Positions 1 through 64,000 of a stretch of 64,000 nucleotides of DNA are shown piece after piece. The notes beneath the pieces are model-generated. The model made no database searches, had not been told where the DNA came from, and was given only the letters and a program-made list of their open reading frames with translations. The stretch spans positions 248,001-312,000 of the forward strand of contig JAFLKN010000003.1 in NCBI GenBank assembly GCA_019163175.1, in the 5' to 3' direction. Every line of letters starts with the position of its first letter. Within the stretch, counting starts at the first letter, position 1. The translations under genes and the position numbers were made by a program. This stretch comes from Prolixibacteraceae bacterium. GTDB taxonomy: Bacteria; Bacteroidota; Bacteroidia; Bacteroidales; Prolixibacteraceae.

Positions 1-1773
1 ATTTTAGGTTCGGTACTACTAGCATTCAAACCTGTTGAGTGGATGGAAATTTCAAACCGTTCGGGTGTAACCTATAAAACGAATATCGGCCATAGTTACA
101 AAGATGAGGCTATCTACAATAGCTACTCAGCATCTGACCCCTGGAGCCAGGGTCATATGGGGGTTTCTGCACCTTACGCCGGAAACTCAAGTGATCTTAT
201 GGATCAGTCATTCATTCTTACCAACGACCTTTTAGCTACATTCGATAAATCTTTTGGTGATATTTCATTGAAAGGAATTCTTGGAACTTCTATTTATTCT
301 GAAAAATATGAGGTTATCCTAGATGCAGCAAGCGCATTAGTTATACCTGGTTTTTACAACATTAGTAACCGTGTTGGTGAACCTGCTGTAGGTCAAGGAA
401 CTTCAGAACGTAACTCAATTGGAGCATTTGCTGATGCAACCGTTGGATACAAAGGTTATGCATTCCTGCATTTCTCTGGTCGTAACGACTGGGATTCAAG
501 ATTAACTAAAAATAATCGTTCTTTCTTCTATCCAGCAGTTGATGCCAGTGTGATTCTTTCTGATATGTTTCCTTCGTTGGTAAGCAACCCAGTACTTTCA
601 TTCCTGAAAGTAAGAGGAGGTTGGTCACAAACCGGACAAATTGCATTAGCTAACTGGTATGGAACATTACCTTCATACCCTGCAGCAGGAGGTTTCCCTT
701 ATGGTAGTAATGCCGGTTTTGCGTTGAGTACACAATTAAGTAACCCATTATTAAAACCAGAACAAACCGTTGAAATTGAAGCTGGTTTTGAAGTAAGCTT
801 TCTTAAAAACAGAATTCATTTGGAAGCCAATGCATACAAAACGAATACTTTAGACCAAACTATTCCTGCAACCATTTCGGCCTCAACCGGATTCTTTTCT
901 GCGTTAATTAATGCAGGTGAATTGGAAAATAAAGGTATTGAAGTTGACCTGAAATTTACTCCTATTATCGCACTCGGAGGATTTAAATGGAATGGAGGTC
1001 TCAACTATTCATATCTGACTTCAAAAGTACTATCGATATCTGAAGGATTAGATGAAATTCCAATTGCTGAATCATCTTACATTACTGTTGGTGAACAGTT
1101 CCCAAATATTAAAGTTACCGATGTTAAAAGAGATCCTAATGGCAACATCATCGTTGACAAAAACAGCGGACTTCCTTCAACAGAACCAGCCTTACAACAA
1201 GTTGGACATGGTAACCCAAATCACATTTTAGGTATCAATACCGATTTCGAATACAAAGGATTTAGATTATCAGCTGTTGCAGAATATCGTGGTGGCCACG
1301 TTATCAACAACCGTGTTGGTAATGCACTCGACTTTACTGGTATTTCAGAACATTCAGCGTTGAACGGCCGTCAGTCATTCATTATTCCTGGTTCAGTAAT
1401 CGAAACATCACCTGGCGTTTATACCCCAAACACTACCGCTTTGGTTCGTGAGGCATCACGCCAGTTCTGGGTAAACTCATCTTACCACACAACTGACCGC
1501 GGCTATGTAACAAGCGCTGCTGCCTGGAAATTAAGAGAAGTTGCTCTAACTTATGATGTTCCTGTAAGTACGCTTTTTGGCGGGAAAGTTATTAAAATGG
1601 CTCAAGTTGGTTTCGTTGGAAGAAACTTATTAATGTTGCGTCCAAAAGCCAATGTGTGGACTGACCCTGAGTTTAACAACTCTGGTGTAACTACAAATGC
1701 TGTTGGTTTTACAACAGAGAACCAGACACCTCCTACCAGAACTTATGGTTTTAGCGTAAAACTCACTTTCTAA
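1..1773 (+). CDS. SusC/RagA-family TonB-linked outer membrane receptor, 3' part
   Basis: This is the C-terminal part of a SusC-like TonB-dependent receptor, the outer-membrane barrel that imports oligosaccharides or peptides with a SusD lid. The frame is open from base 1, so the gene begins upstream of the window; the first visible ATG at 43 is internal. About 590 residues remain of an expected 1000 or so; the signal peptide, carboxypeptidase-like domain and plug are missing. What is visible is typical barrel sequence: aromatic, Gly/Asn-rich strands, a FSGRNDWDSR-type strand and a C-terminus ending in Phe (GFSVKLTF), as needed for BAM insertion. A SusD gene follows after 19 bp, so the two are surely one operon. 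Family assignment is firm; the substrate cannot be read from the sequence. Confidence 0.9.
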   Translation: MLGSVLLAFKPVEWMEISNRSGVTYKTNIGHSYKDEAIYNSYSASDPWSQGHMGVSAPYAGNSSDLMDQSFILTNDLLATFDKSFGDISLKGILGTSIYSEKYEVILDAASALVIPGFYNISNRVGEPAVGQGTSERNSIGAFADATVGYKGYAFLHFSGRNDWDSRLTKNNRSFFYPAVDASVILSDMFPSLVSNPVLSFLKVRGGWSQTGQIALANWYGTLPSYPAAGGFPYGSNAGFALSTQLSNPLLKPEQTVEIEAGFEVSFLKNRIHLEANAYKTNTLDQTIPATISASTGFFSALINAGELENKGIEVDLKFTPIIALGGFKWNGGLNYSYLTSKVLSISEGLDEIPIAESSYITVGEQFPNIKVTDVKRDPNGNIIVDKNSGLPSTEPALQQVGHGNPNHILGINTDFEYKGFRLSAVAEYRGGHVINNRVGNALDFTGISEHSALNGRQSFIIPGSVIETSPGVYTPNTTALVREASRQFWVNSSYHTTDRGYVTSAAAWKLREVALTYDVPVSTLFGGKVIKMAQVGFVGRNLLMLRPKANVWTDPEFNNSGVTTNAVGFTTENQTPPTRTYGFSVKLTF

Positions 1774-1792
1774 AATTTTAATTTTAAACACG

Positions 1793-3298
1793 ATGAATAA
1801 GAAAATATTAACACTGTTACTTTCATTGGCGCTTTTAGGAAGTTCTTGCTCCGAATTTCTCTCTGTAAACGAGGTAAATCCAAACAGCGCTTCTAAAGTT
1901 CCTGCAAAACTACTTTTACCGGCTACGCTGAACAACACAGCGGGTATGATGAATAACCCCAGAAATTTTGAGTTCGTGTATTTATGGCACGGCCTGTGGT
2001 GTATCAGTTCAGGCTATTCTCAGCCATCTGCACTGGTTCAGTACCGTTTGCTTAACGCTTCCTATCAAGGTACGTTTTCAAATAGCTATGCAATAGGTCA
2101 GAACTTAACTGAAATCGAAAAAGCTACTATTGACCCAAAAGATATGGGTTACAAAGCTATTGCGATGATTATGAAAGCCTATCTTTTACAAAATCTGGTT
2201 GACCTTTGGGGTAACGTACCTTACTCAGAAGCATTTAAAGCTACTGAAGGTAATTTAAAACCAAAGTACGATGATCAAAAAGCAATCTATGAAGATTTGA
2301 TTTTGAAATTAGATGCTGCAATTAAGATGATTCAGGCTTTACCTGTTGATGCAACTGAGATTCCTGCTTCCAGCGATATCATTTTTGGTGGAAATATGAC
2401 CAAATGGGCCAAATTTGCCAATACAATTAAACTAAGAATGTTGGTTCATCAATCTGGCATGACTGGCCGCGACACCTATATCAAAGCCGCTATTGCAACA
2501 ACTGCTTCTGTTGGTTATTTGGGAGTTGGGGAAAGTGCACTTTCTAATCCAGGTTATCTGAATTCAACCGGGAAAATGAATACATTCTACGAAACATTCT
2601 ACAAAGCTGACGGAACTTCACAATCTGATGGTATTACTTATTACAATGCCGGTAAAGATGCCGTTAAATTTCTTTTAGATAATGCAGATCCACGTGTAGG
2701 TCGTTTCTTTAACCCATATAGTGGAAGCAACTATGCCGGAAATACATTGGGTATTACTGAACCAGCTCCTCTTACCGCAGCCAATACTTCTAAATTAGGA
2801 TACGTAAAAGATAGCAAAGGCCATATGATTGGTACTTTTGATAAATCTGCTCCTATTCTTACAGACTTCGAAAGTCTTTTTGTTCAGGCTGAAGCAGTAG
2901 AAAGAGGCTTTATCGCTGGTTCCGGAAAGGCTTTATATAATTCTGCGCTTACCCAATCATTCGTTTATTTAGGTTTACCAGCAGCTGATGCAACTGCTTT
3001 TGCCAGTTCTGAAAAAACCAATGTAAACTACGACCTTGCTCCAAATAAAGTCAATCTAATTTTGATGCAAAAATGGATTTCATTAAACGGAATTGCACCA
3101 GTTGAAATTTGGACAGACTTCAGAAGGTCGGGTATTCCTAACTTCTTAACATTTAGTGCTGATCCTAATAAAGCCAATACAACTCCACCGGTACGTTTAC
3201 TGTATCCGCAACGTGAGATATCTGTAAACAATGACAACGTTGTTGCAGTAGGTACGATCAATGCCTTTACATCAAAGATTTTCTGGCAGAATCGTTAA
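1793..3298 (+). CDS. SusD/RagB-family nutrient-binding surface lipoprotein
   Basis: This is the SusD partner of the upstream SusC, a surface lipoprotein that caps the barrel and binds substrate. A lipoprotein signal peptide ends at Cys19 (LLGSSC), followed by an acidic-containing SEFL stretch suited to surface export. The body (501 aa) has the all-helical TPR-like SusD fold. The opening NEVNPNSASKVPAKLLLP and the segment LLQNLVDLWGNVPYSEAF resemble the SusD-like subfamily annotated as 'nutrient-binding outer membrane lipoprotein' rather than classical SusD. The C-terminus carries the usual WISLNG-PVEIWTDFRRSG helix. It sits 19 bp after SusC and 32 bp before the next lipoprotein gene. The ligand is unknown, and no glycoside hydrolase is visible nearby. 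Confidence 0.92.
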   Translation: MNKKILTLLLSLALLGSSCSEFLSVNEVNPNSASKVPAKLLLPATLNNTAGMMNNPRNFEFVYLWHGLWCISSGYSQPSALVQYRLLNASYQGTFSNSYAIGQNLTEIEKATIDPKDMGYKAIAMIMKAYLLQNLVDLWGNVPYSEAFKATEGNLKPKYDDQKAIYEDLILKLDAAIKMIQALPVDATEIPASSDIIFGGNMTKWAKFANTIKLRMLVHQSGMTGRDTYIKAAIATTASVGYLGVGESALSNPGYLNSTGKMNTFYETFYKADGTSQSDGITYYNAGKDAVKFLLDNADPRVGRFFNPYSGSNYAGNTLGITEPAPLTAANTSKLGYVKDSKGHMIGTFDKSAPILTDFESLFVQAEAVERGFIAGSGKALYNSALTQSFVYLGLPAADATAFASSEKTNVNYDLAPNKVNLILMQKWISLNGIAPVEIWTDFRRSGIPNFLTFSADPNKANTTPPVRLLYPQREISVNNDNVVAVGTINAFTSKIFWQNR

Positions 3299-3330
3299 TA
3301 ACAAATTCAATTCATTAAAATTACTAGAGT

Positions 3331-4260
3331 ATGAAAAATAAAATAACATTGATTGTTACATTCCTCACCGCAATATTCACGCTCGGTTCATGCTTGAAGG
3401 ACGACGTAGGCGAATATTGGGCTGATGGTGTTGCTGGGAAAATGTATGCTACAGTGGTCAAGGCTACTCTTCAGCAATTAGCTTTACAACCAGTTGCCGG
3501 TGATGTAAACTATGAATTTATGGTTAACATTGCTACCGATGCTTTGCCAACAGAGGATATTACATTGACTTTCAAAATTGATCCTGCTGCGGTTACCACC
3601 TACAATACCGATTTTAAAAAGGCTTATAAACCGTTCCCTAACGTTGAAATACTAACTAAAACAATAGTTATTCCGAAAGGTACAAGGAATGCTATGGCCA
3701 AAGCCAAGGTTTGGGGCGCGCAAACCCTTAATGCCTGCGACAACTTTATCGCAGCTATTTCGATTGAATCAGCAAAAACGGCTTCAGGTGTTGATATTCC
3801 TGTGGCAGGAAACATGAAGACCTATTTATTGGCTCTTCCAATTGCAAATCCATATGCTGGTAACTACGAAGTAGTAGTTGGATATCGTATTCGTCCTGGT
3901 AATCCAACAGAACAAGTAACTGCAGGTTCAGTCCAAGCCTTCAACACTCTTGACTGTAAAACAGTTCAAAAGAATGGTTTTGGTAACTATACCGCTTTTG
4001 ACATTAAAATTGAGGTTACCACAGAAACTGTAGTTGTTGGTGGTACAACTTGTAATAAAGTTATTGCAACTCCTATTGATCCATCAACAGGTGAATCTGT
4101 TGGGGGAATGTGGCCAGCATGGACTGGTGATGCAACACAAAAGCCAGCCGATCTTACTATTAATTATTACAACCCTGTTACAAAAACATTTGTTTTGAAT
4201 TGCTATTACACTAGCTCTGCAGGCAATCGTATTATGTATGAAGTATTAAAACGGAAGTAA
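3331..4260 (+). CDS. DUF1735-containing surface lipoprotein
   Basis: A 309-residue lipoprotein in the first Sus-type operon. The lipobox Cys is residue 21 (LGSC), followed by LKDD, which fits the acidic lipoprotein export signal of Bacteroidota, so it is probably on the cell surface. Residues about 45-165 match the DUF1735 / BT_3987-like N-terminal domain (VNIATDALPTEDITLTFKID, then VVIPKGTRNA-type strands), a beta-sandwich often found in PUL lipoproteins and some endo-acting enzymes. The C-terminal half is a beta-rich lipocalin-like region without catalytic residues that I recognise. Gene order implies that it helps the SusC/D pair capture its substrate. Domain recognition is by eye; the binding role is inference. 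Confidence 0.75.
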   Translation: MKNKITLIVTFLTAIFTLGSCLKDDVGEYWADGVAGKMYATVVKATLQQLALQPVAGDVNYEFMVNIATDALPTEDITLTFKIDPAAVTTYNTDFKKAYKPFPNVEILTKTIVIPKGTRNAMAKAKVWGAQTLNACDNFIAAISIESAKTASGVDIPVAGNMKTYLLALPIANPYAGNYEVVVGYRIRPGNPTEQVTAGSVQAFNTLDCKTVQKNGFGNYTAFDIKIEVTTETVVVGGTTCNKVIATPIDPSTGESVGGMWPAWTGDATQKPADLTINYYNPVTKTFVLNCYYTSSAGNRIMYEVLKRK

Positions 4261-4280
4261 TAATATTTGATTTTGCAAAA

Positions 4281-4320
4281 TCAGGCTTAGCTAGAAAGTA
4301 GCATTTTTAGTTAAGTCTGA
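4281..4320 (+). other. Long intra-operon hairpin between two lipoprotein genes
   Basis: TCAGGCTTAGCTA (4281-4293) pairs with TAGTTAAGTCTGA (4308-4320): 13 bp with two G-U pairs. A second small palindrome lies just before it (TGATTTTGCAAAATCA, 4268-4283). There is no T-run after the long hairpin, so it is more likely an mRNA stability or processing element, or a weak attenuator that lowers expression of the last gene, than a full terminator. Confidence 0.5.
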
Positions 4321-4354
4321 TAAAATGAATTAAATGTTTTTAAAGAAAAATAAT

Positions 4355-5635
4355 ATGAAAAGAAAAAATATAATTTTAGTAATGTTGCTTGTTTTAGCTG
4401 GCTTATTTACAATGCAAAGTTGTAATAAAGACGATGCTTCAACGGTTATTACAGAACAGGCTTTTACGCAACCTGAGATAATCTCACCGGCTGTACGGGC
4501 TGATGGAACCGTTTTATTTACAGGTTCTACAGTTAACCTGACCTGGAAATCTGTCAATCCTGGAGATCCTGAAAAATGGGATGTCTATTTTGGAACCAGT
4601 GATAATCCTCCTTTGTATAAAGCTGCACAAACCGCACAAACCTTAACTGTGCCTGTTGTTGACGGACAGGAATATTTTTGGAAAGTTGTTGTTGTTGATG
4701 CCAACGGAGTTGCTACAAAAACTCCGGTTAATAGCTTCATAGCTGTAAACGGTACAAATGCAGAAATGACAGTTGACCTTTCAGTTACAACTGATGTTTT
4801 AACTGCTGTTGGATTGAACCTGACTGCCGACAAAACTGTCGATCTTAGGCTCTTGATATTGAAGAAAAGCGACATGAGCATTGTATCTGCTGTTGACGAT
4901 GGAGCTGCTGCAGAAAGCTATCATGATTTCGGAGAACTAGCTGATGGTGAATATGTCCTTGGAGTTGACATATTCTCGACAATTAACGCTGGTGACTTTA
5001 ATAAACCAATTTCTTTAAGTTTAGCATTGCATTTCGATCAATTGGGAATGGTTAATGAAACTCTTGAATTCCCAAAAGTAATGACCAATGTTAATAATTG
5101 TAGTCTTTACAGAACCTATCTGGCATCAGTTAAGAAAGTTGGTTCAAAATATACAATTTCTAAATCTGTTTCTTATCTGGCACCTTCAGTTTTAACCTGG
5201 AAAGGTACTGATGCTGATTATCCAAGCGAAGTTACAAGTACTGAAAGTTGTGCTGGCAAAACAATGCGTGGCGTAGGTTTTGGCTGGATGTTGGATTGGT
5301 GGGGAGAAATAATTGTTTCGGGTGGAACTTTAAACTATACTGTTTCGGGTAGCAAAATTACTATTCCTCTACAGAAATACTGTAAAACCACTTATAAAGG
5401 TGCTGCTCAGCCTGAGTATTCTATTCAGGGTACAGGAACTATAGATAATACCGGTGCATTCCCTGTTTATACGATTCAATACGATTTTATTCAATCAGGA
5501 TCAAGTATTGCAACGGTTAGTATGGATTATGGTTGGCCAACACCTTACTTTGAAGCCAAAATAACAACTGATCCAGCTGGATTAAAATCAGCTTTAATTC
5601 CCTCAGTAAATCGTCCGGATAAAGCCCAACGATAA
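4355..5635 (+). CDS. SusE/SusF-like surface lipoprotein
   Basis: Last gene of the first Sus-type operon, 426 aa from the chosen start. I use the ATG at 4355 rather than 4334 because it gives a clean lipoprotein signal peptide ending at Cys23 (MQSC), followed by NKDD, an acidic surface-export signal. Residues about 35-120 look like a SusE N-terminal / Fn3-like beta-sandwich (NLTWKSVNPGDPEKWDVYF, then YFWKVVVVDANG). The rest is beta-rich and ends without a catalytic signature. By position and size it is the accessory glycan-binding lipoprotein of the uptake complex. A strong terminator follows 23 bp after the stop. The substrate is not deducible. Confidence 0.7.
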   Translation: MKRKNIILVMLLVLAGLFTMQSCNKDDASTVITEQAFTQPEIISPAVRADGTVLFTGSTVNLTWKSVNPGDPEKWDVYFGTSDNPPLYKAAQTAQTLTVPVVDGQEYFWKVVVVDANGVATKTPVNSFIAVNGTNAEMTVDLSVTTDVLTAVGLNLTADKTVDLRLLILKKSDMSIVSAVDDGAAAESYHDFGELADGEYVLGVDIFSTINAGDFNKPISLSLALHFDQLGMVNETLEFPKVMTNVNNCSLYRTYLASVKKVGSKYTISKSVSYLAPSVLTWKGTDADYPSEVTSTESCAGKTMRGVGFGWMLDWWGEIIVSGGTLNYTVSGSKITIPLQKYCKTTYKGAAQPEYSIQGTGTIDNTGAFPVYTIQYDFIQSGSSIATVSMDYGWPTPYFEAKITTDPAGLKSALIPSVNRPDKAQR

Positions 5636-5657
5636 ACTATTGAAGTCAAATATTTCG

Positions 5658-5694
5658 AAAGGCCATCTCAATTAATTTGAGATGGCCTTTTTAT
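5658..5694 (+). terminator. Rho-independent terminator of the first Sus-type operon
   Basis: GGCCATCTCAA (5661-5671) pairs perfectly with TTGAGATGGCC (5677-5687), extended by AAA/TTT and followed by a T-rich tail. It closes the SusC-SusD-DUF1735-SusE-like operon. A 67-codon reading frame starting at 5677 lies inside the hairpin and was discarded. Confidence 0.9.
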
Positions 5695-5902
5695 TTAATG
5701 GCTTTATGTACCTATCCAATTAATAGCCGACCTATCGGTAAAACATACAGTTTTTATCCCAGCTTGCTCCAATTAAGAATTATTTGCCTCTATAAATTAC
5801 AGGAAATGTTAAAAAATAAATCAACAACCATATTTTATGTCATTGTTAATGGAAATATTTTAACATTTTTTTACATTTAATCTCTTTTGCAAATAGAGAT
5901 CA

Positions 5903-5931
5903 GTTGAAAACTCTTAAATCGGTTATATTTC
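5903..5931 (+). promoter_or_regulatory. Candidate promoter for the second SusC/D pair, in the 5695-6022 spacer
   Basis: GTTG (5903-5906), a 17-bp spacer and TATATTTC (5924-5931) resemble the Bacteroidota -33 TTTG / -7 TAnnTTTG promoter with mismatches. It lies about 90 bp before the SusC start. The rest of the 328-bp gap is AT-rich and I see nothing else in it; there is no gene for an ECF sigma / anti-sigma pair or a hybrid two-component regulator beside this operon. Confidence 0.35.
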
Positions 5932-6022
5932 AGAGTTTTCATTAAAAAGTTAAGGAAAAGCTCAATGCCGACTTTGATTTTGACACCATTTTTTGAAGCT
6001 GTTTAATTTAAAATAATTCTCT

Positions 6023-9000
6023 ATGAAAAAAATCGTGTTATTGCTTGCATTTTTTGCAATCGGTTTGAATGTCGTTCTGGCACAAACCAGGGAAATCACA
6101 GGCAGTGTTACTTCCGCCGATGATGGAGGTGGAATGCCGGGTGTATCTATTTCGGTAAAAGGAACAACATTGGGTACCATTACCGATGTGAATGGAAAAT
6201 ACCTTCTTAAGGTTCCGGCAGATGCCAAAACTTTGGTGTTCTCCTTTGTCGGCATGACTGCACAGGAAGAATCTATCGGAAACCGCTCTGTTATCAATGT
6301 CCAACTTAAATCGGACAACATTGCTGTTGACGAAGTTATGGTGGTGGCATATGGCACCGTAAAAAAGAGTTCATTTACTGGCGCAGCTACGCAGATTAAT
6401 AGTGAAAAAATTGCACTAAGGCCTCTTAGCAACATCACCAATGCTATAGAAGGTGCAACTGCAGGAGTTCAGGTAAGTTCGGCCAGTGGCCAGCCGGGAT
6501 CTGGCCAATCAATCCGTATTCGTGGGTTTGGTTCGGTAAACGCATCAAACGACCCATTGTATATCGTTGATGGAGTTCCATTCTCAGGCAATATGTCGAA
6601 CATTAATCCTGATGACATTGAAACAATTACCGTTTTGAAAGATGCTGCATCATCAGCTCTGTATGGCAATAAAGCTGCCAATGGTGTTGTTCTCATCACC
6701 TCAAAAAAAGGAGTTTCAGGCAAAAGCCAATTCCAGGTAAAATTAACTCAAGGGTTCAGCGAACGTGCCATTCCTGAATTTGACAGGGTTGATGCCTACC
6801 AGTATTACCCATTAATGTGGGAAGCATACAGAAATCAATTGTACTATGTTGCAACAGCAAAACCTACTCTTGATGTTGCCAACCAAACTGCATCAGGCTT
6901 AGTTGCAGGAAAAAATGGTATTAAAGAAATGCTTGGCTACAATATTCTAAACGTAGCGAACAATGCTATCGTCGGTACTGATGGAAAAATTAATCCGAAT
7001 GCTAAAATTCTTGCAGGTTATGAAAATGACCTTGATTGGTATGATCCGATAAAAAGAACTGGTAAGCGCACTGATATGAATATTAGCGCTGGCGGAGGAA
7101 CCGCTACCAATGATTTCCACGCTTCTCTTGGCTATACCAACGAAGAAGGCTACATGCTAAATACTGGATTCAAACGTATTACGGGTCGCATCAATGTAAA
7201 TACACAACCTAAAAAATGGATTAAAACAGGTTTGAATATATCGGGAACCACTTCCGAAACAGACGAAGCTAGTACTGGTAGTTCAACTGGTTATGTAAAT
7301 CCATTCTATTTTGCAAGAAATATAGGACCACTTTACCCTGTTTATGCTCACAATCCGACCACTGGAGATTTGATCTTAGATGCTAATGGAGAAAAATTGT
7401 ATGATCTTGGCAATATGTCGCAATATGGTTTGCCATCGCGCCCTGCAGGTGCAAGTGTTGGAAGACATGTAGTTGCTGAAACTTTGCTGAATATGCGTAA
7501 TGCTGAACGCAATAGTCTGGGTGGTAAAACCTATTTCGACCTGATGTTCCTGAACGGGTTTAAATTTACGGCAAACTTTAGTGTCGACCTTGGCAATTAC
7601 CGTTTCAACAGTTTCGATAATAAAATTGTAGGTGATGGTTCTCCTGCAGGTCGTGCAAGTAAGACCAATTCAATTACAACTGACGTTACATACAACCAGT
7701 TGCTTACTTATACAAAATCGATAGGCAAGCATTCATTCGATGCTTTGGTTGGACATGAATCGTATGAATATGAATACAAATATCTGTATGGTTTCAGACA
7801 AGGACTTGTAGTTGAAGGAAATGTTGAGCTAATTAACTTTACAACAACCAACGAATTGACATCATACGTAAACAATTATCATTCAGAAGGATATCTTTCT
7901 CGTTTTAACTACAATTACGATAACAAATATTTTGCATCTGCTTCTTTCCGTCGCGACGGTTCATCACGGTTTTTCACTGATGTCCGTTGGGGTAACTTCT
8001 GGTCAGTTGGCGGTGGCTGGCGTATTGACCGTGAGGCATTTCTTGCAGGAGTTGCTGGTATCGATTTATTGAAACTAAGAGGTTCTTATGGGCAGGTTGG
8101 TAATGATGCCGGAATTAGTAATTATGCATGGCAGGCACTTTATGGTTTAGATAACAACAATGCTTACGAACCGGGAGCACTTCAATCTACCTTAAAGAGC
8201 GAAAACCTTGTATGGGAACAGAATGCTAACTTTGACGTTGCTATTGAGTTTGGCTTATTCAACAGGGTTCGTGGTACTTTCGAATTCTTTAACCGTCAAT
8301 CATCCAATCTATTATTTTCTGTTCCAAAACCTTTATCAAGTGGGATTACCAATAGAGATGAAAATGTTGGAACTTTATTCAACAGAGGTTTTGAGTTAGA
8401 CTTATCGGTTGATGCAGTAAAAACAAAAGATTTTACCTGGACTGTTGACCTAAGCACAACTACATTCAGAAATGAATTTACAAAATTGCCTCAGAAAGAA
8501 ATTATTTCGGGAACAAAAAAATTAATGGTTGGACACTCGCTGTATGACTATTGGTTACGCGAATGGAAAGGTATTGACGCTACAGATGGCCGTGCTTTAT
8601 ATCGTGCAAATTCAACTACTTATGCATCTGATTTGGCTACACTTAAAACCAATCCGACTTCGACAGTGATGACAGACAATTACCGCATATCGGGCGCTGA
8701 CACACTTACAATTAATGCAAACAAAGCAATGTATCATTACGCAAGCACTGCAATTCCAAAATTGTACGGTAGTGTATCCAATAACCTGAGCTATAAGAAT
8801 TTCAATTTGTCGTTCATGCTCACTTACCAAGTTGGCGGAAAAGTATACGATGCCACTTATGCCTCATTAATGGATCCGGGAAACTATGGTAGCGCTCTGC
8901 ACGTTGACATTTTGAATCGCTGGCAAAAAGAAGGTGATGTCGCAACTATACCACGTATGGACGGGAACGCTACAGTTAGATCGTATGCAAGCGCTGCTTC

Positions 9001-9244
9001 TGACAGATGGCTGATTGATGCTTCATATTTAAATATCCGCTCGGTAACTTTTGGGTATAAAATCCCTTCTAGAATTATGAAAAAAATTGATCTTAGCGAG
9101 TGTAAAATATTTGCAAGTGGTGAAAATCTCTATCTTTTTAGTGCACGAAAGGGTACGAGTGTTCAACAATCATTTACCGGTGTAACTTCGAACGATTACA
9201 TCCCATCTCGTGTTATCACATTTGGAGTTAACTTCACATTCTAA
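6023..9244 (+). CDS. SusC/RagA-family TonB-linked outer membrane receptor
   Basis: Complete 1073-residue SusC-like transporter. The signal peptide ends near residue 21 (NVVLAQ). Residues about 23-95 form the carboxypeptidase-D regulatory-like domain (ITGSVTSADDGGGMPGVSISV, then VGMTAQEE). A TonB-box-like stretch (VDEVMVVAYGT) follows near residue 105, then the plug with the family hallmark DPLYIVDGVP near residue 180 and VLKDAASSALYG. The remainder is the 22-strand barrel, ending in Phe. It is paired with a SusD gene 12 bp downstream and is unrelated in close sequence to the truncated SusC upstream, so it probably handles another substrate. It has no N-terminal signalling extension (STN domain), so it does not appear to drive an anti-sigma cascade itself. 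Confidence 0.95.
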   Translation: MKKIVLLLAFFAIGLNVVLAQTREITGSVTSADDGGGMPGVSISVKGTTLGTITDVNGKYLLKVPADAKTLVFSFVGMTAQEESIGNRSVINVQLKSDNIAVDEVMVVAYGTVKKSSFTGAATQINSEKIALRPLSNITNAIEGATAGVQVSSASGQPGSGQSIRIRGFGSVNASNDPLYIVDGVPFSGNMSNINPDDIETITVLKDAASSALYGNKAANGVVLITSKKGVSGKSQFQVKLTQGFSERAIPEFDRVDAYQYYPLMWEAYRNQLYYVATAKPTLDVANQTASGLVAGKNGIKEMLGYNILNVANNAIVGTDGKINPNAKILAGYENDLDWYDPIKRTGKRTDMNISAGGGTATNDFHASLGYTNEEGYMLNTGFKRITGRINVNTQPKKWIKTGLNISGTTSETDEASTGSSTGYVNPFYFARNIGPLYPVYAHNPTTGDLILDANGEKLYDLGNMSQYGLPSRPAGASVGRHVVAETLLNMRNAERNSLGGKTYFDLMFLNGFKFTANFSVDLGNYRFNSFDNKIVGDGSPAGRASKTNSITTDVTYNQLLTYTKSIGKHSFDALVGHESYEYEYKYLYGFRQGLVVEGNVELINFTTTNELTSYVNNYHSEGYLSRFNYNYDNKYFASASFRRDGSSRFFTDVRWGNFWSVGGGWRIDREAFLAGVAGIDLLKLRGSYGQVGNDAGISNYAWQALYGLDNNNAYEPGALQSTLKSENLVWEQNANFDVAIEFGLFNRVRGTFEFFNRQSSNLLFSVPKPLSSGITNRDENVGTLFNRGFELDLSVDAVKTKDFTWTVDLSTTTFRNEFTKLPQKEIISGTKKLMVGHSLYDYWLREWKGIDATDGRALYRANSTTYASDLATLKTNPTSTVMTDNYRISGADTLTINANKAMYHYASTAIPKLYGSVSNNLSYKNFNLSFMLTYQVGGKVYDATYASLMDPGNYGSALHVDILNRWQKEGDVATIPRMDGNATVRSYASAASDRWLIDASYLNIRSVTFGYKIPSRIMKKIDLSECKIFASGENLYLFSARKGTSVQQSFTGVTSNDYIPSRVITFGVNFTF

Positions 9245-9256
9245 ACTTGTACGACA

Positions 9257-10753
9257 ATGAAAAATATTTTAAATAAAGTTATTATATCAGGGTTAATAAT
9301 ATTAGCTCTGGGTGCCTGTAAAGAGGACTTTTTAGAAACTGTTCCTACCAGTTCAGTTTCAGAATCTTCAGTCTTTGCGACCACTTCCAATGCAATGATG
9401 GCTCTTAATGGAATCCATCGTTCAATGTTTATGCAGTATAGCAATCAGGATGAAGCCGGACAAGGTTCAATAAACATCCACCTGGATATGCTTGGTGAAG
9501 ACCTGGTTATGCACTCCACTGGAAATGGTTGGTTTAATGCCACTTACCAATGGTCGTCAACCCGTAACGCAAACGGTACTAATGTTTATTTCTTCTACCG
9601 TTTTTATTACAAAATAATTGCCAATGCCAACATGATAATTACCAATGTAAATAAGGCTGTTGGTCCTGCAGAAACAAAGAAAATGATCAGAGGTCAGGCA
9701 ATGGCATATCGGGCTTATGCGCATTTCCAACTTGTTCAATTGTTTGCTAAACGGTACGATGCTGGCACTGCTAACGACCAAATGGGAGTTCCGATAATGA
9801 CAACGAATACTACCGAGGGCTTACCGCGTGCATCTGTTGCCGATGTATACAAACAAATTAACCTTGACCTAGATTCGGCTGTTATTTATTTAACAGGAGC
9901 TGCCGCAAGAACTGCAAAATCGCACATAGATATTCCTGTAGTTAAGGGTATAAAAGCTCGTGTTGCTTTAACCCAGCAAAACTGGGCTGATGCTGCTAAA
10001 TATGCCAATGAAGCTCGTCAGGGATATAAGTTTATGAGTGCTGCCCAGCATCTTGAAGGTTATAATAGCACCGCCAATCCTGAATGGATTTGGGGATCAA
10101 CACAGATTTCTGATCAACAAACGTACTTCTATTCCTTCTTTGCCTACATGTCATTTAACTTCAGTTCAACAAACATTCGTGGAAATCCGAAGAAAATCAG
10201 TAAAGCACTTTACGATCAGATTTCTGCAACTGATGTTCGTAAAGGTCTTTGGTTGCTAACCCCAGCTAGACCAGCCATTACTTTGCCAACAACATTTACT
10301 CTCGCTCCATACATGAATCGTAAGTTTCTTGCCAATGGAACAAGCATGGATGTTGCTGCAAGCAGTGTTGGTGATATTACGTACATGCGGGCGGCTGAAA
10401 TGTATTTGATTGAAGCTGAAGCATTGGCACGCCAAAATAAAGACACTGAAGCGCAGGATGCACTTTTCCTTTTGGCCAACAATCGTGATTCGAAGTATGT
10501 GAAGTCAACAAAAACCGGAACAGATCTGGTTAATGAAATTTTGCTTCAAAGGAGAATTGAATTGTGGGGTGAAGGATTTAGATTCCTCGATCTTAAACGT
10601 CTAAACGCCAAACTCGATCGTACCGGATCAAACCACAATACTGCTCTGGCAGTTATGATGACCGTTGAACCTGGAGATATTTTATGGCAATTTATGATCC
10701 CAAAAGCAGAATTAGATGCAAATCCTGCAATAAAAGATCAGCAAAACCCTTAA
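9257..10753 (+). CDS. SusD/RagB-family lipoprotein
   Basis: The SusD lid for the SusC just upstream, 498 aa. The lipobox Cys is residue 21 (LGAC) followed by KEDF, an acidic surface-export signal; then the classic LETVPTSSVSESSVF opening of SusD proteins. Helical repeats follow (RGQAMAYRAYAHFQLVQLFAKRY is the usual TPR-like helix pair), and the end has the standard LLQRRIELWGEGFRFLDLKR and NPAIKDQQNP motifs of the SusD C-terminus. This operon has only SusC and SusD, with no enzyme or regulator; that is common for pairs whose degradative genes lie elsewhere or that take up peptides. A terminator follows directly. Confidence 0.95.
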   Translation: MKNILNKVIISGLIILALGACKEDFLETVPTSSVSESSVFATTSNAMMALNGIHRSMFMQYSNQDEAGQGSINIHLDMLGEDLVMHSTGNGWFNATYQWSSTRNANGTNVYFFYRFYYKIIANANMIITNVNKAVGPAETKKMIRGQAMAYRAYAHFQLVQLFAKRYDAGTANDQMGVPIMTTNTTEGLPRASVADVYKQINLDLDSAVIYLTGAAARTAKSHIDIPVVKGIKARVALTQQNWADAAKYANEARQGYKFMSAAQHLEGYNSTANPEWIWGSTQISDQQTYFYSFFAYMSFNFSSTNIRGNPKKISKALYDQISATDVRKGLWLLTPARPAITLPTTFTLAPYMNRKFLANGTSMDVAASSVGDITYMRAAEMYLIEAEALARQNKDTEAQDALFLLANNRDSKYVKSTKTGTDLVNEILLQRRIELWGEGFRFLDLKRLNAKLDRTGSNHNTALAVMMTVEPGDILWQFMIPKAELDANPAIKDQQNP

Positions 10754-10768
10754 CAATTGGGGTTGTTT

Positions 10769-10807
10769 AAAACAGAAGGCTGCACTATATAGTGCAGCCT
10801 TCTGTTT
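10769..10807. terminator. Bidirectional terminator
   Basis: A perfect 18-bp palindrome (AACAGAAGGCTGCACTAT and its complement, centre near 10788) is flanked by A-run and T-run, so it can stop transcription from both sides. It separates the SusC/D operon from the convergent TSUP-permease operon. Confidence 0.92.
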
Positions 10808-10827
10808 TTATTTTCAAAAGCAATATA

Positions 10828-11196
10828 CTATTTCGAGAATATCATTTTTGCAGCAACAAAAAGCAGCAATGCCCCAAATAATTTCTTCAATATTTTTTCA
10901 GGAATACTTACTGAAATTACCGAGCCAATATATGCTCCAATAAAGAACATGATTGCCAAAACCACAGCATATTTCCAGTTCACATAACCCTGTTTCGAGT
11001 AATTAATTACTGCTAGCAATGTAACCGGTGGAATCATAAAGGCCAGAGAAGTTCCCTGAGCCTGATGTTGGGTAAGCCCCATAAAGAAAATTAAAGATGG
11101 AATTACAACAATTGCACCGCCTACTCCGAGCGAACCGCTGAAAATGCCGGCAATCAATCCGATCAATATCAGTATTAGTGCCTGAGTTGCAGTCAT
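10828..11196 (-). CDS. TSUP (TauE/SafE) family permease, half-length
   Basis: A 122-residue membrane protein with four predicted helices. The Gly-rich LIGLIAGIFSGSLGVGGAIVVIPSLIFFMGL is the N-terminal signature of TauE/SafE transporters, which export or import sulfite, sulfoacetate and other organic anions. Full-length members have about 250 residues as two repeats; this one has a single repeat, so it must dimerise to form a transporter. Half-length members are known in Bacteroidota. It lies 13 bp downstream of the response regulator on the same strand and is probably the last gene of the two-component operon. The substrate is unknown. Confidence 0.85.
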   Translation of the reverse strand: MTATQALILILIGLIAGIFSGSLGVGGAIVVIPSLIFFMGLTQHQAQGTSLAFMIPPVTLLAVINYSKQGYVNWKYAVVLAIMFFIGAYIGSVISVSIPEKILKKLFGALLLFVAAKMIFSK

Positions 11197-11209
11197 AAAT
11201 TAAAGGTGA

Positions 11210-11920
11210 TTAATTTTTAGTAATCGCAGCATTAAACCTAAACCCTATTCCGTGCAGGTTCAGTATTTTGATGTTTTCATCGCTACCCAGATATTTTCTC
11301 AGCCGTGATATAAAAACATCCAGACTTCGTCCCAGATAATAATCATCCGATCCCCAAACCTGTTTCAAGATATCTGATCTGCTTAATACTTTGTTTGGAT
11401 TGTCACAGAAATAGCGCAGCAATTCTGCTTCCTTATAAGTCAATGTTTTACGGTCGCCGTTGACTTCCAGCACCAAACTATCGAAGTAAAAGTTAAAAAT
11501 ACCAACCTTGTAGTAGTTTTGATCTGTTGTTGGCTCGGTGACTGACAAACTACGCTTCAAAAAGATACGGATCTTAAGGAGTAATTCTTCCATACTAAAT
11601 GGCTTGGTGATGTAATCGTCACCGCCAATCGTCAATCCATTAATCCGATCTTCGGTCATCGATCGTGCTGTAAGAAAAATAATGGGCACATGATCGTCAA
11701 TTGCCCGAATTTCAGTAGCTACAGTAAATCCATCCTTTTTGGGTAGCATCACGTCAAGCAGACACAAACTAAACTTATCTGATTTAAACATTTTCATTGC
11801 AGAATCTCCGTCCTCAGCTGAAATAACAATATAGCCGGCTTGTTCCAGATTATCTTTCACAATGAAGTTAAGGGTTTTGTCGTCCTCGACCAGTAGAATT
11901 TTTTCGCCTTGAAAGTTCAT
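11210..11920 (-). CDS. OmpR/PhoB-type response regulator
   Basis: A 236-residue DNA-binding response regulator. The receiver domain covers about 1-120, with acidic pocket VEDD (11-14), phosphoacceptor Asp56 (LCLLDVMLP) and Lys106-region KPFS. A winged-helix Trans_reg_C domain covers about 135-230 (GSDDYYLGRSLDVFISRLRKYLG). It forms an operon with the histidine kinase 7 bp upstream. The pair resembles the RprX/RprY system of Bacteroides in length and layout, but I cannot confirm orthology, so no symbol is given. PhoB/OmpR-type regulators usually bind 11-bp-phased direct repeats; such repeats (CATTAACA) lie upstream of the kinase gene at 13368-13408. Confidence 0.95.
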   Translation of the reverse strand: MNFQGEKILLVEDDKTLNFIVKDNLEQAGYIVISAEDGDSAMKMFKSDKFSLCLLDVMLPKKDGFTVATEIRAIDDHVPIIFLTARSMTEDRINGLTIGGDDYITKPFSMEELLLKIRIFLKRSLSVTEPTTDQNYYKVGIFNFYFDSLVLEVNGDRKTLTYKEAELLRYFCDNPNKVLSRSDILKQVWGSDDYYLGRSLDVFISRLRKYLGSDENIKILNLHGIGFRFNAAITKN

Positions 11921-11927
11921 GACAGAG

Positions 11928-13307
11928 TTATTTCTTGATTTTCAGGATAAATGTACTGCCTTTCCGTGAATTATCGACCACATTAATTTGCCATCCGTGC
12001 CTTTGTGCAATTTTTTGTACATAATCCAATCCTAAACCAAAGCCTTTCACATCGTGAACATTTCCGGTTGGCACCCGATAAAACCGATTAAAAACCTTTT
12101 TCCTGTAATCTTTCGGTATCCCTATACCATTGTCATCAAATGAAATATGATAATAATTACCGATTTCTTCAAGCCGAATTATGATTTCAGGATCAACCGA
12201 ACAATATTTGATAGCGTTATCCAGGATATTGAAAATCAGGTTAGAGAAATGAAGCCTATCAGCTTTAACCTGAGCATTCTCGACTGTTGATTCAATGTTT
12301 ACTGAATAGACTCTTCCGTTCTGGCTATTTTTAAATTCCCGAACCGATTCAGAAATAAAGCTATTCATCTCAACAAGTTCCAGATTTAGCTCTAATTTGG
12401 TTTTCTCTATGGTTGCCATTTGGAGTAGTTTCTCCACATGAGCAGATAATCTCTTGTTTTGCTGATCGACAATGCGAACATATTCGGCCAAACGCTCGGG
12501 CTGTTCACAAATTTTGGGATTAGACAAAACTTTTGAAGCCAAACCAATAGAAGCGATGGGTGTTTTAAACTCGTGGGTAAGATTGTTAATGAAATTCTTT
12601 TGTATCTCGCTGAGCTGTTTTTGCTTGATAATTACATACAAGGCATAGCCAAAGAAAATAACTACAAAAAATAGAATTCCGTTCAAAAAATACCAGGCCA
12701 TAAGTCTGGAATTGTAAAACTGAGAACGGTCGGGGAAATGAACACCAAAATAATAGGTAAACTTTTCGCATGTGGGTAAGTTGCAAACCTTTTTAGTCTT
12801 GTCTACCTTTTTTGCAGTCCGGTTATAATGTTTATCAAACATGATTTCCTCCGCACTGCAACAAATAGAATCGCGATCCTTTGATTTTATAGATGCTGGC
12901 TGAATTGAATCCCGTTTCAAAACATTCCCATGAACCATTTTCTTTGAATTACAGTCGTAAATTCCGTACTCAAAAGTCAGATTAAGATTACGCTTTTTAA
13001 ATTCAGTGGTCAGAAAATGCTCAAGTAAATTTGGGTCAATTACATCGTTGACATTTACTACGTAATAGTTGTTCGAAATTTGCTCAACCTGACTCTGATC
13101 CATCGGTTTCGAGGGATGATTATAAATCTTGTTATTGTATTCATTAATCTGGCTGGCAACACTTCGCAAAGCACTGGTGGTTAATTGATGAAATTGCTTT
13201 TCATTTAAATCATATGAATTTTTCAGGAAGAAAAACTGGATCAACAGAATTCCAAGCACTGAAACAATAGCCATAATTATTACAAAACCAATCGATTTTC
13301 TCTTCAT
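11928..13307 (-). CDS. Membrane sensor histidine kinase
   Basis: A 459-residue kinase, partner of the response regulator 7 bp downstream. TM1 is at about 7-28, a periplasmic sensor at about 29-203, TM2 at about 204-228. The dimerisation domain carries His245 (NLTHEFKTPIAS), followed by an HATPase_c domain with the N-box (NILDNAIKYC), G1 (DDNGIGIP) and G2 (GFGLGLDYV) motifs. The periplasmic part contains five cysteines (119, 149, 150, 175, 180), including a CC pair and C-x4-C, so disulfide or metal sensing is possible; that is inference only. There is no HAMP domain. It is divergent from the DUF1573 gene, with candidate regulator-binding repeats between. Confidence 0.93.
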   Translation of the reverse strand: MKRKSIGFVIIMAIVSVLGILLIQFFFLKNSYDLNEKQFHQLTTSALRSVASQINEYNNKIYNHPSKPMDQSQVEQISNNYYVVNVNDVIDPNLLEHFLTTEFKKRNLNLTFEYGIYDCNSKKMVHGNVLKRDSIQPASIKSKDRDSICCSAEEIMFDKHYNRTAKKVDKTKKVCNLPTCEKFTYYFGVHFPDRSQFYNSRLMAWYFLNGILFFVVIFFGYALYVIIKQKQLSEIQKNFINNLTHEFKTPIASIGLASKVLSNPKICEQPERLAEYVRIVDQQNKRLSAHVEKLLQMATIEKTKLELNLELVEMNSFISESVREFKNSQNGRVYSVNIESTVENAQVKADRLHFSNLIFNILDNAIKYCSVDPEIIIRLEEIGNYYHISFDDNGIGIPKDYRKKVFNRFYRVPTGNVHDVKGFGLGLDYVQKIAQRHGWQINVVDNSRKGSTFILKIKK

Positions 13308-13367
13308 AAAGCAGTAACTATTTTGCTTTCAATTTACGAAACTACTCAAAAAAATGCATCTGATTTA

Positions 13368-13437
13368 TTCATTAACAGTTCATTAACAAAAGTTTATTCG
13401 CATTAACAGCAATTCAAAAAAAGGTTTTTTAGTTTTG
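13368..13437 (+). promoter_or_regulatory. Phased CATTAACA boxes and -7 element before the DUF1573 gene
   Basis: TTCATTAACA occurs at 13368-13377 and again at 13379-13388, an exact 11-bp period. A third CATTAACA is at 13401-13408. A perfect Bacteroidota -7 element, TAGTTTTG, follows at 13430-13437, but there is no TTTG at the expected -33 place; the third box ends where the -33 region would be. This layout fits an OmpR/PhoB-type activator site replacing a weak -33. The neighbouring response regulator is the obvious candidate protein. Repeats and -7 are seen directly; their function is inferred. Confidence 0.55.
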
Positions 13438-13517
13438 TGTCATTACAGAACAATAAACTAAAATTGAGTCTTATCTTTGAATAAATTTTTAATGTCTTAC
13501 CGTTTAAAAAAAACTAT

Positions 13518-14606
13518 ATGAAAATTAGCATTTCGCTTTTATTGGCTTTTCTAATTTGTTTGTCCTTCTCAAGTCAGGCACAAACAGCCAAATCACGCAT
13601 GACTTTTGAAAAAGTTCAGCACAATTTTGGTACATTTAAGGAAGAACTGGGTGTACAAACAGTCGCTTTTAATTTTAAGAATGAAGGAACAGTTCCATTA
13701 ATTCTTAACAATGTTCAGGCATCTTGTGGGTGTACTACACCCGAGTGGACTCGTGAACCTGTTGCTCCAGGAGCAAAAGGAATTATTAAGGTTAGTTATG
13801 ACCCAAGAAACCGTCCGGGTGTATTCAACAAAACCATTCGTGTAACTTCAAATGCTGAAAATCCAGATGTTGTTCTTACAATTTTAGGTGAAGTTACTCC
13901 AAAAGCTCGCACCATTGAAGAAGACTATCCAAATGAAATTGGCCCACTTCGTGCAAAAACGAATCATGTTGCATTCAATACGGTCAAGGAAAATCAAATA
14001 AAAAAAGACAGTGTAGAAATTGTCAATAACTCAGATCAACCAATTCAGTTAAGCTTTAAAACACCTCCTCCACATCTTAGCGCTGTTATCAAGCCTGCAA
14101 AAATTGGAGCCAAACAAAAAGGATATATTGTTGTAACATTCGATGCCACTAAGATTAAAGCTTATGGATTTGTAATGCACCGCATCTATCTTAACATCGA
14201 TGGCCAGGACGATTATCGTAACTCCATCGCGGTTAGCACAACCCTTGAAGAAGATTTTTCTAAACTTACACCTGCTGAATTAGCTGTTTCTCCGGCAGTT
14301 TCATACGATTCTGAATCATTTGACTTTGGCGATATAAAACCAGGATCAAAAGTTGAACATACATTCAATTTGAAGAATGCAGGGAAACGCGATTTACTTA
14401 TTCGCGACGTAAAAAGTTCGTGCGGATGTACAGCCGTTTCACCATCAAAAAACATGGTTGCCGCAAACGAAAGCGTTCCATTAAAAGTGGTATTCGATTC
14501 AACAGGGAAAAGTGGTCGTCAGAGTAAAACGATTACTGTGATAACCAATGATCCAAAAAATCCGACTACTATTCTGCGAATTTCGAGCAATATTTTAGCT
14601 CAGTAA
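13518..14606 (+). CDS. DUF1573-domain periplasmic protein (two ASH-like domains)
   Basis: A 362-residue secreted protein with a signal peptide ending near residue 21 (SSQAQ). Two DUF1573 repeats are clear: residues about 30-115 (HNFGTFKEE, then ASCGCTTPEW) and about 258-355 (FDFGDIKPG, then SSCGCTAVSP), with a degenerate beta-sandwich between. DUF1573 domains are immunoglobulin-like folds with a conserved CGC motif and are abundant in Bacteroidota; their biochemical role is not established. It is monocistronic: divergent from the two-component operon and followed by its own terminator. The phased repeats upstream suggest control by the neighbouring response regulator, possibly as an envelope-stress target. 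Confidence 0.85.
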   Translation: MKISISLLLAFLICLSFSSQAQTAKSRMTFEKVQHNFGTFKEELGVQTVAFNFKNEGTVPLILNNVQASCGCTTPEWTREPVAPGAKGIIKVSYDPRNRPGVFNKTIRVTSNAENPDVVLTILGEVTPKARTIEEDYPNEIGPLRAKTNHVAFNTVKENQIKKDSVEIVNNSDQPIQLSFKTPPPHLSAVIKPAKIGAKQKGYIVVTFDATKIKAYGFVMHRIYLNIDGQDDYRNSIAVSTTLEEDFSKLTPAELAVSPAVSYDSESFDFGDIKPGSKVEHTFNLKNAGKRDLLIRDVKSSCGCTAVSPSKNMVAANESVPLKVVFDSTGKSGRQSKTITVITNDPKNPTTILRISSNILAQ

Positions 14607-14628
14607 TTAAGTCACAAAATTAATGGAG

Positions 14629-14663
14629 GAAGCTGGCCCAATTAGGGTCAGCTTCTTTTTTTT
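14629..14663 (+). terminator. Rho-independent terminator after the DUF1573 gene
   Basis: GAAGCTGGCCC (14629-14639) pairs with GGGTCAGCTTC (14645-14655) with one G-U pair, followed by eight T. It ends the DUF1573 transcript. Confidence 0.9.
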
Positions 14664-14954
14664 ATTGCCAACCCCAATACAAATCGGCGCTGATTAAAGT
14701 TTTAGTCGTTAGAAAACAGTACTGTAACAGCCTCATCAAAGCCAATGATATTCTGTAAATATATTTATGTTTCTAAACATTGGGATACAGAAGCAACCTT
14801 TTGACCGTTTTTAGAATCAATAGTATATGTTTACTTAACTTTAGGCAATCTAAAACTACAAAACATATGGAACGACCTCCTCCCTTGCCAATTAATTCAT
14901 GCTATTACCTACCCAAAACACCAAAAATTATTAATCAATCATTAAAACAACTAC
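14664..14954. other. Intergenic stretch without a supported gene
   Basis: AT-rich spacer before the PorT-like gene. A 62-codon frame starting at 14780 overlaps the true downstream gene start in another frame, has no signal or recognisable sequence, and was discarded. I see no clean TAnnTTTG promoter. Confidence 0.6.
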
Positions 14955-15635
14955 ATGAATGTATTTAAAAAATTAATCTTTAGCGCCCTATTCTTTGCAG
15001 GCAGCTACAGTTGCTTTGCACAGGAGATAAGCATTCAGGGCGGGTTCAATCTTTCTCAATTTATTTATAGTACAGACGATCATGTTGTCCGTAAAGAAGG
15101 AACAAAGCTTAAGCCAGGCTTTAATTTTGGACCAATTGTTAATGTACCATTTGATGATATTTGGTCGTTCGAAACTGGGATACTCTTTACCTCAAAAGGG
15201 CTTAAATTATCTGGAAATATAATGGGGGACGAAGACTACCTACGCATTAAAAATTTATGTTATTTGGAGCTCCCCATTTTAATAAAAGCAACAATACCCA
15301 TCAAAAAAGCTAAAACTCTTGCCATTGCTGGCATTTATGCGGGAAATGCGCTTTATGGATTTAGTTTAGCTGAAGGAACTGAGAACTCAGTCAGTTACAG
15401 ATTAAAAGATAAAATTCAATTTGGTAACGAACCCAATGAATATGATCGTTTAGATTATGGACTGAAATTTGGGATTGGAACTAAAATAAAACGATACCAG
15501 ATCAGAGCTATGTATAGTATCGGTTTAAAGAATTTTGCTAATGATGATATATTTATTATGAGAAATCGAGTATTGGAATTTTATCTCCAATACCAGTTGA
15601 AAAAATTAGATTTAAGAAAACCAAAAACACACTAA
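14955..15635 (+). CDS. PorT-like outer membrane beta-barrel protein
   Basis: A 226-residue small outer-membrane barrel. The signal peptide ends near residue 22 (YSCFAQ). The body is a series of alternating amphipathic strands (ISIQGGFNLSQF, then KPGFNFGPIVNVPFDDIWSFETGILF and LELPILIKA), the pattern of the OMP_b-brl_2 / PorT family. Such proteins have eight-stranded barrels; PorT itself is a type IX secretion component, but most family members are of unknown role. Fairly high Lys/Ile content distinguishes it from the flanking genes. It stands alone, with a weak terminator-like hairpin downstream. Assignment to the broad family is good; a specific T9SS role is not supported. Confidence 0.75.
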   Translation: MNVFKKLIFSALFFAGSYSCFAQEISIQGGFNLSQFIYSTDDHVVRKEGTKLKPGFNFGPIVNVPFDDIWSFETGILFTSKGLKLSGNIMGDEDYLRIKNLCYLELPILIKATIPIKKAKTLAIAGIYAGNALYGFSLAEGTENSVSYRLKDKIQFGNEPNEYDRLDYGLKFGIGTKIKRYQIRAMYSIGLKNFANDDIFIMRNRVLEFYLQYQLKKLDLRKPKTH

Positions 15636-15824
15636 ATAATTTTGGGATCAATTATTCTTAAAAATCTTGAAAAATATTTTGCAAAATTAAAATAGCTGTT
15701 TATACTATCTCACCTATGTTTTAGCCAATTTAGATATAAGAAATATGGGATTAAGTATGGTGAGAAAATCGATAATAATAATCGTTATGCGATTGATAAT
15801 TTAAACCAATCACTTTAGACAGAA

Positions 15825-15858
15825 GGCCATTCCAAAATATAATTGAGTGGTCGTTTTT
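15825..15858 (+). terminator. Imperfect terminator-like hairpin in the 15636-15944 spacer
   Basis: GGCCATTC (15825-15832) pairs with GAGTGGTC (15845-15852), including two G-U pairs, and is followed by GTTTTTC. It probably ends the PorT-like transcript. Nothing else is recognisable in this 309-bp AT-rich gap. Confidence 0.4.
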
Positions 15859-15944
15859 CTTTTCAATCAAGTATTTTAAAATATTTACATTTATCCTTAA
15901 AATAATTCTTCACCGATCATTACATTCGCATAAAATTACTGAAC

Positions 15945-17072
15945 ATGATTGGAGATCAACCTCATCACCATATAGAAAACAACCCTGAATATTCCGGGTT
16001 AAATGTAAATCAAGGTATTGCGCCATTGCCCTCGGTTAGCGAAGATTCGGTAAAACGTTTCTTAAAGAACAAAAAGAAGCGTTCCTTATCCGTACAACAA
16101 TATGTTGATGGCATTCTCAAAGGCGACATTACCATACTTAGCCAGGCTGTAACTTTGGTCGAAAGTTCGAAACCCGAACATCAGGAGATTGCGCAGGAAA
16201 TCATTGTAAAGTGTCTGCCTTTCTCCGGAAATTCGGTGCGAATCGGTATTACCGGCGTTCCCGGTGTAGGAAAAAGTACTTTTATTGAGGCCATGGGAAA
16301 GCAGATTACTGCCCAAGGGAAAAAACTGGCCGTACTTGCCATTGATCCCAGCAGTGAACGAACAAAGGGAAGCATCCTTGGCGATAAAACCCGCATGGAA
16401 GATCTCTCCATCGATACTAATGCCTATATCCGTCCTTCCCCATCTGCCGGATCGTTGGGAGGTGTTGCCCGAAAAACCCGCGAAACCATAGTACTTTGCG
16501 AGGCTGCCGGCTTCAACCATATTTTTATTGAAACCGTCGGAGTCGGACAAAGTGAAACTGCGGTTCATTCGATGGTCGACTTTTTTCTATTGTTAATGCT
16601 TGCTGGAGCAGGCGATGAATTGCAGGGAATTAAGCGCGGTATTATGGAAATGGCTGATGCAATTACTATAAACAAAGCCGATGGAAATAACATCGAAAAA
16701 GCTGGTTTAGCCCGTGTTCAGTATATGAATGCCCTGCACTTGTTCCCGGCAACTGAGTCGGGATGGAAACCCAAAGTACTCACCTGTTCGGCCTACATGA
16801 AAACCGGAATCAGCGAAATTTGGGAAACCATCGATGACTATTTAGGCTTGGTAAAAGACAACGGTTATTTTCAGCACCGAAGAAATGAGCAGTCAAAATT
16901 CTGGATGTATGAAACTATAAATGAACACCTCCGGAATAACTTTTATCAGAATGAACAGATTAAATCGATGATGGAAGAATCAGAAGAGAAAGTCTTAAAA
17001 GAAGAAATCTCATCGTTTGTTGCTGCAAAAAAATTACTCGACCTTTACGATCAGATCAGGAAAAAAATTTAA
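15945..17072 (+). CDS. meaB: MeaB/ArgK-family GTPase, methylmalonyl-CoA mutase chaperone
   Basis: A 375-residue G3E-type P-loop GTPase that protects and reloads adenosylcobalamin-dependent methylmalonyl-CoA mutase. Walker A is GITGVPGVGKST (101-112); then AIDPSSERTKGSILGDKTRM, the family switch region, ETVGVGQSE (Walker B/switch II) and NKAD for guanine binding. The N-terminus is about 45 residues longer than many homologues, with a His-rich HHH segment. No mutase genes (mutA/mutB) are in the window, so its partner must lie elsewhere. It is followed after 21 bp by the TlpA-like gene, perhaps on one transcript. With nrdJ it shows that the organism uses adenosylcobalamin. Confidence 0.95.
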   Translation: MIGDQPHHHIENNPEYSGLNVNQGIAPLPSVSEDSVKRFLKNKKKRSLSVQQYVDGILKGDITILSQAVTLVESSKPEHQEIAQEIIVKCLPFSGNSVRIGITGVPGVGKSTFIEAMGKQITAQGKKLAVLAIDPSSERTKGSILGDKTRMEDLSIDTNAYIRPSPSAGSLGGVARKTRETIVLCEAAGFNHIFIETVGVGQSETAVHSMVDFFLLLMLAGAGDELQGIKRGIMEMADAITINKADGNNIEKAGLARVQYMNALHLFPATESGWKPKVLTCSAYMKTGISEIWETIDDYLGLVKDNGYFQHRRNEQSKFWMYETINEHLRNNFYQNEQIKSMMEESEEKVLKEEISSFVAAKKLLDLYDQIRKKI

Positions 17073-17093
17073 CCCAATTTAAATATCCCATTC

Positions 17094-18194
17094 ATGAGAA
17101 ATGTAATAGCAATTTTAGTACTTGCCCTGGCTACTTTTTCGTGCCAAACGGCAAAAGATGAGTTTTCAATAAAAGGCACGATAGCCGGAGTAGAAACAGG
17201 TAAAGTTTATCTACAAAAGTTGGTTGACGGTCAGCCTCAAAGTGTTGATACCACTGATGTTGTTGGTGGAAAATTCGAATTCACCGGTAAAATGGAAGTA
17301 CCTGATCTTCGCTTGATTCGTCTGGACGAACAAGAATACCTTGCTCCTTTCTTTCTCGACAACTCGAGTATTACTGTAACTGCAAAAAAAGACAGCCTTC
17401 GTGTTTCAAAATATTCAGGTTCTCCAACTCAGGATGTATTTCAGATTTATTTGACTGAAATGGAAAAACTAAACAAAGACATGATGGCCCTTCAGGCAAA
17501 ATACCAGAGCGCCATGTCAACCGGAAATACCAGTGAAGCAGAAAAAGCTAAAATTGATGGACAGGCTATGCAGGATAACAATCTGTTTTACACCAAAAAC
17601 TTTGTAAAGGAACATAGTAACTCAGTGGTATCTGCTTATATTACATTGGCGATGCTGGCCGGACAGGTTGAAGGTGCTGAACTGGATTCTATTGTCGGCA
17701 AGTTTACTCCCGAAATCAGCACTTCAGAATACGTAGTTAAACTGAAAGGAATTATTCAGGAACAGAAGAAAACAGCTGTAGGAGTTGAAGCACCGGATTT
17801 TACAATGAACGATCCTGAAGGAAAACCTGTACAATTGTCGTCATTACGCGGTAAAGTTGTAATGATCGATTTCTGGGCTTCGTGGTGTGGTCCATGCCGT
17901 CAGGAAAATCCAAATGTGGTTAAACTGTACCAGCAATACCATGCCAAAGGGTTCGAAATTATTGGCGTTTCGCTCGATAAAACCCAGGAAGATTGGGTAA
18001 AAGCTATTCAAGACGATCAACTAAGCTGGATTCATGTTTCTGACCTTCAATATTGGCAGAATGCCGCAGCCCGTTTGTACGGTGTAAACGCCATTCCTCA
18101 AACATACTTGTTAGATAAAGAAGGTAAAATCATCGCCAAAGGGTTAAGGAGCGAACAACTTGCTGCTAAACTGAGCGAACTGTTTCCTCAATAA
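17094..18194 (+). CDS. TlpA-like thioredoxin-fold lipoprotein with DUF4369 domain
   Basis: A 366-residue envelope thiol-disulfide protein. A lipobox places the lipid on Cys17 (TFSC). Residues about 22-110 are a DUF4369 beta domain (SIKGTIAGVETGKVYLQKL), residues about 115-225 a helical linker, and residues about 232-366 an AhpC/TSA-TlpA thioredoxin fold with the redox motif WCGPC (Cys265, Cys268) and the cis-Pro segment AIPQTYLLD. Proteins of this layout reduce periplasmic disulfides, for instance in cytochrome c maturation, and are very common in Bacteroidota. It lies 21 bp after meaB. The exact client is not evident. Confidence 0.9.
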   Translation: MRNVIAILVLALATFSCQTAKDEFSIKGTIAGVETGKVYLQKLVDGQPQSVDTTDVVGGKFEFTGKMEVPDLRLIRLDEQEYLAPFFLDNSSITVTAKKDSLRVSKYSGSPTQDVFQIYLTEMEKLNKDMMALQAKYQSAMSTGNTSEAEKAKIDGQAMQDNNLFYTKNFVKEHSNSVVSAYITLAMLAGQVEGAELDSIVGKFTPEISTSEYVVKLKGIIQEQKKTAVGVEAPDFTMNDPEGKPVQLSSLRGKVVMIDFWASWCGPCRQENPNVVKLYQQYHAKGFEIIGVSLDKTQEDWVKAIQDDQLSWIHVSDLQYWQNAAARLYGVNAIPQTYLLDKEGKIIAKGLRSEQLAAKLSELFPQ

Positions 18195-18224
18195 ACAGGC
18201 AAAACCTGAAAATAGTATACTTGC

Positions 18225-18248
18225 GAAAGTCGCTCACGGGCGGCTTTC
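18225..18248 (+). terminator. Hairpin without a T-run after the TlpA-like gene
   Basis: GAAAGTCGC (18225-18233) pairs with GCGGCTTTC (18240-18248) with one G-U pair. There is no proper T-run downstream, so termination would be weak. Confidence 0.35.
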
Positions 18249-18348
18249 CTTGCTTTAGATAGTCTTGAAATATGAACGCTCTGGAAAACTTTTCAGGTTG
18301 CGAAATGTTATTAAGCTGTTTGATTTTAATCTATAGAAGCTATCATTT

Positions 18349-19740
18349 ATGAGTTACGATTTAATAGTAGTAGGTAGCGGGCCGGGCGGTTATGTAGCTG
18401 CCATCAGAGCCGCTCAACTAGGCTTGAATGTTGGAGTTGTTGAGAAAGAAAACCTTGGGGGAATTTGCTTGAACTGGGGTTGTATTCCAACCAAATCGCT
18501 CCTGAAAAGCGCGCAAGCTCTGGAATATGCCAAACACGCAGCTGATTATGGCGTTTCAATTTCAGGAGAAGTAAAGGCTGATTTTGAGGCAATGGTAAAA
18601 CGAAGCCGAGGAGTTGCAGAAGGAATGAGCAAAGGAATTCAGTTTCTTTTTACTAAAAATAAAATTGAGGTAATCAATGGTTATGGGCGGCTTGTAGATC
18701 CGAATTCGGTTGAAGTAACTGATGAAACCGGAAAACGTACGCTACACTCAGCAAAAAATATTATTCTGGCAACAGGAGCTCGTTCACGCGAGTTACCCAA
18801 TCTGGAACAAGACGGAGAAAAAATAATCGGCTACCGCGAGGCGATGACTTTACCCAAACAACCTAAATCAATGGTTGTAGTTGGCTCAGGGGCAATCGGC
18901 AGCGAGTTTGCATATTTCTACCAAAGTATTGGAACAGAAGTAACATTAGTTGAATACCTGCCCAATGTTGTTCCAAACGAGGATGAGGAAGTGTCGAAAA
19001 CTCTTGAGCGCTCTTTCAAAAAAATGAAAATGAAAGTGTTGACCAATGCTTCGGTTGAGGCCGTTGATACAAGTGGCGCTCTGTGCAAAGTAACCGTAAA
19101 AACTAAAAAGGGCGAAGAGGTTATTGAAGCTGAAATTGTACTTTCTGCAGTTGGAATTATCCCCAACCTGGAAAATATCGGATTGGAAGACTTAGGAATT
19201 GTACTTGAAAAAGGAAAAGTTAAGGTAAATGAGTTTTACCAAACGAATGTAGAGACCATTTTTGCCATTGGCGATATTATTGCAGGTCCAGCCTTGGCGC
19301 ATGTGGCTTCTGCCGAAGGAATTACCTGCGTTGAAAAAATTGCCGGTTTAAATCCGCATCCAATTGATTATTCAACTATTCCTGGTTGTACATATACTAA
19401 TCCTGAAGTTTCGTCAGTGGGCCTTACTGAACAGAAGGCAAAAGAAGCCGGTTATGAAATTAAAGTTGGTAAATTTCCGTTTTCTGCAAGCGGTAAAGCG
19501 AGCGCTTCGGGGCAAAAAGATGGCTTCGTGAAGCTTATTTTTGATGCCAAATACGGCGAATTGCTAGGGGCCCATATGATTGGTGGCAATGTAACCGAAA
19601 TGATTGCAGAACTGGTTGTAGCCAAAAAACTGGAAATAACAGGACACGAACTCATAAAATCAATTCACCCCCACCCTACCATGAGTGAAGCCATTATGGA
19701 AGCTGCTGCTGCTGCATACGATGAAGTGATTCATCTTTAG
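18349..19740 (+). CDS. lpdA: Dihydrolipoyl dehydrogenase (E3)
   Basis: A 463-residue FAD-dependent pyridine nucleotide-disulfide oxidoreductase that reoxidises dihydrolipoamide in 2-oxo acid dehydrogenase complexes or the glycine cleavage system. The FAD-binding GSGPGG is at 9-14, and the redox-active disulfide is Cys40/Cys45 in GGICLNWGCIPTKS. The NAD-binding GSGAIGSEF follows near 183, the second FAD motif is AIGDI, and the C-terminal catalytic His-Glu dyad is His442/Glu447 (HPHPTMSE). Having four residues between the redox cysteines and the HPTMSE end separates it from glutathione reductases. No E1/E2 or gcv genes adjoin it; it is monocistronic with a strong terminator. Confidence 0.96.
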   Translation: MSYDLIVVGSGPGGYVAAIRAAQLGLNVGVVEKENLGGICLNWGCIPTKSLLKSAQALEYAKHAADYGVSISGEVKADFEAMVKRSRGVAEGMSKGIQFLFTKNKIEVINGYGRLVDPNSVEVTDETGKRTLHSAKNIILATGARSRELPNLEQDGEKIIGYREAMTLPKQPKSMVVVGSGAIGSEFAYFYQSIGTEVTLVEYLPNVVPNEDEEVSKTLERSFKKMKMKVLTNASVEAVDTSGALCKVTVKTKKGEEVIEAEIVLSAVGIIPNLENIGLEDLGIVLEKGKVKVNEFYQTNVETIFAIGDIIAGPALAHVASAEGITCVEKIAGLNPHPIDYSTIPGCTYTNPEVSSVGLTEQKAKEAGYEIKVGKFPFSASGKASASGQKDGFVKLIFDAKYGELLGAHMIGGNVTEMIAELVVAKKLEITGHELIKSIHPHPTMSEAIMEAAAAAYDEVIHL

Positions 19741-19789
19741 GCTAATCAAAGTAAGTAGTATATAGACTAGATTATTAATGATTTTCTTG

Positions 19790-19816
19790 AACCCGATTTT
19801 AAAAATCGGGTTTTAT
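19790..19816 (+). terminator. Rho-independent terminator of lpdA
   Basis: AACCCGATTTT (19790-19800) pairs perfectly with AAAATCGGGTT (19802-19812), followed by TTTATTTTATT. Confidence 0.88.
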
Positions 19817-19880
19817 TTTATTCGAAAAATAAAGTTTTTTGTTTGAATAGTTTTAAATAGTTGATTTTCAGTCATATTAT

Positions 19881-19910
19881 TTCGCTTCGTAATAAATATT
19901 TATATTTTTG
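19881..19910 (+). promoter_or_regulatory. Bacteroidota-type promoter of the FadL-family gene
   Basis: TTCG (19881-19884), an 18-bp spacer and TATTTTTG (19903-19910, an exact TAnnTTTG) lie 28 bp before the start codon. Confidence 0.55.
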
Positions 19911-19937
19911 TTTCCATCTAATCTTTAAAAACCCATT

Positions 19938-21542
19938 ATGAAGAAACTTTCAGTTTTGATTATCGGAACAGTTTTGTTGATGAATACCGCTTTTGCAGGT
20001 GGTATTTTAACAAATACAAACCAGAGTGCCCAGTTTGCACGTATGCTTTCACGAAATGCTTCAACCGATTTGGATGCTGTTTATTTTAACCCAGCCGGAC
20101 TAACGCAATTGAAAAATGGATTCTATTTCGGACTTCACAACCAGACCATTTCGCAAAACAAAACGATTAGCAGTGAATTTCCACTTAAATACGACGAATA
20201 TGTTGGTGAGGTAAAAGCACCTGTTTTCCCAACTGCATTTGCAGTTTATAAGCTTGACAACTGGGCTTTCTCAGCAGGTTTTGGACCAAATGGTGGCGGC
20301 GGAAGTGCAAAGTATGACAAAGGATTACCTTCTTTTGAAAAACAAATTGCACGGTTGGTTCCTCAGCTGTCCGGTTTAAACCAAATTGGTGTAACTCCTC
20401 CAACTAACTATAATGTAGATATTTCATTTGAAGGAACTTCAGTATTCTGGGGAATTCAGGCTGGTGCAACCTACAAAATCAATAAAGTGATTTCGGTATA
20501 TGGCGGTGCCCGTTACCTTCCTTCAACCAACACTTATAATGGTACAATCTCGAACATTCAGCTTGGATCACCATCAACAATGATTAGCGGAAAAACCTTT
20601 TTGCTCAATGCTGCAGCCACTGCTACTGCAAAAGCACAGGCAACCGCAGCAGGTGCAGCCAGCCTTCAGCCTCTTGTTTCCGGTGGTGCAGGAGGTTTAA
20701 CAACCGCTCAGGCATTGGCAGCCAAGATAATCGACCAAAACACTAAAAATGCGATTGATGCAGGACTTAGACAACTCGGCCTTTCTGATGCACAGGTTAA
20801 TGGAATTACCATTGCAGGAGCACAAACCACCTACAGCACAACTTCGGCAACTCTTGCTGCAACCGCCAGTCAATTAAATACAAACAGTGCTGGATTAGCC
20901 GACAAGAAAGTTGACACCAAACAAACTGGTTCTGGAATTACTCCTATCATTGGCATTAACATCAACCTCGACAGATTGAACATCGGCTTAAAATACGAGC
21001 ACCAGACTGCACTTAAATTAACCAATGCAACTGTTGTTGATGATACAGGTTTATTCCCTGATAAAGCCACATCAAACAGCGACATTCCTGCAATTATTGC
21101 AGGTGGAGCCGATTATAAAGTAACAGACAAATTAAAAGCATCCGGATCGTTCAATATTTACCTCGATAAAAATGTAAACTGGGGTGGAAATATTTATAAG
21201 CAAGAACGCACCATTGATAAAAACTACGTAGAACTAGCTTTTGGATTGGAATATGCCTTGAATGAAAAATTTGCAGTTAGTGCAGGTTATCTTAATTCAA
21301 ATACTGGAGTTAGCGAACAATACCAGAGCGATTTCAGCTATAGCAACGACTCATACACTACTGGCCTTGGTTTTCAGTGGAACTTGAATAAAAAGTTGGT
21401 ACTTGATGCAGGTATGATGCTAACAACTTATAAAGACGAAACCAAATCGTTTACTGAACCAGCTCCATTTGGTACTTATAAAGAAACCTATGGAAAAGAT
21501 ACATTCACCTTTGCATTTGGTTTAGCCTATAAAATTTTCTAA
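19938..21542 (+). CDS. OmpP1/FadL/TodX-family outer membrane transport protein
   Basis: A 534-residue outer-membrane barrel that takes up long-chain fatty acids or other hydrophobic compounds. The signal peptide ends near residue 20 (NTAFA). The FadL N-terminal hatch signature is present: SAQFARMLSRNASTDLDAVYFNPAGLTQL (central part shown in the NPAGL motif near residues 53-57). Strands follow to a C-terminal Phe. An unusual Ala/Thr/Gln-rich low-complexity insertion occupies about residues 225-310 (AAATATAKAQATAAGAASL and similar), probably an extracellular loop. It is monocistronic, with its own promoter and terminator. The substrate is inferred from the family only. Confidence 0.88.
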   Translation: MKKLSVLIIGTVLLMNTAFAGGILTNTNQSAQFARMLSRNASTDLDAVYFNPAGLTQLKNGFYFGLHNQTISQNKTISSEFPLKYDEYVGEVKAPVFPTAFAVYKLDNWAFSAGFGPNGGGGSAKYDKGLPSFEKQIARLVPQLSGLNQIGVTPPTNYNVDISFEGTSVFWGIQAGATYKINKVISVYGGARYLPSTNTYNGTISNIQLGSPSTMISGKTFLLNAAATATAKAQATAAGAASLQPLVSGGAGGLTTAQALAAKIIDQNTKNAIDAGLRQLGLSDAQVNGITIAGAQTTYSTTSATLAATASQLNTNSAGLADKKVDTKQTGSGITPIIGININLDRLNIGLKYEHQTALKLTNATVVDDTGLFPDKATSNSDIPAIIAGGADYKVTDKLKASGSFNIYLDKNVNWGGNIYKQERTIDKNYVELAFGLEYALNEKFAVSAGYLNSNTGVSEQYQSDFSYSNDSYTTGLGFQWNLNKKLVLDAGMMLTTYKDETKSFTEPAPFGTYKETYGKDTFTFAFGLAYKIF

Positions 21543-21560
21543 TACAAAAATTTCTCTCAT

Positions 21561-21602
21561 CAAAGGGTGCTCATTTTAGGAATGGACACCCTTTGTTATT
21601 TT
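21561..21602 (+). terminator. Terminator of the FadL-family gene
   Basis: CAAAGGGTG (21561-21569) pairs perfectly with CACCCTTTG (21587-21595), followed by TTATTTTC. Confidence 0.85.
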
Positions 21603-21693
21603 CAATAAAAATTGAAGAAAATCATTACTAAGATTAAGTTTTCTTCACCACCATTGCGTTATCTTTGATCTATTATTTCACAAAAAAAGCACG

Positions 21694-22383
21694 ATGGAAT
21701 TCAAGAACTTCACCTACTTTATTATTCTGATTGGTTCAATTGCAGCGCCGTTAGCACTCAGTTTCGACAAGAAAGTACAATTCTATAAAAACCTGAAATA
21801 CCTACTTCCGGCGATTTTAGCAACTGCCGCTATCTTTTGGATCTGGGACATCAAGTTTACTGCAGCACAGGTTTGGAGTTTTAATACGGAATACACTATT
21901 GGTAAAGTATTTAAAGGTCTACCCATTGAAGAATGGCTTTTCTTTATTGTTGTTCCATACTCTTGTGTATTTATTTATGAAGTGCTGAAGTTTTACCTGA
22001 AAAAGCACGAATATGCCAATTCTTTTCTGGCTCTCAGCCTTGTCCTTATTGTAGGGTTTGCATTAATCAGTTATTTTTTCCGCCATCAGGCATACACCTT
22101 CCTGACTTTTCTATTTTCAGCAGTTTACCTGGCCTACACCATTTTCAGGAACAAATTCAAACCCCATATTACCAAGTTTTATTTTGCATATTTTGTTTCA
22201 CTTGTGCCATTTATGATTGTAAATGGAATACTAACTTCATTACCTGTCGTTGAATACAACACAGCACATATCCTCAACATCCGCATTCTGAATATTCCGA
22301 TAGAAGATTCTGCTTACCTGTTTCTGATGCTTCTGATGGTGATAACAATCTATGAAAATCTGAAAGAAAGCAGATATTATTAA
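21694..22383 (+). CDS. Lycopene cyclase-domain membrane protein (CrtYcd/CarR type)
   Basis: A 229-residue integral membrane protein with about seven helices and two repeats of the heterodimeric-type lycopene cyclase domain. Repeat 1 shows WDIKFTAAQVWSFNTEYT, then LPIEEWLFFIVVPYSC. Repeat 2 ends with NIRILNIPIEDSAYLFLMLL. The acidic motifs PIEEW and PIEDS are the conserved carboxylates of this family, which closes the ends of lycopene to beta-ionone rings. No other carotenoid gene (crtB, crtI, crtZ) is in the window. The protein may complete a scattered carotenoid or retinal pathway, or belong to a divergent group with another role. Family call is confident; the reaction is inferred. Confidence 0.8.
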   Translation: MEFKNFTYFIILIGSIAAPLALSFDKKVQFYKNLKYLLPAILATAAIFWIWDIKFTAAQVWSFNTEYTIGKVFKGLPIEEWLFFIVVPYSCVFIYEVLKFYLKKHEYANSFLALSLVLIVGFALISYFFRHQAYTFLTFLFSAVYLAYTIFRNKFKPHITKFYFAYFVSLVPFMIVNGILTSLPVVEYNTAHILNIRILNIPIEDSAYLFLMLLMVITIYENLKESRYY

Positions 22384-22556
22384 TTCAATCGAATTCATCT
22401 AACTCATTACTGGAAAAAGTTTTGACTATAAATAAAGTTTAAACTGGGATTTATCAACCCAAATTTGCAGGTATATTCCAAATTGGCTATTGTGTAATAA
22501 TTAATAAAGTTTTATATTGCATACAAATTATTTAATAACCCTTTAACCATCTCACT

Positions 22557-23054
22557 ATGAAACAAACCATTCTAAAATCGTTTAGCCTATTTCTAGCTGT
22601 GTTGATGTTCAGTTTCCAAACATTTGCTTTTTCTACCAAAACATCAACTGCTATTACTGAAAATGAAATTCAATCTGTTATTGGATTTGATGAATCAGAA
22701 ATTTACACAGCTTTTGCTGAAGTTTCGGATCTGGACCAATATCTGGCTCAGAATGAAGGTGTGACTTATACTGACATCGATCAGGAAAACAGCACATTGC
22801 TTAATGGGATATCATCTTCAACTACACTCCCATTCAGTGCTTCGTCTGATGAGCTTGTATTAGGTATCCCTTCATTCTTTTGGGGATGCGTATTCGGCTG
22901 GGTTGGTTTGCTCGTAGTTTATTTAGTATTGGAAAACAAAGAACAAACTAAAAAGGCTTTGTACGGATGTATAGCAAGTACTGTTGTTGGTGTTGTACTT
23001 TATGTTGCCGTATTTGCTGCAGCAGCCACCACTACGACCGCATATACCTACTAA
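22557..23054 (+). CDS. Secreted/inner-membrane protein with two C-terminal TM helices, unknown function
   Basis: I do not recognise a named family. The 165-residue product has a signal peptide (residues 1 to about 25, FQTFAF), an acidic Ser/Thr-rich middle (about 26-97) and two hydrophobic helices (about 103-124 and 133-156) joined by a short charged turn (ENKEQTKK), and it ends in a Thr/Tyr tail. Short proteins of this layout are common in Bacteroidota. It starts a row of six same-strand genes that run through a YidD-like protein and TPR proteins. The first three spacers are 78, 3 and negative bp, so cotranscription is likely. The function is unknown; a role in an envelope complex is inference. 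Confidence 0.75.
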   Translation: MKQTILKSFSLFLAVLMFSFQTFAFSTKTSTAITENEIQSVIGFDESEIYTAFAEVSDLDQYLAQNEGVTYTDIDQENSTLLNGISSSTTLPFSASSDELVLGIPSFFWGCVFGWVGLLVVYLVLENKEQTKKALYGCIASTVVGVVLYVAVFAAAATTTTAYTY

Positions 23055-23132
23055 TAGATTTCTATCAAGATAGTATAACCAATTAGTCAGTAGTACTCTT
23101 TACTACTGACTAATTATTTTTTACAGGGTATT

Positions 23133-23813
23133 ATGGCAAAGAAATTCTTATTCATTTCTTTTTTTTGTATACTTTTTATCGGTGCATATAGCCAGAGTTC
23201 CTATCGTCTAAAAGCCGATATAACTATTAAAATCAGAAACAGAGATAGTACTTTTCAATATACCAAAGGAGTAGTACGCTACGACAGGAACATTAAAAAA
23301 GTTATTTACAGCATCTCTTTTCCGCAAAAAGAAATCTACGTTTCTGCCGATACCACAATTTTCAAATATCAAAATGAAAAGCTAATATCAAAGCAGGGAA
23401 GTCCTTTAAAGCCTGAATTCTCAATTTTTCATTTCATGTTGAATAACGACATTTCAGATTTTGGATTGAGAAACTCGAGTTATAAGGCAACAAACGTTGA
23501 AAAAACTGATGACATGATCATCACCAAATGGACTGCGCCAATTACTCCAAATTTTCCACTTGGGAATATCATTGTATCGAGTAAAAATAAGCGTCTTCAG
23601 TCTGTTGTCATTCAGGACAAAAAAGGAGTAATTCTTAGCCGACAGATATTTAAAAAGTATACTTTTATAAACGGCATCGAAATACCCACTGAAATTCTTG
23701 CGGTTAATTATTTTGGTGGTTCGAAAAGCTACCAGATTATTCAATTTGATAAAATTCTGGTTAATGAAACCGGACACGATTCAGATTACAATTTCGTGAC
23801 CGAGAAAAAATAA
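23133..23813 (+). CDS. Secreted LolA/outer-membrane-sorting-like protein, unknown function
   Basis: A 226-residue protein with a signal peptide ending near residue 20 (IGAYSQ). The rest is a continuous antiparallel beta pattern (YRLKADITIKIRNRDSTF, then GVVRYDRNIKKVIYSISF, and GIEIPTEILAVNY near the end). This resembles the half-barrel fold of LolA/LolB-like lipoprotein-sorting proteins, although the sequence alone cannot prove it. It is 3 bp upstream of the YidD-like gene, so the two are translated from one message. It may carry lipids or lipoprotein parts for a neighbouring membrane protein. Named function: none. Confidence 0.7.
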   Translation: MAKKFLFISFFCILFIGAYSQSSYRLKADITIKIRNRDSTFQYTKGVVRYDRNIKKVIYSISFPQKEIYVSADTTIFKYQNEKLISKQGSPLKPEFSIFHFMLNNDISDFGLRNSSYKATNVEKTDDMIITKWTAPITPNFPLGNIIVSSKNKRLQSVVIQDKKGVILSRQIFKKYTFINGIEIPTEILAVNYFGGSKSYQIIQFDKILVNETGHDSDYNFVTEKK

Positions 23814-23816
23814 ACT

Positions 23817-24227
23817 ATGAAGAAACTTCTGATACTGGCACTGATATTAATTTCAGCTCTGGGGTTCGTAAATGATTGTAATGCACAACTTACTGCCTAT
23901 CTGCATCGTGTCGATTCATTATTTCAACCTTCAGAAAAGGTAAATTACTCTGTATTTGCAAAAAAGAACAAGAATGAAATCGAAAGTACCTTTTCGACCA
24001 TGTTTATCATTTATAAAAACTTCTTTTCTTCGCAAGATATTGATGCCTGTGTCTTTCAGCCTTCCTGTTCTGTTTTTGCAATTGAATGTATACATCATGA
24101 AAAAAGTAAAATTACAGCCTTTCTTAAAATTTCTGACCGACTGATGCGATGTCATCCACTGGTATCGCCAGGCACATATAAAATCGATGAAGAAACCGGT
24201 AAATTTTTTGATCCAATTGAAAACTAA
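23817..24227 (+). CDS. yidD: YidD-like membrane insertion factor with signal peptide
   Basis: Residues about 61-115 match YidD, the small factor thought to assist YidC in inserting membrane proteins: YKNFF, then the Cys-containing CVFQPSCSVFAIECIHH and the DRLMRCHP motif (Cys78, Cys84, Cys91, Cys112). Ordinary YidD has 70-90 residues and no signal peptide. This one is 136 aa with a signal peptide (to about residue 23) plus a 35-residue linker, so the domain should face the periplasm. It follows the LolA-like gene by 3 bp, and its 3' end overlaps the next gene by 41 bp. It is unlikely to be the housekeeping YidD, which normally sits near rnpA and yidC. Confidence 0.75.
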   Translation: MKKLLILALILISALGFVNDCNAQLTAYLHRVDSLFQPSEKVNYSVFAKKNKNEIESTFSTMFIIYKNFFSSQDIDACVFQPSCSVFAIECIHHEKSKITAFLKISDRLMRCHPLVSPGTYKIDEETGKFFDPIEN

Positions 24228-25029
24228 ACTAATAATTCTATTTCTCCTATTTACGTTCGATCTGTTTTCGCAAGACTTGTACAACCACGACAACTCTTTC
24301 AAGTTCGGAGAATACTTGTACAATTCAAATCAATACGAATTGGCGGTCAGGGAATTTGAGCGATGCGTATTTCTAAAACCAGACCAACGTGATTCGCATC
24401 TGTATTTATTTAAAATTTACAGAAAGACAAATTCTTTCGATAAAGCGATCGATTGCTACAAAAGATTCTCCGGCAACTTAAATTTCAGTGAGATGGACAC
24501 CACTTTTGGAGTAGAATATTTTAAGTTGTTAGTTGAGAATAAAAAATATCAGGATGTAAACTCCTTTATAAGCTCAAATTCCTATTTCAAAGAAAACCAT
24601 GATCTAAAACTGGCTACTATTTTACTTGGTAAAGAATGGAAAGATGCTGGTGTCTATAAAAATAAATTTAACAATCAAATTAATCCTTCTTTGGTCGAAA
24701 TTACCAATCAGGGTTTAAGCCTCAGGAAAAAAAGTCCTGTTTTGGCTGGCCTGTTTTCAGCCATTATTCCCGGATCGGGTAAGATTTATGCCGGAAAATG
24801 GAAAGACGGATTGGTATCATTTTTAATGACCTCAACTGCCGCATTTATGTCAGTACGAGGCTTTAATAAAAATCCCAAAAGCTTTTATCCGTGGGCTATG
24901 GGAACCCTATCTGTGGTATATTATTCAGGCAATGTATACGGAAGCGCTCAGTCAGCATTAAAATATAATAAAGACAAAGAAGATGAAATGGTTAGTAAAA
25001 CCCGCGCTTATATTCTTAGCGATCGTTAA
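24187..25029 (+). CDS. TPR protein with DUF5683-like C-terminal membrane domain (first copy)
   Basis: A 280-residue envelope protein. The start at 24187 overlaps the YidD-like gene by 41 bp; it gives a signal peptide (LIILFLLFTFDLFSQ). An internal TTG at 24217 would also keep the signal. Residues about 35-150 contain TPR-like helices (FGEYLYNSNQYELAVREFERCVFL). The C-terminal part has paired hydrophobic segments with AGLFSAIIPGSGKIYAGKWKDGLVSF, a P-G-x-G-x-x-Y-x-G-x-x-x-D/E-x-x-x-S motif seen in DUF5683/TM2-like domains. The next gene has the same layout and a matching motif (SLIVPGAGQLYSGELKEA), so the pair arose by duplication. Role unknown. Confidence 0.75.
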   Translation: MKKPVNFLIQLKTKLIILFLLFTFDLFSQDLYNHDNSFKFGEYLYNSNQYELAVREFERCVFLKPDQRDSHLYLFKIYRKTNSFDKAIDCYKRFSGNLNFSEMDTTFGVEYFKLLVENKKYQDVNSFISSNSYFKENHDLKLATILLGKEWKDAGVYKNKFNNQINPSLVEITNQGLSLRKKSPVLAGLFSAIIPGSGKIYAGKWKDGLVSFLMTSTAAFMSVRGFNKNPKSFYPWAMGTLSVVYYSGNVYGSAQSALKYNKDKEDEMVSKTRAYILSDR

Positions 25030-25858
25030 TCTTATATTTTCTCAACCAACATCTGCCCAAAATTTAGATGACATAGTTCGATTCTCTGATCAACAATTTA
25101 TTAAAGGGAATTTTGAACTTGCAGCAAATGAATATAACCGGGCCTTATTTTTTGGTCATCGTGATGCAGATCAACTGTGCCTTAAAATTGCAAACTGCTA
25201 TCTCAGCCAAAATAAACTTGAACAGAGCGCTTTGTTTTTTGACCGCGCATATTTTTCAACTAATTCAGACAGCATCAAGACCGAAGCAATTTTAGGCAAA
25301 TCATTTTCTCTGATTTTAGATAAAAAGTACATTCTTGCCTTATCCGAACTGATAAATATTGATTCAACAAAGTATTCAGATCAAAACACCAAATTGAACT
25401 TTTTGAAAGGAGTAGCCTATTTTGGATCGAACCAGGATGATTTAGCCGAAATCGCATTTAAAAAATGTATTGCTGGCTTTCCAGGGAAAACCGATGACAT
25501 AGAAAAAGACTTTATTCAACTAAAAAAGATAGAAAAGAGGTATAATCCTCAAACAGCATGGTTCCTTAGTTTAATTGTACCAGGAGCGGGACAGCTCTAT
25601 TCGGGAGAGTTAAAAGAGGCCGCCAACTCCTCTGCGTTATTGGGCGGATTAATTTATCTTACGATTTCTTTTGCAGCAAAGTACTCGTTCTGGGAGGCCA
25701 TAGTTATTGTTTTCCCTTGGTTTCAGCGGTATTACATTGGAGGCGCCAATAAGGCTGAAAATATGGCCCTCGAAAAGCAAAAGATTAAACGAAACAACAC
25801 GTATCAGTCAATTTTGAGAACGATTGAGGGCGAACCGCAACAACAGATTGCCAATTGA
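24983..25858 (+). CDS. TPR protein with DUF5683-like C-terminal membrane domain (second copy)
   Basis: A 291-residue paralogue of the preceding gene, overlapping it by 47 bp. The signal peptide ends near residue 25 (PTSAQ). TPR-like repeats cover about 30-180 (QFIKGNFELAANEYNRALFFG, then CLKIANCYLSQNKLEQSALFF). The C-terminal domain carries PGAGQLYSGELKEA and hydrophobic segments near 200-250, then a charged tail. The two copies are diverged, suggesting different partners or a hetero-oligomer. Nothing in the sequence points to an enzyme. Strong translational coupling to its neighbours argues that the products work together. Confidence 0.75.
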   Translation: MKWLVKPALIFLAIVNLIFSQPTSAQNLDDIVRFSDQQFIKGNFELAANEYNRALFFGHRDADQLCLKIANCYLSQNKLEQSALFFDRAYFSTNSDSIKTEAILGKSFSLILDKKYILALSELINIDSTKYSDQNTKLNFLKGVAYFGSNQDDLAEIAFKKCIAGFPGKTDDIEKDFIQLKKIEKRYNPQTAWFLSLIVPGAGQLYSGELKEAANSSALLGGLIYLTISFAAKYSFWEAIVIVFPWFQRYYIGGANKAENMALEKQKIKRNNTYQSILRTIEGEPQQQIAN

Positions 25859-25865
25859 ACTTTTT

Positions 25866-26627
25866 ATGAAGAATAGCTTAAACTCAGGACTGAAAATAAT
25901 TCTTTGCCTTCTTCTCTTTCATGCTTCTCAGAGTTCATACAGCCAATCAACAGTCCTATTTGATGAAATCGTTTCTGAAATTTACAGCCAGAATTTCAAC
26001 GATGTTGAGCCTAAAATTGAAAAACTAAAAAAGACATCACCACTATTTGCTAATTATTTGCAAGTGGATTACTTGTGGTGGAAAATGATCACTTTTTATA
26101 CAGACTCAAACAAATCAAGATTTTTAACCGAACTTGACGCGTTAAACTCTGGCAAAAAAACAACTGAATATCAAGATTATGACCGTCTGATTTATTTCAC
26201 CTACCAAATCCGTTACGAGAATCTTACCAATAAAAGCTTCTCGAAATACATGACCTCACTGAAGTTTCATTTTTTCATTGAAAGTATCGATTTGAATAAG
26301 CTTGAAAGCACTGATTCTTTTATAAAAAACATGTTCGCACTTATGAATGAACTCGATGTTTTCATGAAATATCAATTTCTGAACGATCATGGGCTCAAAA
26401 CAAAAAATAATACCGAAAAATGTCATTTGTGCCTGCAAAATATAGAAAACATGTACAATTCGGAATACAAATCTTTCGACATTGTGAAGACCTATCTTCT
26501 GGCGAAGATTTACTTTGAAATTGAAGGCGATAAGCAGAAGGCATTTGTCAAATTCGCGAAACTGTCGAACATGTTTCCTAAGAATACAATTATCAAACAA
26601 GCTGTTGCTGATTGCAAAAAAAACTGA
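25866..26627 (+). CDS. Secreted helical (TPR-like) protein, unknown function
   Basis: Last gene of the cluster, 253 aa. A longer frame opens at 25824 inside the previous gene, but the ATG at 25866, 7 bp after the previous stop, gives a proper signal peptide (GLKIILCLLLFHASQSSYSQ). The mature protein is predicted to be all-helical and rich in Lys, Phe and Asn, with a TPR-like pair near the C-terminus (VKTYLLAKIYFEIEGDKQKAFVKFAKL). It contains a CHLC motif (near residue 187) in the second half, possibly metal or disulfide. I do not recognise the family. Co-occurrence with the YidD-like and TPR genes is the only hint of function. Confidence 0.7.
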   Translation: MKNSLNSGLKIILCLLLFHASQSSYSQSTVLFDEIVSEIYSQNFNDVEPKIEKLKKTSPLFANYLQVDYLWWKMITFYTDSNKSRFLTELDALNSGKKTTEYQDYDRLIYFTYQIRYENLTNKSFSKYMTSLKFHFFIESIDLNKLESTDSFIKNMFALMNELDVFMKYQFLNDHGLKTKNNTEKCHLCLQNIENMYNSEYKSFDIVKTYLLAKIYFEIEGDKQKAFVKFAKLSNMFPKNTIIKQAVADCKKN

Positions 26628-26798
26628 TCTTCCGGCTTTTCTGAACACCATTATCGCCAACCTTTCGTTTTTCAATATGAAGCACATAAAAAAGACCCAA
26701 TTATATTGAGTTTAAAGCCAACGGAATAAGAATCTGCAAAAATAAAAATCGCCCTACAACTAAACAAAACTGGTGTAAATTGCGATATTTATATTGAA

Positions 26799-29204
26799 AT
26801 GAAAAAGTCGAGAATTGAAATACAGGTAACTATTTTAACCATTTGCATTGCAGTGGTAGTAATTGTTTCCGGATATCTGGCCTGGCAGAGTCTGTCAAAA
26901 ATTATTGAAACCATTCATAAAGAAGCGCGGCCCGACCTGAAATTACTCTTGATAAAAGACATTGCTTCAGATTTAGACGAAGTTGAAAATAATATCCGCC
27001 TGTACAATCTGACTGGAGATGCCACATTTATTAAGCCATACAAGCAACTAAACACTGCCATTCAGGAAAAACTCTCCGAACTTGAAATTTACACTATTAC
27101 CGGCTCAAGCGAAATGCATCATATTGATTCGATTAAGCTTTTGGTTAACCGCAAATTGTTGATTTTAGATGAAGTGCGAACGCTTCACCGCTCAAAAGAA
27201 ACTGCAAAAAGCTCGTTTACAAAACTTTATTCAAAGATTGATACCGTAATCATTCAGCCTGACACAATTCGATTTAAGAAAGAAGAAAAGAAAGGTTTCT
27301 TTAAAAGGATATTCAGCAAGCGAGATACAACAACAAGACCGCCCATCATAATTGATAAAAGCGCGGAAAAAGAAATTATTAAAAAGGAAATTGCGGGCAT
27401 TGAGAAACAGATTAGTGGTCAGGCCTGGCAACTGCAGGTCAGAGAAAAGGCTTTGCTTGAACAAAACATTCAGGTTACTGAGGTACTAATCCAACATATT
27501 GACAGTCTTGAGATAAGCGAACAAAAACATTTGGAAACAAAAACTCAGGAAGCCGATTTTATGGCTGCACAGACCTTTAAACGAATGGCAATTTTCACTA
27601 TTACTGCGGTAGTATTGCTAATAATTATCCTGATTTTATTTTTCAGAAACCTGCGATGGAACCGAACTTATCAACAGGTTCTGAAGAAAGCAAAGGCCGA
27701 AGCCGAAAGTTTAGCCAAAGCAAAAGAAATATTCGTGGCCACTGTGAGCCACGAAATGAGAACACCGGTAAACGCCATTTATGGGCTCACAGAACAAATG
27801 CTTCAAAATAAGAATTCAGACGAAATGAATGCTGATTTAAAGGTTGTTCACAAATCAGCCGAACACCTCATTGCGCTGGTAAACGACACGCTCGATTTCT
27901 CAAGAATCGAATCGCAGAAATTAAAAATTGAACAGATAGACTTTTTGCCCGATGAAATTATCAATGAGGTTTATACACTGCACCAGAATTCAGCGCAAAA
28001 AAAAGGAATCAAGCTGATTTTTACTAATAACACTTCTAAAGAAATGGTACTTCAGGGCGATCCAATTCGGCTGAAACAGATTCTGATCAATTTGATTACC
28101 AATGCCATTAAATTTACAAATCAGGGCCAGATTACACTCACCGTTTCGGGCAAGGAAACCTCGGAACAAAACTACCTTCTGCACATCGAAGTTCAGGATA
28201 CCGGGGTTGGTATATCAAAAGAAAATCAGGATAGAATTTTTGAGGAATTTGTGCAATTGGATACCGATATCACTCAAAAGCAGCGTGGTGCGGGACTTGG
28301 ATTGGCCATCGTAAAAAAGCTGGTCGTTTTGCAAGATGGAAAAATTGAAGTAGATAGTACATTGGGAAAAGGAACTCGTTTTACGGTACAAATACCTTAT
28401 CTGAAAGGGAATTCAGACAATATAAAGAATCAACTTACCGAGCAGCTATTTATTCCTGACTGGTTTCAAAAACTTCATTTTCTGATTGTTGACGATGAGG
28501 AATTTAATCTGTATCTAATCAAAAATATCCTGACAAAGTGGGGTGTGTTGTTTACCGAAGCACACAACGGACTAGAAGCCCTCGAGCTCGCGCAAAAAAG
28601 CGATTTTGATCTGATTCTTATGGATATCCGTATGCCAGTAATGGATGGATACGAAGCTTCAAAACTGATATTACAACATCGCCCATCTAGCAGAATCATT
28701 GCTTTGACTGCGACAACCAAATCCGCGGATATCGAAAAAATAGAAATGGCCGGAATGCATGCTTTTCTTCAGAAGCCATTTGCTGAAACAGACTTGCTTA
28801 ATTCCATCATGAAACTTCTTCCGGGAAAAGCCGGAGAACCTCAATTGGAGGCTGTAGTAAATAAAACAACCATTGATTTGGATGAACTGGAACGAATGTC
28901 GGTTGGCGATACCAAGTTCTTCAATGAGATGCTGCGAATTTTTATACGTTCGAGTGAAGAGGCATTGATGAAATTTCAGCAGGATTTTCAAAGTTCTGAC
29001 TGGAAGGCTATGGCCGAAACAGCACACAAACTTGCCGCCCCAACCAAACATTTGCATGCCACAACCCTTTATGAGTATTTAAAGAAACTTGAAAACTCCA
29101 CAGAGAACACTGAACCGGCAGAACTCAAGAAGCTGGTTGGTCTGATCGAACACGAATTAAACTGCATCAACGCGCTCCTGAAACAAAAACTCAAGGAAGA
29201 ATAG
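26799..29204 (+). CDS. Hybrid sensor histidine kinase with receiver and Hpt domains
   Basis: An 801-residue phosphorelay kinase. TM1 is about 9-31, a long helical periplasmic sensor follows to about 260 (it includes a basic FFKRIFSKRD segment), and TM2 is about 264-286. HisKA has phosphoacceptor His318 (TVSHEMRTPVNA); HATPase_c has NLITNAIKF and GAGLGLAIVKKL. A receiver domain has phosphoacceptor Asp609 (LILMDIRMPVMDGYEA). A C-terminal Hpt domain has His743 (AETAHKLAAPTKHL). So all four relay steps His-Asp-His can occur, with the final Asp on a separate regulator. The NtrC-type regulator encoded 111 bp downstream on the same strand, with receiver Asp56, is the obvious acceptor. Confidence 0.95.
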   Translation: MKKSRIEIQVTILTICIAVVVIVSGYLAWQSLSKIIETIHKEARPDLKLLLIKDIASDLDEVENNIRLYNLTGDATFIKPYKQLNTAIQEKLSELEIYTITGSSEMHHIDSIKLLVNRKLLILDEVRTLHRSKETAKSSFTKLYSKIDTVIIQPDTIRFKKEEKKGFFKRIFSKRDTTTRPPIIIDKSAEKEIIKKEIAGIEKQISGQAWQLQVREKALLEQNIQVTEVLIQHIDSLEISEQKHLETKTQEADFMAAQTFKRMAIFTITAVVLLIIILILFFRNLRWNRTYQQVLKKAKAEAESLAKAKEIFVATVSHEMRTPVNAIYGLTEQMLQNKNSDEMNADLKVVHKSAEHLIALVNDTLDFSRIESQKLKIEQIDFLPDEIINEVYTLHQNSAQKKGIKLIFTNNTSKEMVLQGDPIRLKQILINLITNAIKFTNQGQITLTVSGKETSEQNYLLHIEVQDTGVGISKENQDRIFEEFVQLDTDITQKQRGAGLGLAIVKKLVVLQDGKIEVDSTLGKGTRFTVQIPYLKGNSDNIKNQLTEQLFIPDWFQKLHFLIVDDEEFNLYLIKNILTKWGVLFTEAHNGLEALELAQKSDFDLILMDIRMPVMDGYEASKLILQHRPSSRIIALTATTKSADIEKIEMAGMHAFLQKPFAETDLLNSIMKLLPGKAGEPQLEAVVNKTTIDLDELERMSVGDTKFFNEMLRIFIRSSEEALMKFQQDFQSSDWKAMAETAHKLAAPTKHLHATTLYEYLKKLENSTENTEPAELKKLVGLIEHELNCINALLKQKLKEE

Positions 29205-29315
29205 TCCGTTTCAAATGAAATTTTTCTCAAAATGAGAATTTAAGGGCCTTTTCAGCTAAAAACTTACTACATTGCAGTTACCGATTGGTATTCAAAATAA
29301 CGAATCACGTTGAAA

Positions 29316-30671
29316 ATGTCTGAAAAAGCCTTCAAAATATTTGTCGTTGAAGATGATGAGTGGTATAACCGTTTGCTGGTTCATACCTTGTCGCTCAACC
29401 CCGACTACGAAATTCAATCCTTCACAAATGGGAAAGACTGTCTCGCCAGCCTGCATCAGGTGCCTGATGTTATTACCTTGGATTACAGGCTTCCGGACAT
29501 GAAAGGATTGGATGTGCTAAAGCAGATCAAGGAAATTAACGAAGATATTCAGATCATTCTCATTTCGGAACAAGATGACATTGGAGTGGTAGTTACTTTA
29601 TTGCAAAACGGAGCTTTCGACTACATTGTCAAATCAAAAGACATACGTGAAAGACTACTGAATACGGTTAGCAACATTAGGCAGGGCAGTAACCTGAAAA
29701 AAGAAATTGTGACTTTGAGGCAAGAAGTCAAAAAGAAATATACTGAACAGGATACCATCATTGGCAACAGTGCTGCAACCCGTAAGGTATATGAATTGAT
29801 TGAAAAAGCGACCCGAACCAACATTACAGTAACCATAACCGGAGAAACCGGAACAGGAAAAGAACTGGTTGCCAAAGCGATACACTATAGTTCGGTTCGT
29901 TCAAAACAGCCATTTGTTGCAGTGAATGTTGCAGCAATTCCAAAAGAACTGATCGAAAGCGAACTTTTCGGACACGAAAAAGGAGCTTTCACCGGAGCAG
30001 CGTTCCGACGGATTGGAAAGTTTGAAGAGGCCAATGGAGGTACTTTATTTTTAGACGAAATGGCCGAGATGGATATTTCGCTTCAGGCCAAATTATTGCG
30101 TGCACTTCAGGAAAAAGAAATTGTCCGGATTGGCAGCAATGCACCTGTAAAATTCGATTGCCGGATTATAATTGCCACCAACAAGGATCTTCAGGAAGAA
30201 ATCAAAAAAGGAAATTTCAGGCAAGATCTTTATTATCGGTTGTATGGGCTTCCCATTGAGCTGCCACCTTTACGCGACCGGGAAAATGACGTAATTGTAT
30301 TGGCCAGACATTTTATTGAGCTGTTCTGCAAGGAAAACAACATGTCTCCAAAAACTTTAACTACTGAAGCTTCAACCCGACTACTATCTTATTCTTTCCC
30401 TGGAAATATACGTGAGCTTAAGTCAGTGATTGAGCTCGCTGTCACGCTGGCCGAGCACGAAGAAATAACTGCAGAGCATATTGTGTTGGGCAGGGGTCAG
30501 GACTTGCTTGATGACTTATTCAGCAAAGAACTCAGTCTACGCGAATACGATATCCGGATTGTCAGGAAATTTCTGACTAAATACGACAACAACATCAAAC
30601 TGGTCGCCGAAAAATTGGATCTGGGCGTGGCAACCATCTACCGGATGTTGAAAGAAGACACTAAAGAATAG
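29316..30671 (+). CDS. NtrC-family sigma-54-dependent response regulator
   Basis: A 451-residue transcription activator for the sigma-54 RNA polymerase. I take the ATG at 29316 rather than the TTG at 29310. The receiver domain has Asp56 (VITLDYRLPDMKG). The AAA+ domain has Walker A GETGTGKE, the sigma-54-contacting GAFTGA loop at 223-228 and the Walker B GTLFLDEMAEM. A C-terminal Fis-type HTH (NNIKLVAEKLDLGVATIYRML) binds enhancers. All motifs needed for ATP-driven open-complex formation are intact. It follows the hybrid kinase and precedes a gene with a near-perfect sigma-54 promoter, so the three form a likely signalling circuit. Confidence 0.96.
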   Translation: MSEKAFKIFVVEDDEWYNRLLVHTLSLNPDYEIQSFTNGKDCLASLHQVPDVITLDYRLPDMKGLDVLKQIKEINEDIQIILISEQDDIGVVVTLLQNGAFDYIVKSKDIRERLLNTVSNIRQGSNLKKEIVTLRQEVKKKYTEQDTIIGNSAATRKVYELIEKATRTNITVTITGETGTGKELVAKAIHYSSVRSKQPFVAVNVAAIPKELIESELFGHEKGAFTGAAFRRIGKFEEANGGTLFLDEMAEMDISLQAKLLRALQEKEIVRIGSNAPVKFDCRIIIATNKDLQEEIKKGNFRQDLYYRLYGLPIELPPLRDRENDVIVLARHFIELFCKENNMSPKTLTTEASTRLLSYSFPGNIRELKSVIELAVTLAEHEEITAEHIVLGRGQDLLDDLFSKELSLREYDIRIVRKFLTKYDNNIKLVAEKLDLGVATIYRMLKEDTKE

Positions 30672-30710
30672 GTTATCGGCCTATTCTTAGACTATCATTT
30701 CAGAGAATAG
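30664..30710 (+). promoter_or_regulatory. Candidate enhancer: three AGAATAG boxes
   Basis: AAGAATAGG (30664-30672) is followed by its exact inverted copy CCTATTCTT (30680-30688) and by a further direct copy, AGAATAG, at 30704-30710. They lie about 85-130 bp upstream of the -24 element, the usual distance for NtrC-type enhancers. The first box overlaps the stop codon of the regulator. The inverted pair could instead be a weak transcript-end hairpin, but there is no T-run after it. Confidence 0.45.
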
Positions 30711-30793
30711 TTTTATCAAAATGATAATACAACGTCCACTTCAGAAATACACTTCTCTTTCATAACCAATGAATTAGCGCAATATAAACCTGT

Positions 30794-30809
30794 TGGCACG
30801 GGCATTGCC
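30794..30809 (+). promoter_or_regulatory. Sigma-54 promoter (-24/-12)
   Basis: TGGCACGGGCATTGCC matches the consensus TGGCACG-N4-TTGC(A/T) at every fixed position except the last. The invariant GG (-24) and GC (-12) are correctly spaced. It lies about 98 bp before the coiled-coil protein gene and just downstream of the NtrC-family gene. Other TGGCAC occurrences that I checked in the window lack the -12 part. Confidence 0.8.
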
Positions 30810-30906
30810 ATGTCTTTTACCGAAATCGAACGGCATAAAATCGCACAACCGATACTGCTCATTTGATCAACAAACGAAGTAATTAGTAAACTTTAATAAA
30901 AAAGCC

Positions 30907-31821
30907 ATGGAAAGTACAAAGAGAACACAGTTAGTAACAATTATAGTTGCAAGTTTCATCTTGGTTGTTACAATTTTTGGTGGGGTTTATGTATACAATC
31001 AAAAGCAAGCTCAAATTGCATCGCTGATGGTTGAAAAAGCAAACACCAACCAAATGATTCAACAAAAGGATTCGATCATGTTTGACATGGATAATTCCTT
31101 TTACGAAATTGAAAATAACCTTAAATTGATTAAAGAAAAAAGGAATCAAATCTCTATGATTCAAGCCGAAGGTGGCAAGAAAAACAGAAAACAGGCAATT
31201 ATTGAAGACATCAAATTGCTTGACAATTTGGTTGACGAAAACAACAAGAAGATTGCCGATCTGGAACAGAAGCTAAAAAAATCGGGTTTGAGTGTAAAAT
31301 CTTACGAAAAAAGACTTCAGAGCTTAAATGAGACCATTGAAAGTCAAAATGTAGAAATTGCCGAACTGAAAAAAGTAGTTGAAAGCAAAAACATTTCGTT
31401 GGCTGAGCTTGATTCAAAAATTCAAAATCTGAATACCAATATTAAACAACAGTCAGACACAATCAACTACAAACAAAAAGTTATTGTTGACAAGACTGAT
31501 AAACTAAACACTGCACATGTGGCTCTGGGAACTTTCAAGGAATTGAAAAAGGAAGGCATACTCGACCGCGAAGGTACAATACTTGGAGTTGGCGGCAGCA
31601 AAGCAATTCAAGACAATTTTGACCCAAAACATTTTACAGAACTGGATATTCGCAAGACAAAGACAATCGCTTTAAATACTAAAAAAGCCGTTGTAATTTC
31701 AGAACATCCACAAAGTTCCTATCAGCTGGTTGAAGAAAACGGACAGATTGCTTACCTGGAAATTAAAGACCCGCAAGAATTCTGGAGAATATCAAAATAT
31801 GCTGTTATTCAGGTAAAATAA
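30907..31821 (+). CDS. Membrane-anchored coiled-coil protein, probable sigma-54 target
   Basis: A 304-residue protein with one N-terminal TM helix (about 10-30, with no cleavage site) and a long coiled coil (about 35-205, heptad-rich, with repeated KIADLEQKLKK-like segments). A compact C-terminal domain follows (LGTFKELKKEGILDREGTILGVGGSKAIQDNFD, then LDIRKTKTIALNTKKAVVISEHPQSSYQL). That C-terminal pattern recurs in Bacteroidota proteins of unknown function. The protein would sit in the inner membrane with the coil in the periplasm. Its only visible promoter is of sigma-54 type, next to an NtrC activator gene, so it is likely made in response to the adjacent phosphorelay. It could be an envelope-stress spacer or scaffold; that is inference. 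Confidence 0.75.
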   Translation: MESTKRTQLVTIIVASFILVVTIFGGVYVYNQKQAQIASLMVEKANTNQMIQQKDSIMFDMDNSFYEIENNLKLIKEKRNQISMIQAEGGKKNRKQAIIEDIKLLDNLVDENNKKIADLEQKLKKSGLSVKSYEKRLQSLNETIESQNVEIAELKKVVESKNISLAELDSKIQNLNTNIKQQSDTINYKQKVIVDKTDKLNTAHVALGTFKELKKEGILDREGTILGVGGSKAIQDNFDPKHFTELDIRKTKTIALNTKKAVVISEHPQSSYQLVEENGQIAYLEIKDPQEFWRISKYAVIQVK

Positions 31822-31944
31822 CCGATACAATAAATCTCCTGTTGAGAGAATGTTTGTTCGCCAAATAAGATGCTGAGCCAAACAAAACACAACAAAGATT
31901 TTAAAAATAGTCAATCACCTCAGTAAAAGTTACTGAGTCTCACC

Positions 31945-31983
31945 AAGAGGTTGTTCCGGTTTATTTCGGAACAGCCTTTTTTA
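31945..31983. terminator. Bidirectional terminator
   Basis: GGTTGTTCCG pairs with CGGAACAGCC (stem about 31949-31976, one G-U pair), followed by six T. An A-rich flank on the left lets it serve the convergent kbl gene as well. Confidence 0.85.
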
Positions 31984-32012
31984 TATTCTTAGTTCTGAAA
32001 AATACAACAGAA

Positions 32013-33200
32013 TCAAATAATACCCAACGATTTCCCAACATTGATAAATGCATCAACTGCCTTATCAATCTGTTGTTTTGTGTGGGCAGCCGACAACTGC
32101 ACCCTGATACGCGCCCTACCTTTAGGAACTACCGGAAATACAAATCCTATTACATAAATACCTTCTTTCAATAACTCATCAGCAAATTTTACGGCCAATG
32201 GAGCATCGTAAATCATAACTGGAACAATAGCGGTAGTTCCTTTTACCAAATCAAATCCTGCAGCTTCCATTTTACCACGGAAATAATTGGCATTCTCCAT
32301 TGTTTGGGCAGGTAATTCAGCCGATTGGGTTAATAAATCAAGCACTTTCAATGTTGCGCCAACTGTTGCAGGAGCAAGCGTATTCGAAAATAAATAAGGA
32401 CGCGAACGCTGACGAAGCATTTCGATAATCTCTTTTCGGCCCGAGGTACAACCTCCGTTTCCTCCACCCAATGCTTTGCCAAATGTGGTGGTTATAATAT
32501 CGATTTTCCCAAGCAAGCCAAAATGTTCTGCTGTTCCTCTTCCTGTTTTCCCGATGTAGCCCGATGCATGCGAATCATCAACCATGATAAGGGCATCATA
32601 TTTTTCGCACAAAGCAACAATCTCCGGAAGTTTTGCCAAATCGCCATCCATAGAAAACACACCATCGGTAACTACCATTCTATATTTAGCCGATTGCGAT
32701 TCTTTCAGGCAGTTTTCCAATTCAGCCATATCGGCATGTTTGTAGCGGGCACGCTGAGCCTTGCATAAACGCACTCCATCAATGATTGAGGCATGGTTCA
32801 GTTCATCTGAAATGATGATACTGTCTTCGCCCAACAAAGGCTCAAAAATACCACCATTGGCATCAAAAGCAGCGCAATACAAAATAGTATCTTCAGTACC
32901 CAAAAATTCAGAAACCTTGGCTTCGAGTTCTTTATGAATTTGTTGTGTACCACAAATAAAACGAACCGACGAGAGACCAAATCCCCAATTATCCATAGTT
33001 TGCTGAGCAGCTTTAACTACTTCAGGATGATTGGCCAGCCCAAGATAATTGTTGGCACAAAAATTCAAAACCGGCTTGTTTCCAGCTACAGTAATTTGCG
33101 AACTTTGAGAAGAAGTTATAATTCGTTCAGTTTTATACAAACCTTGTTCTTTCAATTCGCCAAGTGTTTGTGCTAAGTCTGCCTGCATTTTTCCGTACAT
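32013..33200 (-). CDS. kbl: Glycine C-acetyltransferase (2-amino-3-ketobutyrate CoA ligase)
   Basis: A 395-residue PLP enzyme of the alpha-oxoamine synthase family. It cleaves 2-amino-3-ketobutyrate with CoA to glycine and acetyl-CoA, the second step of threonine breakdown. The PLP lysine is Lys242 in TTTFGKALGGGNGG; the cofactor-binding VDDSHASGYIGKTGRG is near 207-222, and the N-terminal NNYLGLANHPEV is typical of Kbl rather than of serine palmitoyltransferase or BioF. No classical tdh is adjacent on this strand, but a zinc MDR dehydrogenase is divergently encoded. Bacteroidota often use a short-chain threonine dehydrogenase located elsewhere. Start ATG at 33200 is unambiguous. Confidence 0.95.
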   Translation of the reverse strand: MYGKMQADLAQTLGELKEQGLYKTERIITSSQSSQITVAGNKPVLNFCANNYLGLANHPEVVKAAQQTMDNWGFGLSSVRFICGTQQIHKELEAKVSEFLGTEDTILYCAAFDANGGIFEPLLGEDSIIISDELNHASIIDGVRLCKAQRARYKHADMAELENCLKESQSAKYRMVVTDGVFSMDGDLAKLPEIVALCEKYDALIMVDDSHASGYIGKTGRGTAEHFGLLGKIDIITTTFGKALGGGNGGCTSGRKEIIEMLRQRSRPYLFSNTLAPATVGATLKVLDLLTQSAELPAQTMENANYFRGKMEAAGFDLVKGTTAIVPVMIYDAPLAVKFADELLKEGIYVIGFVFPVVPKGRARIRVQLSAAHTKQQIDKAVDAFINVGKSLGII

Positions 33201-33428
33201 GATGCGTAGTTTTAATTTTGAACCAAAGTAACAGATTCATCCATTCAAAAAAAGTGATAAAACGCAGTCGATGGGGAATACGAACATTTCATCCTATTCT
33301 TATCAAAAACTACTTCAGGAAAACGTTTAATAGCAGCAATTCATAAAATAATGCAGTTTTTTAACCCTTATCATCTTTTTTTTTCATTAATTGGGCAGGT
33401 ATTTCATTGAGTCCTAAACTACTTAATT

Positions 33429-34466
33429 ATGAAAACTTTAGTTTTAACCGGAATCAGGAAAATGGAAATGACTGACCACCCCAAGCCCATACTGAAAAAT
33501 GCGGATGATGTTTTAATCCGGATAAAAACAGTTGGAGTTTGCGGATCGGACATCCATTATTTTACAGAAGGAAAAATTGGCACTCAAGTGGTTGAATTCC
33601 CTTTTGCCGTTGGTCACGAATGTTCAGGGATTATTGAAGAAGTAGGGAGTTCGGTAACCCGCGTTAAGCCGGGAGATCTGGTTGCAGTCGATCCCAGTAT
33701 TCATTGCGGTACTTGTGACCAGTGTTTGGCTGGCAGACCGCATACCTGCCGGAAAAACCGGTTTCTGGGTTGTCCGGGGCAAATCGATGGCTGCTTAACT
33801 GAGTATATTGTAATGCCCGAATTTACCTGTTTTACATTGAGTCCAAAATTTAATCCAACAACTGCTGCACTTATCGAGCCACTAACAATTGGGACCTATA
33901 GTGTAGAACTGGCACAAACCGATTTCAGGAATAAAACTGTTGGAATATTTGGTGCCGGACCAATTGGCCTGAGTGTGTTGATGGTGCTAAAAACAATGGA
34001 TACTGCAAAAATTCTGAGTTTCGAGCCCTTGGAATATCGACGGGAGAAAGCACAATCTCTGGGTGCTAATTACGTTTTTAATCCTTTCGAAGTAAGTCCG
34101 GCAGAGGTAACTCACGAAGTAGAGCCATTGCTTCTTGACGTAGTTTTCGATTGCAGTGGGGAACAACAGGCCATTGACGATGCTGTACGGATAATTAAAC
34201 CGGGAGGGAAACTCATTTTAGTCGGAATTCCTCCGGAAGGAAAATATACCATAAATATGGATATCTTGCGGCGAAACGAAATTTCGATCCACAATGTTCG
34301 CCGACAGAATCATTGTGTCGAAAAATCTATCCGTTTGGTAGAAGAAGGTTTGCCGGTTGACCAAATGGTTACCCATCATTTTACTCCGGAAGAAACACAA
34401 AAAGCTTTCGAAATGGTGTCCGGATATCAAAATGGAGTGATTAAAGCAATGATTAACTTTAGCTAA
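33429..34466 (+). CDS. Zinc-dependent MDR alcohol/polyol dehydrogenase
   Basis: A 345-residue medium-chain dehydrogenase of the sorbitol/xylitol/threonine dehydrogenase group. Catalytic zinc ligands are Cys38 (GVCGSDIHYF), His63 and Glu64 (GHECSG). The structural zinc site is Cys93, Cys96, Cys99 and Cys107. The NAD-binding GAGPIGLSVL is near 175-184. The VCGSDIHYFTEG opening and the GHECSGIIEEVGS segment are closest to polyol (L-iditol/xylitol) dehydrogenases. Because it is divergent from kbl, threonine 3-dehydrogenase is an alternative; the sequence alone does not decide. Both structural and catalytic sites are complete, so it should be active. Confidence 0.9.
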   Translation: MKTLVLTGIRKMEMTDHPKPILKNADDVLIRIKTVGVCGSDIHYFTEGKIGTQVVEFPFAVGHECSGIIEEVGSSVTRVKPGDLVAVDPSIHCGTCDQCLAGRPHTCRKNRFLGCPGQIDGCLTEYIVMPEFTCFTLSPKFNPTTAALIEPLTIGTYSVELAQTDFRNKTVGIFGAGPIGLSVLMVLKTMDTAKILSFEPLEYRREKAQSLGANYVFNPFEVSPAEVTHEVEPLLLDVVFDCSGEQQAIDDAVRIIKPGGKLILVGIPPEGKYTINMDILRRNEISIHNVRRQNHCVEKSIRLVEEGLPVDQMVTHHFTPEETQKAFEMVSGYQNGVIKAMINFS

Positions 34467-34506
34467 CAACAATTCTTTGGTGAAACTTTAAAGAATCGCA
34501 AAATAT

Positions 34507-34539
34507 GTTGCAGGAAAAATAGTTTTTCATTTATTTTCG
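34507..34539 (+). promoter_or_regulatory. Candidate promoter of the acidic-protein gene
   Basis: GTTG (34507-34510), 21 bp and TATTTTCG (34532-34539; one mismatch to TAnnTTTG) lie 53 bp before the ATG. Confidence 0.4.
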
Positions 34540-34592
34540 CCACTGAAGATTTATTAATTTTTTTCATATAATTGCAGTAAAATTATCTATCA

Positions 34593-34994
34593 ATGAATCC
34601 AAATAAACCCAGAGTAATTAAGGATTACGACAAACTTGATCCGGAAATTCAGGAAAAGATTAAACTTGAATATCCAAGCGGATACAGTGAAAACCTGATC
34701 TATTTTACCAACAAAGATGGCAAAAGAGTTAGTGCATTGCCTTTCGAAACTGACGACAAGTACTATCTGGTTCGTATGACTGTTTACGAAGCTGAAAAAA
34801 TCATCGAAGATGATGATGATTACGATAGCACTGGTTCGTTAAAAGACAGCGCAAAAGAAGAATACGAAAGCAAATATGCTGACGACGAATTCCTTGCAGC
34901 TGAGGCTGATGTTGAAGAAGCTGACGATGTTGCTGATGACGACTATGACGATGATGACGAAGACTCGGATGATGACGGCGGCGACGAAGATTAA
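34593..34994 (+). CDS. Small protein with extreme acidic tail
   Basis: A 133-residue cytoplasmic protein. Residues 1-66 are a compact basic/neutral domain (IQEKIKLEYPSGYSENLIYFTNKDGKRVSALPFETDDKYYLVRM). Residues about 70-133 are almost only Asp, Glu, Ala and Ser, ending in a run of Asp. The two-part layout recalls the delta subunit of Firmicutes RNA polymerase, but I see no sequence relation. Proteins like this are widespread in Bacteroidota and of unknown function. The tail could mimic nucleic acid or compete for basic protein surfaces. It is monocistronic with its own promoter and an unusually long terminator hairpin. Confidence 0.8.
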   Translation: MNPNKPRVIKDYDKLDPEIQEKIKLEYPSGYSENLIYFTNKDGKRVSALPFETDDKYYLVRMTVYEAEKIIEDDDDYDSTGSLKDSAKEEYESKYADDEFLAAEADVEEADDVADDDYDDDDEDSDDDGGDED

Positions 34995-35044
34995 TCTTTC
35001 GCATTCAGTTCATTCATAACAAGATTCTCTATACAAATAAATAT

Positions 35045-35118
35045 TGGCTGTATTTCTATTCAGGAATGAAAAGTAAGTGCTTTTATTCTTCAATAGATAT
35101 ACAGCCATTTTTGTTTTT
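35045..35118. terminator. Extended hairpin terminator between convergent genes
   Basis: TGGCTGTAT (35045-35053) pairs with ATACAGCCA (35099-35107). Further pairings lie inside (TTCTATT with AATAGA, then GAATGAAAAG with CTTTTATTC), so the whole 63-nt segment can fold into one long stem, followed by TTTTTGTTTTT. It ends the acidic-protein transcript and probably that of rnhB from the other side. Confidence 0.7.
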
Positions 35119-35144
35119 ACAAAAAGACAGATTGTATTGGATTA

Positions 35145-35762
35145 CTAAAAGTCGAGCCGAAGCTGATCGCCCAGGTTGGCAAATGATTTCCGATGGAAAG
35201 AAGTAATTCCGATTTCCCTGATAATTTTACGATGATGCATCGTTGGATAGCCTTTATTTTTTATCCAGTCGTACTGCGGAAATTCCAGGTGGAGGGCATC
35301 CATATAATCATCGCGGTATGTTTTGGCCAGAATTGATGCAGCTGCAATAGATAAGAATTTACCATCGCCTTTCACAATACCGGTATGTGGGATTCCGGAA
35401 TAAGCTTTAAAACGATTACCATCAATCAGCAAATGTTGTGGTCTTATACTAAGCTGATCAACAGCACGGTGCATGGCCAAAAACGAAGCATTTAAAATGT
35501 TGATCTGATCAATTTCATGATTGTCAACAATACCGACTGCAAAAGCCAAAGCCTCTTGCTCAATAAGCGGACGTAGCGCATACCGCTGTTTTTCTGTCAA
35601 CTTTTTCGAATCATTCAGCAAGTCATTTTCAAAATTTGCCGGAAGAATTACAGCAGCCGCAAATACCGGTCCCGCCAAACAACCACGCCCAGCTTCATCA
35701 CAGCCGGCTTCTATGCGTCCTTCTTTTAAAAATAGTTGCAGTTTATCTTTTTTCATTTTCAA
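35145..35762 (-). CDS. rnhB: Ribonuclease HII
   Basis: A 205-residue enzyme that nicks RNA-DNA hybrids at ribonucleotides and starts ribonucleotide excision repair. The hallmark [15 protein letters not shown] carries catalytic Asp22 and Glu23. The remaining carboxylates are in LLIDGNRF and near [12 protein letters not shown]. The [21 protein letters not shown] block is typical of RNase HII. The start could be either Met of MKMKK; I keep the longer. A type HI enzyme is also encoded in the window (44209-44694). It is monocistronic, convergent with the acidic-protein gene and followed upstream by a patch of palindromic repeats. Confidence 0.96.
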
Positions 35763-35789
35763 GTAATCAGAAAGTCAGAAAAGAATTCT

Positions 35790-35985
35790 TGGTAACCACG
35801 AAGTGGTTAAATCTTGATGACCCCCAATAACATTGGGGGATGAAATTAAACTAATTTAAAGAACCCTTGAAAGGGGTTCAATTATCTTTATTATTCAACC
35901 CATTTCAAGGGTTGGGTTTCGTATGTTTATTATTTCCCCCAATTGCATTGGGGGTCATGAATATTAAATCCTTTCAGGATTTCAT
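35790..35985. repeat. Cluster of six short palindromes (REP-like)
   Basis: Six small hairpins are packed between two divergent/parallel genes. They are AACCAC-gaa-GTGGTT (35794-35808), CCCCCAAT-aac-ATTGGGGG (about 35821-35839), GAACCCTT-gaa-AGGGGTTC (35861-35879), AACCC-GGGTT (about 35899-35915), CCCCCAAT-tgc-ATTGGGGG (35935-35953) and AAATCCT-ttc-AGGATTT (35967-35983). The second and fifth are the same unit. Such GGGG-rich palindromes are dispersed in many Bacteroidota genomes and are often linked to REP-associated tyrosine transposases; none is in this window. Confidence 0.75.
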
Positions 35986-36031
35986 CTGGAATTTCTGACT
36001 TAAGTTTCTTCTTTTTCGGCTTCACTTGTCA

Positions 36032-37159
36032 TCAGGTATTTGCGCAAATCTGAATACTGCCCCACAGTAAATCTGCAGTTTTGTCCCAGCTAAATTTATC
36101 TTTTTGCACAAATCCCTTTTCAATCAATCCATCCCGAAGTTCCTTCTCCTGATATATTTTTATCATGGCATCTTTAATCTGGTTAAGCGAAAATGGATCG
36201 ACATACAAAACAGCATGGCCGCCAACTTCAGGCAACGAAGTGGTATTTGAACAAATTACAGGCACACCCGCATTCATTGCTTCAATAATCGGAATCCCAA
36301 AACCTTCGAAATAAGGCACAAAAGTTAGCGCCAGCGAAGCTCCCAATACCTGGTGCAGTTCCTCGTTACTCAATCGACCGGTAAAAACCACATCATCTTT
36401 GTAGCGCATCCCTTCGTAGGTCAATTCAATATCGCTTGTTTTAAACATACTTTCGCCAACAATCAGCAGTTTTGTATCCGTATCAATTGAAGTACGGAAA
36501 GCATCGTAGGCGCGCAACAAACCACAAATATTTTTACGTGGATGCAGTGATCCGATGAACAAAAAATACTCTTTATTGCCTGAAAACTTAGTCCTGGCCT
36601 TCAGCTTTTCTTCTCCGGAAGTAGGCGTATACATGGTATTTACGCCGTTGTAAACCACATCAATTTTATCGCCGTCTATTTTGTAAGTACGGTTAATGTC
36701 TTCTTTCGAGAAATAGGAAACAGTAACAATTCGCTTGGCTTTGCGGGCGAACCGGGGGAAGAAGTAGTTGTAATACTTCGCCTTCAGCCAGGGCAAATCT
36801 TTGGGGCGATGGGCAAAATTGATGTCGTGAATTGCCGCCAGTTGACGGATTCGGGTGTTCAATGAAAGATACCCGTCAGGCGAAAAGAACAGATCTGCCT
36901 TGTACCTCTTCAAAATTCGCGGAATCTGAAGTTCGAACCAAATGTACCAAAGAAATGGATGCCGGGTTGGAGGTGATAATACGATCGGAGTCACGTTTCC
37001 GGAGAAAACAAATTCATCGGCAAAAGGCCGGTCGAAGATAAACACGAACTGATGCTCAGGATGGTCTCGGGTAATGCGCGATAAGGTTTCGCGGGTAAAC
37101 CACCCGATTCCTTCGAGCTTTCCCTGAATCAACAATCGGGTATTTACGGCAATGATCAT
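36032..37159 (-). CDS. GT4-type glycosyltransferase
   Basis: A 375-residue retaining glycosyltransferase of the GT-B fold. The N-terminal acceptor domain starts with MIIAVNTRLLIQGKLEGIGWFTRETLSRI. The donor domain (Glycos_transf_1) shows FLFIGSLHPRKNICGLLRAY, a VVFTGRLSNEEL strand and the E-x7-E motif in PYFEGFGIPIIEAMNAGVPVICSNTTSLPEV, which binds the nucleotide sugar. It is likely to add a sugar to a surface polysaccharide or lipid. It is divergent from a flippase gene 101 bp away, in keeping with a polysaccharide role. The sugar and acceptor cannot be read from sequence. Confidence 0.9.
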   Translation of the reverse strand: MIIAVNTRLLIQGKLEGIGWFTRETLSRITRDHPEHQFVFIFDRPFADEFVFSGNVTPIVLSPPTRHPFLWYIWFELQIPRILKRYKADLFFSPDGYLSLNTRIRQLAAIHDINFAHRPKDLPWLKAKYYNYFFPRFARKAKRIVTVSYFSKEDINRTYKIDGDKIDVVYNGVNTMYTPTSGEEKLKARTKFSGNKEYFLFIGSLHPRKNICGLLRAYDAFRTSIDTDTKLLIVGESMFKTSDIELTYEGMRYKDDVVFTGRLSNEELHQVLGASLALTFVPYFEGFGIPIIEAMNAGVPVICSNTTSLPEVGGHAVLYVDPFSLNQIKDAMIKIYQEKELRDGLIEKGFVQKDKFSWDKTADLLWGSIQICANT

Positions 37160-37188
37160 AGCTTTTGGTTATGGTATCGAAATCTAAC

Positions 37189-37225
37189 CAAATGTACAAA
37201 GTCTGTTCAAAAATTGCTACTTTTG
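37189..37225. promoter_or_regulatory. Divergent -7 elements between glycosyltransferase and flippase genes
   Basis: On the minus strand TACATTTG (37189-37196) and on the plus strand TACTTTTG (37218-37225) both match TAnnTTTG exactly. Each is 29-35 bp from its start codon. Neither has a clear TTTG at -33. Confidence 0.45.
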
Positions 37226-37260
37226 AGCCACTTTAATCAAAAACGGAAAAAGATACCCGA

Positions 37261-38706
37261 TTGAAACGGAAGTTTATTACAAATCTACTGCTGCTCCTTT
37301 TTCTGAATGTTTTAATCAAACCTTTCTGGATATTCGGAATCGACCTCACCGTGCAAAACCTGGTGGGCGACGAAAGTTATGGATTGTACTTCTCGCTCCT
37401 GAACTTTTCCATGATCCTGAACATCCTTCTAGACTTGGGAATAACCAGTTTCAACAATAAAAATATTGCTCAAAATCGTCATCTTTTTCGAAAACATGTC
37501 AGCAACATTGTTGGCCTAAAGTTTTTGCTAGCCGGAGTTTACGCCATAATTTGTTTTGTTGCCGCTTTGATTATTGGGTACAAAGAAGTTCAGCTTCACC
37601 TGCTGATCTTCCTAATTCTGAACCAGTTCTTGATTTCATTCACCCTGTATTTAAGGTCAAATATCAGCGGATTGCACTTGTTCCGCACTGACAGTCTTTT
37701 ATCGGTACTCGACCGCACCATCATGATTATTATTTGTTCGATCTTGCTATTTACCAACATCACCGGACTGACTTTCCGTATTGAGTGGTTTGTTTATGCT
37801 CAAACGGCTGCCTATCTGACCACCAGCTTGATTACATTTGGCGTGGTGTTATACAAAACTGGTAAATTGAAGCTAAATTTCGACCGCCACTTTTTCATGG
37901 TTTTTCTGAAAAAAAGTTACCCATATGCCCTTCTTATTTTGCTGATGTCGTTTTATAACCGGATTGACTCCGTTATGCTCGAACGTTTATTGCCCGATGG
38001 AAAAGAACAGGCCGGAATTTATGCACATGCCTTTCGGCTGCTCGATGCAGTATCGAATTTTGGCGTTCTGTTCGCCGGGTTATTATTGCCCATTTTCGCA
38101 CGGATGATCAAACAAAAGGAAGACATCGGTTCGATGACTCAATTTTCTTTTCTATTGCTGTTTGTTCCAGCCGTCATTATCAGCTTTTCGTCGGGTTTTT
38201 ATGATCACGAAATTATGATCTTGCTCAACTACAGCAACAGCGAATTATCGGCATCTATTTTTCGTCTGCTAATGATCAGTTTTCTGGGTGTTGCCACAAC
38301 CTATATTTTTGGAACATTACTTACAGCCAACGGCAGCATCAGGCAACTTAACTGGATGGCGCTTGCTGGAATGGGGCTTAACATTGGCCTGAACTTGGCA
38401 CTTATACCACAGATGCAAGCCTTGGGCTCGGCCTGGGCAAGCCTTATTACCCAGCTTTTTACCGCATTGACTCAAATTGTGCTTGCCGTTTATTTTTTAA
38501 AACTGAATGTCAATTACCCATTAATTGGTAAGCTAATTGTATTTGCCGGTTTCATTTTTCTGGCCGGATTCCTGAGTAAGCAAATCGACAATTGGGTTTT
38601 GGGCTACTTTGTCATGATTACTGCCAGTGCCTTATTTGCTTTTCTTACCCGCTTGATCAATCTGAAGGCATTAACCGAAATCATTCAGAATAAACAAACG
38701 GTATGA
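37261..38706 (+). CDS. Polysaccharide flippase (Wzx/MATE-like, oligosaccharide flippase family)
   Basis: A 481-residue inner-membrane protein with about 14 helices, of the polysaccharide biosynthesis/MVF-like family that flips lipid-linked sugars to the periplasmic face. Typical features are the N-terminal NLLLLLFLNVLIKPFWIFGIDLTVQNLVGDESYGLYF block and the conserved YNRIDSVMLERLLPDGKEQAGIYAHAFRLLDA block. The only reasonable start is TTG at 37261: the frame is closed upstream at 37236, and the next ATG would remove the first two helices. Its stop overlaps the start of the DUF3267 gene by 4 bp, so three genes (flippase, DUF3267, uppP) are translationally coupled. Confidence 0.9.
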   Translation: MKRKFITNLLLLLFLNVLIKPFWIFGIDLTVQNLVGDESYGLYFSLLNFSMILNILLDLGITSFNNKNIAQNRHLFRKHVSNIVGLKFLLAGVYAIICFVAALIIGYKEVQLHLLIFLILNQFLISFTLYLRSNISGLHLFRTDSLLSVLDRTIMIIICSILLFTNITGLTFRIEWFVYAQTAAYLTTSLITFGVVLYKTGKLKLNFDRHFFMVFLKKSYPYALLILLMSFYNRIDSVMLERLLPDGKEQAGIYAHAFRLLDAVSNFGVLFAGLLLPIFARMIKQKEDIGSMTQFSFLLLFVPAVIISFSSGFYDHEIMILLNYSNSELSASIFRLLMISFLGVATTYIFGTLLTANGSIRQLNWMALAGMGLNIGLNLALIPQMQALGSAWASLITQLFTALTQIVLAVYFLKLNVNYPLIGKLIVFAGFIFLAGFLSKQIDNWVLGYFVMITASALFAFLTRLINLKALTEIIQNKQTV

Positions 38707-39350
38707 GAAGAAAGCTGAACCCGGAAGATTTGCAAAACAACAGTGAATTTGAGCTTTTGGCTGAAGTTTCGCATCAGAAACTTCGCGAGTTTGTGGTGGA
38801 GCAAATCAGAGCAGAAAAATACATTATCCGGCTTTATTCTGCTTACCAGGTAATTATGATGACACTATTTGTATTTCTGCTTACCCGAAGCGTCATCTTC
38901 GCCTTCAAAGGCCATTCAGAACAAATAACAGGGATGGGTCTGGCGCTTTTGTTTTCGTTTTCGGTACTCATTGTTATTCACGAATTGCTTCATGCATTGG
39001 CTTATTGGCTAACCGGAGCCAGAAAAATATCATTCGGAGTTATTCTGAAAAAATTTATTTTCTATGCTTTGGCCGACCGTCAGGTAATTGCTGAAAAAGC
39101 TTTTCACATCGTTGCCCTGGCGCCCCTGGTAATTGTCAAAGCAACTTTCTTGCTTGTAATTTTAAAAACAGAAAGCTCTGTACTCTTCTATTTTTCGCTG
39201 ACTGTTATGTGTTTACATTCCCTGTTTTGTGCCGGAGATATGGCCATGCTGGCATTTTACAGAATTCACAGGGGAAAAGAAATTTACAATTTTGACAACA
39301 GAAGTGAAGGGAAAACTTATTTTTACACCCGAAAAAACATTGAATCATGA
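38703..39350 (+). CDS. DUF3267 membrane protein (putative zinc metalloprotease)
   Basis: A 215-residue membrane protein with about four helices. HELLHA at 93-98 (His93, Glu94, His97) is an HExxH zinc motif within a membrane segment, as in the DUF3267 family, which is thought to be related to site-2-protease-like peptidases. The start ATG overlaps the flippase stop by 4 bp, and its own stop overlaps uppP by 4 bp (ATGA). No substrate is known. Its lasting position between a lipid-linked-sugar flippase and the undecaprenyl-PP phosphatase suggests a role in envelope assembly, but this is inference. Activity depends on whether a third zinc ligand exists, which I cannot place. Confidence 0.8.
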
Positions 39351-40141
39351 CTTTATTCGAAGCCGTTGTTATAGCTATTGTAGAAGGAATCACCGAATTT
39401 CTGCCCATTTCATCGACTGGTCACATGATTATTACCGAAGCTTTGCTGGGTATGAACATTGATGAGTTTACCAAAGCTTTTACCGTAAACATACAGTTCG
39501 GCGCTATCTTGTCGGTGGTAGTTTTATACTGGAAACGATTTCTGCAAAGCTGGACCTTCTATCAAAAGCTTTTTGTGGCTTTCCTTCCGGCAGCAGTAAT
39601 AGGATTTTTGGCGGGAGATCTTATCGATAGCTTGCTCGAAAATGTGATGGTTGTAGCAACAACAATGTTCGTTGGTGGGATTCTTCTTCTCTTTGTTGAC
39701 AAATGGTTCAAAAAAGAGAACGAAAATCAGGAAATCAGCTATCCAACAGCGCTAAAAATCGGATTCTGGCAATGTGTGGCGATGATTCCAGGAGTTTCAC
39801 GCTCAGCAGCATCAATCATTGGTGGAATGCAACAAAAGCTGAGCAGAACAAATGCTGCTGAGTTTTCCTTTTTTCTGGCAGTACCAACAATGGCAGCAGC
39901 TTCAGGGTATAAACTACTAAAATTAATACTCGACCCCAATGGGGTGGCCTTGCTAAAGGACAATTTAACTACCTTACTAATCGGAAACGTTGTAGCTTTT
40001 ATTGTGGCCATGATCGCCATTAAAACGTTCATCACTTTCCTTCAGAAACACGGGTTTAAAGCATTTGGCTGGTATCGGATTGTAGTTGGATTGGCACTGA
40101 TTATTCTTTTGCTGATGGGAGTTGATTTGAAGGTGGTATAA
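39347..40141 (+). CDS. uppP: Undecaprenyl-diphosphate phosphatase
   Basis: A 264-residue polytopic membrane enzyme (BacA/UppP) that dephosphorylates undecaprenyl-PP to recycle the lipid carrier for peptidoglycan and polysaccharide synthesis; overexpression gives bacitracin resistance. The two family motifs are present: [14 protein letters not shown] at 13-26 (catalytic Glu and the PISSTGH loop) and [13 protein letters not shown] starting near residue 148 (catalytic Arg). Length is normal. It is the third gene of the coupled flippase-DUF3267-uppP operon and is followed by a bidirectional terminator. Confidence in function is high. Confidence 0.97.
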
Positions 40142-40162
40142 CTCCCTATAAATACTCAAAAT

Positions 40163-40199
40163 AAAAAGGCCGTATGACTTTCATCATACGGCCTTTTTA
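40163..40199. terminator. Bidirectional terminator
   Basis: AAAAAGGCCGTATGA (40163-40177) pairs perfectly with TCATACGGCCTTTTT (40184-40198). The A and T runs let it stop both uppP and the convergent gltX. Confidence 0.95.
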
Positions 40200-40211
40200 T
40201 CAGGGAATAGC

Positions 40212-41738
40212 CTACAATTGTATCGTATCACATGCTTTTTTGATTCTCCCAATCGTCTCCGTCTTACCAATCAATTCGCAAATTTCGAACAGGTCGGGGC
40301 CGCTGCTGCCGCCAACCAATGCCAGACGGATGGGCACCATTACTGCACCAAATCCCCATTCTTTAGCGGTCATAAATGCCGAGAATGTTTCTTTTATGGC
40401 CTCGGCTTTCCATTCAGTAACCGTTTCTAAAAGTTCAGAAATAGCCTGTAATTTTTCAGCAGTATCAGGTTTCCATTTCGACTTCATGGTTTTTTCGTCG
40501 TAGCTTTCCGGAGCCTGAAAAAAGAAATGTGCCTGTGTCCATATGTCTTTCACAAATTCGCAGCGTTCCTTTATCATACCCACAATATGTTCGAGTTGCT
40601 GTTGTTCGGCTGTGATTCCCTTTTCTGTAAGGATAGGTAAAAACAAACCGGCCAGTTCAGCAGCCGACTTTTGCTGTAAATAATGACGGTTAAACCATTT
40701 GGCTTTCTCCGGATCAAACCGCGCTCCCGATTTTACTACACGCGAAAGATCGAAGCTTTCAATCAGCTCATCCATCGAGAAAAACTCTTGCTCGGTGCCA
40801 GAGTTCCAGCCTAAAAGTGCCAGCATATTAACAAAGGCTTCCGGAAAATAACCATCCTCTCGATAACCCCGGTACGACTCCCCGGTGACAGAATCTTTCC
40901 AAAGCAACGGAAATACCGGGAATCCCATTTTATCGCCGTCGCGTTTGCTCAACTTTCCTTTTCCTTCAGGTTTCAGGATAAGCGGCAGATGCGAAAAGCG
41001 TGGGCGGGTCTCCGAAATTCCGAGCGATTCGTAGAGCAATATATGTAAGGGCATGGATGGTAACCATTCTTCGCCGCGGATTACATGCGTAATATTCATC
41101 AGGTGATCGTCAACCACATTGGCCAAATGGTAGGTGGGCATACCATCAGATTTGAACAAAACCTTATCGTCGAGCTGATTGGTATTAAAAGACACCCGGC
41201 CGCGAATCAAATCTTCTTCCACAATGTCGCGGTTCTCTGGCATTTTAAACCTGATCACGTAATGTTCGCCGCTGGCTAATCTGGCCTGAACTTCTTCAGA
41301 AGAAAGAGTGAGCGAGTTTTTTAAGTTGTTGCGGGTATGCAAATCGTAAGAGAAAACCTCCTTTTTAGCTTCGGCTTCTTTTCTGAATTCATCCAGTTCT
41401 TCCGCAGTATCGAAAGCATAATAGGCAAACCCATTTTCAATCAGCAAATCAGCATATTTTTTGTACATCGGCTTGCGCTCACTCTGGCGATATGGGCCAA
41501 GTTCTCCGCCAAAACCAACACCTTCATCAGGAACCAGACCACACCATTTCAATGATTCGATGATATATTCTTCGGCTCCGGGAACAAAACGGTTCTGGTC
41601 GGTATCTTCAATGCGGAGAAGAAAATCGCCGCCGTGCTTTTTGGCAAACAAATAATTGAATAATGCAGTGCGAACACCTCCCATATGTAGTGGACCGGTT
41701 GGACTTGGAGCAAACCGAACCCTGACTTTTCTTTCCAT
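40212..41738 (-). CDS. gltX: Glutamyl-tRNA synthetase
   Basis: A 508-residue class I aminoacyl-tRNA synthetase that charges tRNA-Glu. I choose the ATG at 41738, giving MERKVRVRFAPSPTG. The frame extends to 41774, but an exact -7 element (TATCTTTG on this strand) falls in that extension, so it must be upstream of the message start. The HIGH-type motif is HMGG (18-21) within PSPTGPLHMGG, and the KMSKS-type motif is KLSKRDG near residue 260. The C-terminal anticodon-binding domain is complete (EFSFF-less, ending DTIQL). Whether it also charges tRNA-Gln (non-discriminating) cannot be told here. Confidence 0.97.
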   Translation of the reverse strand: MERKVRVRFAPSPTGPLHMGGVRTALFNYLFAKKHGGDFLLRIEDTDQNRFVPGAEEYIIESLKWCGLVPDEGVGFGGELGPYRQSERKPMYKKYADLLIENGFAYYAFDTAEELDEFRKEAEAKKEVFSYDLHTRNNLKNSLTLSSEEVQARLASGEHYVIRFKMPENRDIVEEDLIRGRVSFNTNQLDDKVLFKSDGMPTYHLANVVDDHLMNITHVIRGEEWLPSMPLHILLYESLGISETRPRFSHLPLILKPEGKGKLSKRDGDKMGFPVFPLLWKDSVTGESYRGYREDGYFPEAFVNMLALLGWNSGTEQEFFSMDELIESFDLSRVVKSGARFDPEKAKWFNRHYLQQKSAAELAGLFLPILTEKGITAEQQQLEHIVGMIKERCEFVKDIWTQAHFFFQAPESYDEKTMKSKWKPDTAEKLQAISELLETVTEWKAEAIKETFSAFMTAKEWGFGAVMVPIRLALVGGSSGPDLFEICELIGKTETIGRIKKACDTIQL

Positions 41739-41762
41739 GATTTTGCTGATTAAAATTCGGCA

Positions 41763-41770
41763 CAAAGATA
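41763..41770 (-). promoter_or_regulatory. -7 element of the gltX promoter
   Basis: On the minus strand this reads TATCTTTG, an exact TAnnTTTG, 25 bp upstream of the chosen gltX start. No clear -33 was found. Confidence 0.5.
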
Positions 41771-41892
41771 ACATTTCTGAAGGTTGAGCATAGTTTTTAG
41801 TATACCGTCAAATAAAAATGATGACACTCGTTATCTAAAATCTGTTGTTAACTGATATTAACATGATTTTTTACAGCCTAACCTTAAATTGA

Positions 41893-41922
41893 TTTGTAAA
41901 TAAGCATATATCCATATCTTTG
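41893..41922 (+). promoter_or_regulatory. Bacteroidota consensus promoter of the S46 peptidase gene
   Basis: TTTG (41893-41896), an 18-bp spacer and TATCTTTG (41915-41922) match the housekeeping consensus at both elements. It lies 38 bp before the ATG. This is the best such promoter in the window. Confidence 0.75.
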
Positions 41923-41960
41923 CTCATTCAAGTTTTCTAATAACACTTTTAAATTTTCCA

Positions 41961-44120
41961 ATGAAACGATTTTTAGCAATTGTCGCATTCATTCAGGTTT
42001 TGATGCCGGGAATGGTTAAGGCAGACGAGGGGATGTGGTTGCCGGCTTTAATTGAAAAGCTCAACATCAACCAGATGAAAGAGAAGGGATTGTCGATAAA
42101 TGCCGATGACATTTACAGCATTAACCATTCGAGCCTGAAAGATGCAGTAGTTGCACTCGACCACGGATCGTGTACTGCCGAACTTATTTCGGATGAAGGT
42201 CTATTGCTAACTAATCACCATTGCGGTTATGGCGAAATTCAGGAGCACAGTACCGACACACTTGAACATGATTACCTTAGAAATGGATTTTGGGCCAAAA
42301 CCAAAGAAGAAGAATTGGCAAATCCAGGTAAATCAGCTTCATTTCTAATTCGATTCGAAGACGTTTCAGAAAAAATTCTACCCGAATTAAATGATCAGAT
42401 GAGTGGTGAAGAACGAAGCAAAAAAGTGCGTGAGATCGGATCGAAGATTGAAAAGGAAGCTATTGGCGATACTCACTATGAAGCCCGTGTTCAGCCTCTT
42501 TTCAACGAAAATAAATACTATCTGTTTGTTTACGAAACCTTCCGCGATATTCGTTTGGTTGGCGCACCACCACAATCGATGGGTAAATTTGGAGGCGATA
42601 CCGACAACTGGATGTGGCCACGCCATACTGCCGATTTTAGCATGTTCCGTATTTACTGCGGTAAAGATGGCAAACCGGCGTCCTATTCAAAAGACAATGT
42701 TCCTTACAAACCCAAACATCACTTGCCGATTTCTTTGAAGGGCTACAAAATGAACGATTTTGCGATGGTTTTGGGCTATCCAGGAAGAACAAACAGATAC
42801 AAAACTTCCTACGGGATTGAATATACCATGAAAGTTACCAATCCAATCCGCATTAAAGTTCGAAGCGAAAAACAACGGATCATGCAGGAATTTATGAGTA
42901 CTTCCCGCAAAGCCCGTATCATGTATTCGGCTAAATATGCACTCAGCTCAAACTACTACAAATACAGCATCGGACAAAACGAAGGACTTCACAACCTGAA
43001 TGTTCTGGAAAAGAAAAAACAGTTGGAAGACAAATTTACCCAATGGGTGAATGCTAACGAACAAAGGAAAGCGAAATATGGCGAAGCTCTCTCGATGATT
43101 GCCGATTCGTATAAAGATATTGAAGACGAAAAAGCCTTTGAGTATATGATTGAATCGATGGTAAGCGGACCCGAAATATTCTATTTTGCTTATCGTACAC
43201 GTCCACTATACGATGCATTGAAATCGGATAAAAATTCGGAACGTGTTAGCCTGGCCAGTGAAAGAGTTAAAGGTGGATTAGACGAATTTTTCAAAGATTA
43301 CGACTCGGAAACCGATCAGAAAATTGCAGCCGCACTATTCAAAATTTATCAGGAAAATGTTGATGCTCAATATCATCCCCCATTTTTTAAGACTGTAAAA
43401 TCCAAATACGGAAACGATTTCGGAAAATACACCAAAGAATTGTATGCCAAATCAATCTTCGGAAGCCAGGAACGTTTGGTGAAATTCTTCGAAGCGCCAA
43501 AAGCAAAAGTTCTTGAAAAAGATCCATTGTTCCAGGTTTCGCTCGAAATCTTCAGAATGATGGGTTTAATTGGTGACGAAACCGGCAAAACTACCGAAGC
43601 TCTTGCCAAAGGAAATCGCCTGTTTGTTGGTGGTTTGCTCGAAATGCAGGCTGATAAAACCTTTTATCCGGATGCCAATTCGAGCATGAGATTGACTTAT
43701 GGAACAGTTGGCGACTACATTCCGCGCGATGGCGTTAAATACAGCTACTTTACCACTTTGCAGGGATACCTGGAAAAAGAGATTCCGGGCGACGATGAAT
43801 TTGATGTGCCAGCCAAACTGAAAGAATTGTATGCCGCTAAAGATTTTGGGCCGTACGCTGATGCCGATGGAAATCTGCGCACCTGCTTCACAACCAACAA
43901 CGACATTACTGGTGGTAACTCCGGAAGTCCGGTTATAAATGGCAAAGGTGAACTGATTGGGGTTGCTTTTGACGGCAACTGGGAAGCCATGAGCGGCGAT
44001 ATCGCTTTTGAAAATGAAATACAGAAATGCATCAATGTCGATATTCGTTTTGTGCTTTGGACCATCGATAAAATGGGAGGGGCTAAAAACCTGATCGATG
44101 AAATGACGATCGTAAACTAA
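41961..44120 (+). CDS. S46-family dipeptidyl peptidase (DPP7/DPP11 type)
   Basis: A 719-residue secreted serine exopeptidase that removes dipeptides from peptide N-termini in the periplasm. The signal peptide ends near residue 21 (VKA), giving the typical ADEGMWLP start. The catalytic triad regions are visible: His86 in LLLTNHHCGY, an Asp in the DNWMWPRHTADFSMFR area, and Ser654 in ITGGNSGSPV. The residue 18 after the catalytic Ser is Gly672 (AFDGNWE). The equivalent position separates Asp/Glu-specific DPP11 (Arg) from DPP7 (Gly), so DPP7-like specificity for hydrophobic P1 residues is suggested; my alignment here is by counting only. It is monocistronic with a strong promoter and terminator. 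Confidence 0.93.
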   Translation: MKRFLAIVAFIQVLMPGMVKADEGMWLPALIEKLNINQMKEKGLSINADDIYSINHSSLKDAVVALDHGSCTAELISDEGLLLTNHHCGYGEIQEHSTDTLEHDYLRNGFWAKTKEEELANPGKSASFLIRFEDVSEKILPELNDQMSGEERSKKVREIGSKIEKEAIGDTHYEARVQPLFNENKYYLFVYETFRDIRLVGAPPQSMGKFGGDTDNWMWPRHTADFSMFRIYCGKDGKPASYSKDNVPYKPKHHLPISLKGYKMNDFAMVLGYPGRTNRYKTSYGIEYTMKVTNPIRIKVRSEKQRIMQEFMSTSRKARIMYSAKYALSSNYYKYSIGQNEGLHNLNVLEKKKQLEDKFTQWVNANEQRKAKYGEALSMIADSYKDIEDEKAFEYMIESMVSGPEIFYFAYRTRPLYDALKSDKNSERVSLASERVKGGLDEFFKDYDSETDQKIAAALFKIYQENVDAQYHPPFFKTVKSKYGNDFGKYTKELYAKSIFGSQERLVKFFEAPKAKVLEKDPLFQVSLEIFRMMGLIGDETGKTTEALAKGNRLFVGGLLEMQADKTFYPDANSSMRLTYGTVGDYIPRDGVKYSYFTTLQGYLEKEIPGDDEFDVPAKLKELYAAKDFGPYADADGNLRTCFTTNNDITGGNSGSPVINGKGELIGVAFDGNWEAMSGDIAFENEIQKCINVDIRFVLWTIDKMGGAKNLIDEMTIVN

Positions 44121-44140
44121 GATTTGATTTTTATTATACA

Positions 44141-44173
44141 CGAAAGACCCGTATTTTTGCGGGTCTTTCGGTT
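44141..44173 (+). terminator. Terminator of the S46 peptidase gene
   Basis: CGAAAGACCCG (44141-44151) pairs perfectly with CGGGTCTTTCG (44160-44170), followed by GTTT. Confidence 0.82.
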
Positions 44174-44208
44174 TATAGCATCATGGCGAAGCAAGCGAAA
44201 TTCAATGC

Positions 44209-44694
44209 TTGTCAAAACCAAATTTAAAATATCGAATATTGAATATTACAATTTATACAGATGGTGCAGCCCGTGGAAATCCGGGTCCTGGTGGTTACGG
44301 AACTGTTCTACTTGCCGGACAATTCAGAAAAGAATTATCGGATGGGTTTGAACTGACGACCAATAACCGCATGGAACTGCTTGCGGTGATTGTTGGCTTG
44401 GAGGCGCTGAAGATTGAAAACTCGCAGGTAATCATTTATTCCGACTCGAAATATGTGGTTGATGCTGTTGAAAAAGGCTGGATATGGAACTGGATAAAAA
44501 TTCGTTTCAAAGGCAAAAAGAACGAAGATCTTTGGCTGCGGTTTGTAAAAATTTACCAAAAACATCAGGTCAAATTTATATGGGTGAAAGGCCATGCCAA
44601 CATTCCCGAAAACGAACGCTGCGACCAGTTGGCTGTAGCGGCATCCATGCTTCCCCGCTTAAAAAAGGACAGTGGATATCTGGCAAGCCTGTAA
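44209..44694 (+). CDS. rnhA: Ribonuclease HI
   Basis: RNase HI, which degrades the RNA strand of RNA-DNA hybrids, 161 aa from the TTG at 44209. A second TTG at 44239 would give the more usual short start just before NITIYTDGAARGNPGPGG; no ATG is available, so the start is uncertain. The catalytic DEDD set is visible as Asp18 (YTDGA), Glu56 (NRMELLAV), Asp79 (YSDSKYVV) and Asp139, with His129 in VKGHANIPENERCD. A basic handle region is present (WNWIKIRFKGKKNEDLW), as in Escherichia coli RNase HI. It lies downstream of the S46 peptidase terminator and 63 bp before waaA. Confidence 0.95.
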   Translation: MSKPNLKYRILNITIYTDGAARGNPGPGGYGTVLLAGQFRKELSDGFELTTNNRMELLAVIVGLEALKIENSQVIIYSDSKYVVDAVEKGWIWNWIKIRFKGKKNEDLWLRFVKIYQKHQVKFIWVKGHANIPENERCDQLAVAASMLPRLKKDSGYLASL

Positions 44695-44725
44695 GATAAA
44701 AGCAATAAATTCCGAATCGAAACCT

Positions 44726-44733
44726 TACTTTTG
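44726..44733 (+). promoter_or_regulatory. -7 element before waaA
   Basis: TACTTTTG is an exact TAnnTTTG, 24 bp before the waaA start; there is no good -33 partner. Confidence 0.4.
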
Positions 44734-44757
44734 CTGATTCAAAAAAAATAAAACCCA

Positions 44758-46011
44758 ATGAACGTCCTCTATAATCTATCCATCTTTTTGTATTCCATCC
44801 TGATTCGGCTAACAGCGCCTTTCAACCTTAAGGCAAGTCAGATTTACAAAGGACGCAAACAGACATTTGCCAGAATAAAAGACAAAATCAAACACGATCG
44901 GCCAATCGTTTGGGTTCATTGCGCCTCGCTCGGCGAATTTGAGCAGGGGCGTCCGGTTATTGAAGCCATCCGGAAACAACATCAGGAATACCAGATTTTC
45001 CTCACTTTCTTCTCTCCTTCAGGATACGAAATCCGTAAAAATTACGATTTAGCTGACTATATTTTTTATCTGCCTGCCGACACCAAAAAGAATGCAAAAA
45101 AACTGATCGACCTCGTTCGTCCCGAAATTGTGTTCTTCGTAAAATACGAATACTGGTTTCATTACATCAGCGAACTTAAGAAAAGGAATATTCCACTTTA
45201 TTTGTTCTCTGCCATCTTCCGCGAAAATCAGTTGTTCTTCAGAAACTCACTTTGGGGCAAATGGTACAGAAACATGTTGGCCGGTTTTGAACACTTTTTT
45301 GTTCAGGATGACAAATCGGTTGAATTGCTCCGCCAGATCGGGATAACCAAGGTAACCAAAGCCGGCGATACCCGTTTCGACCGCGTGGCAGAGATTGCCC
45401 GCAACGGAAAAACCATCACGCTGGTCGAAAAATTTAAAGGCAACAGCACGCTGGTGGTAGCCGGAAGCACCTGGAAGCCCGACGAAGAGTTGCTCGTTCA
45501 GTATATCCACAGCCATCCGGAGACCAAATTCATCATCGCACCACACGAAACAAAGCGGTCGAATGTGGAAAGGTTGATAAGTATGTTGAAAAGCCCGGTT
45601 ATTTGTTATACAGAAGCTACCGAAGAATCGGTTATGAACAAACAGGTTTTGGTTGTTGATACCATCGGAATCTTGTCTTCCATCTATAAATATGCCGACT
45701 TAGCATACATCGGTGGAGGCTTCGGGGTAGGAATACACAATACCCTTGAAGCTGCTATTTTCCGCATGCCTATTGTATTTGGACCCAATTACCTCAAGTT
45801 TAACGAAGCCACCAGTATGGTTAAATTGGGCATTGCATTTCCTGTTTCCGACTATTCCGAACTTCAGAATATCCTGAATAATTTACTTACGGATGCAAAA
45901 AAAAGGGAATTCATATCAAATGAATGCACTGTTTTTACTAATCAAAATATTGGTGCCACGCTGAAAATTTTAAACAAAGTTTTTAACAATTCCCGAAGTC
46001 CTATTCAGTAA
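44758..46011 (+). CDS. waaA: 3-deoxy-D-manno-octulosonic acid (Kdo) transferase
   Basis: A 417-residue GT-B enzyme that adds Kdo from CMP-Kdo to lipid A precursors at the inner membrane. An N-terminal membrane-anchor helix (residues 4-22) is followed by VWVHCASLGEFEQGRPVIEAI, where Glu60 is the conserved catalytic base of the Kdo transferase family. The C-terminal domain has the CMP-binding AYIGGGFGVGIHNTLEAAIF and PIVFGPNYLKFNEA motifs. Length is normal. It shows that the organism makes Kdo-containing lipopolysaccharide. The number of Kdo residues added cannot be told. Confidence 0.96.
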   Translation: MNVLYNLSIFLYSILIRLTAPFNLKASQIYKGRKQTFARIKDKIKHDRPIVWVHCASLGEFEQGRPVIEAIRKQHQEYQIFLTFFSPSGYEIRKNYDLADYIFYLPADTKKNAKKLIDLVRPEIVFFVKYEYWFHYISELKKRNIPLYLFSAIFRENQLFFRNSLWGKWYRNMLAGFEHFFVQDDKSVELLRQIGITKVTKAGDTRFDRVAEIARNGKTITLVEKFKGNSTLVVAGSTWKPDEELLVQYIHSHPETKFIIAPHETKRSNVERLISMLKSPVICYTEATEESVMNKQVLVVDTIGILSSIYKYADLAYIGGGFGVGIHNTLEAAIFRMPIVFGPNYLKFNEATSMVKLGIAFPVSDYSELQNILNNLLTDAKKREFISNECTVFTNQNIGATLKILNKVFNNSRSPIQ

Positions 46012-46320
46012 ATTCCAATAAAACAATAATCTTTTCCAATAAGCTTTCTATCAGGCCATTTCCGGTTAAAAAAATTTCAAAAATCGAATTTCAATTAATT
46101 TTTTTGTAAACTTTTTGTAATCGAAAAAACGCTATAAATCTAAATATCAACATACTAACATTGCGAAGTTGATAACTTTGTTTAATTTTTTTGAAATCTG
46201 TATGCGTTTTTTTAAACATTGATCTTATCTTGCATACAGCAAAAACAAACAAGCGTGGGGCCAATTTCCACCACGTTTACAATCTATTATCAATTATTAA
46301 AGATCAAAATTTTTCGGGTT
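46012..46320 (+). other. Upstream region of nrdJ
   Basis: 309-bp AT-rich spacer. An exact -7 element, TAACTTTG, is at 46173-46180 but lacks a TTTG at -33. A small hairpin CGTGG...CCACG lies near 46254-46275. I looked for a cobalamin riboswitch, expected for B12-linked genes, and did not see its conserved core. The reading frame is open from 46219, but that part is leader-like and not conserved protein. Confidence 0.5.
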
Positions 46321-48885
46321 ATGGCATTCAAGAACGTGGCAGTTGAGCCTCAAACGGGCACAAAAACTTACTCACAGGATGAAGCCTTTCAGGCTTCGCT
46401 GGATTATTTTAAGGGAGATGACCTTGCTGCAAGGGTCTGGGTAAACAAGTACGCATTGAAGGATTCGTTCGGACATCTTTACGAACTTACTCCTGATGAT
46501 ATGCACCGACGACTCGCTTCGGAGATTGCAAGAATCGAAAAGAATTACGAAAATCCGATGACCGAAGATGAAATCTTTGCGTTGTTGAAAGATTTCAAGT
46601 ACATCGTTCCGCAAGGTGGACCGATGACTGGAATTGGTAACGATTTTCAGATCGCCTCACTTTCGAACTGTTTCGTGATTGGCAACGAAGGCCATTCCGA
46701 TTCGTACGGAGGTATTATGAAAGTTGATCAGGAGCAGGTTCAACTGATGAAACGCCGCGGTGGTGTGGGACACGATCTATCTCACATTCGCCCTAAAGGT
46801 TCACCGGTTAAAAACTCTGCTTTAACCTCAACAGGTATTGTTCCTTTTATGGAACGCTACTCCAATTCAACCCGCGAAGTAGCTCAGGATGGCCGCCGTG
46901 GCGCTTTGATGCTGTCGGTTTCCATCAAACACCCCGATGCCGAATCGTTCATCGATGCCAAACTGGAACAAGGCAAAGTAACTGGAGCAAACGTTTCGGT
47001 GAAAATACACGACGACTTTATGCAGACTGTTGAGGCTGGCGAAAAATACATGACTCAATACCCGATTGACGCCAAACACCCCAAATACACCAAAGAAATT
47101 GATGCCGACGGACTTTGGAAAAAGATCGTTCACAATGCATGGAAATCGGCTGAACCGGGAATTTTGTTCTGGGACACCATCATTAAAGAATCGGTACCCG
47201 ATTGTTATGCCGATTTGGGTTACAAAACCGTATCGACCAATCCTTGCGGCGAAATTCCGTTGTGCCCATACGATAGCTGCCGTTTGATAGCTGTTAACCT
47301 GTACGCTTATGTAGAGAATGCATTTACACCTCAGGCAAAGTTCAACTTCGAGTTGTTCAAAAAACATGTGGGTTATGCGCAGCGCATGATGGACGACATC
47401 ATTGACCTCGAATTGGAAAAAATTAACGGAATTCTGGGAAAAATCGATGAAGATCCGGAAGCCGAAGATATCAAGCACATTGAACGTTCGATGTGGTTGA
47501 AAATTCAGACCAAAGCAAAAGAAGGACGCCGCACCGGTGTGGGCATTACCGCCGAAGGCGATATGCTTGCCGCATTAGGTCTGCGTTACGGCAGTGACGA
47601 TGCCACCGATTTCAGCGAAGAAATCCACAAAACTGTTGCTGTTGAAGCTTACCGCTCGTCAGTAAATATGGCTAAAGAACGTGGTGCGTTTGCCATTTAC
47701 AGCACCGACCGCGAAAAAAATAATCCGATGATCAAGCGCCTGCGTGCACAGGACGAAGATTTGTATCAGGACATGGTAAAATACGGACGCCGCAACATCG
47801 CGTTGCTCACCATAGCTCCAACCGGAACAACCAGCCTGATGACGCAAACCACTTCAGGAATTGAACCGGTATTTATGCCAGTTTACAAACGTCGCCGCAA
47901 AGTAAACCCGAACGATAAAAACGTAAAAGTTGATTTTGTTGACGAAGTAGGCGACTCGTGGGAAGAATACGTGGTCTTCCACCACAAATTCAAAGAATGG
48001 ATGGAAGTGAACGGCTTCGAACTTAAAAAGAATTATCCTGAAGCTGACTTGGATGAACTGATTGCCAAATCGCCATATTTTAAAGCAACTTCGAACGATG
48101 TTGACTGGATGAACAAAGTACGCATGCAGGGAAAAATCCAGAAATGGGTTGACCATTCAATCAGCGTAACCATTAATCTGCCAGCCGACGCCGATGAAGA
48201 ACTGGTTGGTAAATTGTACTTCGAAGCATGGAAAAGTGGTTGCAAAGGTGTAACAGTTTACCGCGACGGTTCGCGTTCGGGAGTTCTGATTTCGAACAAA
48301 AAGGAAGAAGAAGTTGAAGAAGTTGTTGACAGCATTTTCCCAACCAAACGTCCAACCGAATTGGAAGCCGACGTGGTTCGTTTCCAGAATTCGAAAGACA
48401 AATGGGTTGCTTTTATCGGAACCATCGACGGACGCCCTTACGAGATTTTCACCGGTTTGTCTGACGACGAGGATGGTATTTTGCTGCCACGCTCGGTACA
48501 GAGTGGTAAAATCATTAAAAACCAAAATCCCGACGGAACCAAACGTTACGATTTCCAATACACCAACAAACAAGGCTACCGCACTACAATTGAAGGACTT
48601 TCGTACAAATTCAACCCGGTATTCTGGAACTATGCAAAACTCATTTCCGGAATTTTGCGCCACGGAATGCCAATTCACAAAGTGGTTGATACAGTTACCA
48701 GCCTTCAGTTCGACAACGACACCATTAACAGCTGGAAAGCTGGTGTTGCCCGTGCACTTAAAAAATATGTTCCGGACGGAACTGTTGCCGAAGGTATCAT
48801 TTGCGGCGAATGCAGCTCTCACAATGTAATTTACCAGGAAGGCTGTTTGATTTGCCCCGACTGCGGTTCATCGAAATGCGGATGA
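46321..48885 (+). CDS. nrdJ: Adenosylcobalamin-dependent (class II) ribonucleotide reductase
   Basis: An 854-residue class II reductase that makes deoxyribonucleotides using adenosylcobalamin, active with or without oxygen. I start at the ATG at 46321 (MAFKNVAVEP); a frame from 46219 adds 34 residues of non-conserved sequence. Active-site elements are the Cys in SLSNCFVIG, the radical/substrate motif NPCGEIPLCPYDSC, and IAPTGTTSLM. The C-terminus ends with four cysteines as CGECSS...CLICPDCGSSKCG, a zinc-ribbon-like tail with the redox pair used for re-reduction. Length and layout match the long NrdJ form. It depends on B12; meaB elsewhere in the window agrees with B12 use. Confidence 0.96.
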   Translation: MAFKNVAVEPQTGTKTYSQDEAFQASLDYFKGDDLAARVWVNKYALKDSFGHLYELTPDDMHRRLASEIARIEKNYENPMTEDEIFALLKDFKYIVPQGGPMTGIGNDFQIASLSNCFVIGNEGHSDSYGGIMKVDQEQVQLMKRRGGVGHDLSHIRPKGSPVKNSALTSTGIVPFMERYSNSTREVAQDGRRGALMLSVSIKHPDAESFIDAKLEQGKVTGANVSVKIHDDFMQTVEAGEKYMTQYPIDAKHPKYTKEIDADGLWKKIVHNAWKSAEPGILFWDTIIKESVPDCYADLGYKTVSTNPCGEIPLCPYDSCRLIAVNLYAYVENAFTPQAKFNFELFKKHVGYAQRMMDDIIDLELEKINGILGKIDEDPEAEDIKHIERSMWLKIQTKAKEGRRTGVGITAEGDMLAALGLRYGSDDATDFSEEIHKTVAVEAYRSSVNMAKERGAFAIYSTDREKNNPMIKRLRAQDEDLYQDMVKYGRRNIALLTIAPTGTTSLMTQTTSGIEPVFMPVYKRRRKVNPNDKNVKVDFVDEVGDSWEEYVVFHHKFKEWMEVNGFELKKNYPEADLDELIAKSPYFKATSNDVDWMNKVRMQGKIQKWVDHSISVTINLPADADEELVGKLYFEAWKSGCKGVTVYRDGSRSGVLISNKKEEEVEEVVDSIFPTKRPTELEADVVRFQNSKDKWVAFIGTIDGRPYEIFTGLSDDEDGILLPRSVQSGKIIKNQNPDGTKRYDFQYTNKQGYRTTIEGLSYKFNPVFWNYAKLISGILRHGMPIHKVVDTVTSLQFDNDTINSWKAGVARALKKYVPDGTVAEGIICGECSSHNVIYQEGCLICPDCGSSKCG

Positions 48886-48930
48886 TGCCCTGAGCTCCGG
48901 TTTACCTTTTACCAAAAACCAAAACTTCAG

Positions 48931-48961
48931 GAGGCTGTCTTACTTAGACAGCCTCTTTTGT
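48931..48961 (+). terminator. Terminator of nrdJ
   Basis: GAGGCTGTC (48931-48939) pairs perfectly with GACAGCCTC (48947-48955), followed by TTTTGTTTG. Confidence 0.88.
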
Positions 48962-49044
48962 TTGTAGGCAACAACGCATTCAAACAACTGATAGTCTTGG
49001 CTAGAATTGATTCTCAAATTATGATTAAATTTAGAGAAGTAGTA

Positions 49045-49052
49045 TATCTTTG
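49045..49052 (+). promoter_or_regulatory. -7 element before the EndoU-type gene
   Basis: TATCTTTG is an exact TAnnTTTG, 39 bp before the ATG. No -33 TTTG at the right distance. Confidence 0.45.
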
Positions 49053-49090
49053 GTGATGTTTACTAGTGCCATACTAAGCCACTTAACCTA

Positions 49091-49771
49091 ATGACAATAG
49101 AATATTACTATTATATTAGAAAGCAACCTTATAACAACGGAACTCAGAAGAAGAGTAATATTCCTGTAGTTTCAAAAATCAGAAAGGATACTCTGCCTGT
49201 AGGTTTTGAACTTACAAACAATAATGAGGGAGAGGGTCCTTTTGATTCAATCTTTGACTTAAAAAAAAGATCTATTATTTTTACAACTGTGAGTCTACAG
49301 AAGCATAGAGATAGAATTTTAAAGAATAAAAATATTAGTGAAATTTTTGACCTAATTGTTACAGAATCTGGAACAACTTGTGAAAAGACTTTTATTGATT
49401 CTTTACATCATACTATGGTAGGCAAAATATCAAAACAAAAAGTTACAGGTTTACATTTCTTCGATCCTGCCAAAGTTCAAATAATTGAAAGAATAAATAT
49501 AAATTACGATACAGGAGTTTATTCTGCTCGAGTAAAAAAACTTGACGAAAACACTGGACTTTGGATTGAAAAAGATGGTATAACAACTTTTTTCCCCGAC
49601 AATTGGTCTGTTAATAGATTATTTCATGAATGTTTGTTTGCTTACAACAACAGAAAGCATACTTCGGGTAAGATATACAAATCCAAAACAAAAAGCGGTG
49701 TAACTGTTAAATTTGCAATTAATGAGCAAGGAAAAATATTGACAGTTTATCCGATATTAGATGAAGAATAA
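49091..49771 (+). CDS. Orphan bacterial EndoU-type nuclease domain protein
   Basis: A 226-residue protein without a signal peptide or membrane segment. Residues about 104-223 resemble the bacterial EndoU RNase domain: SLHHTMVGKI (His106/His107), a second His122 in TGLHFF, GVYSARV, then TTFFPDNWS near 165-173, KSGVTVKFAI and the closing GKILTVYPI. In this family two His and a later Lys/Thr-Tyr form the active site. Such domains usually occur as C-terminal toxins of large secreted proteins. Here there is only a 100-residue N-terminal region with no delivery domain, and no obvious immunity gene follows. It is AT-rich compared with its neighbours, suggesting transfer. It may be a broken toxin module or a cytoplasmic RNase. 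Confidence 0.65.
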   Translation: MTIEYYYYIRKQPYNNGTQKKSNIPVVSKIRKDTLPVGFELTNNNEGEGPFDSIFDLKKRSIIFTTVSLQKHRDRILKNKNISEIFDLIVTESGTTCEKTFIDSLHHTMVGKISKQKVTGLHFFDPAKVQIIERININYDTGVYSARVKKLDENTGLWIEKDGITTFFPDNWSVNRLFHECLFAYNNRKHTSGKIYKSKTKSGVTVKFAINEQGKILTVYPILDEE

Positions 49772-49935
49772 GTAAAGCATACGCAAAAAAAACTATATGT
49801 CAATTGAGGTTTCGATGCGGACAACAAAGTCCGAAGCCCAGACATTGGGTCCGATAGGAAAGCAATCCTGAAATTACCAAATACATATATTTCAGACGTT
49901 ATATGATATATAAAATAGACAGTTACAGTTCCTAG

Positions 49936-50634
49936 ATGAAAAATTATTATCAGATACTTGGGCTTGAGAGTAATGCCTCAAAAGAAGATATCAAGAAGGC
50001 ATATCGAACATACGCAGCTAAATTTCATCCTGATAAACAGAATGGAGATAAGTTCTTTGAGGAAAGGTTTAAGGAAATACTTGAAGCCTACGAAATTTTG
50101 AGTGATGATTTAAAAAGAGCAAATTATGATACTAAAAGAACAAATGAGTATTCAAAAGGAGCTTCTGCATATAATAGACAAACTGAAAGTGATCAAGACA
50201 GAGAACGGGAGCAGAAAAAAAGAAGAGAAAAAGAAAGAGAAGAAAGCGATAGATCAGAGAAAATAAAAGCTAGGAGAAATCAAATTTTTTATACTAGTAA
50301 GAATATTTCAGTTAATGGAATGTACATTTACACAGATGGGAAAAGTTATTTATTAGACAAATATGATTTGGCGACTTTGAAAAAAGACGACAACTCGATG
50401 TCTGTATTTGCTGGTATTGTTTTGATCATTATCGGTATTTTAACTATCCCATTAATCTTTGGTGTGTTTTTACTTGTAATGGGTATTTCTGGATTATTCT
50501 ACAAAGAATATTTTATTGTTTTAGTTAATGAACATGGAGAGACTCTACTGATAAAAGGGAAGAAACAAAGGATAAAACTAATTGTAAATCAGATAAACAA
50601 AGCAATTGACACAAAAAATCAATACACCACATAA
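49936..50634 (+). CDS. J-domain protein with C-terminal membrane anchor
   Basis: A 232-residue protein. Residues 1-66 form a complete J domain ([35 protein letters not shown]) with the DnaK-stimulating HPD at 31-33. Residues about 70-112 are a highly charged Arg/Glu/Lys helix. Residues about 115-150 form a small beta region, followed by a double hydrophobic segment (about 157-193) and a cytosolic tail ([33 protein letters not shown]) typical of DUF6232/SHOCT-neighbour-type membrane domains; I am not sure of that family. It lacks the Gly/Phe and zinc regions of DnaJ, so it is a specialised co-chaperone that would recruit Hsp70 to the membrane. It sits in the AT-rich accessory stretch. Confidence 0.8.
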
Positions 50635-50735
50635 TCGAGTAGACAGCTCCGCCAGTAATTAGCTGACGTTGTGCACCTCTCACACCAAGTTGATGCAAAT
50701 TTTAATCTGCTCCTCCTAACTTTAAATCTGAGAAA

Positions 50736-50805
50736 ACTGCGGCATATCTACAAACTAACCTGGGTTTGAGTGCTGTCAGAAACAAAAAGCCGCAGTGAGC
50801 GTTGG
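50736..50805. other. Inverted repeat ending in GCGTTGG (cassette-boundary-like)
   Basis: ACTGCGGC (50736-50743) and GCCGCAGT (50789-50796) are exact inverted copies, followed by GAGCGTTGG. Similar CGTT boundary motifs occur at the other spacers of this accessory stretch (near 49894, 50669 and 51400 as GTTGGTG). This distantly recalls integron attC sites but does not meet their full pattern. Confidence 0.3.
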
Positions 50806-50847
50806 TGAAATAGTATAACTCAAATTCGTAACCAGAAATAAAACAAA

Positions 50848-51387
50848 ATGAAGAAACTATTTGTCTTTACATTGCTTGCAACTGTTCTGGCAAGCTGTAA
50901 TACCGCTAAAAATATGACAAACAACAAAGAGCAAAAAGATCAAGCAGAAAACGCACCATTATCCAACGACACAATACCCAAAGTGACCGGAATTGGCGGC
51001 ATTTTCTTTTTTTCTGATAATCCAAAAGAAGCAAAAGGGTGGTACGCTAAAAATTTAGGACTTGAAGTCAATGAATGGGGTTCAAGTTTTGAATTTAGAA
51101 ACGCCAACCGACCTGATGAAATTAATTATCTGCAATGGAGTCCATTCAAAAAAGGAAGCGAATATTTTGCTCCCTCAAAAAAGGAGTTTATGATTAATTA
51201 CAGAGTTCAGAATATTGAAGGACTTGTAAAAAAGCTAAAAGCAAATGGAATAACCATTGTTGACGAAATTGAGACCTATGAGTATGGTAAATTTGTTCAC
51301 ATCATGGACGCTGAAGGAAACAAAATAGAACTTTGGGAACCCATTGACGGCGTGTTTACAAAAATGGGGGGATCGACGACCAAATAA
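50848..51387 (+). CDS. VOC (glyoxalase-fold) domain lipoprotein
   Basis: A 179-residue protein with a lipobox on Cys17 (LASC), a short polar linker and a VOC/glyoxalase domain at about 48-170: GIGGIFFFSDNPKEAKGWYAKNLGLEV, then MINYRVQNIEGLVKKLKANGITIVDEIETYEYGKFVHIMDAEGNKIELWEP. The end Glu of KIELWEP is the usual metal ligand of the second beta-alpha-beta-beta-beta unit. VOC proteins are normally cytoplasmic; an exported lipidated form is unusual. It could be a periplasmic binding or resistance protein. Flanking spacers look like cassette boundaries. The reaction is not identifiable. Confidence 0.8.
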   Translation: MKKLFVFTLLATVLASCNTAKNMTNNKEQKDQAENAPLSNDTIPKVTGIGGIFFFSDNPKEAKGWYAKNLGLEVNEWGSSFEFRNANRPDEINYLQWSPFKKGSEYFAPSKKEFMINYRVQNIEGLVKKLKANGITIVDEIETYEYGKFVHIMDAEGNKIELWEPIDGVFTKMGGSTTK

Positions 51388-51500
51388 AAAGAATTAGCGC
51401 TAGTTGGTGTAGTTTAGCATTCAGCAACTGAAACTGGGTTTCAGTTATTAGTGGCTAGTCAAAGAACAGAGTACCTATTTAACAGGCGAAATTGAGACTG

Positions 51501-53066
51501 ATGAAATACCTGATATTTACACTTCTATTAGTCAACACACTATGGCTCAGTGTGCCCGGACAAACCTGTGGTGTAGCTCAGGCCTTAACTGCGCTTCAAC
51601 AAGCACAGCTAAGTAAACTTATCAACCCTTTGGATACCGCCTTAAAACGGGAAGATTTATTCCATATTGACTCATTAAGCACCGAATTAAAAGGCATTTA
51701 TTCAACAGAGGGCGGACGACCTGATGCCCTTGAAAGTTATTACAACTTAACTTCGAAAACGAATTGGCTTAATGTTGCGGATGCAGTTTTACTTTCGAGA
51801 GCTTTAATTGCTGCCGACAGTATGGTGTATGTGAACTTATGGAAAGCGGGCAAAGGAATGAAACCCCCTTTATATCAGCCAAACTCACTTTTCCTTAGAG
51901 CATCGGCCGAAATTGCGTCAGGTCTTCTAAAAATTGCGGATAAAGAAACCAACCTGACACGAAAAGCTGCTTACCAATCGTGGGCAACAAGGGCATTAGA
52001 CAGTTTGGCCACCATGCAACTGCCCAGTGGAGCTTTTCCGTTTCCTGACCTCAGAACGTATGGAGACCCTGTTTTTAAATCAATAATTCAGAACTTTTTA
52101 AATCGGTGTGGAGCCGATTCTGTAAAGGTTTTGAAGTCAGGCTGGATCGTTGACGACAAAGGTAGCGGCGAATTTAAGTTTGATGCCGGAGTAATAGCAA
52201 ATGCCTATTATGAAGCCTATCTGTACACCGGAAAAACAAAGTACAAGAACATCGCTATTGCTGTGGGCAACTTTTTAAAACCACTAAAATTTAACACCAA
52301 TTACAACTACAATACATTTGTTTCATTGGGACTTACGCGCGCTTTTCAGTTGACCAACGACCCAACGTATTTAAGCAGAGCAATTGTAAACTTGCGGTAC
52401 GCTGTTTATCCCGGACAAATAACCAACGGCCGTTGGATGGATGGACACAATGCGAATTCGCGTTATCATAGCATCATTATTCAAAATATTGTTCCAACAA
52501 TTCAGCTAATTCAGGCAACCAATAGTTATAAAAATGCATTGGAACCCATGACCTTAAAGGCCGTAAAAAGCCTGGTTGATTATACCACCAACTGTGGCTC
52601 AGCAACCGGATATCGCTGGCTTTTGAAAGCCTACGGACTAAATTCAATGCTACTGCCGGCAACAGTAAAAAATTCTGTCACTGACCTCATTGGGCAACAC
52701 ATTAATCAATCGGCTACCAATGGAAAATACCTGGATATTCCAACGATGGGCGAATACATGGAGTTACTTGGATCACCTTTGAGCAGTACCGATTTGACTA
52801 ATCCTGAAGGTGTAGAAGTGAGAACATTTCCTAACCCGACAAATGGCATAACCAATATTGCTTTCACCTTCGCTACAACAGAAAACGTTGTTTTATCAGT
52901 TTTTGATGTAACCGGACGACTTGTAAAAATGGTTGACGAAGGAAAAAAAGCAAGTGGAGTCTATACTTATCAGATCGACTTATCACAAGAACAAGCAGGA
53001 GTTTATTTTTTAATACTCAAAACCACAAAACAAAAATATACATCCAAAATAATACGCACTAAATAG
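51501..53066 (+). CDS. Secreted T9SS cargo protein with alpha-barrel-like body
   Basis: A 521-residue protein, start ATG at 51501 (a TTG at 51492 is also in frame). The signal peptide ends near residue 20 (SVPGQ). The body (about 25-430) is all-helical with repeated Ala-rich helix pairs (FDAGVIANAYYEAYLYTGKTKYKNIAIAVGNFL, RWLLKAYGL), like six-hairpin glycosidase or polysaccharide lyase barrels; no catalytic pair can be named. The last 80 residues are a type A type IX secretion sorting domain: VRTFPNPTNGITNIAF, VLSVFDVTGRLVK, SGVYTYQIDL, AGVYFLILKTTKQKYTSKIIRTK. So it crosses the outer membrane by T9SS and is anchored or released. Function is likely extracellular carbohydrate or peptidoglycan-related, but this is inference. 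Confidence 0.75.
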   Translation: MKYLIFTLLLVNTLWLSVPGQTCGVAQALTALQQAQLSKLINPLDTALKREDLFHIDSLSTELKGIYSTEGGRPDALESYYNLTSKTNWLNVADAVLLSRALIAADSMVYVNLWKAGKGMKPPLYQPNSLFLRASAEIASGLLKIADKETNLTRKAAYQSWATRALDSLATMQLPSGAFPFPDLRTYGDPVFKSIIQNFLNRCGADSVKVLKSGWIVDDKGSGEFKFDAGVIANAYYEAYLYTGKTKYKNIAIAVGNFLKPLKFNTNYNYNTFVSLGLTRAFQLTNDPTYLSRAIVNLRYAVYPGQITNGRWMDGHNANSRYHSIIIQNIVPTIQLIQATNSYKNALEPMTLKAVKSLVDYTTNCGSATGYRWLLKAYGLNSMLLPATVKNSVTDLIGQHINQSATNGKYLDIPTMGEYMELLGSPLSSTDLTNPEGVEVRTFPNPTNGITNIAFTFATTENVVLSVFDVTGRLVKMVDEGKKASGVYTYQIDLSQEQAGVYFLILKTTKQKYTSKIIRTK

Positions 53067-53282
53067 ATTACACAGCAGTAAGTCCGATGAAAGTTTGATC
53101 ATCTGCATTTGCTAGCTGCTCCGCGATAATTGTAGCAATTCTCCAAATGACCCATCATTATAGCTTTTGTATCTCCATTTAGTTTCTGAAATCACCTGCC
53201 GGAAGTTCAGAAAACACAACGAACAGAAACCAAAAAGCAAATTGAATTGTTCTACCCTACAAACCATCTAAAAATCAGAATT

Positions 53283-53654
53283 ATGAAACTTGGAGCATTT
53301 TCAGTAAGCCTAAGTGTCAAAAACATTAAAGCTTCGAAGCAGTTTTACGAAAACCTTGGTTTTACAGTGTTTGCTGGCGGCCTAGAAATGAATTATCTCA
53401 TCATGAAAAATGGAAATTCGCTAATTGGCTTATTTCAGGGAATGTTTCCGAACAACATTCTAACCTTCAATCCGGGCTGGGACGAAAACGCCAACCTACT
53501 TGAATCGTTCGACGACATCCGGGTCATTCAAAGCCAACTCAAAAAGAATGGCCTCAAATTGGAGAATGAAATAGAAGAAGGCACTTCCGGTCCGGCGAGT
53601 TTTGTAGTCATCGATCCCGATGGGAATGCGGTTCTTTTTGATCAGCACATTTAA
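53283..53654 (+). CDS. VOC-family protein
   Basis: A 123-residue single-domain VOC/glyoxalase-fold protein. The ATG at 53283 is used rather than a TTG at 53247. The two beta-alpha-beta-beta-beta units are visible: VSLSVKNIKASKQFYENLGFTVFAGG and the C-terminal SFVVIDPDGNAVLFDQH. The usual first metal ligand His is replaced by Ser (VSLSV), and the final Glu is Phe-Asp, so a classical metal-dependent glyoxalase reaction is doubtful; binding or resistance roles are possible. It is followed after 28 bp by a DUF4287 gene, so they may be cotranscribed. Domain clear, role unknown. Confidence 0.85.
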   Translation: MKLGAFSVSLSVKNIKASKQFYENLGFTVFAGGLEMNYLIMKNGNSLIGLFQGMFPNNILTFNPGWDENANLLESFDDIRVIQSQLKKNGLKLENEIEEGTSGPASFVVIDPDGNAVLFDQHI

Positions 53655-53682
53655 CTATTTTTCAAAATAAACACACAACATC

Positions 53683-53901
53683 ATGTCATTTCAAGCCTAC
53701 TTAGATAATATTAAAGCCAAAACCGGCAAAAGCCTCGACGACTTCAAAGAACTAGCTGAGGAAAAGGATTTCCTTGCAAATGGAAAATTAAAAGACGGAG
53801 TAAAAGCAGGAGACATTGTGGCCTGGCTCAAAGCAGATTTCGACCTTGGTCACGGACATGCAATGGCCATATTTGCCGCTTTCAAAGGCAAAACTGAATA
53901 G
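53683..53901 (+). CDS. DUF4287 small protein
   Basis: A 72-residue cytoplasmic helical protein: SFQAYLDNIKAKTGKSLDDFKELAEEKDFL, then VKAGDIVAWLKADFDLGHGHAMAIFAAFKG. The pattern of an N-terminal YLDNIKAKTGK helix and the LGHGHAMAI motif is that of DUF4287, a family of unknown function often found alone or fused to DUF5655 domains. The conserved GHGHAM may bind metal or nucleotide. It is 28 bp after a VOC gene. No further function can be given. Confidence 0.85.
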   Translation: MSFQAYLDNIKAKTGKSLDDFKELAEEKDFLANGKLKDGVKAGDIVAWLKADFDLGHGHAMAIFAAFKGKTE

Positions 53902-54015
53902 GAAAATTTACTTCTTCCGGATAAAAAAAATACCTCCTTCCGAATACTTTTCGCACGATTCTATTATCTTGTTTAGGCAGCCTTGATTATATGGCTGTCA
54001 GTAAAACCAGGAAAG

Positions 54016-55299
54016 ATGATTTCGGAAAGTAGCCTTGAAAAATTAAAAATACTGGCAGGAGCAGCCAAATACGATGTGTCGTGCGCTTCGAGCGGCACCA
54101 AACGCAGTAATGTTGCCGGAGGTATTGGCAATTCAGCAGCATGGGGCATTTGCCATAGTTTTACCGAAGACGGGCGCTGCATTTCGCTCATGAAAATCAT
54201 GCTCAGCAATTACTGCATTTACGATTGTGCCTATTGCATAAACCGCAAAAGCAACGATATTCCGCGAACCTCGTTCACTCCCGATGAAGTGGCCAACCTC
54301 ACCATCGAATTTTACCGCCGCAATTACATCGAAGGGCTTTTTCTGAGTTCCGGAGTGTTACGCAGTCCCGATCACACCATGGAACAACTGATTGGCGTAG
54401 CTAAAAAATTGCGCACCGAACACCGATACTTTGGGTACATCCACCTGAAAACCATCCCCGGAGCGAGTCCGCAACTCATAGCCGAAGCGGGTCGCTGGGC
54501 AGACCGACTGAGTGTGAACATTGAAATACCCAGCGAAAATAACCTGAAACTGTTGGCTCCGGATAAAGATTTCAGGAGCGTGCTGGAACCGATGAAAATC
54601 ATTTCAACCGGCATTCTCGAAGCAAAAGAAGAACGGAAACATCACCGAAATGCACCGTCATTTAGTCCAGCCGGGCAAAGCACCCAGTTGATTATTGGCG
54701 CCACGAACGATACCGATCAAACCATTCTGAAACTTTCATCGGCTCTATATTTACGTCGCGACCTGAAACGTGTCTATTATTCGGGCTACATTCCGGTAAA
54801 CAGCTACGACAGTCGTCTTCCGGCATTGAGCGCTCCCCCACTCCGCCGCGAGCACCGGTTGTACCAAGCCGACTGGCTGCTGCGCTTTTATGGTTTCCGT
54901 AGCGATGAAATTGTGAATGCCGAAAATCCGAACCTCGATCTGGAACTCGACCCCAAAGTAAGCTGGGCACTGCGCAATCCGCACCTGTTTCCGGTTGACA
55001 TCAACAAGGCCGATCCGCTGATGCTGCTTCGTGTTCCGGGTATGGGAACCCATTCGGTACAACTGATTCTCATGGCGCGACAACACAACCGGCTCAATTC
55101 ATCGCACCTGAAGAAAATGGGCGTTGTAATGAAACGTGCCCGGTATTTTATAACCTGCAACGAACTCCGTTCGCAGAACATTCAGGATTTGAAACCCGAA
55201 ATTGTCCGCCAGCTTTTGCTCGAAAAAAAACCAGTTGGCAACGATGGCGCCGTGCAATTGAAACTGTTTCATGCGGTAATGCCCGCGCTAAAACAATAA
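54016..55299 (+). CDS. Putative DNA modification/repair radical SAM protein
   Basis: A 427-residue radical SAM enzyme. I use the ATG at 54016; a TTG at 53983 is also in frame. The SAM cluster ligands are Cys67, Cys71 and Cys74 (NYCIYDCAYCINRK, the CxxxCxxC pattern). Three further Cys lie before it. The C-terminal part has helix-hairpin-helix sequence (VDINKADPLMLLRVPGMGTHSVQLILMA), typical for DNA binding. This layout matches the radical SAM family that occurs next to a TIGR03915/uracil-DNA-glycosylase-like partner, thought to repair or modify DNA. The partner gene follows at 55474. The exact reaction is not established. Confidence 0.9.
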   Translation: MISESSLEKLKILAGAAKYDVSCASSGTKRSNVAGGIGNSAAWGICHSFTEDGRCISLMKIMLSNYCIYDCAYCINRKSNDIPRTSFTPDEVANLTIEFYRRNYIEGLFLSSGVLRSPDHTMEQLIGVAKKLRTEHRYFGYIHLKTIPGASPQLIAEAGRWADRLSVNIEIPSENNLKLLAPDKDFRSVLEPMKIISTGILEAKEERKHHRNAPSFSPAGQSTQLIIGATNDTDQTILKLSSALYLRRDLKRVYYSGYIPVNSYDSRLPALSAPPLRREHRLYQADWLLRFYGFRSDEIVNAENPNLDLELDPKVSWALRNPHLFPVDINKADPLMLLRVPGMGTHSVQLILMARQHNRLNSSHLKKMGVVMKRARYFITCNELRSQNIQDLKPEIVRQLLLEKKPVGNDGAVQLKLFHAVMPALKQ

Positions 55300-55473
55300 G
55301 CAGTGGTCAGTCGCAGAGGGCAACTACAAGTCATTTCATAGTCATTAAGTCATTCATTGTCATAGTTTGTCTGCTGTTTGAATAATGCGCTACGATTAAA
55401 TGACGTGAAACAAATGACAATTAATGACCCTTTGACTTGAAATTTGGAACCTGAAATTTGGAACTTTTAACTC
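55300..55473. repeat. Phrase-like repetitive spacer, copy A
   Basis: The spacer between the two DNA-repair genes contains GTCAGTCGCAG, repeated GTCATT units and their inverted partners (AATGACGTGAAACAAATGAC, then AATTAATGAC), and two near-identical pieces (GAAATTTGGAACCT / GAAATTTGGAACTT). The 20-mer AATGACGTGAAACAAATGAC matches, in inverted form with one mismatch, the spacer between trpE and trpG (58324-58343 region). It is a dispersed repeat, not coding. Confidence 0.65.
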
Positions 55474-56244
55474 ATGAACATCTTCTCATTCGACAATACC
55501 TTTGAAGGGCTGCTGACTTTGGTTTTTGAAAGCTACCGGCTGAAACTCTTTCCTGATGAAATCCTTTCAGGAGAAGGGAGTCAGAATGTTCTGTTTGGTT
55601 CAAGCATTACCATCGGAACCAACGACCAAAAAGCCGAACGTGTCTGGAATGGAATTATCGCTCATTCGTCGGAAGTAAACGCACACCGCATTTACCGGAC
55701 TTTCCTGTCAGGACAAACCGATACGCCTTTGCTGCTGGTGAAATTCATCCGGCTAATAATTGATTCCAACCGAAACCAGGAAACCAATTTTTCAGAACCG
55801 GTGGTCGTTGAAGTCAATAAACTGCACCAGAAAGTCTGCAAGGAAGCCCACCGGGTTCAGATGTTTGTGCGGTTTCAGAAGACCATTGAAGACAGTTATT
55901 ACGCATCATTTGCCCCGATGTACGATGTTCTTCCGCTGTGCATTCCACATTTCAAAGACCGTTTTGCCGATCAATTGTGGATTATTTACGACCTGAAACG
56001 CAACTATGGCTTTTTGTACGACCTGAAAAATGTTACCCGTGTGGTGTTCGACGAACTGAAAGTGAATCCACAGAACGGACAGTTGCATTCCTCCCTTTTG
56101 GCCGATGACGAAAAACTCTTTCAGCAACTATGGAAACAATACTACAAAAGCATCTGCATTCTGGAACGTAAGAACCCCAAAGTACACCGTCAACTTCTGC
56201 CCCAACGCTTCTGGAAATACCTTCCGGAGAAAGGCGTTTTATGA
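55474..56244 (+). CDS. TIGR03915-family putative DNA repair protein
   Basis: A 256-residue protein, the usual partner of the radical SAM DNA-repair enzyme upstream. Recognisable features are the start FSFDNTFEGLLTLVFESYRLKLFPDEI, the central VCKEAHRVQMFVRFQKTIEDSYYASFAPMYDVLPLCIPHFKDRFADQLWIIYDLKRNYGFLYD block, and the end NPKVHRQLLPQRFWKYLPE. In many bacteria this domain is fused to a uracil-DNA-glycosylase-like domain; here it stands alone, so the glycosylase part is absent or elsewhere. The biochemical role is not known. A phrase-like repeat lies between the two genes, but they are still probably one unit. Confidence 0.88.
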   Translation: MNIFSFDNTFEGLLTLVFESYRLKLFPDEILSGEGSQNVLFGSSITIGTNDQKAERVWNGIIAHSSEVNAHRIYRTFLSGQTDTPLLLVKFIRLIIDSNRNQETNFSEPVVVEVNKLHQKVCKEAHRVQMFVRFQKTIEDSYYASFAPMYDVLPLCIPHFKDRFADQLWIIYDLKRNYGFLYDLKNVTRVVFDELKVNPQNGQLHSSLLADDEKLFQQLWKQYYKSICILERKNPKVHRQLLPQRFWKYLPEKGVL

Positions 56245-56280
56245 AAATTTGGAGTCGTGAAAAACTTTATTTCCTGAACG

Positions 56281-56310
56281 CTTGTTATTGTGGTATTAAT
56301 TTTATTTTTT
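56281..56310 (+). promoter_or_regulatory. Candidate promoter of the trp operon
   Basis: CTTG (56281-56284), an 18-bp spacer and TATTTTTT (56303-56310; one mismatch to TAnnTTTG) are followed by the first leader peptide 23 bp later. There is no Trp-repressor palindrome that I recognise. Confidence 0.4.
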
Positions 56311-56332
56311 TGCTGCATCAAAAAAGTACAAA

Positions 56333-56398
56333 ATGATCAAAAATACAAATACAGTATGGTGTCCGTGGTGGGGTCTTCTCGTTAACTCGAGGGGTTAA
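56333..56398 (+). CDS. trpL: First trp leader peptide (three Trp codons)
   Basis: A 21-codon reading frame, too short for ordinary gene calling. It starts at ATG 56333 after an A-rich ribosome-binding region and ends with TAA at 56396-56398. Codons 9-13 read Trp-Cys-Pro-Trp-Trp (TGG at 56357, 56366 and 56369). A ribosome short of tryptophanyl-tRNA would stall there. A U-tailed terminator follows 32 nt after the stop, and trpE is the next long gene. The peptide itself has no expected function. The Trp run and position are directly seen; regulation by stalling is inferred from classical trp attenuation. Confidence 0.85.
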   Translation: MIKNTNTVWCPWWGLLVNSRG

Positions 56399-56461
56399 AG
56401 CCATATTTGTATTTTTTCAAAATATAATGGCCTGCTCCTCAAAAGCAGGTTTTTTGTTTTT
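56375..56461 (+). promoter_or_regulatory. First trp attenuator
   Basis: Region 1 CTTCTCG (56375-56381) can pair with region 2 CGAGGGG (56388-56394). Region 2 GAGGGG (56389-56394) can instead pair with region 3 CTCCTC (56435-56440), forming an antiterminator. The terminator is CCTGCT (56431-56436) with AGCAGG (56444-56449), followed by TTTTTTGTTTTT. The antiterminator uses part of the terminator's left arm and loop. A ribosome at the stop codon (56396-56398) would cover region 2, while one stalled at the Trp codons would free it. Another imperfect pairing (GCCAT, 56400-56404, with ATGGC, 56427-56431) is also possible. Confidence 0.75.
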
Positions 56462-56486
56462 ATTAGGTAAGCTTGGAAGATAAAAG

Positions 56487-56555
56487 ATGATGAATTCGAT
56501 AAAAAATATTTGGTGGTGGCACAGAAACTTTTCGCAAACCCGTGGAAGGAAGTAG
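56487..56555 (+). CDS. trpL: Second trp leader peptide (Trp-Trp-Trp)
   Basis: A 22-codon reading frame from ATG 56487 (a second ATG is at 56490) to TAG 56553-56555, preceded by GGAAGA 7-12 bp upstream, a better ribosome site than is usual here. Codons 9-11 are three consecutive TGG (56511-56519), followed by a basic stretch. It has the same layout as the first leader: Met, Asn/Lys-rich start, Trp cluster at codon 9, stop about 35 nt later. The stretch between the first terminator and this frame is only 25 nt, so transcripts that escape the first terminator must pass this one before trpE. The two leaders may have arisen by duplication. Confidence 0.85.
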   Translation: MMNSIKNIWWWHRNFSQTRGRK

Positions 56556-56618
56556 CTATCATTGTAAAAAAATGAACAAAAAAGCGGCTTATCGGAACAC
56601 GGTAAGCCGCTTTTTTTT
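56527..56618 (+). promoter_or_regulatory. Second trp attenuator
   Basis: The terminator is AAAGCGGCTTA (56581-56591) with TAAGCCGCTTT (56603-56613), with A-run before and T-run to 56618, stronger than the first. The segment AAGTAGCT (56550-56557), which spans the leader stop codon, can pair with AGCGGCTT (56583-56590) at seven of eight positions and would block the terminator. ACTTTT (56527-56532) can pair with GGAAGT (56548-56553) as the region 1-2 hairpin. This again fits Trp-codon stalling control. Confidence 0.72.
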
Positions 56619-56634
56619 AGTGGCCCCCTTCTTA

Positions 56635-56728
56635 TTCCCCCCAAATGGGGGAAAGCTTAGGACACTGAAAAGAATGAAATCCCAGCCCTGTAAGGGCGAC
56701 ATATAATAGCCCGGGGCAACGCCCCGGG
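56635..56728. repeat. REP-like palindromes before trpE
   Basis: Three short palindromes in a row: TTCCCCC...GGGGGAA (56635-56653), GCCCT-gta-AGGGC (56685-56697) and CCCGGGGC-aac-GCCCCGGG (56710-56728), the last two separated by GACATATAATAG. The GCCCT/ATATAATAG/CCCGGGGC combination is of the dispersed Bacteroidota repeat type. It lies between the second attenuator and trpE and is part of the trp leader RNA. Confidence 0.7.
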
Positions 56729-56749
56729 TAGAAAGAACAAAGAAGAATG

Positions 56750-56797
56750 CCGTCCGCGAGAAAATGAAATACAAAACAAAAATTCTCTCTCGGACGG
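56750..56797. repeat. Inverted repeat upstream of trpE
   Basis: CCGTCCG (56750-56756) and CGGACGG (56791-56797) are exact inverted copies with partial inner pairing (GAGAA with TTCTC) and an A-rich loop. There is no T-run, so it is not a terminator. It may be another dispersed repeat or an mRNA structure. Confidence 0.5.
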
Positions 56798-56871
56798 AAA
56801 GGCAAAGAACAAATTCAGAATAAAAAACAAAGACAATAAATACAACGATTACAACAAAAACATCATATCGC

Positions 56872-58281
56872 ATGAAAGAAATTAATGTACAAGTCAGCGT
56901 AAAAAAGATACTTGCCGACACCTTAACTCCGGTGAGTGTTTACCTGAAATTCAGGGATTTATTCCCGAATTCGATATTGCTCGAAAGTTCCGACTATCAC
57001 GGGCACGAAAATGCCTATTCGTTCATCTGCATCAAGCCAATGGCCTGCTTTACCGCCGATAGTGGCGAAATCACGATCGAATACAATGGCCGCGAAAAGT
57101 TGAACAAAATCGTTTCTCCGGAATGTCGGGTCGATCAGCAATTGGACGCGTTTTTTAAGTCGTTCAAATTATCCGGAGAAACAGAGAACCTTCCTGCCAA
57201 CGGACTTTTCGGCTACATCAGTTATGATGCGGTAAAGTATTTCGAAAAAATTGAAATCACTGCGGAAAAGAAAGAAGCGTACTCGGTTCCGGAAGTGAAG
57301 TACTGTTTTTACAAATATATTGTGGCTATCGATCACCACAAAGACATGATTTACCTGATCGAAAACCTGATGGAAGGCGAAACCAAAGAGATTGGCCAAA
57401 TTGAATCTTTGCTCCGGAACCTGACATTTTCGCCTACTCAGTTTGATACTGTTGGAGACGAAGTTTCGAACATCACCAATGAAGAGTACAAGTACATGGT
57501 GAGCAAAGGCAAGGAACATTGTTTCCGCGGCGACGTTTTCCAGATTGTTCTTTCGCGCCAGTTTTCGCAACCGTTTAAAGGCGACGAATTCAACGTTTAC
57601 AGGGCCTTGCGCTCGGTAAATCCTTCTCCGTATTTGTTCTTCTTCGACTACGGAACTTACCGGATATTTGGATCAAGTCCTGAAGCTGAACTACGAATTA
57701 AGAAAGACCGTGCCATCATCAACCCGATTGCCGGAACTTTTAAACGTTCCGGAAACGATGATGAGGACCGCCGTTCAGCAGAACGTTTGTGTGCCGACCC
57801 AAAAGAAAATGCTGAACATGTGATGCTGGTCGATCTGGCCCGTAACGACCTGAGCCGCAATGCCAGCGATGTTCGGGTTGACAGCTACCGACAGGTTCAG
57901 TACTTTTCTCATGTCATTCATTTGGTGTCCGAAGTTTCAGGTAAATTGCCCGAAAATACCAACATGATCACCGTTTTGGGCGATTCGTTTCCGGCAGGAA
58001 CATTATCAGGAGCTCCGAAACACCGTGCCATGCAATTGATCGACACTTACGAAAACCAGCGTCGCAGCTATTATGGCGGATGCATTGGTTATCTGGGATT
58101 CGACAATTCTTTGAATCATGCCATCATGATTCGTTCTTTCCTCAGCAAAGGAAATACTTTGTACTATCAGGCAGGTGCCGGTGTGGTTGCCGATTCGCAG
58201 GAAGAAAGCGAACTTCAGGAAGTAAACAACAAACTGGCGGCTTTGAAAAAAGCGCTGGAAATAGCGAAAGAGATAAACTAG
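56872..58281 (+). CDS. trpE: Anthranilate synthase component I
   Basis: A 469-residue chorismate-using enzyme. With TrpG it makes anthranilate, the first step of tryptophan synthesis. The tryptophan feedback-binding motif LLESS is at 36-40. The catalytic domain has the conserved FRGDVFQIVLSRQF, NPSPYLFFF, IFGSSPEAEL, INPIAGTFKR and DLARNDLSRNA blocks, and ends with PAGTLSGAPKHRAMQLID and YYGGCIGYLGFD. So it should be feedback-inhibited by Trp as well as attenuated at the RNA level. It is the first structural gene after the tandem leader. The next gene, trpG, is separated by a repeat-filled 153-bp spacer. Confidence 0.97.
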   Translation: MKEINVQVSVKKILADTLTPVSVYLKFRDLFPNSILLESSDYHGHENAYSFICIKPMACFTADSGEITIEYNGREKLNKIVSPECRVDQQLDAFFKSFKLSGETENLPANGLFGYISYDAVKYFEKIEITAEKKEAYSVPEVKYCFYKYIVAIDHHKDMIYLIENLMEGETKEIGQIESLLRNLTFSPTQFDTVGDEVSNITNEEYKYMVSKGKEHCFRGDVFQIVLSRQFSQPFKGDEFNVYRALRSVNPSPYLFFFDYGTYRIFGSSPEAELRIKKDRAIINPIAGTFKRSGNDDEDRRSAERLCADPKENAEHVMLVDLARNDLSRNASDVRVDSYRQVQYFSHVIHLVSEVSGKLPENTNMITVLGDSFPAGTLSGAPKHRAMQLIDTYENQRRSYYGGCIGYLGFDNSLNHAIMIRSFLSKGNTLYYQAGAGVVADSQEESELQEVNNKLAALKKALEIAKEIN

Positions 58282-58434
58282 TAGGCAGTCTCAGTGTTCA
58301 GTAGCCTTTGGTCATTGTTGTCATTCGTTTCACGTCATTAATTGTCATTAGCTACGCGTCAGATTACAATGAATGACAACCAATGACTGAATGACAATAA
58401 ATGACAAATTTTAAAACTTGAAACTTATACCATC
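58282..58434. repeat. Phrase-like repetitive spacer, copy B (trpE-trpG)
   Basis: The spacer is made of GTCATT units on one side (GTCATTGTTGTCATTCG, ACGTCATTAATTGTCATT) and their inverse on the other (AATGAATGACAACCAATGAC, AATGACAATAAATGAC), so it can fold into long imperfect stems. GTCATTCGTTTCACGTCATT is the inverse of a 20-mer at copy A with one mismatch. It ends in AAACTTGAAACTTA, like other trp spacers. Confidence 0.65.
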
Positions 58435-59034
58435 ATGAAAATAGTAGTCATAGATAATTACGATTCGTTCACGTATAACCTGGTGCATGCCATCAAGAAA
58501 ATATCGGGTTTGCCGGTTGATGTGTTTCGGAACGATGAAATTGCTTTGGACGATCTGGAGCAATACGATAAAATTGTGTTGTCACCGGGTCCGGGAATTC
58601 CAGAGGAAGCCGGATTATTGCTCGACATTATCCGTAGATTTGGACCCAGTAAGAGTATGTTGGGTGTGTGTCTCGGGCATCAGGCCATTGGCGAAGCTTT
58701 TGGCGGAACGCTCACCAACATGAACCGCGTTTTGCATGGAATTGCGACGCCGGTAAACAAAACCAAAGCTGAAACGGTACTTTTCGAAGGACTTCCGGAA
58801 ACTTTCGCAGTTGGGCGGTATCATTCATGGATTGTCAATGAACCTGATCTTCCGGAGTGTTTGCAGATAACCAGTTACGACGACAAGGGACTGATCATGT
58901 CGATGAAACACACTACTTTTGATGTCGAAGGCGTTCAGTTTCATCCCGAGTCGGTGCTGACTCCATTGGGAGAGAAAATGATTGAGAACTGGCTGAAAGC
59001 CTCCCCCAACCCCTCCGAAGGAGGGGCTTTGTAA
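58435..59034 (+). CDS. trpG: Anthranilate synthase component II (glutamine amidotransferase)
   Basis: A 199-residue class I glutamine amidotransferase that feeds ammonia to TrpE. The catalytic triad is Cys79 (GVCLGHQAIGEAFGG), His170 and Glu172 (VQFHPES). The oxyanion PGPG motif is at 51-54. It may also serve aminodeoxychorismate synthase (PabA role); no pab genes are here. The last ten residues (SPNPSEGGAL) are encoded by a palindromic dispersed repeat that runs over the stop codon, so the original C-terminus was probably replaced. The active site is far from this tail, so function should be kept. Confidence 0.96.
   Translation: MKIVVIDNYDSFTYNLVHAIKKISGLPVDVFRNDEIALDDLEQYDKIVLSPGPGIPEEAGLLLDIIRRFGPSKSMLGVCLGHQAIGEAFGGTLTNMNRVLHGIATPVNKTKAETVLFEGLPETFAVGRYHSWIVNEPDLPECLQITSYDDKGLIMSMKHTTFDVEGVQFHPESVLTPLGEKMIENWLKASPNPSEGGAL
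59001..59030. repeat. Palindromic repeat forming the 3' end of trpG
   Basis: CCCCTCC-gaa-GGAGGGG (59010-59026), preceded by CTCCCCCAA, is a dispersed-repeat palindrome lying inside the coding sequence. It encodes the final residues of TrpG before the TAA at 59032-59034. Confidence 0.7.
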
Positions 59035-59071
59035 GTCGCCTATTTTGTCGTACATACAACGATCAAAGTCA

Positions 59072-59117
59072 GTCCCATCGGGACGTAATATTTGTAGCCC
59101 CGGCTTTCAAGCCGGGG
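59072..59117. repeat. REP-like palindrome pair (trpG-trpD)
   Basis: GTCCC-atc-GGGAC (59072-59084) and CCCCGGC-tttcaa-GCCGGGG (59098-59117) with GTAATATTTGTAG between them. The layout (small palindrome, AT-rich linker, GC-rich palindrome) is the same as at 56685-56728. Confidence 0.7.
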
Positions 59118-59138
59118 TAAAGAGAATTCAAAAGTTTG

Positions 59139-59185
59139 GCGCCGACGCACAAATCTATAACAGGGCGTTCCTGTTCTTTCGGCGC
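59139..59185. repeat. Nested hairpin before trpD
   Basis: GCGCCGA (59139-59145) pairs with TCGGCGC (59179-59185), and AACAGG (59159-59164) with CCTGTT (59170-59175) inside it. It has no T-run and lies 42 bp before the trpD start. Confidence 0.5.
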
Positions 59186-59227
59186 AATAGTGAAGCTTTT
59201 GATATTAATATTTGAAATAAAAAAAGA

Positions 59228-60226
59228 ATGAAGGATATTTTAAATTACTTATTTTCCGGAAATTCGCTTTCCAAAGAAGAAGCTCGCAACATACTTGTCA
59301 GCATTGCTGAAGGGCAGTTCTCGGATGCCGAAATTGCTTCGTTCCTGACTGTTTTCCGGATGCGCCGCATCACCGCCTCAGAATTAGCCGGTTTCCGTCA
59401 GGCATTGCTCGAATTGTGCGTGGCCGTCGACCTATCAGAATACAATACCATTGATGTTGTGGGTACCGGTGGCGATGGAAAAGACACCTTCAATATCTCG
59501 ACACTCAGTGCTTTTGTATTGGCTGGTGCAGGCATTAAAGTAACCAAGCATGGAAACTACGGACTATCATCGGTGAGCGGATCGTCAAACATGTTTGAGT
59601 ATTTTGGTTATCAATTCAGCAACAATCAAGATAAATTGCGCCGCGAAGTGGAAGAAGCCGGAATCTGCTTTCTCCATGCACCGCTGTTTCACCCGGCCAT
59701 GAAAAGTGTTGGTTCGGTGAGAAAAGCGCTGAAGGTGAAAACGCTGTTTAATATGATGGGGCCAATTATTAATCCTTCGTTTCCGAAAAACCAATTGGTG
59801 GGCGTTTACGATTTGGACGTGATGGATCTTTATCATCAGGTTTTCAGAGAAAGTGGCCAGAATTACATCATTGTGAACAGTCTGGATGGTTACGACGAAA
59901 TTTCACTAACTGGCGATGCGCGTTTTGTGTCAAACCGGACCGAGGACAGCCTTTCTCCTGCCGATTTTGGGTTTTCGTCGGTCAAACAGGAAGAACTTTA
60001 TGGTGGAGAAACAGTTGCCGATGCTGCAAAAATATTTAGAAGCGTTTTGGAAATGACAGCTACCGACGCTCAGAAAAACGTAGTAATTGCCAATACCGCG
60101 CTGGGAATTCAATGTGTTTATCCTGAAAAGGCTTTGGCTAATTGTGTTGCCGAAGCCTCCGAATCATTGCATTCGGGAAAGGCACTGTCTGCATTTAAAA
60201 AGCTGATGGACTTGAACAGTAAATAG
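59228..60226 (+). CDS. trpD: Anthranilate phosphoribosyltransferase
   Basis: A 332-residue type III phosphoribosyltransferase that joins anthranilate to PRPP. The N-terminal helical domain (YLFSGNSLSKEEARNILVSIAEGQFSDAEIASFLTVFRMR) is standard. The PRPP loop GTGGDGKDTFNIST is at 79-92, followed by KHGNYGLSSVSGSSNMFEYFGY. A usual KHGNRSVSS has Tyr-Gly-Leu here instead of Arg-Ser-Val, a known kind of variation in Bacteroidota; a contribution to anthranilate binding could differ. The metal and PRPP-binding Asp-Glu pair is in the GYDEIS segment. It follows trpG after 193 bp of repeats. Confidence 0.96.
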   Translation: MKDILNYLFSGNSLSKEEARNILVSIAEGQFSDAEIASFLTVFRMRRITASELAGFRQALLELCVAVDLSEYNTIDVVGTGGDGKDTFNISTLSAFVLAGAGIKVTKHGNYGLSSVSGSSNMFEYFGYQFSNNQDKLRREVEEAGICFLHAPLFHPAMKSVGSVRKALKVKTLFNMMGPIINPSFPKNQLVGVYDLDVMDLYHQVFRESGQNYIIVNSLDGYDEISLTGDARFVSNRTEDSLSPADFGFSSVKQEELYGGETVADAAKIFRSVLEMTATDAQKNVVIANTALGIQCVYPEKALANCVAEASESLHSGKALSAFKKLMDLNSK

Positions 60227-60249
60227 TGATCAGTCGCAGTTTACACAAG

Positions 60250-60302
60250 AAGTCCGAAGTCCGAAGAGCCGCTCCCTGAGTAGCGCAGCGTATCGAAGGG
60301 AG
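60250..60302. repeat. Tandem and palindromic repeats in the trpD-trpC spacer
   Basis: GAAGTCC is repeated in tandem (60249-60262). CTCCCT (60272-60277) pairs with AGGGAG (60297-60302) around a GAGTAGCGCAGCGTATCGA core. Just upstream is ATCAGTCGCAG, shared with copy A at 55312. The spacer ends in AATTTGAAACTTG, like the other phrase-type spacers. Confidence 0.6.
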
Positions 60303-60333
60303 TAATAATAGCATACAATTTGAAACTTGATTT

Positions 60334-61119
60334 ATGAATATACTTGACCAAATAAACAACCATAAACGAACTGAAATTGCTGAGGCAAAAAGTAAGGTTT
60401 CGTTGGAGCAATTGAAGGAATCGCCATATTTCAAACGAAAGACGAATTCACTGAAAGCCGCGTTGCTGGCCGAAGGTGCGAGCGGTGTGATTGCCGAATT
60501 CAAAACACAATCGCCATCCAAAGGAGTGATAAATGCCGAGGCAGAAGCTTCGGAAGTTACTGCTGCCTATGTGGCTGCAGGTGCAAGTGGGTTGTCGGTT
60601 TTAACGGATGATCGCTTTTTTGGTGGCTCGTTTGAAAACCTGGCTTCGGCTCGCTGGGCGAATAAAAATATCCCGATTTTGCGCAAAGATTTTATGCTCG
60701 ATCCGTATCAGATTTATGAAGCCCGTGCACATGGCGCCGATGTAATTCTGCTGATTGCCGAAAGTCTGAGCAAACAGTTGTTACTTGAACTGACTGAAAC
60801 CGCCAAAGAAATTGGCTTGGAAGTCTTGGTTGAAGTGCATAGCGCCGAAGAACTGGAGAAGCTGAATCCTTTGGTTGATCTGGTTGGCGTGAACAACCGC
60901 AACCTGAAAACTTTTGAAGTGGATATTCAGACTTCAGTTCGCCTGAGTGAGTTGATTCCTGAGCAGTTTGTGAAAATTTCGGAGAGCGGAATTTCTGATT
61001 CTGAAAGCATCAATAAACTTCGTGCTGCCGGATTTAAAGGTTTCCTGATTGGCGAAACCTTCATGAAAACGGACGATCCGGGCAAAGCCTGCAAGGAGTT
61101 TATTGAAAAGTTGAAATAG
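60334..61119 (+). CDS. trpC: Indole-3-glycerol phosphate synthase
   Basis: A 261-residue TIM-barrel enzyme that closes the indole ring of CdRP. Catalytic residues are in the conserved blocks IAEFKTQSPSKG (Glu55, Lys57, Ser60), SVLTDDRFFGGSFENL, LRKDFMLDPYQIYEARAHGADVILLI (Lys and Asp), EVLVEVHSAEEL (Glu), VGVNNRNLKTFEVD (Asn) and ISESGI (Glu, Ser). Length and order of motifs are normal. The IGEVKKASPSKG of many species is IAEFKTQSPSKG here, as usual for Bacteroidota. It lies in the trp operon between trpD and trpF. Confidence 0.97.
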   Translation: MNILDQINNHKRTEIAEAKSKVSLEQLKESPYFKRKTNSLKAALLAEGASGVIAEFKTQSPSKGVINAEAEASEVTAAYVAAGASGLSVLTDDRFFGGSFENLASARWANKNIPILRKDFMLDPYQIYEARAHGADVILLIAESLSKQLLLELTETAKEIGLEVLVEVHSAEELEKLNPLVDLVGVNNRNLKTFEVDIQTSVRLSELIPEQFVKISESGISDSESINKLRAAGFKGFLIGETFMKTDDPGKACKEFIEKLK

Positions 61120-61137
61120 AAATTTGGCAAACTCGTC

Positions 61138-61231
61138 ACCCCGAATTTATTTCGGGGTCTGTCCTTATATGATGAGATCCTGAAACCCCGTCTGACAAGT
61201 TTGCGGGCAGGAAGTTCAGGATGACGGGGTC
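61138..61231. repeat. Palindromic repeats in the trpC-trpF spacer
   Basis: ACCCCGAA (61138-61145) pairs with TTCGGGGT (61151-61158). A second, longer element has GATCCTGAAACCCCGTC facing TTCAGGATGACGGGGTC (about 61175-61231). These are common dispersed palindromes of the CCTGAA/GACGGGG type. Confidence 0.65.
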
Positions 61232-61243
61232 AATCAAAAAACT

Positions 61244-61897
61244 ATGGTGAATATGAACGAACTGAAAATAAAAGTCTGCGGAATGCGCGATCCTGAAAAC
61301 ATTTCAGGAGTAGTTGCTGCACGACCAGATTTCATCGGATTTATTTTTTACCCAAAGAGCAAACGCTTTGTTGGCTTCGACCATTCGCCGGAAGTACTTT
61401 CAGTTGTTCCTGAGTCGGTAAAAAAAGTAGGCGTTTTTGTCGATGAAACTCCGGAGAAACTGCTGGAAATTTACAAAAACTGGAAATTGGATGTTGTTCA
61501 GTTGCACGGAAATGAAACTCCGGAATATTGCCGGCAAATTCGAAATTCAGGAATCACTGTTTTTAAAGCTTTTTCGGTAGACGAATCGTTTGACTTTGCT
61601 GCACTGGAAGCTTATTCCGGAGTTTGCGATTTCTTTTTATTCGATACCAAAGGTCAGCTTCCGGGCGGAACCGGACAAAAATTCAACTGGGAATTGCTCG
61701 AAAAATACAAAGGTAGTGTTCCGTTCTTTTTGAGTGGCGGAATTGGTCCCGATGACCTAGAAGCTATCCGGAATTTTGAACATCCCCGATGGCGTGGAAT
61801 AGACATTAACAGCGGATTCGAGATTAGTCCGGCCCTGAAAGACGTTGAAAAGGTGAAAAGTTTTATTTCAGCAATTCGGAAATCAAATTATAAATAA
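61244..61897 (+). CDS. trpF: Phosphoribosylanthranilate isomerase
   Basis: A 217-residue TIM-barrel isomerase acting between TrpD and TrpC. The first ATG is at 61244 and a second at 61253; either gives a proper start before LKIKVCGMRDPENI, where the Cys is the general base. VQLHGNETPEYC follows near 88, and LFDTKGQLPGGTGQKFNWELL carries the general acid Asp. LSGGIGPDD and GIDINSGFE form the phosphate site. It is encoded separately from trpC, not fused as in E. coli. It is 22 bp upstream of trpB. Confidence 0.96.
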   Translation: MVNMNELKIKVCGMRDPENISGVVAARPDFIGFIFYPKSKRFVGFDHSPEVLSVVPESVKKVGVFVDETPEKLLEIYKNWKLDVVQLHGNETPEYCRQIRNSGITVFKAFSVDESFDFAALEAYSGVCDFFLFDTKGQLPGGTGQKFNWELLEKYKGSVPFFLSGGIGPDDLEAIRNFEHPRWRGIDINSGFEISPALKDVEKVKSFISAIRKSNYK

Positions 61898-61919
61898 TCA
61901 TTTATCAATCATACATCAA

Positions 61920-63101
61920 ATGAGTTATCAGGTAAACGAAAAAGGTTATTATGGCGAGTTTGGGGGAGCATATATTCCTGAAATGATGGTGCCAAACATC
62001 GAAGAACTTCGAAGAACCTATTTAGAAATAATCAACTCGTACGATTTCAGGCAGGAATTTATTGGCTTGCTGAAAAACTACGTGGGTCGTCCGTCGCCTT
62101 TGTATTTGGCCAAACGACTGTCAGAAAAATATCAAAGCAATATTTATCTGAAGCGCGAAGATTTGAACCATACTGGTTCGCACAAAATAAACAATACCAT
62201 CGGGCAGATTCTGGTGGCCAAAAAATTGGGCAAACACCGCATCATAGCCGAAACCGGTGCTGGTCAGCATGGACTGGCAACTGCCACCGTTTGCGCGCTG
62301 ATGGGCCTGAAATGTATTGTTTACATGGGAGCGGTTGATGTGGAACGACAGGCACCGAATGTAAAAAAAATGCGGATGCTGGGTGCCGAAGTGATTCCGG
62401 CCATCAGCGGAAACCAAACCCTGAAAGACGCAACCAACGAAGCCATGCGCGACTGGATCAACAATCCGGTGGATACTCATTACATCATTGGCTCGGTGGT
62501 TGGACCACATCCGTATCCCGATATGGTGGCACGTTTTCAGTCGGTAATTTCAGAAGAAATTCGTTGGCAGCTCGAAGAACAAACCGGAAAGGAAAATCCG
62601 ACCCGGGTTATTGCGTGTGTGGGTGGCGGAAGCAATGCTGCCGGAGCATTCTATCATTTTCTCGATCAGGAAAGCGTTGAATTAATTGGCGTTGAAGCTG
62701 CCGGTAAAGGTGTTGATACACACGAAACTGCTGCAACGCTAACACTGGGTTCTCCCGGAGTGCTGCACAGTTCGCGTTCAATCCTGATGCAAACCGATGA
62801 TGGACAAGTAACTGAACCATATTCCATCTCTGCAGGGTTGGATTACCCCGGAATTGGACCGATGCATGCCAATTTATTTACCACTCACCGGGCCAAATAC
62901 CTTTGGGCAACCGATGCCGAAGTGTTGGATTCTGCTTTGGAACTGACCCAGTTGGAAGGAATTATACCGGCACTCGAATCGGCTCATGCCTTGGCCGCAC
63001 TTAAGAAAATTCAGCTAAAGCCTGAAGAAGTAACCGTGATCAATCTCTCCGGAAGGGGAGACAAAGACATGGAAACCTATTTAAAACATTTTGGATATTA
63101 A
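61920..63101 (+). CDS. trpB: Tryptophan synthase beta chain
   Basis: A 393-residue PLP enzyme that joins indole and serine to tryptophan, working as a complex with TrpA. The PLP lysine is Lys89 in LNHTGSHKINN. Glu in AETGAGQHG is the catalytic carboxylate, and GGGSNAAGAFY is the PLP-phosphate loop. The start FGGAYIPEMMVPNIEEL and the ending LSGRGDKDMETY are typical of the TrpB1 type that works with TrpA. All key residues are intact. It follows trpF by 22 bp; a phrase-like repeat separates it from trpA. Confidence 0.98.
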   Translation: MSYQVNEKGYYGEFGGAYIPEMMVPNIEELRRTYLEIINSYDFRQEFIGLLKNYVGRPSPLYLAKRLSEKYQSNIYLKREDLNHTGSHKINNTIGQILVAKKLGKHRIIAETGAGQHGLATATVCALMGLKCIVYMGAVDVERQAPNVKKMRMLGAEVIPAISGNQTLKDATNEAMRDWINNPVDTHYIIGSVVGPHPYPDMVARFQSVISEEIRWQLEEQTGKENPTRVIACVGGGSNAAGAFYHFLDQESVELIGVEAAGKGVDTHETAATLTLGSPGVLHSSRSILMQTDDGQVTEPYSISAGLDYPGIGPMHANLFTTHRAKYLWATDAEVLDSALELTQLEGIIPALESAHALAALKKIQLKPEEVTVINLSGRGDKDMETYLKHFGY

Positions 63102-63106
63102 AAAAT

Positions 63107-63172
63107 GTTGCTGGCCTCTGGCTGCTAGCTTCTGGCTTTTTGCCAGTAACCAGTTGTCAGCCACCAGTAGCC
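63107..63172. repeat. CTGGC phrase repeat (trpB-trpA)
   Basis: The spacer repeats CTGGC/GCTAGC/TCTGGC on one side and GCCAG/CCAG/GCCACCAG on the other, so it folds into an imperfect stem. It ends in AAATTTTGAAAACT before trpA. It is of the same style as the other trp spacers, with a different phrase. Confidence 0.55.
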
Positions 63173-63188
63173 TTAAATTTTGAAAACT

Positions 63189-63968
63189 ATGAATCGCATA
63201 AATAAGCTTTTTCAAGAGAAAAAAGGACAGATACTTTCGGTGTATTTCACTGCCGGATATCCGAATCTGGAAGATACTGTTCCGGTTATTGAGGAACTGG
63301 TTAAAAATGGCGTTGACCTGATCGAAATCGGGATGCCATTTTCTGATCCGGTTGCAGATGGGCCAGTGATTCAGCATAGCAGTCTGATTGCCTTGCAAAA
63401 TGGAATGAGTATCCGGAAACTCTTCGAACAGTTAAAAGACATTCGCCAAACGGTTGATATTCCACTGATTCTAATGGGCTATATTAATCCGGTTTTGCAA
63501 TACGGCGTTAAGGCTTTCTGCCAGAAATGCAAGGAAGTAGGCATCGATGGGCTGATTATTCCCGATCTTCCGATGGATGTGTTTGAAGAGGAATTCAAGG
63601 CGGTTTTTGAAGCCAATGACCTGCACAATATATTCCTGATTACGCCACAAACCTCGGAGGAACGGCTTCGGAAAATCGATGAAGTTTCAACCGGGTTTAT
63701 TTACATGGTTTCGAGCAATTCGACCACCGGGGCAAAAACCAGCGTTTCTGAGTTTCAGAAAGAATATTTTGAACGGGTCAATTCTTTAAGCTTAAAGAAT
63801 CCACGATTGATCGGGTTTGGTATTTCGAACGCCGAAACCTTTGCCAATGCTTGTCAATACGCGAATGGGGCCATCATCGGAAGTGCCTTTGTAAAAGCGA
63901 TGGAAGGATCGGAACCCCTCGGCCAAAAAATTTCCGGTTTTATTAATTCTATTGCAACTGATATTTAA
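63189..63968 (+). CDS. trpA: Tryptophan synthase alpha chain
   Basis: A 259-residue TIM-barrel enzyme that splits indole-3-glycerol phosphate and channels indole to TrpB. The ATG at 63189 is chosen over an in-frame TTG at 63180. Catalytic Glu46 (LIEIGMPFSDP) and Asp57 (VADGPVIQ) are present. Loop 6 and phosphate motifs are NSTTGAKTSVS and LIGFGISNAETF, followed by GAIIGSAFVKAM. Length is normal. It is the last gene of the operon; no terminator is visible in the remaining 32 bases of the window, so the transcript end lies beyond it. Confidence 0.97.
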   Translation: MNRINKLFQEKKGQILSVYFTAGYPNLEDTVPVIEELVKNGVDLIEIGMPFSDPVADGPVIQHSSLIALQNGMSIRKLFEQLKDIRQTVDIPLILMGYINPVLQYGVKAFCQKCKEVGIDGLIIPDLPMDVFEEEFKAVFEANDLHNIFLITPQTSEERLRKIDEVSTGFIYMVSSNSTTGAKTSVSEFQKEYFERVNSLSLKNPRLIGFGISNAETFANACQYANGAIIGSAFVKAMEGSEPLGQKISGFINSIATDI

Positions 63969-64000
63969 TCGCGTTACTGTTATTTTGTGTTGTGAATGAA

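Follow-up and report, generated by a model that had tools for sequence, protein, structure and literature searches.

Are the trp genes of one operon controlled by two attenuators in series? The question is raised by a locus in a Prolixibacteraceae genome of 5.92 Mb in 74 contigs, from which a stretch of 64,000 nt, hereafter the window, was analyzed. The original prediction, made from the letters of the window, placed two Trp-rich leader peptides in tandem before trpE, each with its own terminator and its own alternative pairing.

Leader units and transcript upstream of trpE

A complete trpEGDCFBA operon was found at 56872-63968 on the forward strand from the ORF list and Pfam matches. A DUF4130 gene ends upstream at 56244, and the gap between this gene and trpE contains both leader units. 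The features are listed below. The genes trpG to trpA were identified by ORF and Pfam, and their names were assigned from family and gene order.

56282..56313, +, probable trp promoter, placed by eye: TTG at 56282-56284 and TTTTTTTGC at 56305-56313
56333..56398, +, leader peptide 1, MIKNTNTVWCPWWGLLVNSRG: ORF; Trp-run ORF also in relatives
56340..56416, +, P1/P2 hairpin of unit 1: predicted fold
56389..56402, +, antiterminator strand 1, GAGGGG.....AGCC, overlapping stop codon 1 (56396-56398): own/foreign pairing test
56429..56460, +, terminator 1, GGCCTGCTCCTCAAAAGCAGGTT and T-rich tail: hairpin at 56429-56451, tail to about 56460
56487..56555, +, leader peptide 2, MMNSIKNIWWWHRNFSQTRGRK: ORF; WWW leaders in the family and the phylum
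56539..56560, +, antiterminator strand 2, CCCGTGGAAGGAAGTAGCTATC, overlapping stop codon 2 (56553-56555): own/foreign pairing test
56578..56618, +, terminator 2, an A-run, GCGGCTTATCGGAACACGGTAAGCCGC, and T8: fold, detector, and relatives
56872..58281, +, trpE, first structural gene of the operon: PF04715 and PF00425
58435-59034, +, trpG
59228-60226, +, trpD
60334-61119, +, trpC
61244-61897, +, trpF
61920-63101, +, trpB
63180-63968, +, trpA

Both leader ORFs were confirmed from the sequence at the predicted positions, with the Trp runs W-C-P-W-W in leader 1 (Trp codons starting at 56357, 56366, and 56369) and W-W-W in leader 2 (56511, 56514, and 56517). The terminator predicted after each leader was also found. 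In the predicted fold of unit 1, the 5' arm of P1/P2 (56340-56359, its last bases being the first Trp codon) and the 3' arm (56401-56416) enclose a smaller stem. Each unit has a short ORF with a Trp-codon run and an intrinsic terminator before trpE, consistent with the criteria for a ribosome-mediated attenuator.

The interval 56245-56871 was scanned with a detector that calls three Trp codons within six codons plus a terminator. Exactly two such units were found. Among 1500 dinucleotide-preserving shuffles of this interval, one held one unit and none held two. A simple terminator scan reports terminator 1 and misses terminator 2.

The promoter consensus of Bacteroidota is TTG at -33 and TAnnTTTG at -7. 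The candidate promoter resembles this type with an inexact match: by eye, the TTG...TTTG-type resemblance lies about 20-51 nt before the first ATG (ATG1) in the window, and neither the exact TAnnTTTG scan nor the sigma-70 scan gave a match at 56282..56313. A TTG and then a T-rich stretch precede ATG1 in most of 10 sequences inspected by eye. A promoter of its own for unit 2 was considered and rejected. In the 64 genomes with both landmarks placed, the exact TAnnTTTG pattern, the only pattern searched, was absent from the stretch that separates terminator 1 from the second Trp run. In 78 genomes, the second ATG follows the terminator-1 stem by 4-107 nt, and the median of 21.5 nt leaves no room for a promoter. 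The exact pattern was also absent between terminator 2 and trpE in the window. Serial control of one transcript, which would start from a single promoter, is the simplest reading.

Terminator 2 lies 253 nt from the trpE ATG in the window, and this spacer ranges from 31 to 296 nt among the measured genomes of g1, the genus of the window. Part of the spacer (56701-56804) has a 74% similar copy in the same genome (C47:5849-5952) and is predicted to form strong hairpins. A match to RF01687 (Acido-Lenti-1) lies at 56684-56728 (-), between terminator 2 and trpE, and a weaker match, below the cut-off, lies at 59071-59117 (-), between trpG and trpD. Since this model matches 20 places in the genome at E <= 0.01 (4 above the cut-off), RF01687 behaves like a dispersed repeat here.

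Antiterminator pairing and predicted folding

In the proposed mechanism, a ribosome that reaches the leader stop codon would cover the antiterminator strand, and the terminator would form. When charged tRNA-Trp is scarce, the ribosome would wait at the Trp codons and block the P1 hairpin. The freed antiterminator strand would then capture part of the nascent terminator, and RNA polymerase would pass.

The partner of antiterminator strand 1 is the left arm and loop of terminator 1 (56429-56440). The predicted pairing GAGGGG:CTCCTC proved right for the window, and it extends by GCC:GGC. The two sides change in step across lineages, giving AGAAG:CTTCT, AGGAG:CTCCT, GAGGAG:CTCCTC, and GTAAGAAGC:GCTTCTTAC. 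Because the MAFFT alignment A1 displaces the antiterminator strand by one base between genera, no pair counts were made for antiterminator 1, and an alignment-free test of own against foreign partners was used. The energy with the left arm and loop of terminator 1 was -14.8 kcal/mol for own and -11.7 kcal/mol for foreign partners. The z value was -10.7 for 68 distinct sequences and -5.5 for 16 representatives (0/5000 permutations each), the representatives limiting, rather than removing, the inflation that relatedness brings to own/foreign tests. Against the loop and right arm of terminator 1, no own/foreign signal was found for this strand.

Antiterminator 2 is a two-part helix around the stop codon. 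In the window, CCGTG...TAGC pairs with GGCT...CACGG, so that the partners of strand 2 are GCGGCTTATC and CACGG inside terminator 2. The original prediction had given AAGTAGCT:AGCGGCTT as the second antiterminator. This pairing stood as one half of the helix and was rejected as the whole, since the half formed by CCGTG (56540-56544) and CACGG (56598-56602) had been missed. The two halves are together in the best fold of the window solely at 3' ends 56603-56606. The CCGTG:CACGG half was also found in the own-strand pairings of many relatives. Elsewhere, the helix takes the form of TCGTGA with TCACGA in flavobacteria and of TCGGAAGTT with AACTTCCGA in genome G031. Tested with the whole terminator, antiterminator 2 gave a z value of -12.7 for 122 distinct sequences (0/5000 permutations). 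For 42 representatives (17 in the family and 25 outside), the own and foreign values were -16.9 and -13.1, with z -8.6 and again 0/5000.

The own partner was the single best in 5/68 cases for antiterminator 1 and 7/122 for antiterminator 2, which counts against the pairings. It was in the top tenth in 27/68 and 39/122 cases, respectively. The own partner is rarely the single best because many terminators are alike, and the signal sits in the means. As judged from these sequence comparisons, covariation supports both antiterminators. P1, P2, and terminator 1 were supported as well, with two-sided changes at 14 of 26 pairs in a consensus fold made from 37 unit-1 sequences, the window included.

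The peptide of leader 1 was also considered as the active part. TnaC-like arrest is a precedent for regulatory nascent peptides, and leader 1 might likewise sense free tryptophan or another ligand through W-L-P-W-W-G-L-L, without codon stalling. As this explanation would have it, the core of the peptide hardly varies in g5, g6, g11, g16, and most of g1. However, the invariance of the unit-1 sequence includes wobble positions and extends beyond the stop codon, and therefore points to a constraint on the RNA. In addition, non-Trp residues are changed and Trp codons kept in g23 (WSWWQ, WFWWLS, and WWWPC) and in g9 and g17 (WLWWG). A peptide sensor is thus very improbable, and the reading of Trp codons by the ribosome is preferred for leader 1.

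The effect of ribosome position on folding was investigated. For unit 1 of the window, the antiterminator fold was obtained from 3' end 56439 onward with the ribosome on the third Trp codon, and the terminator fold with the ribosome at the stop codon. In minimum free energy (MFE) folds of the relatives, terminator 1 formed in 80/80 genomes in the stop-codon state. With the ribosome at the last Trp codon, it persisted in 63/80 and was abolished in 17/80. Terminator 2 formed in 64/64 genomes in the stalled and stop-codon states alike, and its exclusion in the stalled state costs 10.75 kcal/mol on average. Since terminator 2 dominates the stalled state in every genome and terminator 1 in 63/80, antitermination must be kinetic. 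According to these models, unit 2 can only work when antiterminator 2 forms ahead of the terminator and is not replaced by it in time. In the E. coli trp leader, the terminator is more stable than the antiterminator.

Terminator 2 of the window is much more stable than terminator 1 (-25.6 vs. -7.8 kcal/mol), and the spacing of the Trp codons differs between the units (W-x-x-W-W vs. W-W-W). Both differences would suit two units that respond to different ranges of one signal, for example to different severities of Trp limitation, rather than multiplying. Excerpts of a modeling paper (PMC1183508) describe sensitivity as set by the number and fraction of regulatory codons, in line with such a division of ranges. 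However, both units read Trp codons only. Separate ranges are a possible explanation, less likely than gates whose effects multiply.

Distribution of the units in Prolixibacteraceae and beyond

TrpE matches were found in 127/140 Prolixibacteraceae genomes, and 13/140 had no match. The survey covered 123 trpE upstream regions. It left out G047 (trpE at the contig start), G079 and G123 (partial matches), and G048, which carries both units and stands outside the count. Sixteen loci were removed before counting: L001, and L034-L047 and L054, which lie on the same contigs as G-handle loci. The survey detector accepted any two Trp in six codons for leader 2; the single unit that it called in g2 is probably due to chance. 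Both units were present in 78/123 regions, in nine genera: g1 (17), g5 (31), g6 (1), g9 (13), g10 (1), g11 (3), g16 (4), g17 (4), and g23 (4).

In G132, both units are present with a nucleotidyltransferase gene and a HepT-like gene (an MNT/HEPN-type pair) between them, and leader 2 begins at the end of the HepT-like gene (L221). In G041 (L220), the units are separated by a comparable nucleotidyltransferase ORF and by the last part of a HepT-like frame; a full HepT-like ORF was absent from the ORF list there. These inserted genes suggested that the units are separable modules.

Apart from 17 merged loci described below, the other family loci carry a single unit (unit 2 or unit 1), are interrupted by contig breaks or N runs, or have trpE behind another gene. 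In G136, unit 1 is the unit that remains. Terminator 1 is weakened in G020. By eye, the frame upstream of trpE in G030 and G101 (g2 and g13) resembles the end of trpB. Loss of the Trp codons with the terminators kept, which the original prediction had named as contrary evidence, was seen in part in one genome: G084 has unit 1 and, by eye, a decayed unit 2, in which one Trp codon is left in leader 2 and the second hairpin has decayed as well. Terminator 1 and a nearby in-frame ATG (no more than about 57 nt away) were both present in 80 cases and both absent in 15, with the ATG only in 1 and the terminator only in 0, counts that reflect few independent events.

Among 65 loci outside the family, 53 had one unit, 12 had none, and 0 had two; these loci are the remainder of the best 80 of 590 TrpE matches and not a random sample. 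Since 53/65 outside loci carry one unit, unit 2 is, as far as sequence comparison goes, the general Bacteroidota trp leader and not new in itself. By the same comparison, unit 1 is an addition seen only in Prolixibacteraceae among the loci searched. When core 1 was sought as an exact pattern across 393 genomes of the order, one genome matched, a family member; this result says little, as only five genomes of the sample belong to the family and the window itself escapes the pattern. With the unit-1 covariance model, the window genome yielded no further strong site (next best E 0.07).

Twelve places with weak matches to the unit-1 model, in relatives and in the window genome, were inspected by eye. 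Three were unit 1, one lay before a cysteine-synthase-like gene, three lay before ilvD-like genes, and five lay after or near others. A probable Cys leader peptide (MCCWFLC) and a terminator precede the cysteine-synthase-like gene, and Leu/Ile/Val-rich leader peptides, each with a terminator, precede the ilvD-like genes, again by eye. The Cys and Leu/Ile/Val leader loci are L215 (G098), L217 (G080), L223 (G081), and L224 (G138).

Regulation by unit 2 only was weighed against these results; unit 1 would then be left over from a leader duplication or would terminate a transcript that comes from upstream. Several lineages (g7, g8, g12, g15, g21, and G015) lack terminator 1, and loci outside the family usually have one unit. 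The units are also weakly alike, as the unit-1 model matches unit 2 of the window (31 bits, E 0.15) and of G009 (E 0.0018). These points are in line with a relic. However, compensatory change was found between antiterminator 1 and terminator 1 and also in P1, P2, and T1. Unit 1 is retained in nine genera, and in G136 it is what remains. Such an origin of unit 1 is accordingly very unlikely, and a working unit 1 is the preferred reading.

The core of unit 1 has the form AAATACAATATGGCTT...TGGTGGGG...AGCCATATTGGTATTTT in most relatives. In 17 genomes, it lies beside unit 2 without terminator 1. Of these merged loci, 15 were found by script, and G073 and G100 were added on inspection (L023, L024, L026-L028, L030-L033, L114, L115, L119, L165, and L185-L188). 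In g7, g15, g21, and G015, nearly every letter of the core is conserved, and leader 2 follows it directly. In g8, it has a related form, apparently a separate event. An in-frame ATG was not found within about 57 nt in g7, g8, g15, g21, and G015; G128 has one 90 nt upstream. In total, 15 of the 17 genomes lack a nearby in-frame ATG; the simple two-attenuator model does not explain why the core persists in these 17 genomes. In alignment A2, which covers 12/17 merged sequences, the P2 loop differs in length by 1-2 bases. An internal ATG of g12 shares its frame with the Trp codons of the core, and this frame continues into the WWW of leader 2 (MANSWWDPSKEGKPYW...IWWW); the core Trp codons of G073 give MAWWGALIKRVI. 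Tentatively, the core may be a structured RNA with a job beyond encoding leader 1. Where merged, it might gate the initiation or timing of leader 2 and turn two Trp sensors into one composite attenuator, an idea that we hold with considerable doubt.

Probable serial attenuation and known systems

Two ribosome-mediated transcription attenuators very probably stand in series between one promoter and trpE, as the original prediction proposed. This reading is supported by conservation, compensatory pairing, the joint presence or absence of the ATG and terminator 1, and the median spacing of 21.5 nt. Unit 2 would be the ordinary trp leader of the phylum and unit 1 a family-specific extra gate. We infer that both leaders are translated and that stalling occurs at their Trp codons. 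The polymerase must pass both gates; therefore, read-through would be roughly the product of the two. Serial gates would lower basal expression and steepen the response, and the pair probably gives the trp genes a tighter response when tryptophan is short. Natural variants exist within the family (both units, unit 1 only, unit 2 only, split, and merged) in which the effect of serial attenuation on basal level, range, and steepness could be measured.

RF01692 (Bacteroid-trp, the Bacteroidete tryptophan peptide leader) is listed in Table 1 of PMC2864571. The window units share with this family a leader with Trp codons, Trp codons in a hairpin arm, a following terminator, and a position upstream of trp genes. 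The RF01692 family is a single leader, whereas the window has two units, with scores (24.6 and 23.3 bits) that fall short of the 49-bit cut-off. The cut-off was reached in 0/21 genomes (the window's own, 12 of its genus, and 8 of its order). Single leaders of the same site scored 58-73 bits in 6/15 loci searched. By site and anatomy, rather than by model score, unit 2 is the apparent counterpart of RF01692.

The E. coli trpL type has a leader peptide with adjacent Trp codons and an alternative antiterminator and terminator. The window is similar in its adjacent Trp codons and alternative structures. It differs in having two such units in series, and the partners of its antiterminator 2 lie in the left arm as well as in the loop/right arm of the terminator.

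Leader-peptide attenuation before amino-acid operons was inferred in Flavobacterium psychrophilum, according to excerpts of PMC9723704. The Salmonella mgtCBR leader also has two leader ORFs within one leader, and these sense different signals, ATP and proline; the metE leader, unlike mgtCBR, has two presumed intrinsic terminators (both from excerpts of PMC3641672). Compared with mgtCBR as given there, the window units would both read Trp, and each has its own terminator. Among the matches listed in the openly licensed literature, no description of two same-amino-acid leader-peptide attenuators in series was found, which is weak evidence of absence. On the basis of these comparisons, the pair of trp attenuators is a new arrangement of known parts.

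A well-established analog is found in Bacillota. In the excerpts of PMC12452182, T-box pairs make up 99% of contiguous riboswitches where Bacillota trp genes are tabulated, and same-ligand tandem riboswitches are expected to respond more digitally. The tandem T-boxes described in that source are likewise two transcription switches in series before trp genes that respond to the same signal, tRNA-Trp. They differ in that T-boxes bind tRNA directly, whereas the window units would use a codon-reading ribosome. A T-box identity of the window units was rejected: no T-box family appeared in the permissive covariance-model list for 56200-56900, and the sole gathering-score match in the window was RF01687. 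A tandem of leader peptides in one Bacteroidota family and a tandem of T-boxes in Bacillota, with unrelated means of sensing, suggest that a doubled tRNA-Trp gate has been repeatedly favored.
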